The notes beneath the pieces are model-generated. The model saw only the letters and a program-made list of their open reading frames with translations, was not told where the DNA came from and searched no databases. A DNA stretch of 64,000 bases from Muricea muricata (lineage: Eukaryota > Cnidaria > Anthozoa > Malacalcyonacea > Plexauridae): NCBI GenBank assembly GCA_963855995.1, contig OY979716.1, forward strand, positions 86,816,250 through 86,880,249, given 5' to 3'. Shown in pieces: positions 1 to 64,000 of this stretch. Position 1 is the first letter of the stretch, and each line of letters opens with the position of its first letter. A program made the translations under genes and the position numbers.

Positions 1-880
1 TTTTCAATCTCTAATGAAAGTAGAACAAAAATACCATTATACCAAATTAGAAAGTGAAATGTGAAGGATTTATACAGCAATATTTGTTAATTTAAGCATA
101 AAACAAAGCTAATCAAAGCCATAGGAAGCGTGGAGGCTGCCCCCCCCCCCAAAAAAAAATAAGGTTTGGAAAAAATTGGACACTATGCGTTTAACAATAC
201 TAATGAAATTGAGACGATGAGCTTAGAAAGAAGGTGGGAAACACACTGAAAATGCCATTTGCGGTGATCTAAAAAGTTGAATTTTTAAACATTTTTTCGC
301 TTGGCGCCAGCCATGGTGGTGGCGCCTTGTTAGCCTCTGCCCTCTAAAGTTGACAAACTTCCTACTGCCCTTGTAATACGTTTAACTACGAAATTAAAGG
401 ATAGCAATCGAACGAACGGAGTGTCTAGCATTTGACTCGTGTTCACTGCAATCACTGGCAGTTTTTTAAGCATAATTAATACAACACCCCCCCCACCCCA
501 AGCGGCCAAGCGTGGCAGTGTGCACCAGGGAATCTCCAGTTAATGACTCGGTGCACAGTTGAAAGCACGGACTAAGGTGTGCCGTGCACAAAAATATAAC
601 ATTCCATACTGGCTCTGCTGGTTCGAGTATATTGGACAACAAAGAAATTACTGTACAGCCACTGGCAACAGAAGCAACAGGAAAACTAAAAAAAATATGA
701 GAGAACTGGCCTACAAGAATTTGTGCCATTATTGTTCCAGGAAGTCACAATTGAAAACGTCATTCTTTCCTGCAATAAACATTTCAAGAATCGGTTAAAA
801 GGAATGTCATGCGATGTTCTTGCAAGTGAACAAGGCCCATCTTGTACTAAGATTACACAGCTACCAAACCTGAATTGATT
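1..880. other. No recognisable gene
   Basis: I see no coding region that can be supported. The stretch is AT-rich with short homopolymer runs (C-run followed by A-run near 141-160, a C-rich run near 485-500). The open frames here are short, lack recognisable motifs and overlap on both strands. Confidence 0.6.
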
Positions 881-892
881 TATAGATTTGTT

Positions 893-1850
893 ATGAACAG
901 TGACGGTGGTATCGGTTCCACTTTTTCTAGAAGTTCATTACCTGGAAGGTCCAGCCCTTACCTAATACAGTCGCATTCACAAGCGTCAACGTCAATGGTA
1001 GCCCAGCCAAATATTGCTCATTCAACTAGTGTAATTGGTTTAAAACAAAAATCGGATGTTGCATTTCGGTCTCCAAGTTGAGTTCCAAAAAGTCTGGGAG
1101 TAACAATGATAAAACTGGGAAATGCTATAACAGCTACTGATACTTTGCAGGAGGTCGTGGAAGTTTCTGCATTTGACATCAAAAGTATGATCTGGTCTAC
1201 ACCTGCTTCTGCACACTTCACAATTGAGAAAGAAATGTTTGCTCAAGGTGGTTTTCGTGCTGCATACAAGGCTATCTCATTCACCCCATTTTGACAAGAA
1301 CACCTACATTGTCAAACGCTTGTTGCCAGGAACAGTTGAACTAAATGGAGAAGTAAAAGAAACACCTGAAGAGCAAGCATGCAAATCTGTTCAGATGCAA
1401 GGTCTAACAAACAATTTTGCAGAACAGGTTGCAGCAAAAGTAGAGAAAGATGGAAAAAGCAATATATATGGCCAGACGTTCAAATATGTTGATGCGTTTT
1501 TGGGTAAAGTTCAAAACACTGATGAGATTGTAACTATTAAACAATATGCACCCGGTACATTTTGAAAGTACATAAACAACAATGGCTCTCTTTCACATAA
1601 CCAAGACATTGAGAAGCTAAGAAAAACTGAAAGCCTAACCCATTTTTTCTTTGTTAAATCAAACAGGAAACTCCTATTAGTTGACATTCAAGTTGGTGGC
1701 TACAACTTAACTGATCCAGAAATTCCAACTCTGGCTGGTGCATTTGATGAGGACTCCCACCTTTTTTTGTGTGGGCAATCTGTCCTTGGAAGCATATTCA
1801 AATTTCTTTAAAGCTCATAAATGCAGTGTCTACTGAGGTATTCTTGGTCT
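893..1850 (+). pseudogene. Alpha-type protein kinase relic
   Basis: This resembles the atypical alpha-kinase (MHCK/EF2K) catalytic domain, which phosphorylates Ser/Thr. Seen in order: an open stretch from the ATG at 893, a TGA at 1079-1081, then a segment with FAQGGFRAAYKA (near 1240-1280), then a frame change and YIVKRLLPGT, QYAPGTF, a TGA at 1563-1565, KYINNNGSLS, LLLVDIQVGG, and LTDPEIPT. In another frame the text continues as GNLSLEAYSNFFKAHKCSVY and GILGLS. The order FR-AYKA, YVVKRL, E/QY-PG-F-KYINNNG, DIQG, LTDP matches the family. At least three in-frame stops and two frame changes show it is dead. The first 60 or so codons (893-1078) are Ser-rich and only assigned by position. It ends about 290 bp before the Tc1 element. 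Confidence 0.75.
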
Positions 1851-2163
1851 TTCTCCAGAAACAGTACAGGACGATGATCAATCTTTTCAAACCGTTTGAT
1901 CCTACATACTTATTCACAATGTTGATATATTTAGCCCCTTTTAGATGATTACTTAGGTTCATTTTCAAACTGTCAGTGATAGCTGGCCAATGATCACTGT
2001 TTTAACTATCATTTAACCTGTTTCATATGGGACACTTCACATGTACCAAACTAAATTAAAGAATTAGGTATGATAAAAGTTTGGCATCTGAATCAAATCA
2101 ACTTTGGCAAATAAATTTGATATGCCAACACAATTACCGTACTGCCTAGAAGTAACTTAACAC

Positions 2164-2285
2164 GTGCGGTGCAGTTCGCGGTTGTGGTTCATGTGGTTTG
2201 CGGTTCGCGGTTCGTGGTTGCAGTTTGTGCAGTTGCGGTTTGCGGTTGCAGTTCGTGCGGCTCATGGTTGTGGTTTGTGTGACTT
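2164..2285. repeat. Degenerate GCGGTTCGTGGTT-type short tandem repeat
   Basis: Imperfect repeats of about 12 bp built from GCGGTT, CGTGGTTG and GCAGTT fill this stretch just inside the left Tc1 terminus. It is much richer in G and T than its surroundings. The open frame that covers it (2164-2349) is repeat-derived. Confidence 0.6.
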
Positions 2286-3099
2286 TTTAACCGGTAAGTG
2301 CGCTGAATTCCGAGCCTTTCCGATGCAATTATTACTGTATGCAGCATGAATGGAAGGCTTATGTGTTTACTGCATAATAGAAGAAGTTAAACCTAAATCA
2401 TCAATTTTTATTGGAATGAAAGATATATTATGACTCCTGTCACTATCTTGATATGTTTTTACCTATAAACGGCAAATGCATTTACTCGGGTTATGTTCAT
2501 GGGCATACATTGGGTTATGTTCACGATTTTTCAATTGGGAAACGGTATTTGTTAGCCTAAATTCTGATTGGAATTCAAAAACTCCAAAAACTAATACTCA
2601 AACAATCGATCAATTATTATATTAAGTTAGTTGAATACACACGACAATACTTATAAAATCCTATAATTTACTTACACAATGTTTGAATCCGAATCGAATG
2701 ATTAATTGACATTGATGTTAGACAGTTTTGTTTGAAGACTCGTAACAATGTTAACTCAGATGTGCTTACCCTAATGTGTCTAATAAAGAGCATATCCATT
2801 TCAAACATCCCGTTTATATCTACATACACTTTGAGTGTATTTAGGCATACACCTTCAGAGACTAGCATCTATGATGCCTAATAACTATGCTTATGCATGC
2901 CAGCTTAACGTATAGGTTGCCGGGCAACTACAGACCAAGTAAAAACTTTCCTGTTTTTTTTACTACAAATACAGAGTATCTTTAACTTTGTGACAAAACA
3001 AACGAAAAAGGTGAAGCGCTGGATCACTGTGGCCAGACTGTAAGAAAAAGATACAGACACTAGGGGCTAGCCTCAAACAAAGACACAAGTAAACAAACC

Positions 3100-3603
3100 T
3101 TTAATGGATGCTTTGGACATCCCTTTCTCTTGGCTTGGGTGCTGTCTTTCCGAAATGACACTCGAGCGTATTGCTCAATTTAGACAGTTGTTTTGTCGGT
3201 AAATATCACATCATCGAATCTGTACTTCCTCGATAAAGCATCTAAGCAAAATGCTAGCCTTGCAATTTTGTTTGGCTCTCGAAAAAATTTACAATAGCGT
3301 GTGTTCTCACATTTCCAGCCGAGCTTTTCACGTCTTATGTGCCGAATAGCTGACAATGAAACTTCAACACCGCATTCATTCGCTACCATTTTTCTTAGTT
3401 CCTCAGACGTTAGCTCATCGTTCTCCTTCATTTTGTCATCGATAAATGTCAGATGTTTCTCAGACAGCTTAGATTTTCTTCCACTTCGTGGGGCATCAAA
3501 AAGACTACAACTTGCACGATAGCTTTTCAAAAATTAACCCACAGATATGCGAGACTTTTATACCTTCCTCGGCTAAAACTCTTGTGATGCCAATATTACT
3601 CAT
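3100..3603 (-). pseudogene. Tc1-like transposase, C-terminally truncated
   Basis: Cut-and-paste transposase relic of the Tc1 element at 2137-3730. It starts at the ATG at 3601-3603 (MSNIGITRVLAEEGIKVSHI), then changes frame near 3535 into LKSYRASCSLFDAPRSGRKS, a helix-turn-helix region containing SEKHLTFIDDKMKEN and VSLSAIRHIRREKLGWKC. The first catalytic aspartate is in VIFTDKTTV, followed by a TAG at about 3180 where the family has a sense codon. Beyond that IEQYARVSFRK and PKHPLKV are still recognisable, then homology stops. The second and third catalytic acids are gone. Confidence 0.85.
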
Positions 3604-3732
3604 ATTTACTTGTATGGAGAGTGAAATGACACATCTCCGAGAATACAAAGATAATTTCCTCATTGAAGAAAACTGCAAATCGACTGTGGTTAACCACGGT
3701 TTTCTGTTAAGTTACTTCTAGGCAGTACTGTA

Positions 3733-4218
3733 AGTTTGATAAAACATATCGCATTATGCAACTTTGTAATGCGACTTTAGTGTGGCAAATAATTTGTATA
3801 CAAAACCGATAAAATTTTCGAAATAAATTTATAACTTTTTTATTACACACCACAGTCAGGGACAGTAAAAAAAAAAGGTTGGCAAGTTAAGTCATACGAT
3901 GTGAAATTGGTTCGAACGCATAAGGAAAGATGTTCTTAATTTAACTGAATTTGGTACTGTACATGCGAAGTACAGCATATTAAATTGTATATACCATTTA
4001 AAGTATTCTATTATGTACATATTAACTTGTTCATATTTTAAGTTACGTCATAATTCTGTTGTTCAATTATCACCATATTGTTTTATGAACATTCAGCTAC
4101 AACTGGTTGGGGAGTGAAGTAGACAAAGCTTGCTTTGTTTCGACTTTGAACATGTTTTCTATCCGAAGTGTGGTTTTGTCCACTTACTAGAAGTTATTAT
4201 TATGGCATCGTTCTTTAA
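3733..4218. other. No recognisable gene
   Basis: AT-rich sequence between the Tc1 element and the small minus-strand frame at 4219-4387. Nothing with a known motif or clear repeat was seen. Confidence 0.5.
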
Positions 4219-4387
4219 TTATAGTACCAAAAAGTTTTGAACTAATTCGTTTGACTTGATCTTCTCAGGTTCTGGTATAATGGCATAGAAATTATTGCAC
4301 ATCTCTAGTAAGATATAATCATCAGGAGCATCTAAAACACCAGAAAGTTCAGCAACTGCCTGTAGATCTTCTTCAGAAACCTCAAAA
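4219..4387 (-). other. Small acidic open frame, possible terminal exon
   Basis: On the minus strand an open frame of about 55 codons begins after a possible splice acceptor (TTTTAAAAG at about 4388-4396) and ends with TAA at 4219-4221. It reads FEVSEEDLQAVAELSGVLDA and later DYILLEMCNNFYAIIPEPEK. I do not recognise it. It lies just beyond the 3' end of the BEL/Pao coding region, where an LTR would be expected. It may be an exon of an unrelated gene or chance. Confidence 0.25.
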
Positions 4388-4535
4388 CTTTTAAAATAAA
4401 ATGCATTATTGACAAATTATTTGGTATGTAACTATCAAATGTAGCAAAGTGAGTAATGATTTTCAAGGGTAGTCTGATCTACTGCACACATTTCTGACAA
4501 TAATAACTTATTCTATAACTTGCCTATCTCCTTCA

Positions 4536-7515
4536 GTCATCGTAATTGTCCGGTTATGGCTACATTTCGTTGTGGTCGCTCTGTAGGGTGCAATATTTGG
4601 ATGTTTACCGATTCTTGTTCTGAGTTCTTTGTGCCGTCGCTATCGCATTCATGCCTTACTTCAATAGGGATCAGATGTTGGATTGAACGTCGTAACAGCT
4701 GGGAATGATTTGCATTTTCACGAAGAACTCTGACGACAGCAGCATTGGAATTCCGTCTTCACCACCTAACAGTTCTTCCACCTTCCCCAATTCCCAAAAA
4801 ATGCGTTTGGTTTGATCGTTACGAACAATATCTCCAGTGGCTATCTCAGGATTTCGGTTATCTCTCGTTTTAATACTCATTTGTTCAGGTAAAGCCAATA
4901 AATATTCATTCCTCCATTGCCTTGTAAATTGCTCGAGGACCTTTCTGTGATGCTTCGCCTTTCGAGTGAGAAAATGGTAAGTACTTACAATCTCATAGTG
5001 CTGGCTGTTAGGCATGTTCGTAATTCGTCTTCCATAAACCAAGTGTTATAGTGTTAAGGAGAATGAAATCGATTCCGTATCCTCATACACGTAAGTTATC
5101 AGTCTTGCATTCACTTATGCCCTCAGTCTTGACCACGAGAGTTTGCAGCTTGTAGTAAGTAAGATTTGTTCTGTCGATTCCAAGATATTCCCACCAGGGA
5201 GCCTATGTTGCACGTATTGCTTCCAATTTCGATTGTTTCATATCCAATGAAGTGTATAGTCATCGAGTCGACCCAATAGAATATTTCCACATTCCACTCA
5301 AGGGTAGTCAACAACGAATTTACAAACCTTGCTAGTAGTGTTACTCTGATCAGCTCTAAATGCGGAATTGTTTGCTTTTTTACAGGTGCTACCTTTGTTT
5401 TCGATGCCGTTAGCTTAACGTCAATGTGACCATTCATATAAACTGTTCTTGTGTAAACAACTGCAGCTATTGCACGCCTCGACGCATCGCTGAATCCGTG
5501 AATCTGCATAACGAGTTGATTAAGATTCGGAACATAATAACACCTCGATACTCGAATCGTCTTTAACATTTCAAGCTCTGATATCAAGCACAAAACTTGG
5601 AACAGAATCTTAAGCCTTATCGTAAATGGAGATCTTGGAAGACCACTTCAACAATGATCTGTTCGTAACAGGAAGTGACTTTGCATACTCGATTAATTCC
5701 GCCAAGTAAAACAAAAACGCATCTGCAACAGTGTCCCATGCCATTCCTAAGACCTTGACGTCGGTGGTTTCTCTTAAAGCGGATTCCTTTCCAATTGTGG
5801 ATCTTGTATATGAGGAGCCCTCTTGAACAACATGGGACGTGCTCTCAGTTGATTTGTCGGTCTGCGTGTCAGTCTCACGGCTTTCTAACGCATAATTAGA
5901 TCATTGGAATTTGAACTCCATTTCCGTAAATTGATTCCTCCAACACTCATCAATTGCTTTGATCCCTTGTAGATTCTAGTGCCTTGTCATCATTTTCAGC
6001 TCAGGATGCAAGGTCATCGACATACAGCGATTTCTTTAAATATTCTATAATTTCGAGTTCTTGTTTCTCGTGTTTTCCAGATGATGTTGGATGGTGGCTC
6101 CCAAAATTGCGGGTGAAGATTGTAGTCCAAATACCAATCGAAAAAACCTCATCTTTAAAATATCAGAGTGTGGATCTTTTGCATTCTTTAACCACAAGAA
6201 CCCTCAGCATATCTCTATCTTCCTCGTCGATCCCGATCATTAAAAAAGCTTTTTCAATGTCCGCTACCAGACCAACCGGGTTTTGCTTAAACTTCACGAG
6301 CGAGTCAGAGACTTGTAGAATAAGGTTGGGACCCGTGAGCAAACAATCGTTTAACGAGTAATCCTGTGTTTCCGTTGTCGCTGATCCATCATACATGACA
6401 CGTAGTTTTGCAGTAGTTTTGTAAGGTAATGAATATTTCCCTGATTGTTGCTGCTCTGGAAAACTTCTTCTACAACTCCATTGGCTAATTGTTCGTTGAT
6501 ATTTCTGTTGTACTTTTCAAGATGCTTCGGGTTCTTAAGCAGTTTTTTATGCAACGACGTTAGCCTATTTCGACACAGTTCGTAGTCATCCTCAATGTGA
6601 AGACGATTGTCCTTCCAGGGTACCCCAACCTCATAACGTGTTCCGGTGAACTGAACACTACGGACAAAATCTGACTACTTTGATGGGACCCCTGACTTGA
6701 TGGACTCAATACCAATACTCTCTACCTCCCAAAAACACTTCAAGGACGTCGTTAGATCATCGCAATCACTCATTACACTGGAGTGGTCCAATCTGATTGA
6801 GGCTGTTTTGACCATCCAGACAAAAGCCAACCCAATTTGCTACTATCCGCTGTTGAACCATTTCTCCCATGAATAACATCACCGATGACTAGGTCCCAAT
6901 AGTGATCTGCACCCACCAGGATGTCAATGCTATCGTTATTGCTATTACTATTGAGAGGATCAAAGTCAAGCTCGAGACCATCAAGATGGGGATATTCGCT
7001 TGTATCTATCGTAGCGGGAAGAGGTGCACATATCGTTGGGAAACCAATTGCTGTGATTTCAATACCCAAACTACCACTCTTGTTTGCTAGATTTATTTTG
7101 AACACGTCACAATTTTCTCGTTTAGATTTATTTTCTATAAAGGTGTTAAGCTGAAGCATCTTTTTACCGACTGGGTTTAGCCCTAACGGATTTTGAAGTG
7201 ACTTCCAGAGGTAGGATCCTTGGCTTCCCCCCCTATCAAACAAAACTCATGCAGGAACGAATCTTGACCCATTCGACACATTAGCTCGGGCAGTCTGCAA
7301 CAGAACACTTCCCTTGGTTGTATGGGTAACGGTTGTAATGATGGGATGCTCTTTAACTTTGGGTGACTGGTTTGGATTTCAGTTCGCATGTTCCTTCTCG
7401 TCATCACGTTTTTGAGGGTTGTCGCCTTGGGTATGCCGAGGGGTGTGGCTGTGGCTAGGGCAAATTGATTGATGATGTCTCCTCGAGCAATGTCGGCATT
7501 TCTTTGTGGAATCAC
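4536..7515 (-). pseudogene. BEL/Pao pol: protease, RT, RNase H, integrase tail
   Basis: Polyprotein relic. 7515-7183 and 7243-6773 carry the aspartic protease region ending in DILVGADHYWDLV and SSKLGWLLSG. 6554-6163 is reverse transcriptase (LKNPKHLEKYNRNINEQLAN, VADIEKAFLMIGIDEEDRDM). 5593-5123 is RNase H (MQIHGFSDASRRAIAAVVY, PHLELIRVTLLARFV, FYWVDSMTIHFIG). 5042-4671 is the post-integrase domain (LVYGRRITNMPNS, QFTRQWRNEYLLALPEQM), which runs on to PQRNVAITGQLR near 4545. The RT middle (about 5650-6160) is scrambled, and the integrase D,D-35-E core is absent. Minus-strand order matches the family exactly. Confidence 0.85.
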
Positions 7516-7540
7516 ACTTGGTAGCTTGGTGCCCTACTCT

Positions 7541-8698
7541 TTAGCAAACAAAGCAACGCTTTGAATCACGCAAAAGTTTGAATCGTGCCTCTCTATCTAT
7601 GACCTTTTCGCAGGATGCAGAATAATGTAATTCATTGCAGAATGCACATTTAATCTTAAATTTACCAGCTCCGTCCTTGTCATCCCCAGTCACAATGAAG
7701 GACCCCACAGTTGGAACTGTGGTTTGTTTGGGTTTGTTGGTCTTCTCATTTACATTTGAACGTTCTATTTTGCTCATCTCTGGTGCCTCGATTTCAGACT
7801 TTATAGTTTTGAGGAAATCATTGATTTGCCAGACATCATTTGTTGCCTTGCGGGCTATTTGCAACCTAATTTCGCTCGGCAATTTGGTCATAATGACCAG
7901 TATTAATAAACTGCCATACTGTTCAGCAGCAATTCCCAGTGATGCTAGTCCACGTACATGCACGCTTATTTTATCAAAAACAAATATTAACTGCCCTGTT
8001 TGACCTTTGGGACATGCTGAAATTTGCAGGATTTGGTCCATATGTGCAGCTATAATTTGCTGTGTTTTGCCAAATCTTTCTTGTAGAATTTCTTTTGCTG
8101 CATCATAATTGGCAGATGTCAATGTTAGTCCCTTAATTGAGTGTGCAGCATTCCCCTTGAGTAAGGAGAAAAGATAATTTAACTTGTTTACCTTGGACAT
8201 GTTGGCATTGCTGTGAATTGCAGTATTACATAAATCCCAAAAGGAACTTCATTCAGTAACTTTGCCACTAAACTTTGGAAGTTCAAGTATAGGCAATTTT
8301 GGCAATGTCAAACGGTGATGGCCCAGAATTAGATGGGGCACTCGTAATCGGTATATTGGTGTTCATATCATTACGACTGACATGACCTGACTTGTATTAT
8401 CGTTGCTCACAGTGTTTACATTATCACTTGACGCACTAATTTCATGTATATTTGACGATAGATTACCTGTATTTTCGTCTTTATTCAGACTAATTTCGAC
8501 TTGAGATTCAACGCTGACAGTCGATGATGCTGCCACGCTAACGTTTGCTGTATTTTGTGCTTTCTTCGCAGCTTCAATTTTACTTTTGGTGTTCAAAATT
8601 CTGTCTGTAACAAGGGCTGTTTCCTCGATTTTGCCCCCAATTTCACTCGCTTCGCAAACAACAAGAATTTTCTCGTTTATATTGTTAAGAATGTTCAT
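7541..8698 (-). pseudogene. BEL/Pao gag (DUF1759 type) with zinc knuckle
   Basis: Capsid-like protein that would coat the element RNA. The ATG at 8696-8698 opens a charged N-terminal coiled segment (KILVVCEASEIGGKIEE, ILNTKSKIEAAKK). After a stop near 8360 the text continues in another frame as LPILELPKFSGKVTE and SFWDLCNTAIHSNANMSKVN, then NYLFSLLKGNAAHSIKGLTL and LQERFGKTQQI, the DUF1759 signature. The end has CAFCNELHYSASC and RCFVC, zinc-knuckle-like cysteines. Length and order are those of a full BEL gag; one or two frame breaks between 8200 and 8363 disable it. Confidence 0.8.
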
Positions 8699-8732
8699 TT
8701 TTCTTCCAATTGATCCTACCTCTTCAGCATTT

Positions 8733-9117
8733 GGTCAGGGTTATTTCAGATCCGTCAGAGCACCTCCTGCCCGTAGGCTAATTGTATATTGACTAGTAAC
8801 AACTATTTCAACGGCTTTTTTCGTTTTAAATATTTTTAAATGTGTTTAAGGATGAGTAATATGTTATGAATGAGAAAAAATTTTAATGACGAGAAAAACT
8901 TTGAAAAAAAATGTGAAAAAAACAAATAAACAAGCGACTCAACGGGTTCTCGAACCAGCGCTGTAACACAACGCCTCTACCCACTGTGCCAAGGATGCTC
9001 GCTGAAAGAATCGCATCAAAAATTGTATTTAAACCCTAACTAACTCTAACCCCATCCCTAATCCTAACCTGAGTTTAGGTGACTAGGTGCTCTGGCGGAT
9101 CTGAAATAGCCCTAACC
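8733..9117. mobile_element. 385-bp MITE with 9-bp target duplication
   Basis: Inverted ends GGTCAGGGTTATTTCAGATC (from 8733) and GGTTAGGGCTATTTCAGATC (minus strand from 9117) extend for about 34 bp with few differences. They are flanked by the direct repeat TCAGCATTT at 8724-8732 and 9118-9126, a 9-bp target duplication as made by Mutator-type transposases. The inside has no coding capacity but contains a tRNA-like stretch. It sits 34 bp upstream of the gag start of BEL element 1. Confidence 0.85.
8934..9003 (-). other. tRNA-like sequence inside the MITE
   Basis: On the minus strand a box-A-like TTGGCACAGTGGGTAGAGG and a box-B-like GGTTCGAGAACC are spaced as in a tRNA. A 5-bp anticodon stem (GCGTT/AGCGC) frames a 7-base loop GTGTTAC with T33 and a GTT (Asn-type) triplet. 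The acceptor stem pairs over only about 4 bp (GCGA/TCGC), so this is a tRNA-derived sequence, not a functional tRNA. Confidence 0.55.
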
Positions 9118-9126
9118 TCAGCATTT

Positions 9127-9450
9127 TCGGCAAAATATAAGAAAACTACTACCCCGATTTTTACACTTTTACCACCAAAATCAAGCTTGCTTTTTACTCT
9201 GTTTATTATTATTGCCTTTGAAAATATCGGATTGCCCCTCCATTAGCGAACAGGGGGGGGGGCATAAAACGAAGGAAAAATCAGTTGCACAATTCGTCAC
9301 CAGACTTCAACTTGCATGCAAAAAAAACACGGAAATTTCGTGGAACAAAAATGCTTTCCAATTTTTATAGTGCTCGTGCTTGATGTGTAGTTGGTGCAAT
9401 GATAAATGAAGTGGTTGAAAATATCAAATAAGCAAAACCAGGGGACATTG
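9127..9450. other. No recognisable gene
   Basis: AT-rich with a G-run near 9250-9260. It may include displaced 5' sequence of the BEL element or 3' sequence of the hAT relic, but I cannot show either. Confidence 0.4.
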
Positions 9451-11618
9451 TTTGAAATCGTTTATCATATCTATTGTAAAAGGGTCTGGCAATTGTATAT
9501 CGTTGATAAGCAAACCATGGCTCATATTTACCCCATCTTCCACCTCAGTAGTCTGGCATTGTAGCAGCAAATTTATTTCCTCAACAGTGCAAGCAATGGC
9601 CATGAGACCAGGCTTTAAATATCTATTTACGAAATACGCTATGGTTTTCTCTATTTCAAATCAGCTGCAGTGAACTTTCTGAAGTTGCTCACTCTGGTGG
9701 CGTTGATAATAAAATTGTTTGCAGCAGATATGATATCAATGGAAGTTGCTCTTTTACTTCAACATCCTGAAGACCATTTAACAGTAGTGCTTCCAAATTT
9801 TGGTATGCCTGAAAACTAGGTTTTGAAAATCGTGTTTTATGGATGATATAAGTAAATCTAATGCTTCTTAGTACTTTCTTTGGTAACCTGCAGCTGTCTC
9901 GGTATAGTCATACCTTGGTTTGGTTTTCTCTTTTAAGGTAACACAGGCAACTTGACGAAACTGTGCACTTTTGCCTTTTCCAGAACAGTTTCAAAAAAAC
10001 AATTAAAATCGCCGTCGTTTCATGTATTTTGCAACCCTTGAACTGTAAGCATAGCAGTGTTAAAACTTGACAACGCACACATTTTAGTACATTGTAGAGT
10101 TTTTGATTGGTTGTCGCTGTGTTTGTTCAAGTTTTTACCAAGGCGTAGGCCAAAGAATAGGGAAAATGTTTCCATTTGGTGCTTGCAGCCTGTAATTCTT
10201 GATTTTACTTTCCTGTCCAACTTCCCTTGCTTCAACGTAACACGCCATGATTCCATTATTTCATTGTAGTTGCTGAGAATCCTTTCGAAGCAGATGGCGC
10301 AAACAGTCCACCTCGTCTTACTGAGCTTTTTAACACCTACAGGTTGCTTGTACTCATGGTCCTCCATTTCTAAATTGTCTTTAATATCGCCCGAGTATGC
10401 CTTCTCGTTTAGGAGAATACTTTATCAAATCGCGGGCAAAATCAAGAGCATCCTCCATAAGCTTAGAGTTAGTTGTCATATCTTTGACACTTAAATTAAG
10501 AGAGTGTGCCTGGCAATTGCTTGGGTGTGCTCGTGGTTGAATATCACATATTTGCTTTGCTACACCAGAATCTTTACCCAACATATTGCTCGCACCATCG
10601 TATGATTGCCCTCGGCATTTGTCAAGTGGCAATGCCAATCTTACACATGCATCTTTAATTGCAGAAACAATAGTGTTCGCTGAAATGTTTGGAACTCCAT
10701 AAAAGCCCAAAAAGTCCTCAAATGCTTGTAAATCGTTGTTGACCCATTTAAACAGAATGAAAGCTGCTAATTAATTTGCAATGTCAGTGTATTCGTCACA
10801 AAGTAGAGAAAAAAAATTGGGACTAATATCTTTCACTAATTGACGTAAAAGATGATTAGCCATTATTGAGCAAATTTTGTTTTGTATGTCATGACTCATG
10901 TACCTTCTGGTTGACAGCCACGTTGTTAACTCAGGATCACCTATTGACTTAAAATTTGATATTTGATAAGAGTTTGAATTCAGTTCTGAAGCACGTTGAA
11001 ATGCAATATTCCACCTGGCTAGAACTCTACAAAATTCAATAATTTTTATGAAACATCAGTGATTCATAGCCATTACTTTCTTCGAATTTTCATTTATTAA
11101 TTCGAAAATATTTCCACTTGTTTCAGACAAAGCATTGTCACAAGAGATAGCAGTGCGATGACATGAATATGTCTCATGTTTTTTGAAATTTTTAAGTGCT
11201 TTTTTCTTGTTCGAATAACCTGTGCGTATGAAAACATCTTCTTGATTTCTGCAACTGTTCAATGCATTTTTTGACTTTGCCGATAAAACACCTAGCACCT
11301 TGTGTCGTCAAAACCTTGGTCATAATGTAACCATGGGAATTTTTCAAACCATGATGCCTGAAAGAACGCTCACGGCTTCCAAAAAGCTTGGTTTTAAAGT
11401 TGTTGCGATTTTTTGGTTGGTTCGGAGTTACTATTGGAGTCAGTGTTTCGGAAGAGCCATCGAATGTTTGGCTACAAGTGCAGTGAGCACTACCAAATTA
11501 GTCAACACTAGATCTAGAGTCAATTTCATAATGACTTGATTCACTTTCGGTTTCGGTACATATATTATCGATACTATCAGTTATTCTTTGACTTTGTTCT
11601 GGCTTTTCAAAATTCATG
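9450..11618 (-). pseudogene. hAT transposase (TTF/ZMYM1-like) relic
   Basis: Cut-and-paste transposase of the hAT superfamily, of the type annotated in animals as zinc finger MYM-type protein 1-like. From the ATG at 11616-11618 the N-terminus is acidic and Ser-rich; then SWFEKFPWLHYDQGFD and cysteines form the TTF-type zinc finger (near 11330). Next come TGYSNKKKALKNFKKHETYS (11056-11298), ANTIVSAIKDACVRLALPLD, CRGQSYDGASNMLGKDSGVA with a catalytic-type Asp, and HPSNCQAHSLNLSVKDM (10381-10710). LSKTRWTVCAICFERILSNY (10020-10367) follows. Stops and frame changes occur throughout; the C-terminal dimerisation region below 10000 is barely readable. No terminal inverted repeats were found. Confidence 0.8.
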
Positions 11619-11987
11619 GTAAAAATAGTGCATTGTAGAATGATGCATGCTACACCAAAAATATTCATGCGGGATGTGAAGATTATTTCTATTGACTGTA
11701 TTAATAATAGCAGTAGATATTACCCACTTGTCTTTTTTAGTTTAGATGTGATGTACTACAATTGTTCTTACATTATTCGACTAAATTAAACAATTTATGT
11801 ACACTTGCCTTGCTCGCTTGGTGATTTTGGAAGCCTTGCAAAGAAATGGGTTATTTTAAATTTATTTGGCATTATATTCCTTCAAACTTTCAAAATTTTC
11901 TACAAAGTGCAGATCGTACAGATAAAAATTGTTTCCACTTTATGAGGCGCCATATGTGTCAAAATTTCAAGCAATCACAAAATCTCG

Positions 11988-12480
11988 GTCATTACCATAA
12001 GAAGTTTGCTCCTGGTACATTATATTTTCTTCTCTTGATACTTCTACGTCTTCTCAGCAGCCGACTAATTGGGTCCACTTGCATTATAGATTCCCGCTGT
12101 CTTGCACGTTTCACGTTCAACCCTCTACTCCGCAAAGATCCAAAAATTAATCTTTCTCCACTTCGAGGTGCTCTGGCTAAAATAGCTTCTACCACCCTAT
12201 CCAACTCTTCGTCAGTCAGTTCATTATACCTGGTTACTTGGAACTCTTCTTTTCTTCAAATAAGAATGCTGCGAGAAACACCAAGCAATGTAGCTATCTT
12301 TGCCCATGTAAAACCTATCTCTTGAAGGATTTCGATGTGATCTTTTCCTACTACCAGCCGAGGTCTCCCAGGAGCTCCGGTTCTTGAAGTGCTTTGAATA
12401 ACAGTTTCATTTCCGCTCTGGTGCTGACGCTGTTGTTCAATGCAATTGTTGAAAATTTTTCCAACTCAATTTTGAAGGCA
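11988..12480 (-). pseudogene. N-terminal part of rva_4-type integrase/transposase
   Basis: Relic of the DNA-binding half of an integrase-type transposase, a different lineage from the intact one at 32339-33490. Minus-strand text reads GRPRLVVGKDHIEILQEIGF and TWAKIATLLGVSRS (helix-turn-helix), then a TGA, LTDEELDRVVEAILARAPRS, GERLIFGSLRSRGLNVKRAR, RESIMQVDPISRLLRR and YNVPGANFLW. In the family this last motif is followed at once by H-x-D, the first catalytic Asp; here stops follow and the sequence passes into the inverted-repeat arm. Thus only the N-terminal third remains. Confidence 0.75.
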
Positions 12481-12847
12481 ACAATCATTTCGGGAACAAG
12501 ATTTCTCACTGCCTCAATATGGCTGAAAGCCGTATACACGGCGCAAAGAAGGATTACGAATTCCGAAACCCTTATCTTTAATATTCGAAAGGTGAAATCA
12601 TCTGATAGAAAACGAAACCTACACAGATCTTCGAATAAAAATGAACCATGGATCAACATTTGCCGCAGTTCGTCCGCCATCTTGGAATTGGGTAGATACC
12701 TCGTCTTGCAGGACAAAGCTGGGACGAAGTGCATCCGCCCCCCCCCCCCGGTTCTCTTAAGAACGAAGCATGCTTTCATCCTGCAAGACAAAGTATTAAC
12801 CTGGAATTGTATATGTGACTGCTGTGTATTCATAATTGGGGCTCACA

Positions 12848-13005
12848 TCAGGGAATGGAGAAAAATCTCAACAAGCGATGGAGAAAAATCTCAACAAGCG
12901 ATGGATAAAAATCTCAACAAGCGATGGGCAAAAATTTTAACAAGCGACACTAAAATTTCAGCAAGCGTTCAACAAATATCTCATCAAGTGGTGAAAATTT
13001 TAACA
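12848..13005. repeat. 24-bp minisatellite
   Basis: About six copies of a roughly 24-bp unit with the core AAAAATCTCAACAAGCGATG, progressively diverged toward the right. It lies within the inverted-repeat element. Confidence 0.75.
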
Positions 13006-13161
13006 ACTTGCCATTTGAATGTATTTTCTTCGACGTTTATTTCAATTTCTACAGGCCTTGCATGGATATTTAACCTCGACGAGATTTTGTGATTGCTTGA
13101 AATTTTGACGCATATGGGGCCTCATACCACTTTTCTTTAAAAAATTCTGTATGCTGTATTT

Positions 13162-13391
<230 letters not shown>

Positions 13392-13539
13392 GAAATTATA
13401 TTCATGCAATTTTATATATACCTTTGAAACTATATTCAAACAACTGTCAAGTGTGATGCTAGATTCTTTCAACTGTTCAACTGTCACACAAAAAATGTAT
13501 TCATGTAATTTTCATATAAAGAGTTCAAGAAGTATTTAT

Positions 13540-15301
13540 CTATATGATAGTCCAGAAAACAGTTTTTCCCTCCCTCAAACATAGGCAAATGTTACATTTG
13601 CTACAAAAGATTTTTGAAAATCCATTTTTGCAAAAACGACATCGACTGTGATCATTTGTTGGTTTTGGCCAATGTCCTACCTGATCATATTGGGGATCTT
13701 TTGATGGTAATGGGGTGGTGGGTTTGCAACCGACCTTGGCTGATGAACCTTCATTTGATGAACCTTCTCCATTACCAGATTTCCTCTTGCTTGGACTGCC
13801 TGGTTTTCCAGTAAATGTTTCCATTGGCACTTCTTTGTTGGCTGTGATCAAACACTCAGCAATTTCCAAAGCAAAGTCCAGTGAAGACAACCTTTGTTTT
13901 TCAGGAATACCTAATTGATCACAATGCCCGCAGTAGAGGAGCCAGGCATTCACTTTTGCCATGTCGACTAGGTGCCAAAATATCTTGATATACCATCTCC
14001 TTGTCTTGATCTTCATTCGATACAAGGAGATGAGCATATCAGCCAAGTCGACACCACCCATCCCCTTGTTGTACTGTAGGACCAGCTGTGGACATTGGAT
14101 GTTTTTCTTCTTTTGATCTTTTTGAGACCACCTTTCAACTATACCCATTGGCTTCACACCAACATAGTTGGAAGCGATATGCACAGCATTATTATCAAAC
14201 CATTTGACAATAATTACTCCAAACTCAGTATCAGACTTGCAGACCATGGTGCCGCATCCAGCTTTCTGCATAGCCTTGTTGGATTGTAATGGGCATCCTT
14301 AAATATGGTTGGTGCGCACTGTACCACATGCTAATATGCCTTTGTTCTTCAGGTAAATTAGCAGGTTCAATGTGGTGAACCAATTGTCAAAGAACAATTT
14401 ATGTCCTTTGTGTGATGGCAAATGTTGACAGAGTTGGGCAACAACTTGGGCAGATTTCTGGAGGTCACTGTAATCTGCATTTGGCACAGTTCCACTCTTG
14501 CCAGCATAAATATAAAAGTCATACATCAAACCAGAAACATCAGCACGCACTAAATTTTTGAAGCCAAATTTTGTCGGCTTTTTAGAGTTGAACTGACGAA
14601 TGCCACTGAACTTGGTCTTTGCAGGGATAATTTGTTCGTCGATGGAATTGGCTCTCTTCAAGGCTGACCTTCATGCACTGTTCCCGAACAATGTCAATGA
14701 TAGGTTGTATTTTGGCAAGCTTTGGGGCATTTTCTTCCAAACGATTGTCATCCACAAAGTGAAGATTTGAACGTAAATTTTCAAATCGTTTCAGAGGCAT
14801 TTGGTTTGTTATGGCAGGGTACCTTAACTACTGTGACCAGTATAACTTATATGATGGAAGCCTTATGATACCCATCTTGATGTGCATGCCAATAAATTTT
14901 TCTATTTTATTGGTTGAAGTGTTTATTGACGTACCTGATTTCTGTGTGCTGTAGAGGTTAGACTGCTCTACAACGAGGTCATGGATCTCATCTGGCCAAA
15001 ACTGCTTAAAATATTCAAGTGGTGACTTGGTCTCTTCGATGTCATTTTCTACTTGCTCATACGTTGAATCTGCTGGCATCATGTCTCTCTTTCTCCATCG
15101 AAATGTTTTCTTCTTGTTTGATTGGCTTTTTGGATTTGCACTGCCACCATTTTCACTGGAAGAATTATCATCACTAATACTATCACCGTCCGTATGTTTA
15201 GTATCACTGTTGACTATGTCACCACCATAGTCATTGTGTTCAACATCTACGCTTTCCTCGCCAGAGCTAAGATATTCCAACTCAGAATCATTACCATTCA
15301 A
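13540..15301 (-). pseudogene. piggyBac transposase (DDE_Tnp_1_7), nearly full length
   Basis: TTAA-specific cut-and-paste transposase. From the ATG at 15301: an acidic N-terminus, then SPLEYFKQFWPDEIHDLVV and IGMHIKMGIIRLPSYKLYW, an in-frame TAG near 14826, MPLKRFENLRSNLHFVDDN, a frameshift near 14650-14690, and the catalytic region. The aspartates are in SIDEQIIPAKTK, KLFFDNWFTT and YNKGMGGVDLAD, all three retained. A TAA (about 14297) interrupts between NHI and GCPLQSNKAMQKAGC. The C-terminal cysteine-rich zinc domain (CRFCKNGFSKIFCSKCN, LCLREG) is present. One frameshift and two stops make it inactive, but it is otherwise complete. TTAA-flanked ends were not found. Confidence 0.88.
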
Positions 15302-16600
15302 AATGTTATCAAAGGCATCTTCAAAAGTGATTTTTTTAGGATACGTTAGTTTTAAAGAATCATGATATACTGTACTGGTACATCGATTGTTGGGTTAGGG
15401 TTAAAGTAAAAAACTCCATATTTGTTTATCTATCATTTTTATATTCAGTATTTGTGCAATAATACAACAGCTAATATATACCATAAAAGTATATGAACAA
15501 CTTGAGTTAAATACAACAGAAATTATTATGCTTTTGTACCAGCATGGATATTGTTCTTGTGCATATTTACCCTTGTACACATACTCATTTGTATTTGCGG
15601 TTTTTATCCTCTGAAAACACATAGCAGTAACTGGTCTCTTTAACAGCACATCCAAATCCTGTTGTATAGAGCAACATGCATGTTCCACTGAATCAGAAAT
15701 TCTTTAAATGCTTTGTCAATTTGTGTAAGTAAATTTTTCAATTTTTTTTCTGCATGGTTCACTGTGCAAGTGTGGTTCACTGCAGTTAAGTTTGGATCAA
15801 CATTCCTATTGGCCTGTTTAATATAATTGTTACTATGCTTCACATGCAAATCCAGAGCAATATTTTCCACATGACCCCACATTATTTATTGTTATATTCC
15901 AAGTAAAACGTTCACCGTCTCTAGGTGACAGGAGGGCAAACAACAATAAAGAATTGGTATAAGCCACTCAAGAGCATATTGTGCTGTGCTACTTGTCTGC
16001 TTTGAAGTAAAGAAGCATGTACTTATACTGTCTCATGGATCTAAGTCCATCCCCTTCATCAAAATACCATATTGTTAAACTGTATAGGTTCACATGTGCT
16101 TTTGTTGTAAATAACGCGAAGTAAACAAATCGTAAAAAAGTGTCATAGCAAAGGAGGTATGAAAACATACCTTGTCAAATTCATTCAAACCCCCTTCTGG
16201 TGTTTGACAAGAGCATATAGATCATCCATAAAACAAAAATTTTGACAATTTTATTATATTTCATTAGAAAACCAACCAAACTTATATCAAAACATGTATC
16301 ATAATTGCAAACCGAAATATTGCAATACGCGGTGTGAGAGTGCTAACAAGATCATGGCTGGTTTGTGTCTTCGCTTAACATTTTTATTGCTATTCGTATT
16401 GTAATATGTTTCGCTGTGTACTGTTAATGATGGTTCTATTGCTCTTGATGAGCTTTATATTGGTAAATTACATGAGGATGGCATGCTTTTCACGAGATCT
16501 TGGTCTTTGAATTTTGGTTTTCGAATACAGTGTACATGTGTCGGTATTGCTTGCAATTTCAAGATTCGACATCCTCTAGTTAAACCGACAAAGCGCGGTC
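15302..16600. other. No identified gene; one unassigned ORF
   Basis: Mostly non-coding AT-rich sequence between the piggyBac relic and the first LINE. A minus-strand frame of 80 codons at 15640-15882 (begins MWGHVENIALDLHVKHSNNY) has unremarkable composition and could be a fragment of an unnamed element ORF; I do not recognise it. Confidence 0.4.
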
Positions 16601-19190
16601 AGGTTTGCTTGGCCTTGCCCTCGAGGATTATATACTAGATCTTGCTGTGTATACGGATGTATCAAGAAATCCTGGGCCTTTTTCTGGTGTTTGCTACCAG
16701 TCAGAATATGGACGGTATTTGCAATCATGCAGTAACAATATTTTAATTGAGCAAGGTTATCCTGAATTGAATTATTCAAGAATTCGGCTCTGTTTTGTTA
16801 ATACATTGGCATGGTATAATAACTTTGTCATTAACCCGTTTAATCCAGAGATTGTTCTTAATTTAGATGTGACCTGTTGTGGAACATATTATCAAATATC
16901 AACAAAAAAGTTTAATTCTATTCCCGTCATTCAGCATTCAAGAAGAACTTATACTGATAATACATATTATGGATGGACTTATAAACACATCGCTGATTAT
17001 AACAATTTAATTTATATTCAATGTCTGTCTTCAAACAATTCAGAAAGGAACAAGTTTTTTTATGCGTAATAATTGTTCCACTTCACCTTCTGCTAATGGT
17101 GACTTTCGGTTACAAGATGGGTTGCGATTTGCATGTGTTAATGCTCGATCGGTACGAAATAAGGCGGAGACGGTGGAGCATGTGGTAAACTCCAACATTG
17201 ATTTATGCATTATTACTGAAACATAAATGAAGGAATATGATTGTGTTACTACAGCAGCATTATCGCCCAATGGTTATGGTTTTAAATGTTTTACTAGACT
17301 GTCAAATAGAACTGGGATTATGTTTAAAGACTTACTAAAATGTGTCTGATAGAGGGGGAAGAAATGAAATCATTTGAATATTCTGAGTGGAATGTGTTTG
17401 TATGCAAGTGCAATATCAAATTAGTAGCTTTGTATCGCCCTCCATATTTAGAAACTCATCCAGTTTTGCCTCATATATTTTTTAAAGACTTTTCTAATTA
17501 CCTTGAGTCAATTGTGATGTCCCCTGAGATATTGGTTATTGCAGGTGATTTTAATTTCCATCTTGACTGTCCTCTTAACAATGCTAACAAATTTATTGAA
17601 CTTTTAGAGACTTTTGGGTTGTGTCAACACGTAAATGTACCAACTCATTCTTCTGGCCATACACTTGACCTTATTATTACGCGAACGAACCAAGGTATCA
17701 TAATAACTGAACCAGCTACCACTATATTTCTGTCGGATCATTTGTTTGTAGAATGCAAATGAAATGTTTCTCGACCTAATTTATCGGTAAAAGATCTCAG
17801 TTTTTGTAACATAAAAGAAATAAACCTGAACTCTTTTAAAGAGGATCTTTCGTCGTCCAAATTATATTAGCTAATTGCTATGACAATACTTTTATGTTAA
17901 TATTAGAAAAGCATACTCCACCTAAATATAAGACCATGGTTGTTAGGTCTAAAATACCTTGGTTCAGTGATGACCTTAAGAAGCTCAAGTGTAAACGGAG
18001 AAAATTGGAACGAAAAATGTTAAGGACTTGAAGTGCATGTGATATGGAAGCATAGCATACAGTACGTGATGAGTATTGATCTCTTCTGAATGAAAACAAA
18101 GGGTGGTATTATGCTGATCTGATAGAAGGTTATGCCAGAGATTCAAAAAGACTTTTTCGAGTAATTAATATGTTATCGAAGAATAATCAGCCTTATCTGC
18201 TACCACCACATGACGATCCCCTGGTTTTGGCTAACCAGTTTGGTGAATATTTCTGTCAAAAGATAGAACTAATAAAAACACAAATTGATGATATTGTTGT
18301 AGAGACACTGGTAGATGAAAACCCACAGGAAGTGCCTAAATTAGAGGCTTTTCCCCCCTTTTAAAAGAAGACGTACATAGAATTGTTATGAGCTCGTCCA
18401 ATGCCTCTTGTCAGTTAGACCCTATTCGAATATCACTTGTGAAGAATTGCGGTGATTTTCTCGTTCCAGCTGTTATCAAAATGGTGAATTTGTCTCTTTA
18501 AGATGGTGTTGTATCTGATAAATGGAAAGTTGGTCTTGTTTTACCTTTATCTTGACTTGAAGTTTTGTAACTTTTGACCTGTGAGCATTTTGCCATTAGT
18601 TTCTAAAATTACTGAAAAGGCGGTGCTGTCAGACATGTTAAATCACTGGTCAATTCTCTCTTATGCCATCACATCAATCATCCTTTCGAAAATTTCATTC
18701 CACAGAAATAGCCTTATTGAAAGCTCACAATGATATTCTCTCAAACATAAATCAACAAAAGATTACACTACTTGTTCTTCTACACCTCAGTGTGGGGTTT
18801 CATACGATTCACCACACTGTCCTGTTGGAAACCTTAGAATCTGATTTTGGAGTAGTTGGGAATGCCCAAAATTGGATTGCTTCTTTTTTGTTGGGAAGGA
18901 AACAACATGTTGTTATTGATCAAGTTCAATCTGAAGGTCGTCATAGTTTAACCTCTGGTGTTCCTCAAGGCAGTTGCTTGGGACCAGTGCTATTTCTTCT
19001 CTATGTATCAGGAATATTCAAAATTTTTTAAATAGTATTCTAGACCTTGTAAAAGATATGTATCAGTCTTTAGAATAGTATTTTAATTTTTATTTTTAAT
19101 ACGACATAAGCTGTAAACTGCGCTTTGGAATATTTATAGTTTTAGTGCAATATAAATACTTTTTAAATTAAATTAAAAAGCAATCAAATG
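16600..19190 (+). mobile_element. LINE 1 (CR1/L2 group), internally deleted
   Basis: Non-LTR retrotransposon on the plus strand. It opens with a 2A-like motif and an unassigned segment to 17069, followed by the apurinic-type endonuclease (FACVNARSVRNKAETVEHVV, IDLCIITET, KLVALYRPPYLETHP, ILVIAGDFNFHLDCP, SSGHTLDLIITRTNQ, LSDHLFVECK). Reverse transcriptase follows (SSNASCQLDPIRI, QSSFRKFHSTEIALLKAHND, LTSGVPQGSCLGPVLFLLYV). The RT stops just before the YADD region and is followed directly by a 3' tail with TGCGCTTTGGAATATTTATA and an AT-rich end near 19186. So the C-terminal half of RT has been deleted internally. Several stops (for example at 17224, 17761 and 19029) make it inactive. Confidence 0.85.
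16656..16679 (+). other. 2A-like (NPGP) motif in LINE 1
   Basis: The frame reads VYTDVSRNPGP, close to the ribosome-skipping consensus D-V/I-E-x-N-P-G-P, with Ser where Glu is usual. 2A sequences of this type are known at the start of the protein of some CR1/L2-group LINEs in sea urchins and other invertebrates. Its position near the N-terminus of the LINE protein fits that arrangement. Confidence 0.65.
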
Positions 19191-19802
19191 CAGAATCATT
19201 AAGAGAAAGAATAAAAGCTGAAAAACGTTTAAATGACTGCTAGAATCGATATATAAAGCCTGGTTCACATATGTCTGGGGTATGCCTGCGACGCAACAGC
19301 TTTGCTCTCGCAGGTAAGCTGTTAAGCTGGCAATAATCATGCAGTAATTCCCATTGCTGCACCTGCGACAATGCCTGTGACAAATAATAATTTTCCGCCA
19401 AAAGTTGGCGCGAATTTTAACGTGACAAAATGTCACAACGCAAGCAGTGTATAGCAACAACACCACCAAACCACGCGACCTCGATGAATCTCGTTACAAA
19501 ATACATTAAAGATAAGCGAGTCAGCTTGAAGAAAAAGAAAGTTTTGGGTAAGACTAATGTTAAGGCAGCGCAAAACCCATGGTCAATTCCATTCGTTACT
19601 GACAGAGTTGCATTTACATGATCGAGAGTACTATTTCAGGTATTAAATAATAAATATACGTGCAGATACGAATTAGAATAAAAAGTGAATGATTCTAAGG
19701 AATAATTATACTATTCAACCTTTTGATTTGCTCATTTTAAAACTGTTGTTCAGAACAATTTCACTGCAATAGTTAATAAGCAGTGTATGTAGCTAGGCTT
19801 AT

Positions 19803-20858
19803 ATGCGAATGTCTCCTGAGAGATTGGAACACCTGTTGAATCTGATTGGCCCCTACATGAAAACAAGAACATGTCGCAGCAGAGCGCCAATTTCCATCAA
19901 AGAAAGACTCGTGCTTACTTTAAGATACCTTGCCACTGGTGATTCACAGCAATCTCAATCCTTCAATTTTAGAATAGGCCGAAGTACAGTATGTGTAATT
20001 ACTAGAGAAATGTCTGCTGTTATGTGGGAAGCCCTAAATAATATATACTTGAACTTTCCTAAAACACAGGAAGACTTTAAGAAAGCGGCTGAAGAGTTCC
20101 AGCAAGAATGGGGTTTTCCTCATTGCATGGGAGCTGTTGATGGGACGAACGTTTGATCGACTGTCCCAAAAAGGTTCAAGGAGGTTCCTTGTTTTACAAT
20201 TACAAAAATTTCCATAGTACAGTACTGATGGCAATTTGTGATGCCAAACAACGATTTATCAATTTTTTCCCAAACTGATATTTGTAAAGGAATAGAGAAT
20301 GGGATTTTCCCAATTCCCACTTTTTCTTTGATTAATGGTTTCATGTTGCCATATGTGTTTACTGGAGATGACATTTTTCCACTTAAGAACTGGTTGATGA
20401 AACCATTTCCTGGGAAAGGATTGACTGAGAAGCAGGCTGTCTACAACTACAGGTTATCAAGATGTAGATGTACTATAGAAAACACATTTGGAATCTTAGC
20501 AGCTAGGTGGAGGATTTTCAGAGGACCAATACGCGCAGATGTCACAACTGTTGACCACATTGTTCAGGCAACAATTTACTTGCATAACTACCTGGCTTTA
20601 ACCCACAATGCTCGTTACATACCACAGGGTTTTGTGGATAGCGAGGATCGATCTGGAAATTTAGTTTGTGGTGAATGGCGACAGATTATTCATTCCGATG
20701 AAAATTCCCTCCAAGCACTAGGGAGAATAGGTAGCAACACCTATTCATTTACAGCAAAATCAGTTAGAGAAAACTTTTGTGAATACTTCAATAGCAATGA
20801 AGGCTCACTACCATGGCAACTCAATTATGTTAGATATAGTGGGAGGAAATCTATTTAA
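19803..20858 (+). pseudogene. Harbinger transposase (HARBI1/DDE_Tnp_4)
   Basis: Nuclease of the PIF/Harbinger family. 19803-20156 carries the N-terminal helical part (MSPERLEHLLNLIGPYM, SIKERLVLTLRYLATGDSQQ, FRIGRSTVCVITREM) and the first catalytic Asp in HCMGAVDGTNV, followed by TGA. After a frame change, FYNYKNFHSTVLMAICDA is readable. A small deletion precedes NNDLSIFSQTDICKGIENG, which holds the second Asp. 20238-20858 continues PYVFTGDDIFPLKNWLMKPF, LTEKQAVYNYRLSRCRCTIE with the catalytic Glu in TIENTFGILAARW, and ATIYLHNYLAL. All three acidic residues can be located but not in one frame, so it is inactive. Confidence 0.88.
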
Positions 20859-21300
20859 TATACAGTAGCAGCTAGGCATATAATGTTTACACAATAAGAA
20901 ATAATACATTGTTGAGTTCCTAATTTGAACTTTGAAGAAGATAAAAACATTTTATGTCCAAAGGTTATGTTAGTGTTTTTTTATGTTAATGTTTTTTTTA
21001 TGTAATTTAATTTCAGTTAAATTTCAGGTCTACAGGAACAAATGTGATGGCAAACTCTTCATAACAAGAGCTAAATATTTTTTTCCTAGCCCAGATGTTT
21101 CTTGTGTGGGTTTTATTCTGGCTATAAACATCTGAGACCAGGATAAAAGGTTCCTGCAAATAACTTGGAACTTGTCTACAAACTAGTGGCAAAACTATAT
21201 ATAAGAAATATTTAAATGAGTAATTCTGAGAGTGTAAGTTCAAGAAATCAAACCATGCTTTTTAAATAAAGATCTATAAACATTTTGCATGGGCATGCCC
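20859..21300. other. Harbinger 3' sequence, no gene
   Basis: Non-coding AT-rich sequence between the Harbinger transposase stop and the left end of the inserted MULE-like element. No further motif was seen. Confidence 0.5.
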
Positions 21301-21401
21301 TAAAACCTGAAACAGCAATACGGAACACGCACGGAACAGTCTGGAACACATACGGAACAAACCGGAACACGCGCGGAACAGCCCAGAACACATACGAAAC
21401 A

Positions 21402-22313
21402 GCATATTCTTGCTGTTTATTTATTCTTATCCGAGGTATTTATTTCACCAATAATTAAATTGCTTCGGAACTCTTAAACTATATAATAAATCAAGTGCCA
21501 AGCAGCCATAGTATTAAATGGACGGAGTTAAATTTGATGCTGACTGGAAACAACTTTCAAAACACAATGCTACAAAATTGCGCTTGTCTTTTAGTGCAGC
21601 GGATATGTCAAAAAATAATGCATTTTGCGAATAAACATGATTCACGAATCAGACCATGAATTTTAAGTTTACCGTATAATGTGCCACAATAAAAACACTA
21701 TGGTGGCGTATCGATTCCCACATAATCCTTTGCGAACCTACCATTTCAACAGTCAACAATTGTACAGATGACTGCATGATATCTTTCAAACGTTTTCAAA
21801 CTACTTCACCTGGATAGCATTTTAATCATTTCAACTCTCAACATGAAGTCTGCTAAGTTATCTAAATATATAAAATGTTCTGTCTATGAAAGATCATGTT
21901 TGAAAACAAGGCACTATCTTTACGCGAATTAACTGATTGTGCGTGTCTATTATAAATTCAGTATCATAATGTTTGACAGCAGTCTCAGCATTTAAACCAT
22001 TCTAAGTTACGTTTGCCGTAATTGGCGGAAAATTAGTGCAAAAAATATGAACATTTATACCTATAAAAATGGACTACATATGTTACGCATATGTTACAAA
22101 TGGCGTAGTTGCGCCTTGTGCTTTTCAGGCCTGTTAGCTCCAATTTTCTCTTCTAACAGATTTGAACAAGTGACCTAATAATGAGGATATTAAATCCTCG
22201 CCTGAACATATTTCTAGCAGGTAATCTGGTTCACCTGTTCACATCTACAGTATCAAGACGAGAACATCGCAACAACAATTGCAAGTGTAAACAACCCTTT
22301 ACAAATCAAACTC
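21402..22313. other. No recognisable gene
   Basis: AT-rich sequence between the left subterminal repeats of the MULE-like element and the 3' end of its transposase gene. Nothing coding was seen. Confidence 0.5.
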
Positions 22314-25092
22314 TTAAAAACAACCCCTCAACAGAAAACACAATGTTTTGACTATAGAAACCACAACGTGTAAGTTTGCTTGTGTAAATTTAGTCACACC
22401 TCCAAACCAAACTCCGCCCTCAGATATGCCTCGTGAATACGGGTTAGTTGGAGGTCGCCGAAGTGACATGGGGACAAACGATTCTTCTGCTGCCTTAATA
22501 CAGGCAACACGCAAGTGATAATGGGCTGCCGTTTTTCCATGTGGTGTTTGCAATTCGCCACTTTTGCGATCAGTGAATGGTCGACGCTCATGTCTAGCTA
22601 TGCAGTAATCGATACACCGCCACCAACTGACTTCAAAGACCCTCAGCAACCCTGGAAAACTTTAATGTGTGTATTCATCCTTTTTACATAGAATGGTTCG
22701 TGTTTGCGGTCTGACCATGTACTGGCGATCCTTCCACAGAGTATGTACGTTTTACCTGTTCGGCCACAGGAAGCTTCTCAGGTTTTCTTGACGTAGATGG
22801 CTTTCCTCCTCTGTGACCAGGATTTTTTTGGCATGTCTGTTTTTACGGTCGATTGTGAGGTTCACACCTTTTTTAGAGAATGACTCCTGAAACCACAACA
22901 GAAGCTGGATAACTCTCTATTTTGCTGAGCTGTTGCCACTGAATGGGAGCAAATTCCCTTGATTGTTTCCAGTGGTTGCTCAGTAAAGAACTGACTGAAC
23001 TCTTCCAGAGTGACCATGTGGGTGCACTGATCATTTTTGGGTAATCCGAAATCAACTGACGCTGATCTTCTTTCTTTATCTTTAAATGAACCGGATTGCT
23101 GACTCACAGTACCACAAAAGGTCGAAATCCTGGTTTCTGAATACGTTTCCTGGGCTGAGAAAACATCTGCTGTATCGATTTCTGGAACTTCGGGTCAATT
23201 TTCATGATTGTGTCGTGAGGGATAAAACTCTGCTTTGGCAGTATCTTGCCTGGTTTTGGTCTTATACTGGATTGACTGATTTCCAGCAGAATTGGACATT
23301 TTTCAAGACGTCGGCAAGGTTCAGACGAAGTGGACATCTTTTCAAGACTTCGACAAGTTTCAGATGAAGTGGGCATTTTTTCAAGACTTCAGCGCGATTC
23401 AGATGAAGTGGACATTTTTTCTAGACTTCGGTGAGGTTCAGATGAAGTGGACATCTTTTCAAGACTTCGGCGAGGTTCAGATGAAGTGGACATCTTTTCA
23501 AGACTCCGGTGAGGTTCAGATGAGGTGGGGGATAGCTCAAAATCTAACTCTTCCAAATAGAATGCGCTGCCCACGTCAGACTGCCCCGTTTCTGGAAAAT
23601 GTGGAATGGCTTAGACGTACAACACTCTTCTTGAAGATCCAATACCGTAAACGCTGCATCAGCAAGAACGGACAAACCGTGGGTTGCACTATCATAGGTG
23701 GGAAGTTCAGAAGCTGAGCTGTCATTTAGGGTGGATGGCCCAGGGGCTATTTCCAATGCAGGCGTCGCAGTCAGGTGTACGTCGGATTGCAGAACCATTT
23801 TAACGTATGATTCTGTCTCCTCATTGCCCATCTGAAACCAGGTCTCCTCCAGCAACTCCAAATGCGACAAGCCGGGATGTAGACGGTAAGGCCCCTTGTT
23901 AATTATTACCCATCGCACGTTTCTTGCTTGCCTTTTGGTTAACGCTCTCATGGCTGCCACAAATTCGTTGACAGGCAACTCTTTGTGACCAGTTTCACTG
24001 CTCAATAAGCTGTTGGCACACTCTACCCTATTGGTATAGTAGGGTTTTGGTGGCTGACCAAGGCCAGCCCGACGTCGGACAGGCTTCAGCATCTTCTTTT
24101 CCATGAGATCAGCTTTGTGCGTGACAAAGCATTGGTGGAATTTAAACCCTTTCAGGCCCAAACGCTGAAGCCTTACAGTTTTGAGGCTGGTAAGTCGAGT
24201 TCTGAATTCTTCTTCATCATCGGAGTCAACGATGCCCTCTTCAAACCTAGTTCCTTGTTGCTGCCCAAAGAGATCTGCGACAATACATTTTCGGTTACAC
24301 TGACCTACGCTAATAGATTTCAGATGGTTGACAATGTTGTTCTTGAAATGGATAAAACAAAGCAGATGAATGAGTTCTGAGCACTTCTCTAGAAAAGGTG
24401 AAGATAAAGCTAATTCGCCATCTGTGCCGAGAACTTGTAGATTACACAACTCCGGTCTTGACTTCACCAAGTAATCAACCAGGACAGAATAAATTGTCAC
24501 CTCCTTTTTTTGGTGTATCAGCATAGGTCCAATCATGACCAGATGCACCCCACCACAACGGCTAATCAAATGCAGGTTTTCGTCAGATCGGGTCTAGGTC
24601 GGATCTACTGCAAACACACCAAAATGAACACTGTTGGTGTAGAATTTTACGAGATTGTTGATCTGTTCGTCGGTCGTTAAAATAACTACTGGTTCGGGTG
24701 CACACGTTACTTGCCTTATGTATGCAGTTTTCTGATCTTTAGCGCCTTCTTTACACTGCATTACCAAGCCAGGTAAGGATCACTTGTCATGGCTACATTG
24801 AGTGGTTTGCAACCAGTTCTGCTCTTTAGGTTGTACGCTTGCTTGACATCCTTAGGCCCACTACTACTGCCACACGACATCCCACCCAACTCTTCAGCAA
24901 CTCGGTCAAAGGCAACCCGTGGCTGGGTGGTGGAAACAGTTTCCTTTAGGATGGTGATAGTACTTTTTTGAGTTCTAATATACGGTTTGCTTGCGTTTCT
25001 ACTGCTGCCATGTGCTTTCAGAGTAAACCTATGCTCTGTGCCTGAGAATTGATAGTCAACCTTTGTTAAAGGCAACCTTCGTCCTTCTTTAT
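22314..25092 (-). pseudogene. MULE-like transposase, main exon(s)
   Basis: DDE transposase with a Mutator-like catalytic core. The exon starts after an acceptor (TTTTTCCAG) with phase 1, reading DKEGRRLPLTKVDYQFSG, HRFTLKAHGSSRNASKPYIR, SSGPKDVKQAYN. After a frameshift near 24762 comes MQCKEGAKDQ, VTCAPEPVVILTTDEQINN and the first Asp in FGVFAVDPT, followed by an in-frame TAG. Then HLVMIGPMLIHQKKEV, LCNLQVLGTDGELALS (second Asp), HLLCFIHFKNNIVNHL, VADLFGQQQGTRFEEGIVD, KPYYTNRVECANSLLSS (likely catalytic Glu) and LPVNEFVAAMRALTKRQAR. A 39-bp minisatellite sits in the C-terminal part. The tail (22649-22314) has RHERRPFTDRKSGELQTPHG and YHLRVACIKAAEESFVPMSL, a C-terminal domain of this family. 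Only a few breaks are visible between 25092 and 23544; the region 22650-23390 is poorly readable. Confidence 0.75.
23292..23530. repeat. 39-bp minisatellite in the MULE-like gene
   Basis: Six tandem copies of a unit containing GACATCTTTTCAAGACTTCG and GAGGTTCAGATGAAGTG. Because 39 is divisible by 3, every copy stays in frame; on the minus strand it reads RSLEKMSTSSEPH repeated. Confidence 0.9.
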
Positions 25093-26226
25093 CTGGAAAA
25101 ATGGAAAAGGTGGGAGAAAGTAAAAATCTAATGTACTGGCCTGGTTACATTGAACTTATTGCGTTGCTTACTTGTCTCCGAGCCAACAGCCCTAACAGGG
25201 TGGCTGCCAAGTAGCTTGAGTTGGGAGTGGGGTGTTAAACTTACCTAAAAGCTAACATTTACTCTTAATTATATTTTCCGAATAACCAAGACCTTACTGA
25301 CTTTGCTCATCGAAGTCTGTATTTTTAATGTTTCCTCAAGTGATTTTGCAAAACAAACTGATGAGCGGACGATGCTCACAATTTTGGGCCGGTTGTCACC
25401 ATGGTTGGCGCCAGGTAAGAAAACTTTTGGAAGTGAAGTCCCTGTATCGTGAAATGACTTTTTTTAAGTCTTTCGATCAAACCAATGTACATGGCTCAGA
25501 TTGACTGTTTGTAAAAAAAGGGTTATATTTAATGCCGGATTCGAACCCAAGTGCAATGCATACAGCACGCGCCTAACCCTCTGGGCTAGTTGCGACCCCG
25601 CTTTATGAGATCACTGCTTGTATATATTTTAGTGTCATTTTAAGGTGGCTCCCTATGGTTTTGGTTGTGTAGAACACAACATGTTCAAAAGTTCATTATT
25701 TTCTCATTTTGCAAAGTGCAATCACAAAATTCGGCCACATAACTGCTGAAATATCGCGATTTACTAAAAATATAATATATCATTAAATATCTCTGTTGCC
25801 ATGGTAACAAAGTGATTTTAAAAATGGTCTTTTTGTACATATTTTAATACATTTTCGAACTTCTCTTTGGTAAAAATTTCTAATCTTTTACACACATTAA
25901 TTTTATAATTAATTCATTCAAATTATAGTATTTTAAAAAAAATCGTATGAGCATTTCTTTTCTAATCGCCAAAAAGATCTGTTTTGGGAATAGAAAAAAA
26001 TCGGCTTGTACGCTTTTTTTAAAACTTACTCATGTTACACACTTCGAGATTACAAGAAAGTGTGCAGTTTTAAAAAAATTTACCGAAGGAAACACGAGAA
26101 AAATGCATTTACTTTTTATGTATGTGACATCACAATAATCAGGATTTCAACTTCCTCGTGGGACAAACCAACAATCCCGCGCAGGATTTCGCGTGCATGT
26201 TTTTGGTTTAACTTAAAGAGATTAAG
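25093..26226. other. Intron of the MULE-like gene, left part
   Basis: Non-coding, from the splice acceptor at 25093 to the left end of the inserted 7.6-kb element. It contains the tRNA-like sequence at 25532-25601. No other motif was seen. Confidence 0.5.
25532..25601 (-). other. tRNA-like sequence, SINE-type
   Basis: On the minus strand, AACTAGCCCAGAGGGTTAGG resembles box A and GGGTTCGAATCC is a good box B, spaced as in a tRNA. The acceptor ends do not pair, so this is a tRNA-derived SINE head or tRNA pseudogene. Confidence 0.5.
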
Positions 26227-26480
26227 TACGGTGGCCCACAGGTGTCACGGCACAAACAAGAACCTCACGGCACAAACGAAAACGTCACGGCACAAACGAA
26301 AACGTCACGGCACAAACGAAAACGTCACAGCACAAACAAGAACGGCACAAACAAAAGCTTCACGGCACAAACAAGAACCTCACGGCACAAAAACATCACG
26401 GCACAAACTAAAAGTCCACGCCACAAAACAAGAACTCCACGGCACAAAACAAAACTTCATGGCACAAGAGCAAGACATTC
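26227..26480. repeat. Left terminal inverted repeat and subterminal array
   Basis: After the terminal TACGGTGGCCCACAGGTG come about eleven units of a roughly 22-bp repeat, TCACGGCACAAACAAGAACC with variants (GAAAACG, AAAAGCT, AACAT); units decay inward. The array is the inverted counterpart of 33545-33855. The open frames read across it are repeat translations. Confidence 0.9.
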
Positions 26481-26550
26481 TACACTTCAGATGTGAATGG
26501 CGTTGTCTGTATATATAGATCAGTGTTTACAGACAATATTCATGCACAAC

Positions 26551-29500
26551 ATGGCCGACAAATTTTGTACGAATTGTGGCGCTTAGCTTCTCCTAGAAGA
26601 TAAATTCTGTGGAAGATGTGGAAGTGGTGAGTCAATTTTAAAATTTGCTAATAGGCCACATCGTACATGAACGTATCGCATCTATGTACCCCAGTTTTAC
26701 ACTGGAAAATTCAAACCTCTTGTAACATGCTATAGTCATGGAAATATATTTCTCAAATTAATAATTCATGATCAGAACACAAAGAAAATCACCACTATAT
26801 CGTTGTCTTCATACCACGGTAATTAACTTCCATAAATGAACTCAAGTTATTCAACTTTCTTGCCTAATTTTGGTAAATTCAAGTTTGTTTGAGAAGCATA
26901 ATAAACTCGAAAGTGTTTATATTACCAGCATACAAAACACCCCAAAGTGTGTAAAAAACGCGACTGGCGCCTTTTTTCATCACACTTTTCGGTGTTTTAT
27001 ACGCCCGTAATAAACGATTCCCATTTATTACTTGCTAGGGCACTGTGCCCAGGCAAGTATAGTTTTGGCTTTGTCGGATCTCCAATGGTCGTAGCCACAA
27101 AATTGAATACTAATGAGCTTTGCCAATTTTCACCCAATGTACATGCTTGTCTGCAATAAACAGCACAATATATGGCAATGAATGCATTTTTATGTGTGGA
27201 TAATGAATATTTTTATAATCAAGTCATGTGATCTAAAATGGGGAGTAATACAGTTATACTACAATATTTCACCTGGAAATATTGACTGGAAACTTATGCA
27301 AATTTTTGAATCAAAGCTGTTTGTAAAATTCGAAATATTTATTCAAAAATCTTGTGTGCATGAGCAACTGTGATTTTAATCATAGGCATACAGGCAAGGA
27401 AAATTTAGGGGGGAGGGCAAAGACTATTTTGCCCAAATGTTTGTTCTCCACAGTTTAGACTGTCTATAACTTTTTCCTATATTTAACGGGGGGGGGGGGG
27501 GGGGGTCTGGGGTCCTGGGAACATTTTGAAATTTTCACACCTACATAAAATGCCCTTTCCTGCATTCTCAATCACACATTTTCTACAAAATTCAGTTGTG
27601 AAGAACACAAATTTCACCTTGACCTACAAATTGCCCAAATACTTCAGTAGAAATTGTCTGAAAAACATCAATTTGTGTTGACATTGGGGGGGGGGCACTT
27701 GCCCCCTTTTTCCCCCATCTATGGTTTTAACTAAAGTTTTGGATCAACATGATTGAAATACACAAACTGTTATTTCACACCTAAAATGCCCTTTCCTGCA
27801 TTCTCAATCACACATATACAGTACAACAAAATTTAGTTGTGAAGAACACAAATTTCACCTTTACACACAAATTGCCTAAAATGGAAACGCCATTTTAAAT
27901 AAAGAATGGCGTCAATTTTTAACTGGCAAGCTATAGGAGCACGCATTCTATATCTGTTACACTGTATTTGTATGGTTATATGCATGTGTCCCGCGAATTT
28001 TAAAATTATGGACTATTCAAATGCAAGTCATTGTGCGAGACCTCAGATTTAATTAAAACAAGCTTTGCGAAAGACAGGTCACAGCACAGGCTGGCGACGG
28101 TATTGAAATGAAATATGGCAGTTCTACTTTGGCGATGACCGATAAATCCGAAAATTGCAAATCACTTCCTTGAAAATTCCCTCAAACGAAAACAGTTAAC
28201 TTTGTCTTTGACCCTACTAGGCACAACAGAGTGTCTTGTTCTATGTAAATTTGTATATTTTAAAGCGACTTTTTAGTGAGGTGGCTCCTAGAGTATTGCT
28301 GTTCAAATGAAACATTTTATCAGCTCATTGTTAAGGACTAAATTATAGCCTACAACTATACAAAGTCTTCTTGAAAGCATACAACATGAAAAACAATAAT
28401 AGATATATGTTGATAATCTAAAAACCTTTTGAGATTTATAGTTCAAACATTATTGCATTCCAGTGGTTGTGGTTGGTGTGTGTGATGGGGCAGGGGTCAT
28501 CTTTTTTAATGGAGAAAATAAAACAGGTCAATAAATGAAATTTTAAAAACGACTGCATTTTTTGGCACCAGTGCAAAAAATATTCAAAATATACTCCAAA
28601 ACTGATAAAACGCAGAAAAAGTAATTATTATAAGTAAATTTTATTACATTTTCAACCCAAATGGAAGATAAGTAGATAAGTTATTTACCATTAAGGTTGG
28701 ACTGTAATGAAAAATATAAACGACATATAAACATATAATATTTACATTACTTTTTAATAGTATTCCTATGCTACAGTTATTTGAGAGCTCAAGCTTGGCC
28801 TCTAAGAATCAAACAAAATAGTTGTTTTTGTTGCTTGAATTTCCTTTGCCTATCATTTTTATGGTGTTTTAGATTACATGTAGAAAGCATTATTATGTTA
28901 CATTCTACTTCTAATATCACTGGATCAACCTTTGAAATTTTTACAGTTAGCTAGGGTATAATGAATAAGAGGAATATTTTTTGGGTGGATGGGGAAAATA
29001 GTGATAATCGAGGTATCCTTAGAGAGAAATATCAAATAACACCACTGAAGAGAATTTGAAAATTAACCAGTAATAAATGCAAGTGGGGTTTAAAAATAGT
29101 TCTTTAGTTAAAATTATAGTTAATTAGAAATGCGTACACATGCTCCCTAAATATTTTAGAAAATTTGCTGTCTTTGAAATGCTATTTTTTCTTAAAATTA
29201 TTTTTACAATATCTTAACAGAAACATTGTGCTCAACCTCCAGTTCACCATGTACGAGTTCTAGCTCACCGTCAACCAGTTTCAGTGTTAATTCACCATCA
29301 ACCAACTCCAGTTTTAATTTACAGTCAACCAGCTCCAGTTTTAAAGACAGCGGAAAAAGTAAAAGCGGAAAAAGTAAAAGCGGGATAAAGTCGTTCAGCG
29401 AGTATAAAAAGTTCAAAGGATCTGAATGGAGTAGAAAAGTTAAAGTCAAACCAGTTGACAAAGCAAATGATGTAGTTATTTACATTTGTTTGATGCAGTG

Positions 29501-31241
29501 GAAAGAAGACGAATGTAAGTTAAAACCTGCTCGTGGTAAAAGAGTGGCTCTGAAAATATCGAACAAAGCACCATACGCAGAAGTACGGTTGATAGGAATT
29601 GAAAAGTGGAAGGCATATCATAGCAACAAATTTATTGAAGATGAAGAGTATTGTCTGACTTATCAAGATGGCCAAGAAGTTTTATTTTTACCCGGAACAA
29701 CCAAGTTTTTTTCTGCAAAGAGATACAGGGAGGAGAGTGGAAAGGATTACAAACGAATTACGTTATATTTATGCAGAAAAGATTATTTGAGGAGGAATGA
29801 GGACATCAGGTCATCAAAACCTCAAGTAGACCAGGATGAACTTATTGCCAGGGAGCTCCAACATCGATTCAACAATGAAAGTTGCGATAACGACAAAGTG
29901 AACATTGGTGAGGATCAAGAAGATGTGTTAATTATCTCAGGAGATGAGATATCAATGCAACTGCCTGATGAAAGTGATCAATCAAAAGAAGTCTTGTCCA
30001 ATGATGACCAAGGAAATACTGATCCAAAACAAACAAATAAAGAGAGTAATAGTTACCAAAGTGTTGTTGATCTTGTGGAAAACCTTGGGCGGCAAGTTGA
30101 TGAGTCCGATCAGTTCTTTTTCGTTATCAGGAGAAGAACTACATTAAAACGACAGCTGACGATCTGGCAACGCGAAGCAAGTAAGAAAAGTCCGAAGCAT
30201 CGAGTTAGGGTTCGTTTTACTGGAGAAAGTGGAATCGATAATGGAGCTCTCGCTAAGAAATTCTTCACATCTGTGGTAAGCGACATAGGAAAAAACATTT
30301 TCCCTAATGGTAGCCCCAAAGATTCCATGCTTAATGTGCACAACGGTACGTTCTACACGTGTGGAGAAATTGTTGCAAGTAGTATCGCTAATGGTGGACC
30401 CCCACCGTGTTTTCTCGAAGAGTGTGTTTACAACATGCTCGTTGAAGGTGATGTTGACACGAAAACTCTCGTTCCCGAAAATCATTTAACTACACATGAA
30501 CAAGAGGTACTCGAAGGCATAAAAAAGAATCCAACAGCTATGAGAGACGTGATCTTGGAACATGGCTATACGGGAAAGATTGACAACGATCATATTAACG
30601 ATGTCGTTGGTACAGTAATGATTAGCCTTGTCAGCAAACGATTACTTTACCTTAACGAGTTTAGGAAAGGCCTGGATCTTTTTGGATTACCAGCCCTGAT
30701 GCAAGCAAACAGTCTATTGTGCAAACAATTGTTTGTTACTGGACACGGAGGAAAAGCACCTGACGCAAATTATGTAGTATCTTGCTTAATACCAGGTTAT
30801 TCAGAAGCAGGAAGCTCTCGACGAGCAATCAAAGAAGAAATGGTTGATCACGTCCAAGATCTACTAATCAGCTTGGAAGACGAATGTGTCCTAGGTTACT
30901 CAGAAGATCTTGCATGGAATGATGGTGAAGATAGTATCCCAGGTACAGGAGATGACGATGAAAGAAGTTCATGCTATTCACCCGACCTTACACCAGCAGG
31001 CGTACTCAAGTGGTTAACTGGTCAAAAACATGTTCCAATCAATGGAGAGAATTTGAAAATTCAAGTTTACTTCGATCACGACTGTACGACTCGTAACAAT
31101 TTGCATACGATTTGTTTTCCAGTTGTGGGATCGTGCGGTAAAGATATAACATTGCCTGTCGAGCACATGAAAATATCTGAAGACTTCAAGCGTGTTTTTT
31201 TGCTTGCATTCTGCAAAGGTCAAACATTTGGGAGATCATAG
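26551..31241 (+). CDS. Zinc-ribbon plus HECT-type E3 ubiquitin ligase gene, two exons
   Basis: Proposed exon 1 (26551-26626) reads MADKFCTNCGA, a TAG, then LLLEDKFCGRCGS: two CxxC knuckles of a zinc ribbon. It ends at a strong donor, G/GTGAGT, phase 1. Exon 2 starts at 29221 after ATCTTAACAG and keeps that phase through to TAG at 31239-31241. Exon 2 has a Ser/Thr-rich linker (residues 1-45, counted from 29226), a conserved-looking domain (about 55-190: KRVALKISNKAPYAEVRLIG, DYKRITLYLCRKDY), an acidic linker, then a HECT domain (about 297-671: RVRFTGESGIDNGALAKKFF, ANGGPPPCFLEECVYNML). Near the end, GSCGKDITLPV has a Cys (about 637) at the place of the thioester cysteine. HECT ligases transfer ubiquitin from E2 to substrate. 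The TAG in exon 1 would silence this copy unless it is read through or another start is used. It resembles the G2E3-like HECT proteins abundant in cnidarians and fish. Confidence 0.75.
27381..27723. mobile_element. Possible hAT-type MITE in the HECT gene intron
   Basis: Ends CATAGGCATACAGGCAAGG (left) and, on the minus strand, CATAGATGGGGGAAAAAGGG (right) share CATAG and a G-rich inner part. Flanks ATTTTAAT and GTTTTAAC agree at 6 of 8 bases. About 90 bp of its interior (27535-27640) recurs as a direct copy at 27776-27882, outside the proposed right end, so the boundaries are uncertain. Confidence 0.35.
27884..29220. other. Intron of the zinc-ribbon/HECT gene, distal part
   Basis: AT-rich non-coding sequence up to the splice acceptor at 29219-29220. 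No open frame with a motif was seen. Confidence 0.5.
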
Positions 31242-32338
31242 TTCTGGACATATTCTTATATCTTCATTAATACTACAGTACTAAAAATACATTAAGTTTG
31301 AGTTTGTTAATCGCATTGTACGTCACATTAAGGTGTACGGACAAACACTTTGTTTTTATATAATTATGGTTATGTTACGTTTGATGGTTAAGGTTGAAAG
31401 CCCATCTACACAATGCGACAAGTCGAATACGATTCTTACCCTGGCGTATGTATTCAAGTAATTGCGTGTAAAGTTGCGACGTTTTAAATTTCGCTGTAAA
31501 TCGATCAACAGAAATAGTAACGTCAGCAGTTGTTTTCATACGTCAGAATGACAATCACATACGACATGTTGTATCGTGTAGGTGAAGCACTCATCCGAAC
31601 AATGTCATCCCCGAATGGATAGTCTACCAAAAGCACCATACATCATCTCGCTGTTTTTAGTTGGTATTTTCAGCCGAACTTTACTGTTGATTCACGTCAT
31701 CTTACACCATCCTGGTGTGTGAAATTTACACCCATAAAAATATCTGTGAACACATCAGATGACCAGAATGCTGTATGATGGCTTGAAATGACGTTATCCG
31801 CTTTGAAAAATTTAGGTTTGCCTGAAAATTTTTTTTGAATTTTTCTTACAACGTTTTTCGAACATTTTTTAAGCTATTTGCTGTGGAAACTTAAGAAAAA
31901 AACGTAAACACGCACCGGAAATAAAACTGTTGAAAATAAGTAATTGTCAAAACATAGTCCTGGGAATATTGACTTTTAATTAACGTGGCTTCCGCCGTGG
32001 ATGATAAAAGTTGTTTTCCAGTTGTATGTATGCGTTTTTTCACACGTGTACATATGCACATAAAAATCTAAACCATTTTAATATTAGCTATTGAACAACT
32101 ACATGAGTAAATGCGTGGAATTAAATACCTGGAATGATTTAGTATGTAAGTGTTAATGCACTTTTAAAATATGTTGAATACAAAAGGATTTGGACTTTCA
32201 TTTGCGTACACGTAAATGAAAAACAGCATTAATAATGTAAATCACTTTATTCCATAACTCGAGGAGTTTAGTCATTCAACACATTTGTTTTTGTTATATG
32301 TTGTTTGAGACCTTTTAGCAAAGATAAGGTGCCCACAT
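31242..32338. other. Spacer between convergent HECT and integrase genes
   Basis: AT-rich sequence between the HECT stop codon and the integrase stop codon, presumably both 3' untranslated regions. No coding motif was seen. Confidence 0.5.
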
Positions 32339-33490
32339 TCAGTTGGCATATTCCAGAAGAGTATTATAAAGATCAAGTGCCTCTGTCCAATCTGTCGGTT
32401 TGTTGAAATTGCAAGATTGTAGAACATAGTTAAAATACTCTTGATATAAGTTGTCTTCTTCAGTTTCCACAATGTGTGATCTCACATAGTTGATATCAGC
32501 CTCGGGGACTGGCAACAAGAAATGGTTAGCACCACCACTTAGCTCAGGTAGATAGTACAGGGCATCTGGTCGACCTCTAACTGTGTCATAACGAGACCCA
32601 CGGATATAATGTGTGTTCCACTCCTCTTTCACATCATCTAAAATCTGCTGAATTAGGTCTGAGAAACAGAACCAAAGACATTCCATGTGTAGTTCTGAAG
32701 CCATATCTAATACTCTTTGTTCACTTAGATCTTTGAAGAAATTTATCCACCATGTTGAACAAGACTTTCTAAATAACCCCCACCATGCTTCAATTCGTTG
32801 ATTTCTAGGCGATGGAACGTAACGGTGACTGTCAGCATCGTCCCTGAAAAAAGCTTGAGCGGCCGCTATTATTCCATTTTCAGTTCCTAAGTCTGTAATT
32901 AAATCGATAGGGCACCCACCAAATTCCTCAACAGCATCGAGGTAAAAGGCGGCTATATTGTCTGGGCGGTTGTTTGATCGAGTGACATACAGCCAAAGAA
33001 CCTTCCGGCTCCAACCGTCTATACATCCATGGATTGGAAATCCGTACGGCTTTAATTTATCATAACCATCACAGTGCCATGTGTGGTTTGGACCCGGATT
33101 TCTGTATTCTCTTCTTTTCAGACGATGTGCTCTCCTTTGTTCTGTTCCCTCAGGGTCAATTTCTCTTAGCAATTCTTGCACAACAACGCGTGGTACTTGT
33201 ATTCCTTTCAACCGTAGGGCGTGCCATACTGACCTATAACCATACAGACTACCATGACCATTAACGATACCGATAATAGCTTCTCTCACCTGAGCAATAT
33301 CATATTCAACTTGTTTCCTTCGCAGACCGTAGCTTTTTATTCGCCTTTTCAATGTGCTAATACTTATTTCCGTCGCATGATTTTTTTGTAAAAACCTACG
33401 AATTTTTTCGTAACTAAAACCCCTGAAAAAATAGTATCGTATAATATCCTCCTCGTTGAACTGTTCTACGTCTACCTGGTCGTCAGCCAT
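32339..33490 (-). CDS. Integrase-type DDE transposase (rva_4/IS3EU-like), intact
   Basis: Transposase of the 26227-33862 element; it should bind the inverted ends and catalyse excision and insertion in the nucleus. One uninterrupted frame of 383 codons begins at the ATG at 33488-33490 (context AAAATGG, favourable). Residues about 14-60 form a helix-turn-helix (DIIRYYFFRGFSYEKIRRFL, ISISTLKRRIKSYGLRRK). The catalytic core is the integrase fold: first Asp in TWHCDGYDKLKPYG (D141), second in DLITDLGTENG (D200), Glu in PRNQRIEAWWGLF (E234). The C-terminal region (240-383) is typical of these eukaryotic proteins, not of retroviral integrases. All three acidic residues are present with no stop or frameshift, making this the only apparently intact transposase gene in the window. 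The subterminal array starts about 50 bp upstream of its start and could act in its promoter. Confidence 0.92.
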   Translation of the reverse strand: MADDQVDVEQFNEEDIIRYYFFRGFSYEKIRRFLQKNHATEISISTLKRRIKSYGLRRKQVEYDIAQVREAIIGIVNGHGSLYGYRSVWHALRLKGIQVPRVVVQELLREIDPEGTEQRRAHRLKRREYRNPGPNHTWHCDGYDKLKPYGFPIHGCIDGWSRKVLWLYVTRSNNRPDNIAAFYLDAVEEFGGCPIDLITDLGTENGIIAAAQAFFRDDADSHRYVPSPRNQRIEAWWGLFRKSCSTWWINFFKDLSEQRVLDMASELHMECLWFCFSDLIQQILDDVKEEWNTHYIRGSRYDTVRGRPDALYYLPELSGGANHFLLPVPEADINYVRSHIVETEEDNLYQEYFNYVLQSCNFNKPTDWTEALDLYNTLLEYAN

Positions 33491-33544
33491 TTTGAATTAA
33501 CTCCAAATTTTTCAAACTAGTTTCCAGTCTTTACCCTTTGACTA

Positions 33545-33862
33545 TTCTTGTGTCGTGGACTTTTAGTTTGCGTTTGTTTGTGCCGTGAGGTTCTTGTTTG
33601 TGCCGCGAAGCTTTTGTTTGTGCCGTGAGGTTCTTGTTTGTGCCGTGAAGCTTTTGTTTGTGCCGTGACGTTCTTGTTTGTGCCGTGAAGCTTTTGTTTG
33701 TGCCGTGACGTTTTTGTGCCGTGAGGTTCTTGTTTGTGCCGTGAAGCTTTTGTTTGTGCCGTGAGGTTCTTGTTTGTGCCGTGACGTTCTTGTTTGTGCC
33801 GTGACGTTCTTGTTTGTGCTGTGAGGTTCTTGTTTGTGCCGTGACACCTGTGGGCCACCGTA
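33545..33862. repeat. Right terminal inverted repeat and subterminal array
   Basis: Inverted counterpart of the left array: about fourteen units of a roughly 22-bp repeat (TTTGTGCCGTGACGTTCTTG with AAGCTT and AGGTTC variants) ending in CACCTGTGGGCCACCGTA at 33862. Units near the tip are best conserved. It lies upstream of the transposase gene. Confidence 0.9.
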
Positions 33863-33868
33863 ATTAAG

Positions 33869-34705
33869 GGATTAAAAGACATTCATATTGCCAAAAAGAA
33901 AAGACACAACATAATAAGGCATCAAATAAAACCACTGTTTCTTAAATTTAGTCTTATTGAAAACAAATGTACAAAAATCTTTTCAAGACATTGAACTACC
34001 AATTTGACTTCACGGCCTAAATACATAAATCATGAAAATATTCACGATAGTCATAAGATTTTGTTGTTAAAACACGACAGATATCGTAACCAATTAAACG
34101 AGAAAACTTACATTAGTTTCATAAGCTTCGGTAACATTTCAGAAGAGCCATGAAGTCGATAAAGACAATACAAAATGGTTCAGTCGGAGTCCATACACTT
34201 TCGTAAAATTTCAAGCAACAAAAATTACATTACCAGACATAAAAAAGCGCCTAAAATTGTTTTAAAACTGATTTAAAGCACCTAATGCTTGAACTTGGAA
34301 ACTGTCGTCTTTGTTGTGTGTAGAAACACAAAAATATCGGCAAAAACAATGTTTTCAACTCTGAATATGAAAAATTTTATTATAGCAGTCCACGAACATT
34401 CCACGCGTGATTCGCGCGGACAACGTCTCATCTCTATAAATCCAGTTGTAACTGAACAAAACCATAGGGATCCACCTTAAGCAGAATGTGCGAAGAGTTT
34501 GATTAACTTCCTGAAGAATTTTGCTTGCAGAATAGTATTTCATCAATAATATATCGGTATAATATATCATTTATAGACCCTCGGCTCGGGGGATTTGGCA
34601 AAATATTTCCTGAACTGATGATATTTCCTTCACCGAATCCCACTCACTCTGGGTCTATAAATGATAAATATCTGTATTTTAGTTCAAATATCCGTATTTC
34701 ATTGC
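33869..34705. other. MULE-like intron, between two insertions
   Basis: AT-rich, no gene seen. It lies between the 7.6-kb element and the piggyBac derivative. Confidence 0.5.
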
Positions 34706-34709
34706 TTAA

Positions 34710-35828
34710 CCCTGGAGCACCTGCGTATAGAAATACTTTCATAAAAATTCTGAAACTTGGTATAATAAATGAAAATAGATAAAGAATTAAGGGAGAAAAG
34801 GGTTTTTTTTTAACCTCAAGCTACAGAGCCTCATTTTCAGGTTGGTATCAGATATGATACCAGAAGTTTTAGAGAGTAAAATTTAAGACATATCAGGGGA
34901 AAATCCTGCAACAAAATACTCTAGTAATTTTTTAATTGGTGTTATAATAAAATTGATCTAAATGTACAGAACTTTAGTTTTGATACTATTAATCTACAAT
35001 ATATATACAAAATGTGCAAAACCTAGGTTTTTTTCTAACAATTGGCAGTATTGTTAACTGGTGAAATGCTGCAAAGCAGTTTCTTTCTTTGTTGAGACAA
35101 AGGTATGCACTGCACTTCTCACACTTTATATAAGAAAATGCTGCACATGACCTTGGACAAAGTTTACATCTTTGACGAACAGTGTCATAAATTGGCATGT
35201 GGTTCAAGACCCATGTAGTAAACAAGACCCATGTAGTAAAACATGCCAATCAATTTTTCAAGCTCCTGGCGAGAAGTATTGATAGAGCGACCATCTTTCT
35301 CCACACTGAATCGGTTGGTTTTGTACGCAACAGACAGAAGCATCTCATCAGTAATGAACATTTTTAGGATTCCATATGGAGTTACTTCACCATCTCTATC
35401 GGTCGGAAGTTCAGGCAGTTCTGTGTCACCACAAAACTCTATGTTATTAGGTGGCACAAATTCATCACCAGGCTATTTATAATCTGCTGTAGGTGTAAGT
35501 GCTGCAATACTTGACAGGGGTTGATCATCTTCAGGACCCCAATCACTTTCTTCAAGGGAAGAACTGGAACAAACTTTCTGCACCTCACCTGAATTAGGAT
35601 TATTTTCGATGAAATTCGCTCTATATCAAAATCGCGATGTTGGCCAGTGTTTGGAAATGATATTTTGTGGATAAATATGCAAATCCAGCGGTCGGAAAAT
35701 ATTAAATATGTATGCTATACTTCATGTTAGATACATGTGCTAGTTTGACAGTTGACTAATTATTTCAAGTTAATTTATTGAATAAGTTAAAAGCTGGTAT
35801 CATATATGATACCACCGGCGCTCCAGGG
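34710..35828 (-). mobile_element. piggyBac deletion derivative with TTAA ends
   Basis: The ends CCCTGGAGCACC (left) and, on the minus strand, CCCTGGAGCGCC (right) are each flanked by TTAA (34706-34709 and 35829-35832), the signature of piggyBac. Near each end lies a palindrome, GGTATCAGATATGATACC (left) or GGTATCATATATGATACC (right). Inside, on the minus strand, transposase fragments remain: an N-terminal piece (35457-35185: TPYGILKMFITDEMLLSVAY, ELEKLIGMFYYMGLVYY) joined directly to the C-terminal cysteine-rich domain (RQRCKLCPRSCAAFSYIKCE, LCLNKERNCFAAFHQL). The catalytic centre is lost. The short direct repeat YYMGL-YYMGL lies near the deletion joint. Confidence 0.88.
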
Positions 35829-36192
35829 TTAACTAATATGGATATATGGATATGAAATACAAGTATATATATTAAGAGGAGAATTTTTTCTAGGTCGCGT
35901 AATACGCGCTCAAAACCCATGACGTCGTTATCAATGAATTTTTCCAACATTGCGGCTGTCAACGAGCGATGTTCGTTTTGTTCTACTATGAATAATTAAA
36001 AATAAAGACGTATATGCTAATTTATATGGAAAAAAATTGAATTAATTAATAAATGTGTTATATTAGGATACTGATTTATTATCGACAGAGAAAGGGAAAT
36101 AAAAAATTGCGTGAAATTGGCTCGATATTCGACGACGCGATTTAAGTTCAGTCATTCAGTTCACAACACGCGCAAAGATTTTAATACCTACA

Positions 36193-37408
36193 ATGGACTT
36201 ACCTCGGGGCTTTGGAGATGATCGAGGTAAGATATACAGTTAATTTTTACTTGTATTTTGTTCTTTAATTTAAAATTTTATTTCTACCGCTGTGTCAACT
36301 ACTGACAATCTATACATTGAGAGCCAGGGGCAAGCTATTATTTTATCTTACTGCCCTACTACACTAGTTTTTTCAACAATCATCTAAGCTTATATTTGTA
36401 ATTTTATGAGGAAAAAGTCCTATTATGCAAATGTATATTGGAAATAAATATCTATTGTCCTGCACACTTGGCAGTTGGTCCACTTGACACTTGTTAATTG
36501 AGATTGAGGTATATGCCCTCAATCCTCATTATTCCCTTTTTTATGTGTTTGCTCTAATTTCTCAATCTTAAAATGTCTTTAAAAATTAAAATGACTTCAC
36601 AAACTACATCCAGCTTAAATCTGAAGTCATTCGGAAGTGGACGCCGAAAAGAAAATTTACTTTAAATCCAAGCATTGTTCAACTCATAATATAATGCAAT
36701 ATTTGCAAATAACCTTCCATCATTTCAATTTTTGTGTGCCTGGATGTCTTTCTCAGTCCTAAAATGCATTTCAAAATCAAAATGACTTTACAAACTACAT
36801 CCAGTTCAAATTTGAAGTCATTCGGAAGTGGACGCCGAAAAGGAAATTGACATTGAATGAAAGCCATGTTACTGTTATGATGTAATATTTGCAAATGACC
36901 TTCCTTTATGTCAATTTTTTTGTGCCTGGATGTCTTTCTCAATGCTAAAATTTCTTTCAAAATTAAAATGACCTTACAAACTACATCCAATTCAAATTTG
37001 AAGTCATTTGGAAGTGGACGCCGAAAAGAAAATTGACATTGAATGCAAGCCATGTTACTATTATGATGCAATATTTGCAAATAACCTTCCATTATTTCAA
37101 TTTTTTGTGCCTGGATGTCTTTCTCAATCCTAAAATGCATTTCAAAATCAAAATGACTTTACAAACTACATCCAGTTCAAATTTGAGGTCATTTGGAAGT
37201 GGACGCCGAAAAGAAAATTGACATTAAATGCAAGCCATGTTACTGTTATGATGTAATATTTACCATTTGTGTTACATTGTATTCAATTTGTATTATTACT
37301 TTCACAGTGACATTTTACGAGTGCCATAAAGTCCAGCAGTCTTGGAAGAGAATTGGAACTAAGCATGAACTAGAAAAGGTATTTTCAACTCAAACCATTA
37401 TTCATTGA
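36193..37408 (+). CDS. Possible two-exon gene of unknown function
   Basis: An ATG at 36193 opens MDLPRGFGDDR and meets a strong donor (CGAG/GTAAG) at 36226, phase 1. A plausible acceptor (TACTTTCACAG) at 37307 begins a stretch that keeps the frame: VTFYECHKVQQSWKRIGTKH, ELEK, then either a further donor at 37378 (AAG/GTATTT) or a short run to TGA at 37408. The intron would contain the four-copy 185-bp repeat. I do not recognise the protein. It could be the start of a second gene of the MULE-like element. Support is only splice-site logic and frame continuity. Confidence 0.3.
36560..37260. repeat. Four-copy tandem repeat of about 185 bp
   Basis: The landmark ACAAACTACATCCAGTTCAA recurs at 36599, 36790, 36976 and 37161, giving unit lengths of 191, 186 and 185 bp. 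Each unit also holds GAAGTGGACGCCGAAAAG. The open frames here on both strands are made by the repeat. Confidence 0.9.
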
Positions 37409-38950
37409 TTAGGCCATTTTTTATGATTTTTTGAGTGCTACCATTAACAGGTACTGTCCACACCAACAATCATGACTCATGTTCCTTTCAAATTAATTTG
37501 GCCATTGTATTTTAAATGATAAAAACACATTTTAAACACATGAAAAAATAAACACATGGGTGGGTGGGACTAATTATTGGGATTCTGCCCGGCCAGACAT
37601 AATTTAAATCATGCATATACAGTGTATCATAATAAATGTGCAAAAATATCAGAATTTCTAGGAAGATCTTTTCTTGCAGGCTATTAAAGAAAACAAAAAA
37701 TGAAAGATGAAAATGAATATTTATTAAATCACAGATTATTATTTATGATACAATCTATTCTTGTGTGAATATAATGAAAATGTTTATAACTTTATACAGT
37801 AGACAGAATATTCCGCAATGTGCAGGTTTTTGTCACCCAGCACTGACAGAATGAGGTTGATGTTTTCAGATACCGGTAATGTAATCATATCTTCAAGATT
37901 GTAATAGTAATATCACAGAGATCTATAAAAAAATACTTTCATGGTTAACTAGTAGAGGAATTGATTTACTTCAGGTTACTGGGGGGGGGGGGGTCTGAGT
38001 TAATCCCCAGGCAACTATCAAAGAAAAAAAATAAAATATTTGGCCCTTATGACCATATAGGCAAATTTGTTTTGATGTCAACATGCTTGGCTCCTTAAGC
38101 CTGTCTGGTGTCTTTACTAATAACGCATGCTGCCTCAGTTGACTGTCGGGCCCTGCTTTATGACCAGTCCTGGTCCAGCAACCTTCCTACCAGATTGTTG
38201 CATCCACGCTGCTGGTGTAATTCAAAACTTTACAGTAAACATATGACTGAAAATTTTATTTTTATTCCCAAAAAGGGCGTTTCAGATTATATAGCCTATG
38301 GCATGAAGTTGTATACTGAATGGCTGTAAATGAGTAAAAAACTGAATGCCTGTAAAATTAGTAAATTGAAGTAAAGGGATTTAAATGTACAAATACTCAA
38401 ATTTACCTTAAAAATGCAAATCCTTTAACGTTTTCCATGTACTTATGTTATTAACGAGTTGTGAACAAGCTGATCATCATCCAGAGGACGAAAGCAGTGG
38501 CTTTCAATCAGTTTTATTATTGATTTAAAATGGCAAATAATTTTGCAGCTAAAATATGATCACTCCTGAGTCAGATACGTGTGCATATTAACATAATAAT
38601 AATTCAAATAATGTCCATTAAATACGATATTACACTTACCACGTTATCCTTCTTTATATTTAGCAATGTTTTGCCTCATGACATAACCAAAAATCCAGTA
38701 AAATTCTGTTTTTCTTCGAAAATATTTTTGGAAAACTTTCAAAACAGAAAATGGCGGCAGAACATTTTATCGCGAAGGCTTGGTCGCTAAGTTTTGAGCG
38801 GTTTTCGCTAAAAATACGTGACTTTCTAAAAAATCTCCTCTTAAATGAACAAAAAAGCAATGAAATTGTTCACAGGTAAACTGGGGAATGCAAATCTACT
38901 TGCTAATAATATTGCTACTCATTAAAATGACAATGTCTTAGTCAAGCACC
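37409..38950. other. No recognisable gene
   Basis: AT-rich, with a G-run near 37981-37993. Part of the MULE-like element's long intron by position. No coding motif was seen. Confidence 0.45.
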
Positions 38951-38954
38951 CTGT

Positions 38955-39392
38955 GATTTATTTTGTGTCCATGGACAGTACATACTTGTGACAAACGAGA
39001 TAATTCGATGGAAATCTCATGCTCCAGTGGAATCATGGGAATCTATGATCGTAGTAACGTCTATGCAAGGTTAACCAATCTCTGGTGAGGCTGCTTGTGT
39101 CAAATGAAGCTCTCCTGCCTACCCTTTCGTATACTCCTTGTTCATTTATTTAATAAAAGAACTGAATCTGACCATTATTTATCCACGACCCACAGTCATC
39201 AGCAAGCACATCATCGTGATTTTTAAGTTTTGACGTGTCAACAATGAATGCTCTGTTATTCATCACACACCTTGGAGGTATGCTACATATTAAAGACTCG
39301 TCTGGTGGATCAACAAACAATGTGTTTAACGTGTGAGACAGAACTTGGTCCTTTTCTTTTTTCGATACCTCAATCTGAGAATTCAAGAAGCC
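38955..39392 (-). pseudogene. MULE-like transposase, upstream exon
   Basis: On the minus strand an exon opens at 39392 after CCTCTGTTTAG and reads GFLNSQIEVSKKEKDQVLSH, LNTLFVDPPDESLICSIPPR, NNRAFIVDTSKLKNHDDVLA, DDCGSWINNGQ. A stop follows, then INEQGVYERVGR and LTLHRRYYDHRFP. I recognise the N-R-F-I-V-D-x-x-K-L plus D-D-x-G-x-W pattern as the segment that precedes, in this transposase family, the sequence found at 25092-24761. It is therefore the same gene, separated by an intron of about 14 kb enlarged by insertions. The first exon with the start codon must lie to the right and was not found. The donor site is uncertain. Confidence 0.6.
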
Positions 39393-40480
39393 CTAAACAG
39401 AGGAAGTCACCCTCCAGAATATTAAAAATGGCTACTGATACCGGGGGGAAATGCTTCTGTTTAGGGCACTGGCTACGAACATGGTGCCCATGACGTATCA
39501 TGACAACAGCACCTTACACTTTTTTGAATGAAGTGGTCCCTCTTTGTAGTCTCTACTCTTTGATAATAGCCTTATGTTAAAAGTGTGTCTATTGAGGTAA
39601 ATCTAATTTTCAATTTAAAAAATATAATAGATTAGAGTACAGTTGGCTTGATACCTACATTAAAAAACAACAAATAAGTTGTGCCCTCAACCCATTAGGC
39701 TGCACTCATGCAGAGCGCCCTCCCAATTCATGCATAAAATGGTCTGGCATTTGTCAAGTAAAAAAATAAGTATGGGTCACACTAACATGCATTGTGACTT
39801 AATAAGTTAATTTAGCAACGATAGCAAGCTTCCTTTTAAAGAAAGCAAAATTAGTGCTTTTGCTTTAAGCACAATTTGGTGGTATTAAATGTACTTACAT
39901 TACATTTAAAAGTATCACTTTCAAGGTCATCCACAACAATTGGATTGAATTTAGTGTCCCCTCTTTAAAATAGAAAAAATGTAAAAACATTGTCCATACT
40001 GAGCAATTATAGTCCATTGCTCATTGTGGGGGGGGGGGCATTTTTTTGACACATAGATTTTAAAATAGATTGATCTGGAAACGTGTTTACAATGCGTCAT
40101 ATATTTAATCAATCTGTTTGTTATCATTGCTCTTCTTATCTGGTTTTTGTCAGAAATATACCAAACAAGGTATTTATATGCATAGTTGTTGTATTCGGGT
40201 AAAATATAAATAACAAAAGCCTGCAAAACATGACCCTGACACTAATTCTTTAAGATTTGTCAGCACTTAAAAGTACAAGTCTTGACTTCTTTCCAATTCC
40301 AGCAATTCATCTCCTTAAAAGAACAAATAGCCTTCTATTAGTGTCTCTCTCTCTCTTCGCAACAAATTATTGATTTGCATATACGGTATGATAATCGATT
40401 TAATTAACAATGGAATTTTATTATATAATATAGACATACTGTACCTTACTGTTTCGTCTCCATGCTTGCCAAAATGCCAA
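39393..40480. other. No recognisable gene
   Basis: AT-rich, with a G-run near 40027-40037 and a CT repeat near 40345. The missing first exon of the MULE-like gene may lie here or to the right. Confidence 0.4.
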
Positions 40481-40810
40481 TGGCTTGCAATTGCAAGTTG
40501 CCCAGTTGGGTCGGGATAAAACGCTGAAACTGAATGGCAGAAACGAAAACTGAAAACGGAAACTGAAAGGGAGATAAGACACTGAAATGGTGATAAAATG
40601 CTGAATTAGGGATAAAACGCTTAAATACAGATAAAATGCTGGAATGAGGATAAAACGCTGAAATGGCAAGTTCGAAAGAGTTTTGTGCTGTTTAAAAAAC
40701 GAGTTTGTTGCTCGCTCCAGATTAAGCAGAATTAAATTCGACTCCATGCAATATTGTTCAAGCCAAAAATATTTGTAAAATTTACACTCTACATTTTTAA
40801 AAACTTTACA

Positions 40811-41211
40811 ACATTAGGGCTATTTATACGAAGGAAAATAAGTGGAGAACGTCTGTATGAACGTACAATTTCTTTGCGACTAAAATAAGTTGCGGCTAAT
40901 TTTAGCCCAGGGTTCCGGCCTCGTCTTAAATTGGCCGCGGCCAATTTTAGGCAGGAAAACCTCGTAAAAATGCTTTGTTCGCAACCAAGGCAAGTCCAAA
41001 GGCCTTTTGTGTAGCATTTTTTCTAACGCGAGCCATTTTCCTTTGGTTGTCATGGTAATGGGTTGTCGTTATAGTCTATTTATACAAGTGTTTTGGGCTA
41101 TTTTAATAAATTTAGTAAAACTGGCGTATAAAAGGCTGTGTTCTCGACTTATTTAAGCCGCGGCCTATTTAAGCCACGGCTTATTTTTGCTCGTATAAAT
41201 GGCCCTAATGT
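40811..41211. mobile_element. MITE with TTAGGGC ends
   Basis: Inverted ends ACATTAGGGCTATTTATACG (left) and, on the minus strand, ACATTAGGGCCATTTATACG (right). Non-coding, about 400 bp, in the loop of the larger inverted-repeat element. Confidence 0.75.
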
Positions 41212-41742
41212 GAGTGTGGCATCAAGTGATAACTTCAGGGAAATTCCGCACATCGAAAATCATTACACATGTTTTGTGCGTGTCCCTTTCAAGGTTAAGT
41301 TTTTACGCATGTTTCTTATTGTTTTCGTTGACACGGAGTCAATTATCACATAACATGAAAAAGACCGTCAAGAGTTTCTTTTAAGATGTCGCTCGAACAG
41401 AAAAATTCAAAGCATGTCCTTTATCCGCAAGTCAGAACATTTTAGCAATAACGCTGTCAACGCTTGGCTCTTATATCCGTTTTCCACGTTTGCTTTTATC
41501 CGATACAGGGTCAACAAACATTTTACAGCATGCTATGCAAGACAAAATCATCAAAACCGCAAAACTAGTTATTTAATGGATAAAAAAGTAAAGTGTAAAT
41601 TTTACAAATATTTTTGGCTCGAACAATATTGCATGTAATCAAATTTAATAATGCTTAATCTAGATCGAACAACAAACTCGTTTTTTAAAGAGCACAAAAC
41701 TCTTTTGTACTTGCCATTTTTATTCTCATTTCAGCGTTTTAT

Positions 41743-42194
41743 CCATAGAGATTATAAATAACACTAGAGGAGGCATCGTAATCTTTTTCACTGAACAAAA
41801 AGGGAATGCGTTTTTTGGGGGGCAAATTCAAGTCCCGGATGCAGGGCCAGACGCTGATTGGCTGAACTAATGCTTCCTTAGCAACCACCTTAGCAACAGC
41901 AGAAATCTGCACGAATTTTTTTCCTCATGGTTGTTGAGGTCGTTTTGCCAGTTTTGTGGGCAAAATAGTACTTTTTCAATTTTGTTTTTATTATTTTAGA
42001 CAATCTGAAATGATATTTTCAACATTTTTACAAAGAAAAACATTTCAAAAAGCAGAAAAACTCATCTAAAATGACTTTTTTATCTGGGACATCATGAATG
42101 AGTGAACATCCAGGACTTGAATTTGCCCCCCAATCGCCGGGCTCCCAAATTTTACCCTCGATGTGCCCTCTAGTGTTATTTATAATCTCTATGG
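41743..42194. mobile_element. 452-bp MITE inside the right arm
   Basis: Inverted ends CCATAGAGATTATAAATAAC, then ACTAGAGG, on both sides. A second inner inverted pair (GGGGGGCAAATTCAAGTCC and its complement near 42112) makes it largely palindromic. Its insertion interrupts the repeated CATTTCAGCGTTTTATCC units of the arm. Confidence 0.8.
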
Positions 42195-42543
42195 TTTTTT
42201 CCCCATTTCAGCGTTTTATCCCCCTTTCAGTTTCCATTTCTGCCATTCAGTTTCAGCATTTCATCTCGACCCTTACCTAGTTAGTAGTTGCCAGAAAATT
42301 TTGGGTGCCAATTTTAGCACATAAAAATGCTGTCAGATCACTTAGTGCACGAAATGTTCCATTTCCGAATCTGTGGTTCCGGTCTTTCCCAGTAGGTTAT
42401 TTTCAGTGGTTACTTTATTGTTTCCATTCTGGTATAAAATCCGGATCAAACGAGAAGCAAAAATCCTCGCAAATTTTAAATTTCTAAAGGTTTTATGTGA
42501 AAACTGATTGATACATTTTGTTTGTAGTATGTAGCTAAAGATG

Positions 42544-44825
42544 AATATTATTATTATTATTATTACAAAAACTTATATAGCGCTTATAGCACATAGATCT
42601 AAGCGCTTTACAATCATTAACTAAAAAAATATATTACAGCAATAACAATACTGATAAAATATTAAAAGATTGAAAACCAAGTCACAAGAAACCCAAGTCA
42701 CTAAAAAATGTTACTTCACATTATAGGCTATGTCAAACAAATGCGTCTTAAGTTTACTCTTAAATTCTGAGAGATTTATACATGCTCTAAGAGAGAAGGG
42801 TAGCTTATTCCATAGTCTGGGACTACTAACAGAAAAGGCTCTCCCACCATAACTATTTACACTAAATCTAGGCTCATTAAGTAGAGAAGCGTTAGAAGAT
42901 CTAAGACACCTTGAAGGTTTATAATAGCTAATCATATCCGCTATGTACTGCGGAGCTAGTCCATTCAATGCTTTAAACGTGACCAAAATGATCTTATAAA
43001 CAATGCGCTCTTCTATTGGAAGCCAATGCAACTGCATTAGAACAGGTGTGATATGATCATATTTATGTGATCCTGTTAACAATCTTGCTGCAGTGTTTAA
43101 AACTCATTCTAACTTTGCAATCTGTTCTTTAGGGAGACCATATAATAAAGCATTGTTATTATCCAGTTTAACAGTCACAAAAGCATGGACAAGTTGCTCG
43201 GTAGTATGAAATGACAAATATCTTCTAACACGGGCAATATTTTGTAGGTGATAAAATGCTGACTTACATACATTATCAATTTGTGTAGACATCGTGAGAA
43301 ATTTATCAAATGTATCACCAATGTTCCGAACACGAGAAGATGGAGTGACTGTATCCAAGCCCACATTCAGAACTGGGAATATAGGTTCAGTCCGAAATTT
43401 TGAACTCAAAATGAGAAGTTTCGTCTGCTCAGGGTTAAGCTTAAGTTTGTTGTCTGTCATCCAGTTCATAATTTCAGTCAAACAGGCTTCTATATGCACC
43501 TTAACGCTCTCAAAATCAATCTGTTTTTGGTATTTGAAAGAGACATAAATCTGTGTATCATCAGCATATAGATGAAAATTCATCTTATGCGATCGTAAGA
43601 TGTCTCCTATCGGTGAAGTATATATCAAGTATAAGAAAGGACCTAAAACCGATGCTTGAGGAACGCCACAGCCTACGTCATAAACTATCTGATGTGGTAC
43701 CATTGATATATACGACTTGAGAGCGCTCAGACAAGTAAGATTTAAACCAATTTAATGCATCCCCCTTAATACAAAATCTAGAGGACATTCTTTGGAGCAG
43801 TATCGCGTGGTCAACCGTGTCGAATGCAGCTGATAGATCTAATAGTAACAATACTACAGCCGAATTTCCATCTATTTCACGTAGAATATCATTCTGTAAA
43901 CGAATAAGAGCTGTTTTGCAACTGTGAAATTGTTTGTAAGCAGATTGATAAAGTTCTTCAAGACCATTACATCGAAAATAATCCAACAAGCGTATAGCAA
44001 CGACTCTTGATCATTTGGAAATGAACTTCAGATTAGAAATTGGACGAAAATTGGAAAATTTTTCATAATCCGTAGCAGAATTTTTAAGAGTCGGATGTAG
44101 GACAGCTTTTTTTAAGGATAATGGAACATAACTAGTTTCCAAAGATAAATTAGTAATATCTACAATAATTGGTAAAATGATATCAATTTGGGCAGAGAGC
44201 ACCTTCGCTGGTATAGGATCCAATTGGCAAGACTTCAGTTTAGACTTTTCCAGGATATTAGATAATTCTTCAATTGTCGTGGGAGTGAAGTTATCCAGAC
44301 AACAAGTCAAATCTGGATTATCTAACTGAGAAAAAACAAGGTATTGCTTGAAGATGAAGAGTACAATCCATCTTTAATCTTATAGATCTTATGATTAAAG
44401 AAGTATGCAAATTGATTTGCTAATTTCGAAGAAGAATCAGAGGCAGGATATACCTTCGCAGGTTTCCTTTGTAGGAAACGATTAACAGTTTGGAAAAGTC
44501 GTCTGCTGTCAGTACCAACCTCTTGAACAATTGATGAATAGTATTCCATTCTTACTTTGCAAATTGCATTTTTGACATTCATACACTGATTAACATATGC
44601 CTGCTTATCAATCTGCAAGCCACTCTTGCGCCATCTCTGTTCTTTACGCTGCCGCAAACTTTTCTGCTCTCTAATATCCTCATTATACCATGGAGCCACA
44701 GGTCGAATCAGTATAGTTTTTGCACAAAGCGGAGCATGTGTCTCTAATAACCCTGATAATACCAAATCATACTGGTCACAACATTCGTCAAGAGTGGATT
44801 TAGGTGAAGTATACAATTCAGAGCT
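42544..44825 (-). mobile_element. LINE 2 (CR1/L2 group), 5'-truncated
   Basis: Non-LTR retrotransposon reading on the minus strand. From 44816: [146 protein letters not shown] with the catalytic [21 protein letters not shown], and PVLMQLHWLPIEERIVYKII, FSVSSPRLWNKLPFSLR. The 3' end has TAGCGCTTATAGC complementarity and a (TAA)n tail at 42543-42562, as in this group. The endonuclease half is missing. Only about two frameshifts are visible, so this copy is younger than LINEs 1 and 3. Confidence 0.88.
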
Positions 44826-45182
44826 AATTCAGAGCTATGTCTTCACGAAACTTTGTTACATCTATCTTACTAAGCTTTCGATATTCAATTATATTTTACT
44901 TATTCCGGACCGTTCCGTATGTGTTCCGTGTGCATTTCGAGCTGTTCCGTGCGTGTTCCGTGTTGTTCCAGTGTTCCGTATTGCTGTTCTGGGTTTTAGT
45001 ACATGCCTTTCGCATGCCTGGGTTCACAAATTGTATTATTCTGGTATGGTTGAACTGAACTAATGTAAAAACTACAGACTTTTATCAAGTCAAACTAAAT
45101 TTTAACACAACAATTTTTGTTCACAATATAAACAAAATAACATGAGAAACTGCAATGTTTAAATACCATGCTACAGTATGTA

Positions 45183-46100
45183 CCTTTAATAATCACAGTT
45201 TATAAAACCATTAACAGTATTTTGCTGTTGCAACCACTGGTTTTGAAATCCCACATTACCATATTGCTGATGAGGAAGCATTTGATGTACCATGTTTTCC
45301 TGTTGCATTTGTTGTTCAACAAGTACTTCCATATCATTAATTGTTTTTAAAATGTTCATCTGGAGAGTAGACTTTAACAAGGTTAGGATCCTTTTAAATT
45401 TTAAAACTAAACTTAGGCAGAACAATGAGTCCTTGTCTTCTTTTGCATTTCCTTTATTCTCATTTTCATGGGTACTTAAGATCATTAAGATGTAGCAGTG
45501 AAGCATTTATGCCTTCATAGTCTTCACAACTTCTCTTTCAAATCCCCTGTAATTTGCCCATGGCCTGTCTTCCGTTGTTTCATCTAGCTGTCCTCGTTTC
45601 TTTTTGTTAAAACTTTGAATATCCTGACTTTTTTTGTTATCAATACTACTACTTGCTGACACAACACTTCCATCAGGACTTCCAACAGAATTTTCTCTGT
45701 TAAGAGAAGCAGATAATTCTGCACCTAAAGTATCAGTGTCTACCAGCTGCTCATTGTCTTCAAAATCTGCTACTGTTGGCACAGGGGAGAGTAATTCTGG
45801 ATTGGAAGGTTTAATGTTTGATGACGTTTGACGATGCTTAATTTGAGTTATTAATCACCGCAAATATTCAAGATCTGGTCGAATTTTCACGTCGCCTCTC
45901 CCACAACCAGATTTCCCTTTCAAATCTTTAAGATACTTTGAAAAATTGCTTCGTGTTGTATTGTATCATTTCTAAACAAGTGACACATCCATTCCGAACG
46001 ATTTGGACACAGCTACCCATCGGTTGGACTTTACTCTCTGATTTTTGTACTCAGGGCACGACTTATCGTATATAGCCGGACATTTCCGTATTGTATTCAT
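45183..46100 (-). pseudogene. Harbinger MADF-BESS DNA-binding protein
   Basis: Second gene of the Harbinger element; the MADF (Myb/SANT-like) protein binds the element ends with the transposase. From the ATG at 46098-46100 it reads MNTIRKCPAIYDKSCPEYKN, QRVKSNRWVAVSKSFGMDV, two stops, NTTRSNFSKYLKDLKGKSGC (MADF), a Ser/Asp-rich linker (45782-45507), a stop, then KDSLFCLSLVLKFKRIL, a BESS-like motif, and a Gln-rich tail ending in NTVNGFINCDY. Apart from at least four in-frame stops, one frame is kept across its whole length. It is convergent with the transposase at 19803-20858. Confidence 0.8.
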
Positions 46101-46513
46101 CAATGTTTATTGGTATCCTGAGATGATTGAGATTCAGATTGTTCTTGAGTTAAAACTTCTTCCATATTTTGCATATTTGTATTTTCCATCATGCCTTCTG
46201 CCATGTTTTCACAAAATATGTGAAATACTTTGCACGTTGCATGCACTGAATGCATGCTGCCGGAGTCGCCGGTGCGTCGGAAACGTGTTCACATATAAAA
46301 AGTGATTAAAATATGCCGTAACCATGACGCACTACACCGCCGCTTTGTCACCAACATGCCGCGAAAGTTGGACTCAAGTCAACTCTGTCGGCATATCGCT
46401 GACGACCCTTGCGACTGCCTGTGACAACGGTAAGAAATGGGTGATGAGTGTTCACATTTGCCTTAAAACTACCACAGGCATACGCCAGGCATGTGTGAAC
46501 CAGGCTTAAAATT

Positions 46514-46634
46514 AGACTATTTCACTGAATCCCAAAATTTTTCTCCCACATTGCTCCTTGGTAATTGCTGGGGTAATACAAAATACAATCATTTGGTACC
46601 CCCAAATAGATTCTGAAATTTAGTGAAATAGTCT
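46514..46634. mobile_element. Short palindromic MITE with TA flanks
   Basis: GACTATTTCACT (left) and its complement AGTGAAATAGTC (right) bound about 120 bp, each next to TA, as for mariner-type MITEs. It begins five bases after the TAA duplication of the Harbinger element. Confidence 0.6.
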
Positions 46635-46669
46635 AAAGCACAACCGTTCAAACACTCTATTACAACTCG

Positions 46670-49133
46670 TTATTCGATACCAAGTTCCTCGCGTAGATAG
46701 CGATTGTGTACTTCAAGGAGACGGGCATGTATTTTGCTTGTGATAATGATGAGAAAAGGCAAAAAAGCTGGCTGTACAGGTTGAATGTACTCGTTTCTGC
46801 AGTGAAAATAGATGTTAACAAGTTTCCCCATCATCCGTTTACCATTCTTGTAGAAGGTTCGTCTCATTACACTTATTACCTCAAGGTCATGGGGTGGTGC
46901 AGGAGGAATGGTTAGTGTTTGGGTGGTAGCTAGGAAAGATAAGCTGAGGGTGGCTAGATCAGTTAGAGTTAGTGTGTTGACAAGGGTTAGGTTGAGGGTG
47001 TTCTTGAGGTCGATGGTTTGGGTATTGGTGATAGTTAGGATTAGGTTGAGAGCCTTGGTGAAGTGGAGGGTTTTGCCTTGGGTGTTGTAGAGGGTTAGGA
47101 TTTCCAACCCACAAATAATATGGGAAATGAATGTCTATAAAATAATACAGATCATGAAATAATATTGATTATATTGTTGTTAACAGCTTTAAAATGCAAT
47201 GTTTTGTGCCAAAAATAATCATCGACAATAGCAAATTAGATGAATTCAGAGACACAACTAAAACTGTATGTTAACTTGCTCTACTGGTCAGATAAGTTTC
47301 TGGAGGCATTGCATAGTTTTGCACTCTTTCCTTTCTCCGTTTGTTGGCCCACACTTCTCCTCTGTTGCGTCGATTTTGATTTTTTTCCCTTGCAGATGGA
47401 AGATCCTAGTAAACTAACAAGTCAACATTTCCACCTTTCATTGTCTTGTAACAATGGCATTCGATAAACGCTTGGAGCCCACCATCACTTTCTGCTGCAG
47501 TAATGGTATGAGTGCACATGTTATAGACAGAGAACTTTATGCAGTTGTCACTGCATTCCTGGTAGATGCCGTCCCGTGTCGTATGTTTCTTGCTGACGAC
47601 ATAGGATAATGGTGCATTGGCTGTTTTGTTTGCAACATACCAAGGTAGTTGGGCTCCCTGTCCCAGTGCTCAAATTATATTATCCTGTGCCTGCTGTAAA
47701 ATTGACAAAGCATTGTAGTACATTCTAGCCATGATTGTGAATGGAACTTGGATGATATTAATGTTTTCCAAAGGGGGACACTTGGTTTCGGAAAAGGTGG
47801 TGCATTAGCTTCTGCAAACATGTCTTGCAAATTGACAGGAAGTTCCTTTGTAATATTAATTGTAGCATGGTGAACCTTTTGGGATTTCTGGCAGAACACG
47901 GTTTTCTCCATTCCGTAGCTCTTACAGTCAGGATCAAGATGTAATTGGTCGGCAATGCCAATCAACATGAGCTCTTCTTCAATGCATTGTTGTTTAATAA
48001 CCTGCTCCAACAATCTGGCACAATCTGGGATTGATAACTCTTTCTTTCTAGATGCTTTTTTGCCTTTTTTATAACTGAATTCATGCAGTCGTTCAGATTT
48101 TGGTTGTACGCTGCTGGTGGCCATCCAAGCTCAGACATAGCCATGTCAGCTGTCATAGTTTTTCTCACAAGTTCTAACTTGTGTTTCAGAAAATATGCTG
48201 TGAACCTTCTGACCTTAATTGTGATGTCCACTTTGCCTTGAGGTTTTCCATTGCAGAGTCTAGGGTGCCACTGCTTGCTTCGTCGATAAGACCATGAACT
48301 CTCTCAGAACCAGCTGTTTTTCCAAAAATATCAGTCATAAATATTTGAGCTGTTTCACCTCTAATCCAAGCTTTTGCAATTTGGCAATGATGGTTTCCTT
48401 CATGTGAAGGTTGCAAGGCAAGTGCGGTGCGTTTGCCAGAGTCTAGCCAAATCCATATCATAGAGCTTTTTCCATGTCTGTTCCATAAAAAAAGTTTCTC
48501 GTATTTCAGGCCTTAACTTTATCATTGTTGACAACAACTCGTGATAGCTTGAGGCTTCCTTTGTGCTTTGTATCCATAACTAGGTGAGATTCTTCTTTAG
48601 TGCGAAGCAAGACGTGTTGGTACGTTGTAGCTGTTACATAATATTTCCCAAACTTGAAAGTGGGATTGAAAAATGCAAACTTTTGCGGGGTTTGACGACA
48701 TAATTAACTTGATGACCCATCATCAGTATTATGCAAGGGTCGGATGATCTTTTCACTTTTTGGACAAACGCTTTCTCAGCATCTCTCACACCTTCCTTTT
48801 GCATTTCAATCAGCTGCAACATATGGTCGTTTGGTTGCTTCTCTAGTGTGGTACTTTTAATGTGTATTACTTGTCGCACATTACTGGGATGAGAAGCAGC
48901 GTTACGAATTTTGGTAATGCCACCTTCCTCAGCAACACTTTCATGGACCGCCATGTTTGGAGATTTTTCTTGGTTGCATAGCGTAGATATTCTTTCCTTA
49001 GTGGTATGCGAAGTCTGGTAATATCTGGTTGATTTCTTCTTTGAGTTACTATGACCGTGGACGTTGACCCGATGTTCTGCTTTCTCAAAAATGTACTGCA
49101 CAAACACCAGTGGATGCATTTCACCTTTTTGGT
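46670..49133 (-). pseudogene. Second MULE-like transposase copy, older
   Basis: Same family as 22314-25092. The exon opens at 49133 after TTCTTTACAG, phase 1, with DQKGEMHPLVFVQYIFEKAE, HRVNVHGHSNSKKKS, the exact counterpart of the first copy's exon start. Then VKRSSDPCIILMMGHQVNYV, IFMTDIFGKTAGSERVHGLI, DEASSGTLDSAMENLKAKW, YFLKHKLELVRKTMTADMAM, NQNLNDCMNSVIKK (Glu position replaced) and IPDCARLLEQVIKQQ. The C-terminal domain (46915-46670) reads PPAPPHDLEVISVMRRTFYK, NIYFHCRNEYIQP and LLEVHNRYLREELGIE, more complete than in the first copy. Stops and frame changes are dense between 48620 and 48240. Upstream exons and ends were not found. Confidence 0.7.
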
Positions 49134-50880
49134 CTGTAAAGAATAAAAACTAACTAAATATAACTACGAGTAATAGACATATACAGTCTACTAATAGGTC
49201 TATTGAAGGTTATATAATTATTGGGCTCTCATATTTATTATAAGAACCATTTTTTGCCTGGCAAATCTCTGGTTACGATACCACAGTTTACATTGTAGCA
49301 GGACATTTACATCCAGTGCATGCTGTAGTTGCTCAAAATGTCTAACAAATTTTGCCCATTTTCTTATTAGCTTTCTATTGTACTTTTGTAATTATGATCT
49401 TATTCTCAACTAAATGCATCTTTTGTAATTAGGTTTTTCTGTAATATTGTAATTTGTACCTGAACTTGCTTAAATGAAAAAAAATTACGCGACTTTAGAG
49501 GTACAATTAATAGTACAAGTTTATTCAGTTTATTTACATGTTGTGAGATGTTCTGAAATAACACTAGAATTGAATTTTGCATGCTCAGATAGACTTGTGC
49601 ATAAATTCCGAACCGTTTTGCCTAAATATATACTATTTTCAGATGACAACTTTTAACTCTTAACACCTCATGCCTCCTCATTCTAATTGAGCCGTAACTT
49701 GCCCCACAAATCTTGGGGTGGGTACCCCACCGAATAAAACATCAGTAAAGGCTTAAACCCTTTGCGTATTCACTGTATGATGTTCAAATGTTACATGTTC
49801 AAGTAATTGAAACATTACAATCACATTTGCATCAAAATATTTTAACAAATACACACGTGAATTTAGTGATAGAATTTCCATTATACTGGGCAAAAAATTC
49901 GACAAAAAAGCATGTAGATTAGATTGGGCGAGCACTTACTTTTCTACAATCCTTTAATTGTTCTATGCTGTCATGATAAAAACACACAAGGAAAACCCTT
50001 CCAACCAATCAGCGTCTGGAACTTTTGGAAGCTTTTGGGCAAATGGAGCACTCTAATTGGTCAACTTTGGATTGGAAAATCCTTCCAAAAGTTAACAGAA
50101 ATGTACAGCATGTATATAGCACAAAAAATGGGGCACAAACATCTGTGTTAGGGACCATGTAGGGAAGTCCCAAAAAGGTGTGACAAACTCAAAAAGTATA
50201 TACAAAAATAATGTGAGAAGTGTGTATGTTGGTAAATTATTGAAAATTAATCCTTATTTTACATATATTTACAAGTACTGACTGAGTTTACTATTTCCTC
50301 TTGCTTTTCCTCTTACACTTTTCCTCTTGCATCAAAGACTGGTTTACCTTTAACCAACATCTTGAACAGGGCAGACGAAACCCACTGGTAGTCTCTTGAG
50401 TAAGGATAGTCTTCCATCCTTCAATAAGGTTTTCAGACCGAATTAACATTGGGGTAGAAGGTTGTGATTGTGTTGTAGTTTTTGTACTGAAACCTATAAT
50501 AATAAATTCACTTGCAACTTTTTTTCCTATGTACTTCAATACTGGAAGCCATATAAATGTTTTAAACTAGCGTTTACTTTGAAAATTAGCGAAATAATCG
50601 ACTAACATTGCTGATTAAATTTCGTAGAAAAGATTGGCTATTTTTTGGCACTATTAAAAATGTTTAAATAGTATCTTCAACCTTGTTTTATTTATAATAT
50701 TAATAAATATATTTTGGTCTTTGTACCACTTGGGAATTGAAAAAAGTCCAACATTTATTGCCAAACATTGTCCAAAGCTAGGCTAGGCATATTTCATGTC
50801 CCTTATGGGACCTCTTCTTGATTGCAAGCAAAGGATACCAAATTGAATATGCCTCAGCTAACAAAAAATCAGAGTTTAGA
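49134..50880. other. No identified gene
   Basis: AT-rich, presumably including the intron and upstream part of the second MULE-like gene. A minus-strand frame at 50291-50539 (MKYIGKKVASEFIIIGFSTK) has no recognisable motif. Confidence 0.4.
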
Positions 50881-51640
50881 TTTGCATTGAATATGGAAGG
50901 GGGAATAATGCCAAATAAGTTAGAAAACGATGGGTAGGGCATTGGTCAAATGATTGTGCTCCAACTAGAGCAGCAATTAAAAAAACGTGTGACAAGTTTT
51001 TGAGAAAAGGCACGTGCCTCAATCTAAATAAATAACAGGAGTAGAAGAATGGAAAACATTAGATTAGTTCGGGAATCTGTTGAAGAACATAGAGAATGTT
51101 CTTCTCGAAGAAATGGCCTTGGATTAAGCAGATGCATGTTCAATCGTATTGTAAAAAGCGACCTGAAATTTCATCAGTATGTGTTAATACGTAGACAGGC
51201 ATTAAAACAAGGCGACCCAGAACAACCGCTTGCATTTTGCAATTCATTAACACAGTCAAGAGAAATCAATTAATAGTTTCTGATGAAGTAATTTTGTGGT
51301 TAAATACATAGAATATGGTAACAGTCACCATCGAGGACATTATGTCGAATTCGAAAGAAATCTCGACAGAACAGTATTTATGGATTATTCGCTATCATGT
51401 AATTCAGAGATTTTCATACTCACAATATTGACCGTCGTGTTATGTTGTGGCAGCAAGATGGACCACCTTGTCACACCAGTAAGGTGATGATATGATATCT
51501 CCTTGGCCCCCTTGATCTCCCAATCTGGCGATTTGCAACTTCCTTTGGGGTTATTTGAAGCACGACGTTGTATAAAGATGTTCAAGGGCATGCTTTTTCA
51601 GATGAATAAGTCAAATTATTTGTAAATATTTTTTATCCTG
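50880..51640 (+). pseudogene. IS630/Tc1/mariner-type (DDE_3) transposase relic
   Basis: Plus-strand relic of a mariner-type transposase. Readable pieces in order: TRAAIKKTCDKFLRKGTC (helix-turn-helix), then SLVRESVEEHRECSSRR, LSRCMFNRIVKSDLKFHQYV and LKQGDPEQPLAFCNSLTQS (51049-51273). A region with IWSQSPSRT (frame broken) follows, then RRVMLWQQDGPPCHTSKVMI with the second catalytic Asp, and in shifted frames SPWPP, SPDL and LYKDVQGHAFSDE. Stops and frameshifts are frequent. No terminal repeats were identified. Confidence 0.75.
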
Positions 51641-52081
51641 CAGCATTGTGTTGACAAGAATAAAACTATATTAGATTTTAATTTGATAGGCCGATTTATA
51701 GTAGTCTTAAGCATTTACAAAATAGTTTCTTCGAAATTAAATTCTAATACCTCATTGAATATTGCTCAAATATCTTCATGTCGTATATCAAAATGTAAGT
51801 TGGGCCTTTCTGCATTAAGTGAAGTCTATTTGAGTGAAACTGCTTGTCCAGTTGTAATGATATAACAAATCAAACACCGATATACTTTTTTTTACACACC
51901 CGGTACAAGAATGTGCAACAATAAAAAAACATATTGAAAAACCTTCCGATGTCTGTGTGACACATTCAATCTCAAGTACACTGGATAGAATGTCAGTATC
52001 ACTTGATATATCTACAACATCTTTACAAAACATATCAGAGAAAACAACAAACCTTGACTGAACACTGGCACGGCAATCTGC
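51641..52081. other. No recognisable gene
   Basis: Sequence between the mariner relic and the BEL LTR. A minus-strand open frame (51815-52123) crosses the LTR boundary, so it is not a natural gene. Confidence 0.45.
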
Positions 52082-52999
52082 TGTTATGGGAGTTGTTGCA
52101 GAACCTAACAAGATCTCCACCACACTGGTTCACTAACTATTCCAGACCTGCCAACCTCTCACACAAAAGAATCTGGAGGTCAGTTGGAAAATTTCTGGAG
52201 ATTGCCCCCACAATTCTGGAGATAATGCATGTACTGACAAAAATAGATTAATGGACTAACTGTTGATAACAGAATTTATAATAGTTTAAAAAAATACTAA
52301 ATAAACATGAAATATTTTTAAAGTTTAACTGAAGGTTATCAGTTACTTTTGTGGTTCACGTACGATCTAATACAAGCTATATTTACATAACGTTTTCACT
52401 TCTGCTTTTGCAATTTTGACAATAAATTATGCGCTCCGTGCCTGCAATATGGTAATAGTCTGCATAAATTATCATGAATAAAAAATAATTCAAAATGGTG
52501 AGCCAAAGTCAATATTATTTGAAATTTTTTAGTCATCCATGGGTTTCACGACAGTATAAAGTCAGAAAATTGTTAACATTCGCACCCAAAATTACAAAAC
52601 TGTAGATTCGTGAGATTTGACAGTATTTCTGTGAGACCGTGAGATGACGTTCAAATTCGTGAGTCACACAGGAAATCCAAGAGAGTTGGCAGGTCTGCTA
52701 TTCAACAATCAGGGGACTGTATTCTATAAAATAATCATTTTATTTTGTGTTCATTGTATTTACAGCGTGCGTGAGCAACGATCCTTTCTCTACGACCTCA
52801 GGTCAACATTGATCAAGTTTCACTATACACGATTCTATTCTATTCAGTTCTGTGACGTAGTTTATAATACCCTACCCTAATTATTAATGTATTGAATTAC
52901 AAGATAATCATTTTACTATTAACTATTTACATATTTACATGAAGTAGAAGCAGCAACAGCAATCAGGAAAACTGGCGGCGCTGCGCTGGGAACTTAACA
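52082..52999 (-). repeat. 3' LTR of BEL element 2, split by a MITE
   Basis: In element orientation the LTR starts TGTTAAGTTCCC right after the polypurine tract and ends CCCATAACA, giving the short inverted termini TGTTA/TAACA usual for LTRs. A 555-bp MITE (52143-52697) divides it; without the MITE and one copy of its target duplication it is about 357 bp. Confidence 0.75.
52143..52697. mobile_element. hAT-like MITE inserted in the BEL LTR
   Basis: Inverted ends CAGACCTGCCAAC on both sides (left from 52143, minus strand from 52697), followed on both sides by CTCTC-like sequence. CTATTC is repeated directly on both flanks (52137-52142 and 52698-52703). The CAG-start is hAT-like, though the visible duplication is 6 bp and hAT makes 8. 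Confidence 0.75.
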
Positions 53000-53071
53000 C
53001 CCCACCCACCTTGATTCATACAGGTCTATGAATCAAGCATCGCCTTCGTCTTCGCCTTTGAAATAACTGCA

Positions 53072-56000
53072 GCAGCTCGTCTTGCTCGATCATGCAAGGC
53101 TCCCTCTGAGTTCCTCTCCATTCCCACCCGGTTTTTTCTTCCTTGCAACCTTAACTTTAGCTCCTCTAACTTCCTTGTCTCTACCTACGATTAGCTCCTC
53201 TACGATCGCAACTTTCCAATTACCTCATTGATCTCCTTCTCCATGCACTGTCACAACGTTTCCCTTTCTTAAAACCTTCCTTACATTTCCTGTTGTACAC
53301 TTGTGAAATTCTCTCAGTCCCATCAGATATTCTGCTTGCCATCTTTTCCAGTAATGTTGCAAGACTAGCGTAATGTATCTGTATCTCTGTCCAAAAGTAC
53401 CTTCCTGTTTTGCTCCCTGTCTTTCTGGTATAAAATTCATAGCTCTACCATAAATTAAGTGTAATGGTGTTAAGACCTCGCCTTCAAATTCCTCGTATTT
53501 CTCTGTCAAGGGCCTAGTGTTTAATGTACCTTCTACCTCTACTAAGACTGTCCTAAGCTCTTCAACTGTCAACTTTGCATTACCTAGAACTTTCCTAAAT
53601 CACATTTTTACACTCCGTACCATTCTTTCAAAGGAGCCACCCCACCAGGGCACTCTTTCTAGGTTGAATCGCCAAGTAACCCGCTTATTTTGCAATTCTG
53701 CCTTAATCTTTGGCTCATTAAACAAACGGGTGATCGCTCTTTCGGATGCCTTAAACGTTTTCGCATTATGAGACACTATTAGACATAAGAACGTCTCGGC
53801 TGACAGATCCCTGACTAATTCCAAATGCAGTGCTCTCGTCACACAACACGTGAATAGTGCTATATATACCTTTCTTGATGATTTTGAGCAACACTTAGCA
53901 AACAATGGACCTGCAAAATCAATCCCGACTTTGAAAAAGGGTGCAACCTCCCTGATTCGGAATTCCCGTAGATCCGCCACTTTTGTCACTTTACATGGTC
54001 TCCCTTCCAATTTTTTACAAACTACACACCTACTCAAGATTTTCTTTACCATTTGCCTCCCCTTCACAACCCAAAATTTTGTTCTTAGTCTGCTTAACGT
54101 CGCCCGTACCCCACCATGATGCACTTCCCTATGACACCTTTGAACAATTAACTCAGTTAACCTTTGGTTTTTGGGAATTAAAATGGGGTACTTTGCATTA
54201 TACTCTAAATCAGACTTTTGTAATCGCCCTCTACACCTCAAAATACCTTCTTCTAACAATCCTAAACTGTTACTAAACTGACTGAATTTTTCGTCTACTT
54301 TCAACCCTGTCTGTGCCTCTCTGATCCATAACCTTTCTGCTTCGTTTAGCTCTTCAACACTCAACTCTCCATTGCGTTTTTCAAGACTCTTCCTTCTAGT
54401 TTGCATATTAAATACAAATCTTAGTACCCAAGTTGTCACCCTAAAAAGTCATTCTACCGTTCCATACCTCTCTGAATTATTTACATTGCTTATACTCAAG
54501 TCAGGCAACTTAACCTCTACAAATGTAACTGCAGACTTCTTTTCCTCTTCTATGACAGGTGCAGCCTTGTCAGTGACCTTACTCTTTGGCCACCTATCTT
54601 GGGACTTAGCCAATTTGGCCCCACCCACCATAGTTGGTTATCCTTTAAATGGGAAGTGACAACACCCCTTGGACCCTATGTGTGCCGGGTTTTCAACACC
54701 GGGACAGTGACCCCAATCTCCCTTATTGGTTAGCCTTAAAATTTCATTTACTCGATGCAGGACAAATTGTTTCCACTCACCATGGTTCGTGATCCAGTAA
54801 AGTGCTGTCATACTATCAAGCCAATACTTTACACTGTCTACCTTAACAACATTTTTAAATGACTCTTTAACTGTTTGCATTGAGCAAGGAGTCTCGCAGA
54901 CATTAGCTCTAACCTTGGGATACTAGTTGGTTTTAGAGGGGCTACCCTTGCCTTTGACGTCAATAAACAGGCATAAATTCCTGTTCTGTCCGATAAACAA
55001 AATAAACTACAGCACAGTATGCTTTTTTACTTGCATCGCCAAATCCATCCAATGTACATTCTAGCACATTCTATACAGGGTGCTGATACACAAAACGTGG
55101 AGTTGTGATTTCACTTGATTTAATTAGCTCATTGCACCATGTCTCCCACTTCTTCTATATTTCCCCAGTGAATGTTTCATCCCAACCTATCTTCTCTCTA
55201 CAGACATTTTGAAACAATATTTTGGCATAAACTATTGCTGGAGAAACTATTCCTAGTGGGTCAAATAAACTTGGCAAAATGCTTTATAAATTTGTCTTAG
55301 TGGGTGCTAAAGTTTTCACCCTATCCCTTGTGTTTGAAAGGTTAAACTTTGTTTCATGTGTTTCATTATCCCAGGATTGACCTAACACTTTAGAGGTCTT
55401 TAAATCATGTTCTGTACTCCCTAAAGATAACTTGGCATGTGACTCATGATCATTAACAACATTGTCTCCATTCCCCTGGACTTTCTCATGCAAATCAATT
55501 TTTTCTTTCAGTTCCTTACTGTTAGTTACCCACTTCCTTAAATTAAACCCACCTTCAGCCATCCTACCCTTCGTCTTATCAAACAAGTCAAACGCTTTCT
55601 CTGTGTCACTCTCACCACCAACAAAATCATCCGCATAAAAACTCTCTAACACCTTTTGCACAAACTTAGGATCTATCTCTGTGAATTTTAAAACATGTCT
55701 CAATGTTGCATTAAGTAAAAATGGAGATACATTTAAACCAAAAACTACTCGACAAAACCTATAAACCAACGTTTCAGCATTCTCAACATCAATATTACTT
55801 ACCCATAAAAATCTCAGGCAGTCTCGGTCTGCCTCGTCAACCTCAACATTGAGAAATGCCTTCTCAATGTCACCTACAAGAGCAATTCTGTTTTCCCTGA
55901 ACCTTAACAAATACTGTAGAGTAGTGGATTAAGAGATGGCCCAACACGCAAACAATCGTTCAATAATGTTCCTGTTTTAGTTTCTTTAGATGAAGCATCA

Positions 56001-56742
56001 TAAACAATGCGAACTTTGGTGGTCGCTGCATCCTTGCGAATGACCGCTTGGTGGGGCAAATAATGAACTTTATTTGCTTTCTCTAATTCTGCTACTGGTT
56101 CTACAATTCCGGTATGTTCCTGTAATTCCTGTAACTCTACCTGTTTCTTTATGATAGCATCATACTCTTTCAGTAAATCTGGTTCCTTTCTAAATCTTTT
56201 CAACTGGCTCTTCATTCTACATAAACTATTTGCATGGTTGTCTGGTAATTTGTCGTGCCCTTCCTTCCATGGTAGTTTAACAGAATATCTACTCCCTGTG
56301 AAACTAATGCTAGCCAGAAATTCTTCATGTACTTTATCCTTTTCATTAATCCCTAATGCTTCAAAACTCTGCAACGTCTGGACATCTTTATCTAAACTCT
56401 CAATGTCCCCCTTCTTTGTGCCACAACGTTTACCTGGGCTACACTAGCACTATCTGTCCGTTGCATTTTAAGCAGACCTGACAAGACCCACCCTAGCTCT
56501 GTCTCCACGGCAACTGGCTCTCCTGCTCTACCCCTTTTCGTACTACCTGTCTGAAAACTCCAAAGGTAGTCTAAACCAATCAAAACATCTATTTCTAACT
56601 CTTCCTGCTCTTTACAGACATCTGAAAAGCATATACCTTTCAGATGAGGGTATTCATTACGTGCTAGTTCTATATGAGCATTCTGAATACTACAGATTTC
56701 TGGGACTACCAAGGCTTCTATAGTCAGGCTTTTGCCCATCAA
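53072..56742 (-). pseudogene. BEL/Pao pol of element 2
   Basis: Protease: SLTIEALVVPEICSIQNAHI, EIDVLIGLDYLWSFQTG, ETELGWVLSGLLK. RT: YSVKLPWKEGHDKLPDNHAN, VHYLPHQAVIRKDAATTKVR, IVYDASSKETKTGTLLNDCL, ALVGDIEKAFLNVEVDEADR, LESFYADDFVGGESDTEKAF (catalytic YADD). RNase H: CTLDGFGDASKKAYCAVVYF, KYWLDSMTALYWITNHGEWK. Integrase: H-C-C zinc part (CHREVHHGGVRATLSRLRTK, SRCVVCKKLEGRPC), core VGIDFAGPLFAKC (first Asp), LIVSHNAKTFKAS where the second Asp is His, and VPWWGGSFERMVRSVK (Glu). The C-terminal domain continues past a TGA at 53225 with GNWKVAIVEELIVGRDKEVR. Damage includes a stop after RSVKM and breaks around 54440-54900 and 55283. Confidence 0.88.
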
Positions 56743-56829
56743 TGGATTTAAGATTTAATTCAACCACTTCCCTTTTTTCGGCATTGGTACATTTCTGGCC
56801 GAACGTTTTTGTACCTAACAATTCCCTTC

Positions 56830-57313
56830 TTAAACTCTTGGAATTAGCAAGAGTAGCCGCTTTCGAAGTAGCTCATTATCCGTTTCTTTTGTCTTTTCAT
56901 CATGCATCTTATAATCTTTCAAATTAGCCTCACACAATGCAATAAGGTGTGAACCATTGCAATTCTTAAACCTAAATTTATTACTACAATTATTGGCTCT
57001 ATGGCCTTTAAATAAACAAAGAAAACATCTACCGTATTTCCGTGCGATTTTCAAATCAAATAGCATCTCAATCTTGTGGAGAGCAAAAATCTCCTGCTGT
57101 GGGCAAAGTTATACAGCTTCTTTGCTCTAACATCTGCCATGACTCATAAAATGTCAATGCAATGAATGTTTCAGTTAACGAAGTCGTCTTTGAGAGTATT
57201 TTGACCAGCTGATGTAAGACCCAAATGAAGTCTTTGCAATAGTGATGCCATACATGGTAATTTTGAAGAGCTAAAGGCTGGTCAGGCTGTTGCTTCAGAC
57301 GACATTCAGGCAC
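56830..57313 (-). pseudogene. BEL/Pao gag C-terminal remnant
   Basis: Only the end of gag remains: a degraded segment with ALTFYESWQMLEQRSC, then a zinc knuckle CFLCLFKGHRANNC followed by a damaged second one (FKNCNGSHLIALC). The capsid part is missing, consistent with 5' truncation of the element. Confidence 0.65.
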
Positions 57314-57354
57314 TATCCATCTCCCTAGCTCACATAGCCAAAATCCTCGCTAGC

Positions 57355-60300
57355 ATGTAAAAAAATATGGGTAAAACTCAAGAAAACAATGAGACTCAAA
57401 CAGATAGTGATGTTATTATATCCATGAAGTGGTGGTTGAGAAACAATTAATCAATGAAAAGAATACAAGAGAAGTCAATCAAGTGAGTGAATGTAATGGT
57501 TTGAATGCTAACAAAAGACTCAACCAGAACAATTGTAAAATGAACAGTCACTTAAATAATATAGAATTACAGCTTAGTGTTGAAGACCAAAAAAATAATT
57601 CACTCTCAATTACAGCTGCAAGTTTGGGAAAATCTTATAAGGTTCACGAAAAAATCAATCAATTTATACGGCTTCTTGTACTCCTCTTATAATTAATCCC
57701 CCTTTTATTTGTGGCACAATTTTAAAGATTGCCGATGCAACAACCTTCCTCAACTTTTGACACTCACAAGAATAAATCTACCCAACTGGAAAACTGTTGT
57801 ACTAGTGCGAAAGTTCCACGCAAAGTTAGTAATCAGGACTGGAAAGATTGGTTGGTTTATGTCAGCAGAACAAGAAGACATGAAACTCTAGTTTGAACAA
57901 TATACCGGTTATAACTACTTCTCGAAATCGTGCTAAAACCACTCATGCTAAGTTGATAAGTAATCTATCTATTCAATCCGATTAGTATTAAATTAATTCA
58001 CGATTTCTACAGAGCAAAACACCATGGCTAGTCGCTCTGTCGATGTGGCTGTTATCACTGAAACTTGGCTTTGCAATGATATTCCTAGTTCAACCCTTGA
58101 CCTTCCTGCTTACTCAGTGATAAAACATGATGGATCCGATGGTCAATCTGCACCTATGTTCAAGAATTTTACATTTCACTCACTTAAACAACCTTTCAAA
58201 TCCTGATTTCGAATCACTGTGGCTCCTGCTGAAATCGTAACATTTACCTCACACCTTGAATTCCATCATCTTGGGTGTAATTTACCGTCCACCACGAAAT
58301 AATGATATTGACCAACAAACTCACATCACTGAAAATCTTGATTCTTTTCTCTTCGCCCATCCAAATTCTGGCATAATTTTAGCTGGTGACTTTAATGGCT
58401 ATGCACCTCCTTTAACCTCAAACAAATTGTCAAGCAAGGGGTAACAACATTTTAGACAGAGTGTTTACTAACATCTCAAAATATTATGAAACTCCTAATG
58501 TTGCTGCTCCCCTAGGTTCCTATGACCACAATTCAATTATCTTGAAACCAATCCAGTATTGCACGAATTTTAACTCCAGATCATCTCATCTTGTAAGAGA
58601 CGCACAACCATCTCATCAGAGAGTTGTAAAAGAAAAGTTAGCTCAAATTCATTGGTCCCCATTGTACCATTTGCAATATTGCAATAAACAGTTCCACTTT
58701 TTTACCAGCTTGTCAACGAAATTTTTGATAAATCTCTCTCCCACTTCAGCGGGTGAAGATAGATTCAAGCGACAAACCATGGATTTCGTTGGAGAATAAA
58801 TGTCTCATTATAGGAAATGGCAATGAGCTTGGTCAATAGGAAATAATGTTGCCTTTAAACATTATAGAAACATGGTTATTGCCATGCAAAAAAACTTGCA
58901 ATTGTTATTACAAGAGGAACATTGCGGACATCCAACAATCCAATCCTAATAAGAGGTGGACGGTGGTGAAAAATATCGCTGTCTTCTCTTTGCCTAAAAG
59001 TGTTAAATCATTAATGTATAATTTTTTACCAAGGTAAATAATTACCTGATCTGTTTAAGAACAAATTTGTTGCAATTGGCTTGAACCTTCCACCACTTAA
59101 TTGGAGCCTACTTCCTGTTGATTGTTTCCCATCTAAATTCATCATATATGTTGAAGATACTGAAACAGCTTAACTTGCAACCAAGCTCCATTCTGCTGCT
59201 CATCCTGATGAAATATCGCTGTGGTTTCTTCACGAGAATGCATCAAATTTGTCGCGTCCACTGCCCTCCATTTTCAACTTGTCCTTTTGGGAAGGCTTGG
59301 TTCCTTCCTTGTGGAAATCAGCTGTCACACCAATCCCAAAGTCATCTCTTGCTCTTGATATTGACTCGGATTTCTGTCGTATCTCCCTTACAGCTATTCT
59401 CAGCAAAGTTTTGGCGTTATTTCCTTATCACTGGCTTCATCAGTCAATTACCAACTAGATTGATCCACTTCAGTTTGGCTCCCTACAAGGCTCCAGTGCA
59501 GGTATGGCTCTTGTCCACCTCATTCATAAGTGGTACCAAGCATGTGATGACATGAAATCATTGTTGCAGTTCCGCCTTTTGGATTTTTCAAAGGTCTTTG
59601 ATCGGATCGATCATAATAATGTCTTAATGACAAAACTCCATTAACTGGCCATGCATACAATTAAGTTACAAGAGCAAAGATCTGTCACAAATATTCTACC
59701 CGGAATTATATTCACGCTGGTGTTCCTAAGGGAACTAAATTAGGTCCTTTACTCTTTAATCATGGTCAACAATTTCAGACCGCCCAATGACCTTGTCAAG
59801 TTTGTCGACAATTCCACAATGTGGGATGTTTTGCATAAAGGATCTATATCTCAACTCCCTTCTGCTGTGAGAGAATGTGAAGGATGGACATAGATAAATA
59901 ACATGAAACGTAATGCCTCTAAGATGAAGGAGATACAAGTAAACTTCTCATCTAATTCATCCTCTCATCCACCAATTGTACTCTACAATCAAACAATTAA
60001 CATTGTTGAGCATGCCAAACTACCAGGCCTTCCAATTTTAAATGATCAGAAATGGAACTTGCATGTAAGTTCAATCTGCAAAAAAGGCTTCCAAATGTTT
60101 ATACGCTTTGCAGCTGCTTAGAAAAAATGCTATCCTGGCCTCTTTCCTGGTCAAAGTTTATTGCACCTATGTTTCGACCTATCTTAGATTATGCATGTGA
60201 AGTATGGCATTACAGCCTCCCAGTATACCTCAGTAACCAAATTGAACAGGTACAAAGAAAAGCCTTCCGAATCATTTACCTTCTCTTTGTTATGACCAAG

Positions 60301-60410
60301 GGATGCTCAATACCAACATTCCATTGTATGACCGATGAAGCACTCTTTGCGAATGGCTCTTTTGTAAAATGCTTGATTATTTAAGTTAAATTCAATAGTT
60401 TCAGCTCGTA
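57355..60410 (+). mobile_element. LINE 3 (jockey/CR1-like), heavily degraded
   Basis: Plus-strand non-LTR retrotransposon in many frames. 57429-57692 is an Asn/Lys-rich stretch that may belong to its first protein. Endonuclease: VDVAVITETWLCNDIPSSTL, SIILGVIYRPPRNND, GIILAGDFN, SYDHNSIILKP. Reverse transcriptase: LSFWEGLVPSLWKSAVTPIP, LDPLQFGSLQGSSAGMALVH, LLDFSKVFDRIDHNNVL, NDLVKFVDNSTMWD in place of the usual YADD box, VNFSSNSSSHPPIVLYNQTI, FRPILDYACEVWHYSLPVYL. Frame changes occur roughly every 200-300 bp. Its right end meets the Copia LTR region near 60410. Confidence 0.75.
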
Positions 60411-60630
60411 GAGATAACGACCATAACATATGCCACAGCAAGAGCTTTAAAGTCCCATATTACGTTACTTGTCATGACGATGGAAACAAACTGATAAGGA
60501 TTGTCTCTTTCATTAGAACATATTCTCTTCACAATATAGTAGCAAACTCACTCATAACACAATGTGTGTTCAACTGGACAGAACCATGTGACGTACACGT
60601 TACACCTCATATGTTTATACTTAACACCCC
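60410..60630 (-). repeat. Probable 3' LTR of the Copia element
   Basis: In minus-strand orientation a polypurine tract AGGTGGGGG is followed by TGTTAAGTATAAACATATG, a normal LTR start. The far end, placed near 60410, is not certain and no matching 5' LTR was found. Confidence 0.5.
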
Positions 60631-61683
60631 CACCTAAACATATAATGTTAACTCTATAATAACAACCTTTATATTACTTTAACCACTTTTACTTTCGAAA
60701 TGAATATGGAACAAATGTTTTTGGTAAATATATCAGCTAGATTGTATTCTGATGTAACATAAGCTACATGCAAAAATTCATTCTGCATTTCAGATCTTAC
60801 GGATCAGATAAGTGATATCTAATATCTATATGCTTAGATCTCTGATGTTGTACAGGATTATTTACTAGAGCTAGTGCACCCTGGTTGTCACAATACAAAG
60901 TAACAGAACGAAACACATTTCTTATATTTAACCAAATATGTACAATATTTGCTACATTCATCAATAATTTCCTAAATATCAACTTCATATGGACTGCACA
61001 CTTGGGGCACCTCAGAACATGTTTGGTAGCATTTAGGTGCACGAGTGTTGGCTTGTCTAAATGTTGGGAGAGTTTGCTAACACTATAGGACAGATCAGGC
61101 CCAGTGGAAGTCATGTAAACTAAGCTTCCTACTATTTCTCTATACAATCTAGCATCAGTTGGTGCTGACTTATCTTCACTAATCTTGTTCGTGCATATCT
61201 CACATGGCATGGATCTGGGCTTGCAATTCTCCATGTTGCTAATATAATCTTTTTTATATACAGAAAACTTTCTCACCAGCATGATTTAAAGAAAGGTCCT
61301 GTAGATAATTTTTGATTATATACGTGAATGATATATGGTAGTATAAGATATAAAATACAGTAGCATAAGATATAAAATATAGTAGTATGAGATATAAAAT
61401 ATAATAGTATGAGATATAAAATATAATAGCATAGTCAACTCAGAAGACAGCTTTTCGGTTTCTTCGAAACTTCTTAGTGTTACCTTGAACTCTCTGAACG
61501 AAATTTCTCTGTCATTTTGGGTGACTACTGTAGAGAAGAGCTTGAAGCATGTTTGAGTAAGTCCTTTTAAGATCACAGCAATCAACATATACTATTGCTG
61601 ATTGTCTCCCCTGCTGTTTTAAGCGAGTTGGCAGCTGTATCTACCCTCAGAATGTAATCAATAACGTTATCATCAGCAGCCAT
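60631..61683 (-). pseudogene. Copia gag-pol with large internal deletion
   Basis: Minus strand. From the ATG at 61681-61683, gag reads MAADDNVIDYILRVDTAANS, LKTAGETISN, then MLIAVILKGLTQTCFKLFST, VVTQNDREISFREFKVTLRS, FEETEKLS, the UBN2/Copia capsid pattern. It then runs into an AT-rich minisatellite (about 61325-61435, unit near TAGTATGAGATATAAAATA) and straight on to the end of reverse transcriptase (MENCKPRSMPCEICTNKI, ARLYREIVGSLVYMTSTGPD, LSYSVSKLSQHLDKPTLVHL) and RNase H (SVTLYCDNQGALALVNNPVQ, QRSKHIDIRYHLSD). Protease, integrase and most of RT (about 3 kb) are missing. Confidence 0.8.
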
Positions 61684-61920
61684 TTTTAGGTTAGTTCGGT
61701 GTACAACATAATAACTCGTGTGTAATAAACGTTGAAATGTCAGTATTTGATGACCAACCTTGTAAACAACAAGCCTTATATATCTACAATTTACGTAACT
61801 ACTAATTACCATACTAATGTGACATCAACCTTTTTAGTCCAAAGTTTCAAAGAAACTTTGCAGTACTGTGATGAGTGGCAAAAATTCACATCAGTGAGTG
61901 AGTGGCAAAAATTCACATCA

Positions 61921-64000
61921 GTGAGTGAGTGAGTGAGTGAGTGAGTGAGTGAGTGAGTGAGTGAGTGAGTGAGTGAGTGAGTGAGTGAGTGAGTGAGTGA
62001 GTGAGTGAGTGAGTGAGTGAGTGAGTGAGTGAGTGAGTGAGTGAGTGAGTGAGTGAGTGAGTGAGTGAGTGAGTGAGTGAGTGAGTGAGTGAGTGAGTGA
62101 GTGAGTGAGTGAGTGAGTGAGTGAGTGAGTGAGTGAGTGAGTGAGTGAGTGAGTGAGTGAGTGAGTGAGTGAGTGAGTGAGTGAGTGAGTGAGTGAGTGA
62201 GTGAGTGAGTGAGTGAGTGAGTGAGTGAGTGAGTGAGTGAGTGAGTGAGTGAGTGAGTGAGTGAGTGAGTGAGTGAGTGAGTGAGTGAGTGAGTGAGTGA
62301 GTGAGTGAGTGAGTGAGTGAGTGAGTGAGTGAGTGAGTGAGTGAGTGAGTGAGTGAGTGAGTGAGTGAGTGAGTGAGTGAGTGAGTGAGTGAGTGAGTGA
62401 GTGAGTGAGTGAGTGAGTGAGTGAGTGAGTGAGTGAGTGAGTGAGTGAGTGAGTGAGTGAGTGAGTGAGTGAGTGAGTGAGTGAGTGAGTGAGTGAGTGA
62501 GTGAGTGAGTGAGTGAGTGAGTGAGTGAGTGAGTGAGTGAGTGAGTGAGTGAGTGAGTGAGTGAGTGAGTGAGTGAGTGAGTGAGTGAGTGAGTGAGTGA
62601 GTGAGTGAGTGAGTGAGTGAGTGAGTGAGTGAGTGAGTGAGTGAGTGAGTGAGTGAGTGAGTGAGTGAGTGAGTGAGTGAGTGAGTGAGTGAGTGAGTGA
62701 GTGAGTGAGTGAGTGAGTGAGTGAGTGAGTGAGTGAGTGAGTGAGTGAGTGAGTGAGTGAGTGAGTGAGTGAGTGAGTGAGTGAGTGAGTGAGTGAGTGA
62801 GTGAGTGAGTGAGTGAGTGAGTGAGTGAGTGAGTGAGTGAGTGAGTGAGTGAGTGAGTGAGTGAGTGAGTGAGTGAGTGAGTGAGTGAGTGAGTGAGTGA
62901 GTGAGTGAGTGAGTGAGTGAGTGAGTGAGTGAGTGAGTGAGTGAGTGAGTGAGTGAGTGAGTGAGTGAGTGAGTGAGTGAGTGAGTGAGTGAGTGAGTGA
63001 GTGAGTGAGTGAGTGAGTGAGTGAGTGAGTGAGTGAGTGAGTGAGTGAGTGAGTGAGTGAGTGAGTGAGTGAGTGAGTGAGTGAGTGAGTGAGTGAGTGA
63101 GTGAGTGAGTGAGTGAGTGAGTGAGTGAGTGAGTGAGTGAGTGAGTGAGTGAGTGAGTGAGTGAGTGAGTGAGTGAGTGAGTGAGTGAGTGAGTGAGTGA
63201 GTGAGTGAGTGAGTGAGTGAGTGAGTGAGTGAGTGAGTGAGTGAGTGAGTGAGTGAGTGAGTGAGTGAGTGAGTGAGTGAGTGAGTGAGTGAGTGAGTGA
63301 GTGAGTGAGTGAGTGAGTGAGTGAGTGAGTGAGTGAGTGAGTGAGTGAGTGAGTGAGTGAGTGAGTGAGTGAGTGAGTGAGTGAGTGAGTGAGTGAGTGA
63401 GTGAGTGAGTGAGTGAGTGAGTGAGTGAGTGAGTGAGTGAGTGAGTGAGTGAGTGAGTGAGTGAGTGAGTGAGTGAGTGAGTGAGTGAGTGAGTGAGTGA
63501 GTGAGTGAGTGAGTGAGTGAGTGAGTGAGTGAGTGAGTGAGTGAGTGAGTGAGTGAGTGAGTGAGTGAGTGAGTGAGTGAGTGAGTGAGTGAGTGAGTGA
63601 GTGAGTGAGTGAGTGAGTGAGTGAGTGAGTGAGTGAGTGAGTGAGTGAGTGAGTGAGTGAGTGAGTGAGTGAGTGAGTGAGTGAGTGAGTGAGTGAGTGA
63701 GTGAGTGAGTGAGTGAGTGAGTGAGTGAGTGAGTGAGTGAGTGAGTGAGTGAGTGAGTGAGTGAGTGAGTGAGTGAGTGAGTGAGTGAGTGAGTGAGTGA
63801 GTGAGTGAGTGAGTGAGTGAGTGAGTGAGTGAGTGAGTGAGTGAGTGAGTGAGTGAGTGAGTGAGTGAGTGAGTGAGTGAGTGAGTGAGTGAGTGAGTGA
63901 GTGAGTGAGTGAGTGAGTGAGTGAGTGAGTGAGTGAGTGAGTGAGTGAGTGAGTGAGTGAGTGAGTGAGTGAGTGAGTGAGTGAGTGAGTGAGTGAGTGA
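61921..64000. repeat. (GTGA)n tetranucleotide array, over 2 kb
   Basis: A perfect GTGA array of about 520 units runs from 61921 to the window end with no interruption that I can see. It is preceded by two copies of a unit ending GTGAGTGA that contains GAGTGGCAAAAATTCACATC (61873-61920), the likely seed of the array. The true length is unknown because the window ends within it. Confidence 0.98.

Follow-up and report, generated by a model that had tools for sequence, protein, structure and literature searches.

How does a gene for a putative ubiquitin ligase come to lie inside a DNA transposon, and does it serve the element that carries it? The question is raised by the window analysed here, a 64,000-nucleotide stretch of the Muricea muricata genome, in which positions 26227-33862 are a DNA transposon of 7,636 bp with a HECT gene convergent to its transposase gene. 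The features of the locus are as follows.

26221..26226, no strand: target-site duplication, left copy, ATTAAG
26227..26268, plus strand: left terminal inverted repeat, matching the right end over all its 42 bp, starting TACGGTGGCC
26245..26468, plus strand: left subterminal array of repeats of about 20 bp, candidate transposase-binding sites
26510..26517, plus strand: TATA-like run 5' of HECT exon 1, seen by eye, a possible promoter element
26551..26626, plus strand: HECT exon 1, zinc ribbon (two CxxC pairs), with an in-frame TAG at 26584-26586
26627..29220, plus strand: predicted HECT intron, GTGAGT ... AG
29221..31241, plus strand: HECT exon 2, with a basic segment, beta-grasp-like domain, acidic linker, HECT N- and C-lobes and stop
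29460..29780, plus strand: conserved beta-grasp-like domain (exon-2 residues 81-187), a fold predicted from sequence
29835..29861, plus strand: DELIARELQ motif, resembling an inverted ubiquitin-interacting motif
31134..31136, plus strand: codon of Cys639, proposed catalytic cysteine, C-x5-L-P spacing
32342..33490, minus strand: transposase, 383 codons, rva_4 integrase core (D141, D200, E234), stop at 32339-32341 (open reading frame and Pfam)
33557..33845, minus strand: right subterminal array, the same 20-bp repeats as on the left, inverted
33821..33862, minus strand: right terminal inverted repeat, matching the left end over all its 42 bp
33863..33868, no strand: target-site duplication, right copy, ATTAAG

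A preliminary description had proposed a 7.6-kb transposon carrying a HECT gene, and this was borne out, as was its perfect ATTAAG duplication (26221-26226 and 33863-33868): the HECT gene and the transposase both lie between the ends and the duplications. The ends are identical as claimed, over 42 bp rather than 40. The HECT exon is convergent and internal, but reads 673 codons (from 29220, stop at 31239-31241) instead of 671, and the description had overlooked exon 1 (26551-26626). The transposase frame is intact, with a Pfam match to rva_4 at E 3e-30, and among 25 aligned transposases, window included, D200 and E234 are invariant and D141 is at least 90% conserved, in agreement with the intact integrase-type enzyme and the three residues named there. 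IS3 (E 1.7e-8) and IS481 (E 4.7e-7) also match, both far below their curated cut-offs, and Pfam further lists HTH_21 (weakly) and Clr5.

To which superfamily does the element belong? According to extracts of PMC10045372, IS3EU elements usually have 6-bp target duplications, TA..TA termini and an IS3/IS481-like DDE transposase. Here, perfect 6-bp duplications flank all four elements read end to end: the window element (ATTAAG), two further copies of its family, L009 (CAAGAC) and L010 (GTTAAG), and a member of a second family, B (CTTAAG). The termini are TACGG..CCGTA in the window element, L010 and family B, while L009 has CACGG at the start of one end, and the window transposase is of the IS3/IS481-related DDD/E type. 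These three properties support the IS3EU-type assignment made earlier. The IS481EU group, for which the same extracts give TNT..AYA ends and duplications of about 4, 15 or 25 bp, was rejected in view of the 6-bp duplications and TACGG ends. The parts of PMC12730594 on the TET+ IS3EU elements of fungi likewise report 6-bp duplications, with TAYGG..CCRTA ends in rust-fungus families. In all four complete elements, the HECT gene and the transposase are both found between the perfect duplications. The element is thus very probably an IS3EU-type two-gene transposon, made up of a DDE transposase and a convergent gene for a HECT-type ligase.

The identity of the second gene is marginal by Pfam alone, since the window protein scores 18.9 bits against a HECT cut-off of 23.9, and the family is listed for only 6 of the 53 rows of our alignment at E values up to 0.1. 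The cut-off is passed by the proteins of loci L048 (64.0 bits) and L047 (38.2 bits) and missed by those of L049 (20.2 bits) and L050 (22.4 bits). A profile built from the 53 sequences (the window protein with its 52 homologues) recovers UBE3A (E 1e-4), Rsp5 (0.007) and HUWE1 (0.025). UBE3A (E6AP), the best solved match, has the HECT lobes in common with the element protein. Weakly related to the L048 ligase (E 1e-11 to 1e-18) are HECT proteins of fishes, one of them named as a G2/M phase-specific E3. The element proteins differ from UBE3A and the G2E3-like animal HECT proteins in their N-terminal domains and in their location within a transposon.

Cys639 is a cysteine in all 34 rows with a residue at that position (19 of 53 are gapped), and the alternative catalytic residue, Cys632, in all 33 (20 gapped); Cys639 is preferred because of its C-x5-L-P spacing. 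All 11 loci inspected have a C-x5-[LIFV]-[PA] motif in the HECT C-lobe, a pattern composed after the sequences had been read and one that also gave three unrelated matches. Homologues down to about 35% identity retain the cysteine, an argument weakened by the fact that database homologues are open frames by construction. We predict that a HECT-type ubiquitin ligase, whose activity would depend on an E2, is encoded beside the transposase.

Upstream of the lobes, the beta-grasp-like domain has a mean identity to the window of 48.5% over 43 rows, and a loose DELIARELQ-type pattern, similar to the inverted ubiquitin-interacting motif (MIU), is present in 39 of the 53 rows. Zinc ribbon exons were found in families A (the window family) and B, in L049 and at other HECT loci; the pattern used is loose, with seven matches in 56 kb of control sequence, and it detected none in L014, L047, L048 and L050-L054. 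The junction between the two exons is in frame, with a GTGAGT donor and an acceptor AG ending at 29220. The window copy of the HECT gene is probably broken, because of the TAG in exon 1; in L009 and L010, the other full copies, this TAG is absent and the exon 1 frame is open.

Is the pairing of the two genes peculiar to this copy? Complete copies with the same ends and no HECT gene, which would have spoken against the preliminary description, were looked for, and all three complete copies of family A were found to keep both genes, although the reading frames of L009 are interrupted and the main HECT exon of L010 is missing its 5' part. At L011, L012 and L013, where a single end matched the termini, no match to the two proteins of family A was obtained. 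In family B, five HECT/transposase pairs with an identical spacing of 1,058 bp lie on three contigs, and the four HECT frames fetched are 1-5 substitutions apart pairwise. A one-off capture was rejected, as diverged families have the pair too. The distance between families A and C is 0.47 for the transposase and 0.92 for HECT, and therefore HECT either diverges fast or was replaced. The HECT distances correlate with those of the transposase (Mantel rho 0.63, p 0.007, nine pairs, two of them inferred from the occurrence of both proteins on contigs of equal size, 240212 and 938784 bases). Related proteins occur in other anthozoans.

The same association is seen throughout the genome. A HECT match lies no more than 5 kb from 137 of the 255 listed rva_4 loci, and these neighbours are convergent in 134 cases, divergent in two and tandem in one. 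Circular shifts (500) gave a mean of 5.0 and a maximum of 13 such neighbours, the last listed match being taken as the contig end for most smaller contigs. With an earlier list of 305 HECT loci (the final one has 356), Harbinger-type PF13359 control loci had HECT neighbours in 0/150, 1/150 and 5/150 cases within 3, 5 and 10 kb, against 123/255, 126/255 and 134/255 for rva_4. The number of pairs rose as more HECT types were searched: 28 of 40 window-type HECT loci had a transposase within 12 kb (the other 12 had none listed), then 87 HECT loci had one within 5 kb, and the transposase loci with a HECT neighbour went from 126 to 137. Our first count, by which most transposases were without HECT, was rejected, as it reflected the reach of single queries. 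The other 118 loci, of which six were read, have no HECT match on the list within that distance of 5 kb. Convergent HECT exons were found at all seven loci that were unmatched in the genome searches and then read (L049, L050 and L051-L055, the last five a non-random choice made for long transposase frames), and L047, missed by the window HECT query alone, also has a HECT exon. The weakest, L055, was recognized by the cysteine motif together with a profile match at E 2.4e-4; in 86 kb of control sequence, the HECT profiles matched none of the 939 reading frames. These counts come from one genome, with locus coordinates transferred manually into the scripts, and the lists are partial and biased to good copies, because only the best candidates were scored (150 of 1177 for rva_4, 107 of 1416 for the window transposase). 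Given the genome-wide recurrence of the pair and the correlation between its two sets of distances, these elements have long had the ligase as a second gene in the M. muricata genome. The earlier "long-term passenger" was right about long-term carriage; "passenger" understates a gene found within 5 kb of more than half of the listed rva_4 loci.

What keeps the gene there? Transposons inserted beside host HECT genes might give such an association, and the strongest PF00632 matches are probably host genes, with 177 of 305 HECT loci showing no listed transposase within 5 kb; but the position of HECT between ends and duplications in 4/4 complete elements, the constant distance at which it lies in near-identical copies from different contigs and the convergence of nearly all its neighbours led us to reject this explanation, which we consider extremely improbable. 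That a captured HECT gene rides along neutrally, without benefit, would fit the stop in exon 1 of the window copy and the dN/dS values. The dN/dS comparison suggested in the preliminary description did not show selection on HECT in the window family (1.41, 0.68 and 1.31 in three comparisons of 4-10 synonymous changes each, two of the copies being visibly damaged); the transposase values are 0.44 and 0.42, and dS is saturated between families A and B. However, a neutral insertion should in time disappear, whereas HECT lies beside more than half of the listed rva_4 loci and its distant homologues keep the cysteine, so that we hold neutral carriage to be improbable. Slightly less so, but still doubtful, is a structural role, in which the HECT protein would be an accessory component of the transposition complex, with the RAG2-like partner of RAG1-like transposons as a parallel and ubiquitin transfer as a secondary matter. 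The zinc ribbon could provide DNA or chromatin binding, and the convergent layout recalls the RAG1L/RAG2L transposons (PMC7204232, in part); but several loci have no ribbon by pattern, and the retention of the cysteine in the motif (11/11 loci) and at Cys639 (34/34 rows) suggests that activity is needed.

The ligase might instead ubiquitinate the transposase, setting its level or timing and limiting host damage. Many transposons limit their own transposase, and the two genes recur together with correlated distances, as if their products interact. The A-C distances, with HECT far more diverged, look more like the pursuit of a moving target than a fixed partnership, and we regard this role as rather unlikely. 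The preliminary description had suggested that the ligase may act either in this way, on the transposase level, or on host defence. We tentatively prefer a ligase that counteracts host control of the element. The transposase, acting on the common ends, mobilises the ligase gene, which has long been inherited with the element; the gene would be kept because its product aids the element, most likely by ubiquitinating a nuclear protein of the host that keeps transposition in check or the element silent. The ligase gene is likely retained for the benefit of the element, and the whole account, from two-gene transposon through beneficial ligase to the step against the host, is the best explanation overall and a reasonably probable one.

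Several known systems resemble this arrangement. The IS3EU elements discussed with GingerRoot share the duplications, termini and transposase type, as far as extracts of PMC10045372 go; unlike the M. muricata element, they are described in a text without any occurrence of HECT or ubiquitin. The fungal TET+ IS3EU elements, in the portions of PMC12730594 concerned, pair a transposase with a gene for a protein-modifying enzyme in opposite orientations, as here, but that enzyme is an alpha-kinase, a TET/JBP dioxygenase gene lies between and the host is a fungus; HECT and ubiquitin are absent from the text. We found no paper naming HECT together with IS3EU. RAG1-like/RAG2-like transposons also consist of two convergent genes, a transposase and a partner (PMC7204232, in part), although the transposase family differs and the partner is not a HECT ligase. 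No relative came up when viral contigs were scanned with alignments of the two proteins. Among Mutator-like elements there are DNA transposons that bring along ubiquitin-pathway genes, for OTU or ULP1 proteases; these proteases remove ubiquitin-like tags, whereas the M. muricata elements encode a putative ligase.

An E3 ligase borne by a transposon, if true, would give the element a direct handle on the host protein-degradation system, such as many viruses have. With HECT within 5 kb of 137 of the 255 listed rva_4 loci, some annotated HECT families may therefore be transposon genes. A wider reading, somewhat less likely than not, would join three parts: HECT as the standard second gene of the whole animal IS3EU branch, much of the "G2/M phase-specific E3 ubiquitin ligase-like" expansion of cnidarians, and perhaps fishes, as transposon genes, and a ligase kept for countering host control. 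What a transposon-borne ligase targets could be asked in families that have several near-identical copies. Many of these cut-and-paste elements travel as two-gene units and may exploit the protein-tagging system of the host for their own spread.

The element under study is bounded on both sides by a perfect ATTAAG duplication, and its inverted terminal repeats, which start TACGGTGGCC, are identical over 42 bp, with a ~20-bp repeat array internal to each end. The duplication and identical ends of the preliminary description are thus borne out, as is its integrase-type transposase with D141, D200 and E234: the protein matches rva_4 (PF24764, the IS3EU-type core) at E 3e-30, and all of 25 aligned sequences share D200 and E234, with D141 conserved in at least 90%. 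Its HTH_21 and Clr5 matches (Pfam) are weak, as are those to IS3 and IS481. The convergent HECT exon described there is also present, but a first exon had been overlooked.

Features of the element, and other mobile-element debris in the window (profile matches)
26227-33862, whole element
26551-26626, plus strand, HECT exon 1, two CxxC pairs of zinc-ribbon type, GTGAGT directly 3'
read from 29220, ending at 31241, plus strand, HECT main exon (exon 2), 673 codons, convergent to the transposase
within 26227-33862, minus strand, transposase, 383 residues
7544-8248, minus strand, debris
13543-14298, minus strand, debris
20229-20855, plus strand, debris
43107-43751, minus strand, debris
53603-54448, minus strand, debris
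55287-55928, minus strand, debris

The six debris matches are of the kinds DUF1759, DDE_Tnp_1_7, Harbinger-type DDE_Tnp_4, reverse transcriptase (two) and integrase zinc-binding.

The acceptor AG of the predicted HECT intron ends at 29220 and the exon junction is in frame. Exon 1 carries an in-frame TAG at 26584-26586 and is open in two other full copies; intact versions therefore exist, and the HECT gene of the window copy is probably dead. A zinc ribbon followed by a splice donor is also found in family B (L045) and at locus L027, whereas the ribbons of L025, L028, L030, L033, L034 and L049 have no clear donor; none was found in L014, L047, L048 and L050-L054 by a pattern that is loose (7 matches in 56 kb of control sequence). 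A single-frame ribbon occurs in 6 of the 53 aligned HECT sequences. After the ribbon the protein continues with a basic segment, then a conserved, apparently beta-grasp-like domain, an acidic linker and the HECT lobes. Taken over the 26-48 other sequences that cover each part, mean identity to the window protein is 25% for the linker, against 48.5% for the beta-grasp-like domain, 49% for the N-lobe and 58% for the C-lobe. The motif of the linker, presumably resembling an inverted ubiquitin-interacting motif, is matched by a loose pattern in 39/53. By eye, the HECT types at L047:2-604, L052:2591-3997 and L048:753-2750 differ at the N-terminus, with zinc-finger-like and possibly CUE-like segments; one homologue, P0204, matches PF02845 in Pfam, which we take to be the CUE domain.

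Pfam on its own gives the window protein a marginal HECT assignment, at 18.9 bits against a cut-off of 23.9. A profile of the 53 sequences, searched against the PDB, finds UBE3A (E 1e-4), Rsp5 (0.007) and HUWE1 (0.025), and the protein of the L048 element scores 64 bits for HECT in Pfam and matches UBE3A at E 2.4e-9, with matched stretches in both lobes. The canonical HECT spacing, which we take to be C-x5-L-P, points to Cys639, a cysteine in all 34 sequences with a residue there, as is position 632 in 33/33. The cysteine motif lies within the C-lobe at 11/11 loci inspected, by a pattern composed after reading those loci and with 3 unrelated matches besides.

The ends of the window element define a family, A, of which the 453-Mb assembly contains two more complete copies, L009 (duplication CAAGAC) and L010 (GTTAAG). 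Both contain HECT and transposase; L009 has frame breaks in both genes, and in L010 the main HECT exon is missing its 5' portion. Three one-ended terminal matches (L011, L012 and L013) gave no match to family-A proteins. Family B, whose HECT is 48% identical to that of the window, comprises five HECT/transposase pairs, all at 1,058-bp spacing. Its copy C4, read end to end, has the duplication CTTAAG and stop-to-stop frames of 685 (HECT) and 418 (transposase) codons; the HECT frames of four fetched copies are 1-5 substitutions apart, and that of L022 is interrupted. Complete copies of both families hold both genes, and therefore the HECT gene moves together with the element. Both genes are also present at L014, one end of which falls in the fetched stretch; their identity to those of the window is 41% and 51%. 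Besides arrays, family B (L045, L046) has inverted subterminal regions of ~600 bp, 95.6% alike, each containing a zinc-ribbon-like frame. A HECT copy at G000:C1:50394543-50396329, 89-94% identical to that of the window, has none of the listed transposases within 12 kb and may be nested, truncated or HECT-only.

With the window HECT as sole query, 28/40 HECT loci lay no more than 12 kb from a transposase, in convergent orientation for 27, where chance predicts 0.22. When the queries were widened to PF00632 and three other element HECTs, and PF24764 was added for transposases, a HECT match lay at most 5 kb from 137 of the 255 listed transposase loci, leaving 118 without; 134 of the 137 are convergent, 2 divergent and 1 tandem, and in 500 circular shifts the count averaged 5.0 and never exceeded 13. 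On an earlier list of 305 HECT loci, Harbinger-type PF13359 controls had HECT within 3, 5 and 10 kb at 0/150, 1/150 and 5/150 loci, against 123/255, 126/255 and 134/255 for rva_4. L047, unmatched by the window HECT, was later matched by PF00632 and has convergent HECT exons, as do L049 and L050, at that stage still unmatched by the genome searches, when read. L050 also holds, between HECT exon and rva_4 transposase, a 740-codon frame of unknown kind (1820-4039, minus strand), perhaps a nested element. Five loci chosen for long transposase frames from 129 then unmatched (L051-L055) all proved to carry convergent HECT exons when scanned with local profiles (lowest E, in turn, 9e-14, 6e-20, 1.4e-15, 1.6e-11 and 2.4e-4); the profiles matched none of 939 control reading frames (86 kb). 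Since these five remain unlisted by the genome searches, 137/255 is probably a floor.

Named HECT homologues come from Nematostella vectensis and Stylophora pistillata, an L048-type homologue from Paramuricea clavata, and transposase homologues from Oculina patagonica, Xenia and P. clavata. The host is accordingly likely to be an anthozoan. Two putative database pairs, P0123/P0008 and P0148/P0068, each matched up by the equal length of the two source contigs, suggest the same linkage on their contigs. Four fish proteins (P0214-P0217), one of which bears the name G2/M phase-specific E3 ubiquitin-protein ligase, are weakly related to the L048 ligase, and PMC5638112 mentions an unclassified Cottus repeat element with a G2E3 match. 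Among the titles and abstract openings listed in literature searches that left aside Repbase and most subscription journals, none describes a HECT-carrying transposon, and the same searches yielded no paper on IS3EU together with HECT, or on the phase-specific ligase name together with a transposable element.

Across nine pairs, HECT and transposase distances are correlated (Mantel rho 0.63, p 0.007), consistent with joint inheritance over a long time; family C, with a close transposase and a distant HECT, departs from this pattern. Within family A the comparison of dN/dS gave no sign of constraint on HECT (1.41, 0.68 and 1.31; transposase 0.44 and 0.42), as expected for decaying copies, and taken alone this counts against the function that we favor, a ligase directed at a host nuclear factor. 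Because the cysteine and domains are conserved in homologues down to ~35% identity, we infer long-term constraint on HECT. The ligase may instead control the transposase, or the HECT protein may serve as a structural part of the transposition complex.

According to PMC10045372, IS3EU elements terminate in TA..TA and usually make 6-bp duplications. In PMC12730594, rust-fungus IS3EU families with TET genes have TAYGG..CCRTA ends, and TET+ IS3EU families have oppositely oriented transposase and alpha-kinase genes, the TET gene in between. There too a protein-modifying enzyme, the alpha-kinase, lies opposite the transposase, so that, on this layout, the superfamily has carried such an enzyme in that position before. 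What is directly observed here is the anatomy of the element. In the mechanism we prefer, the shared ends and the arrays next to them would be the sites of transposase action, and the ligase, expressed from the opposite end, would ubiquitinate a host nuclear factor responsible for restraining or silencing the element.
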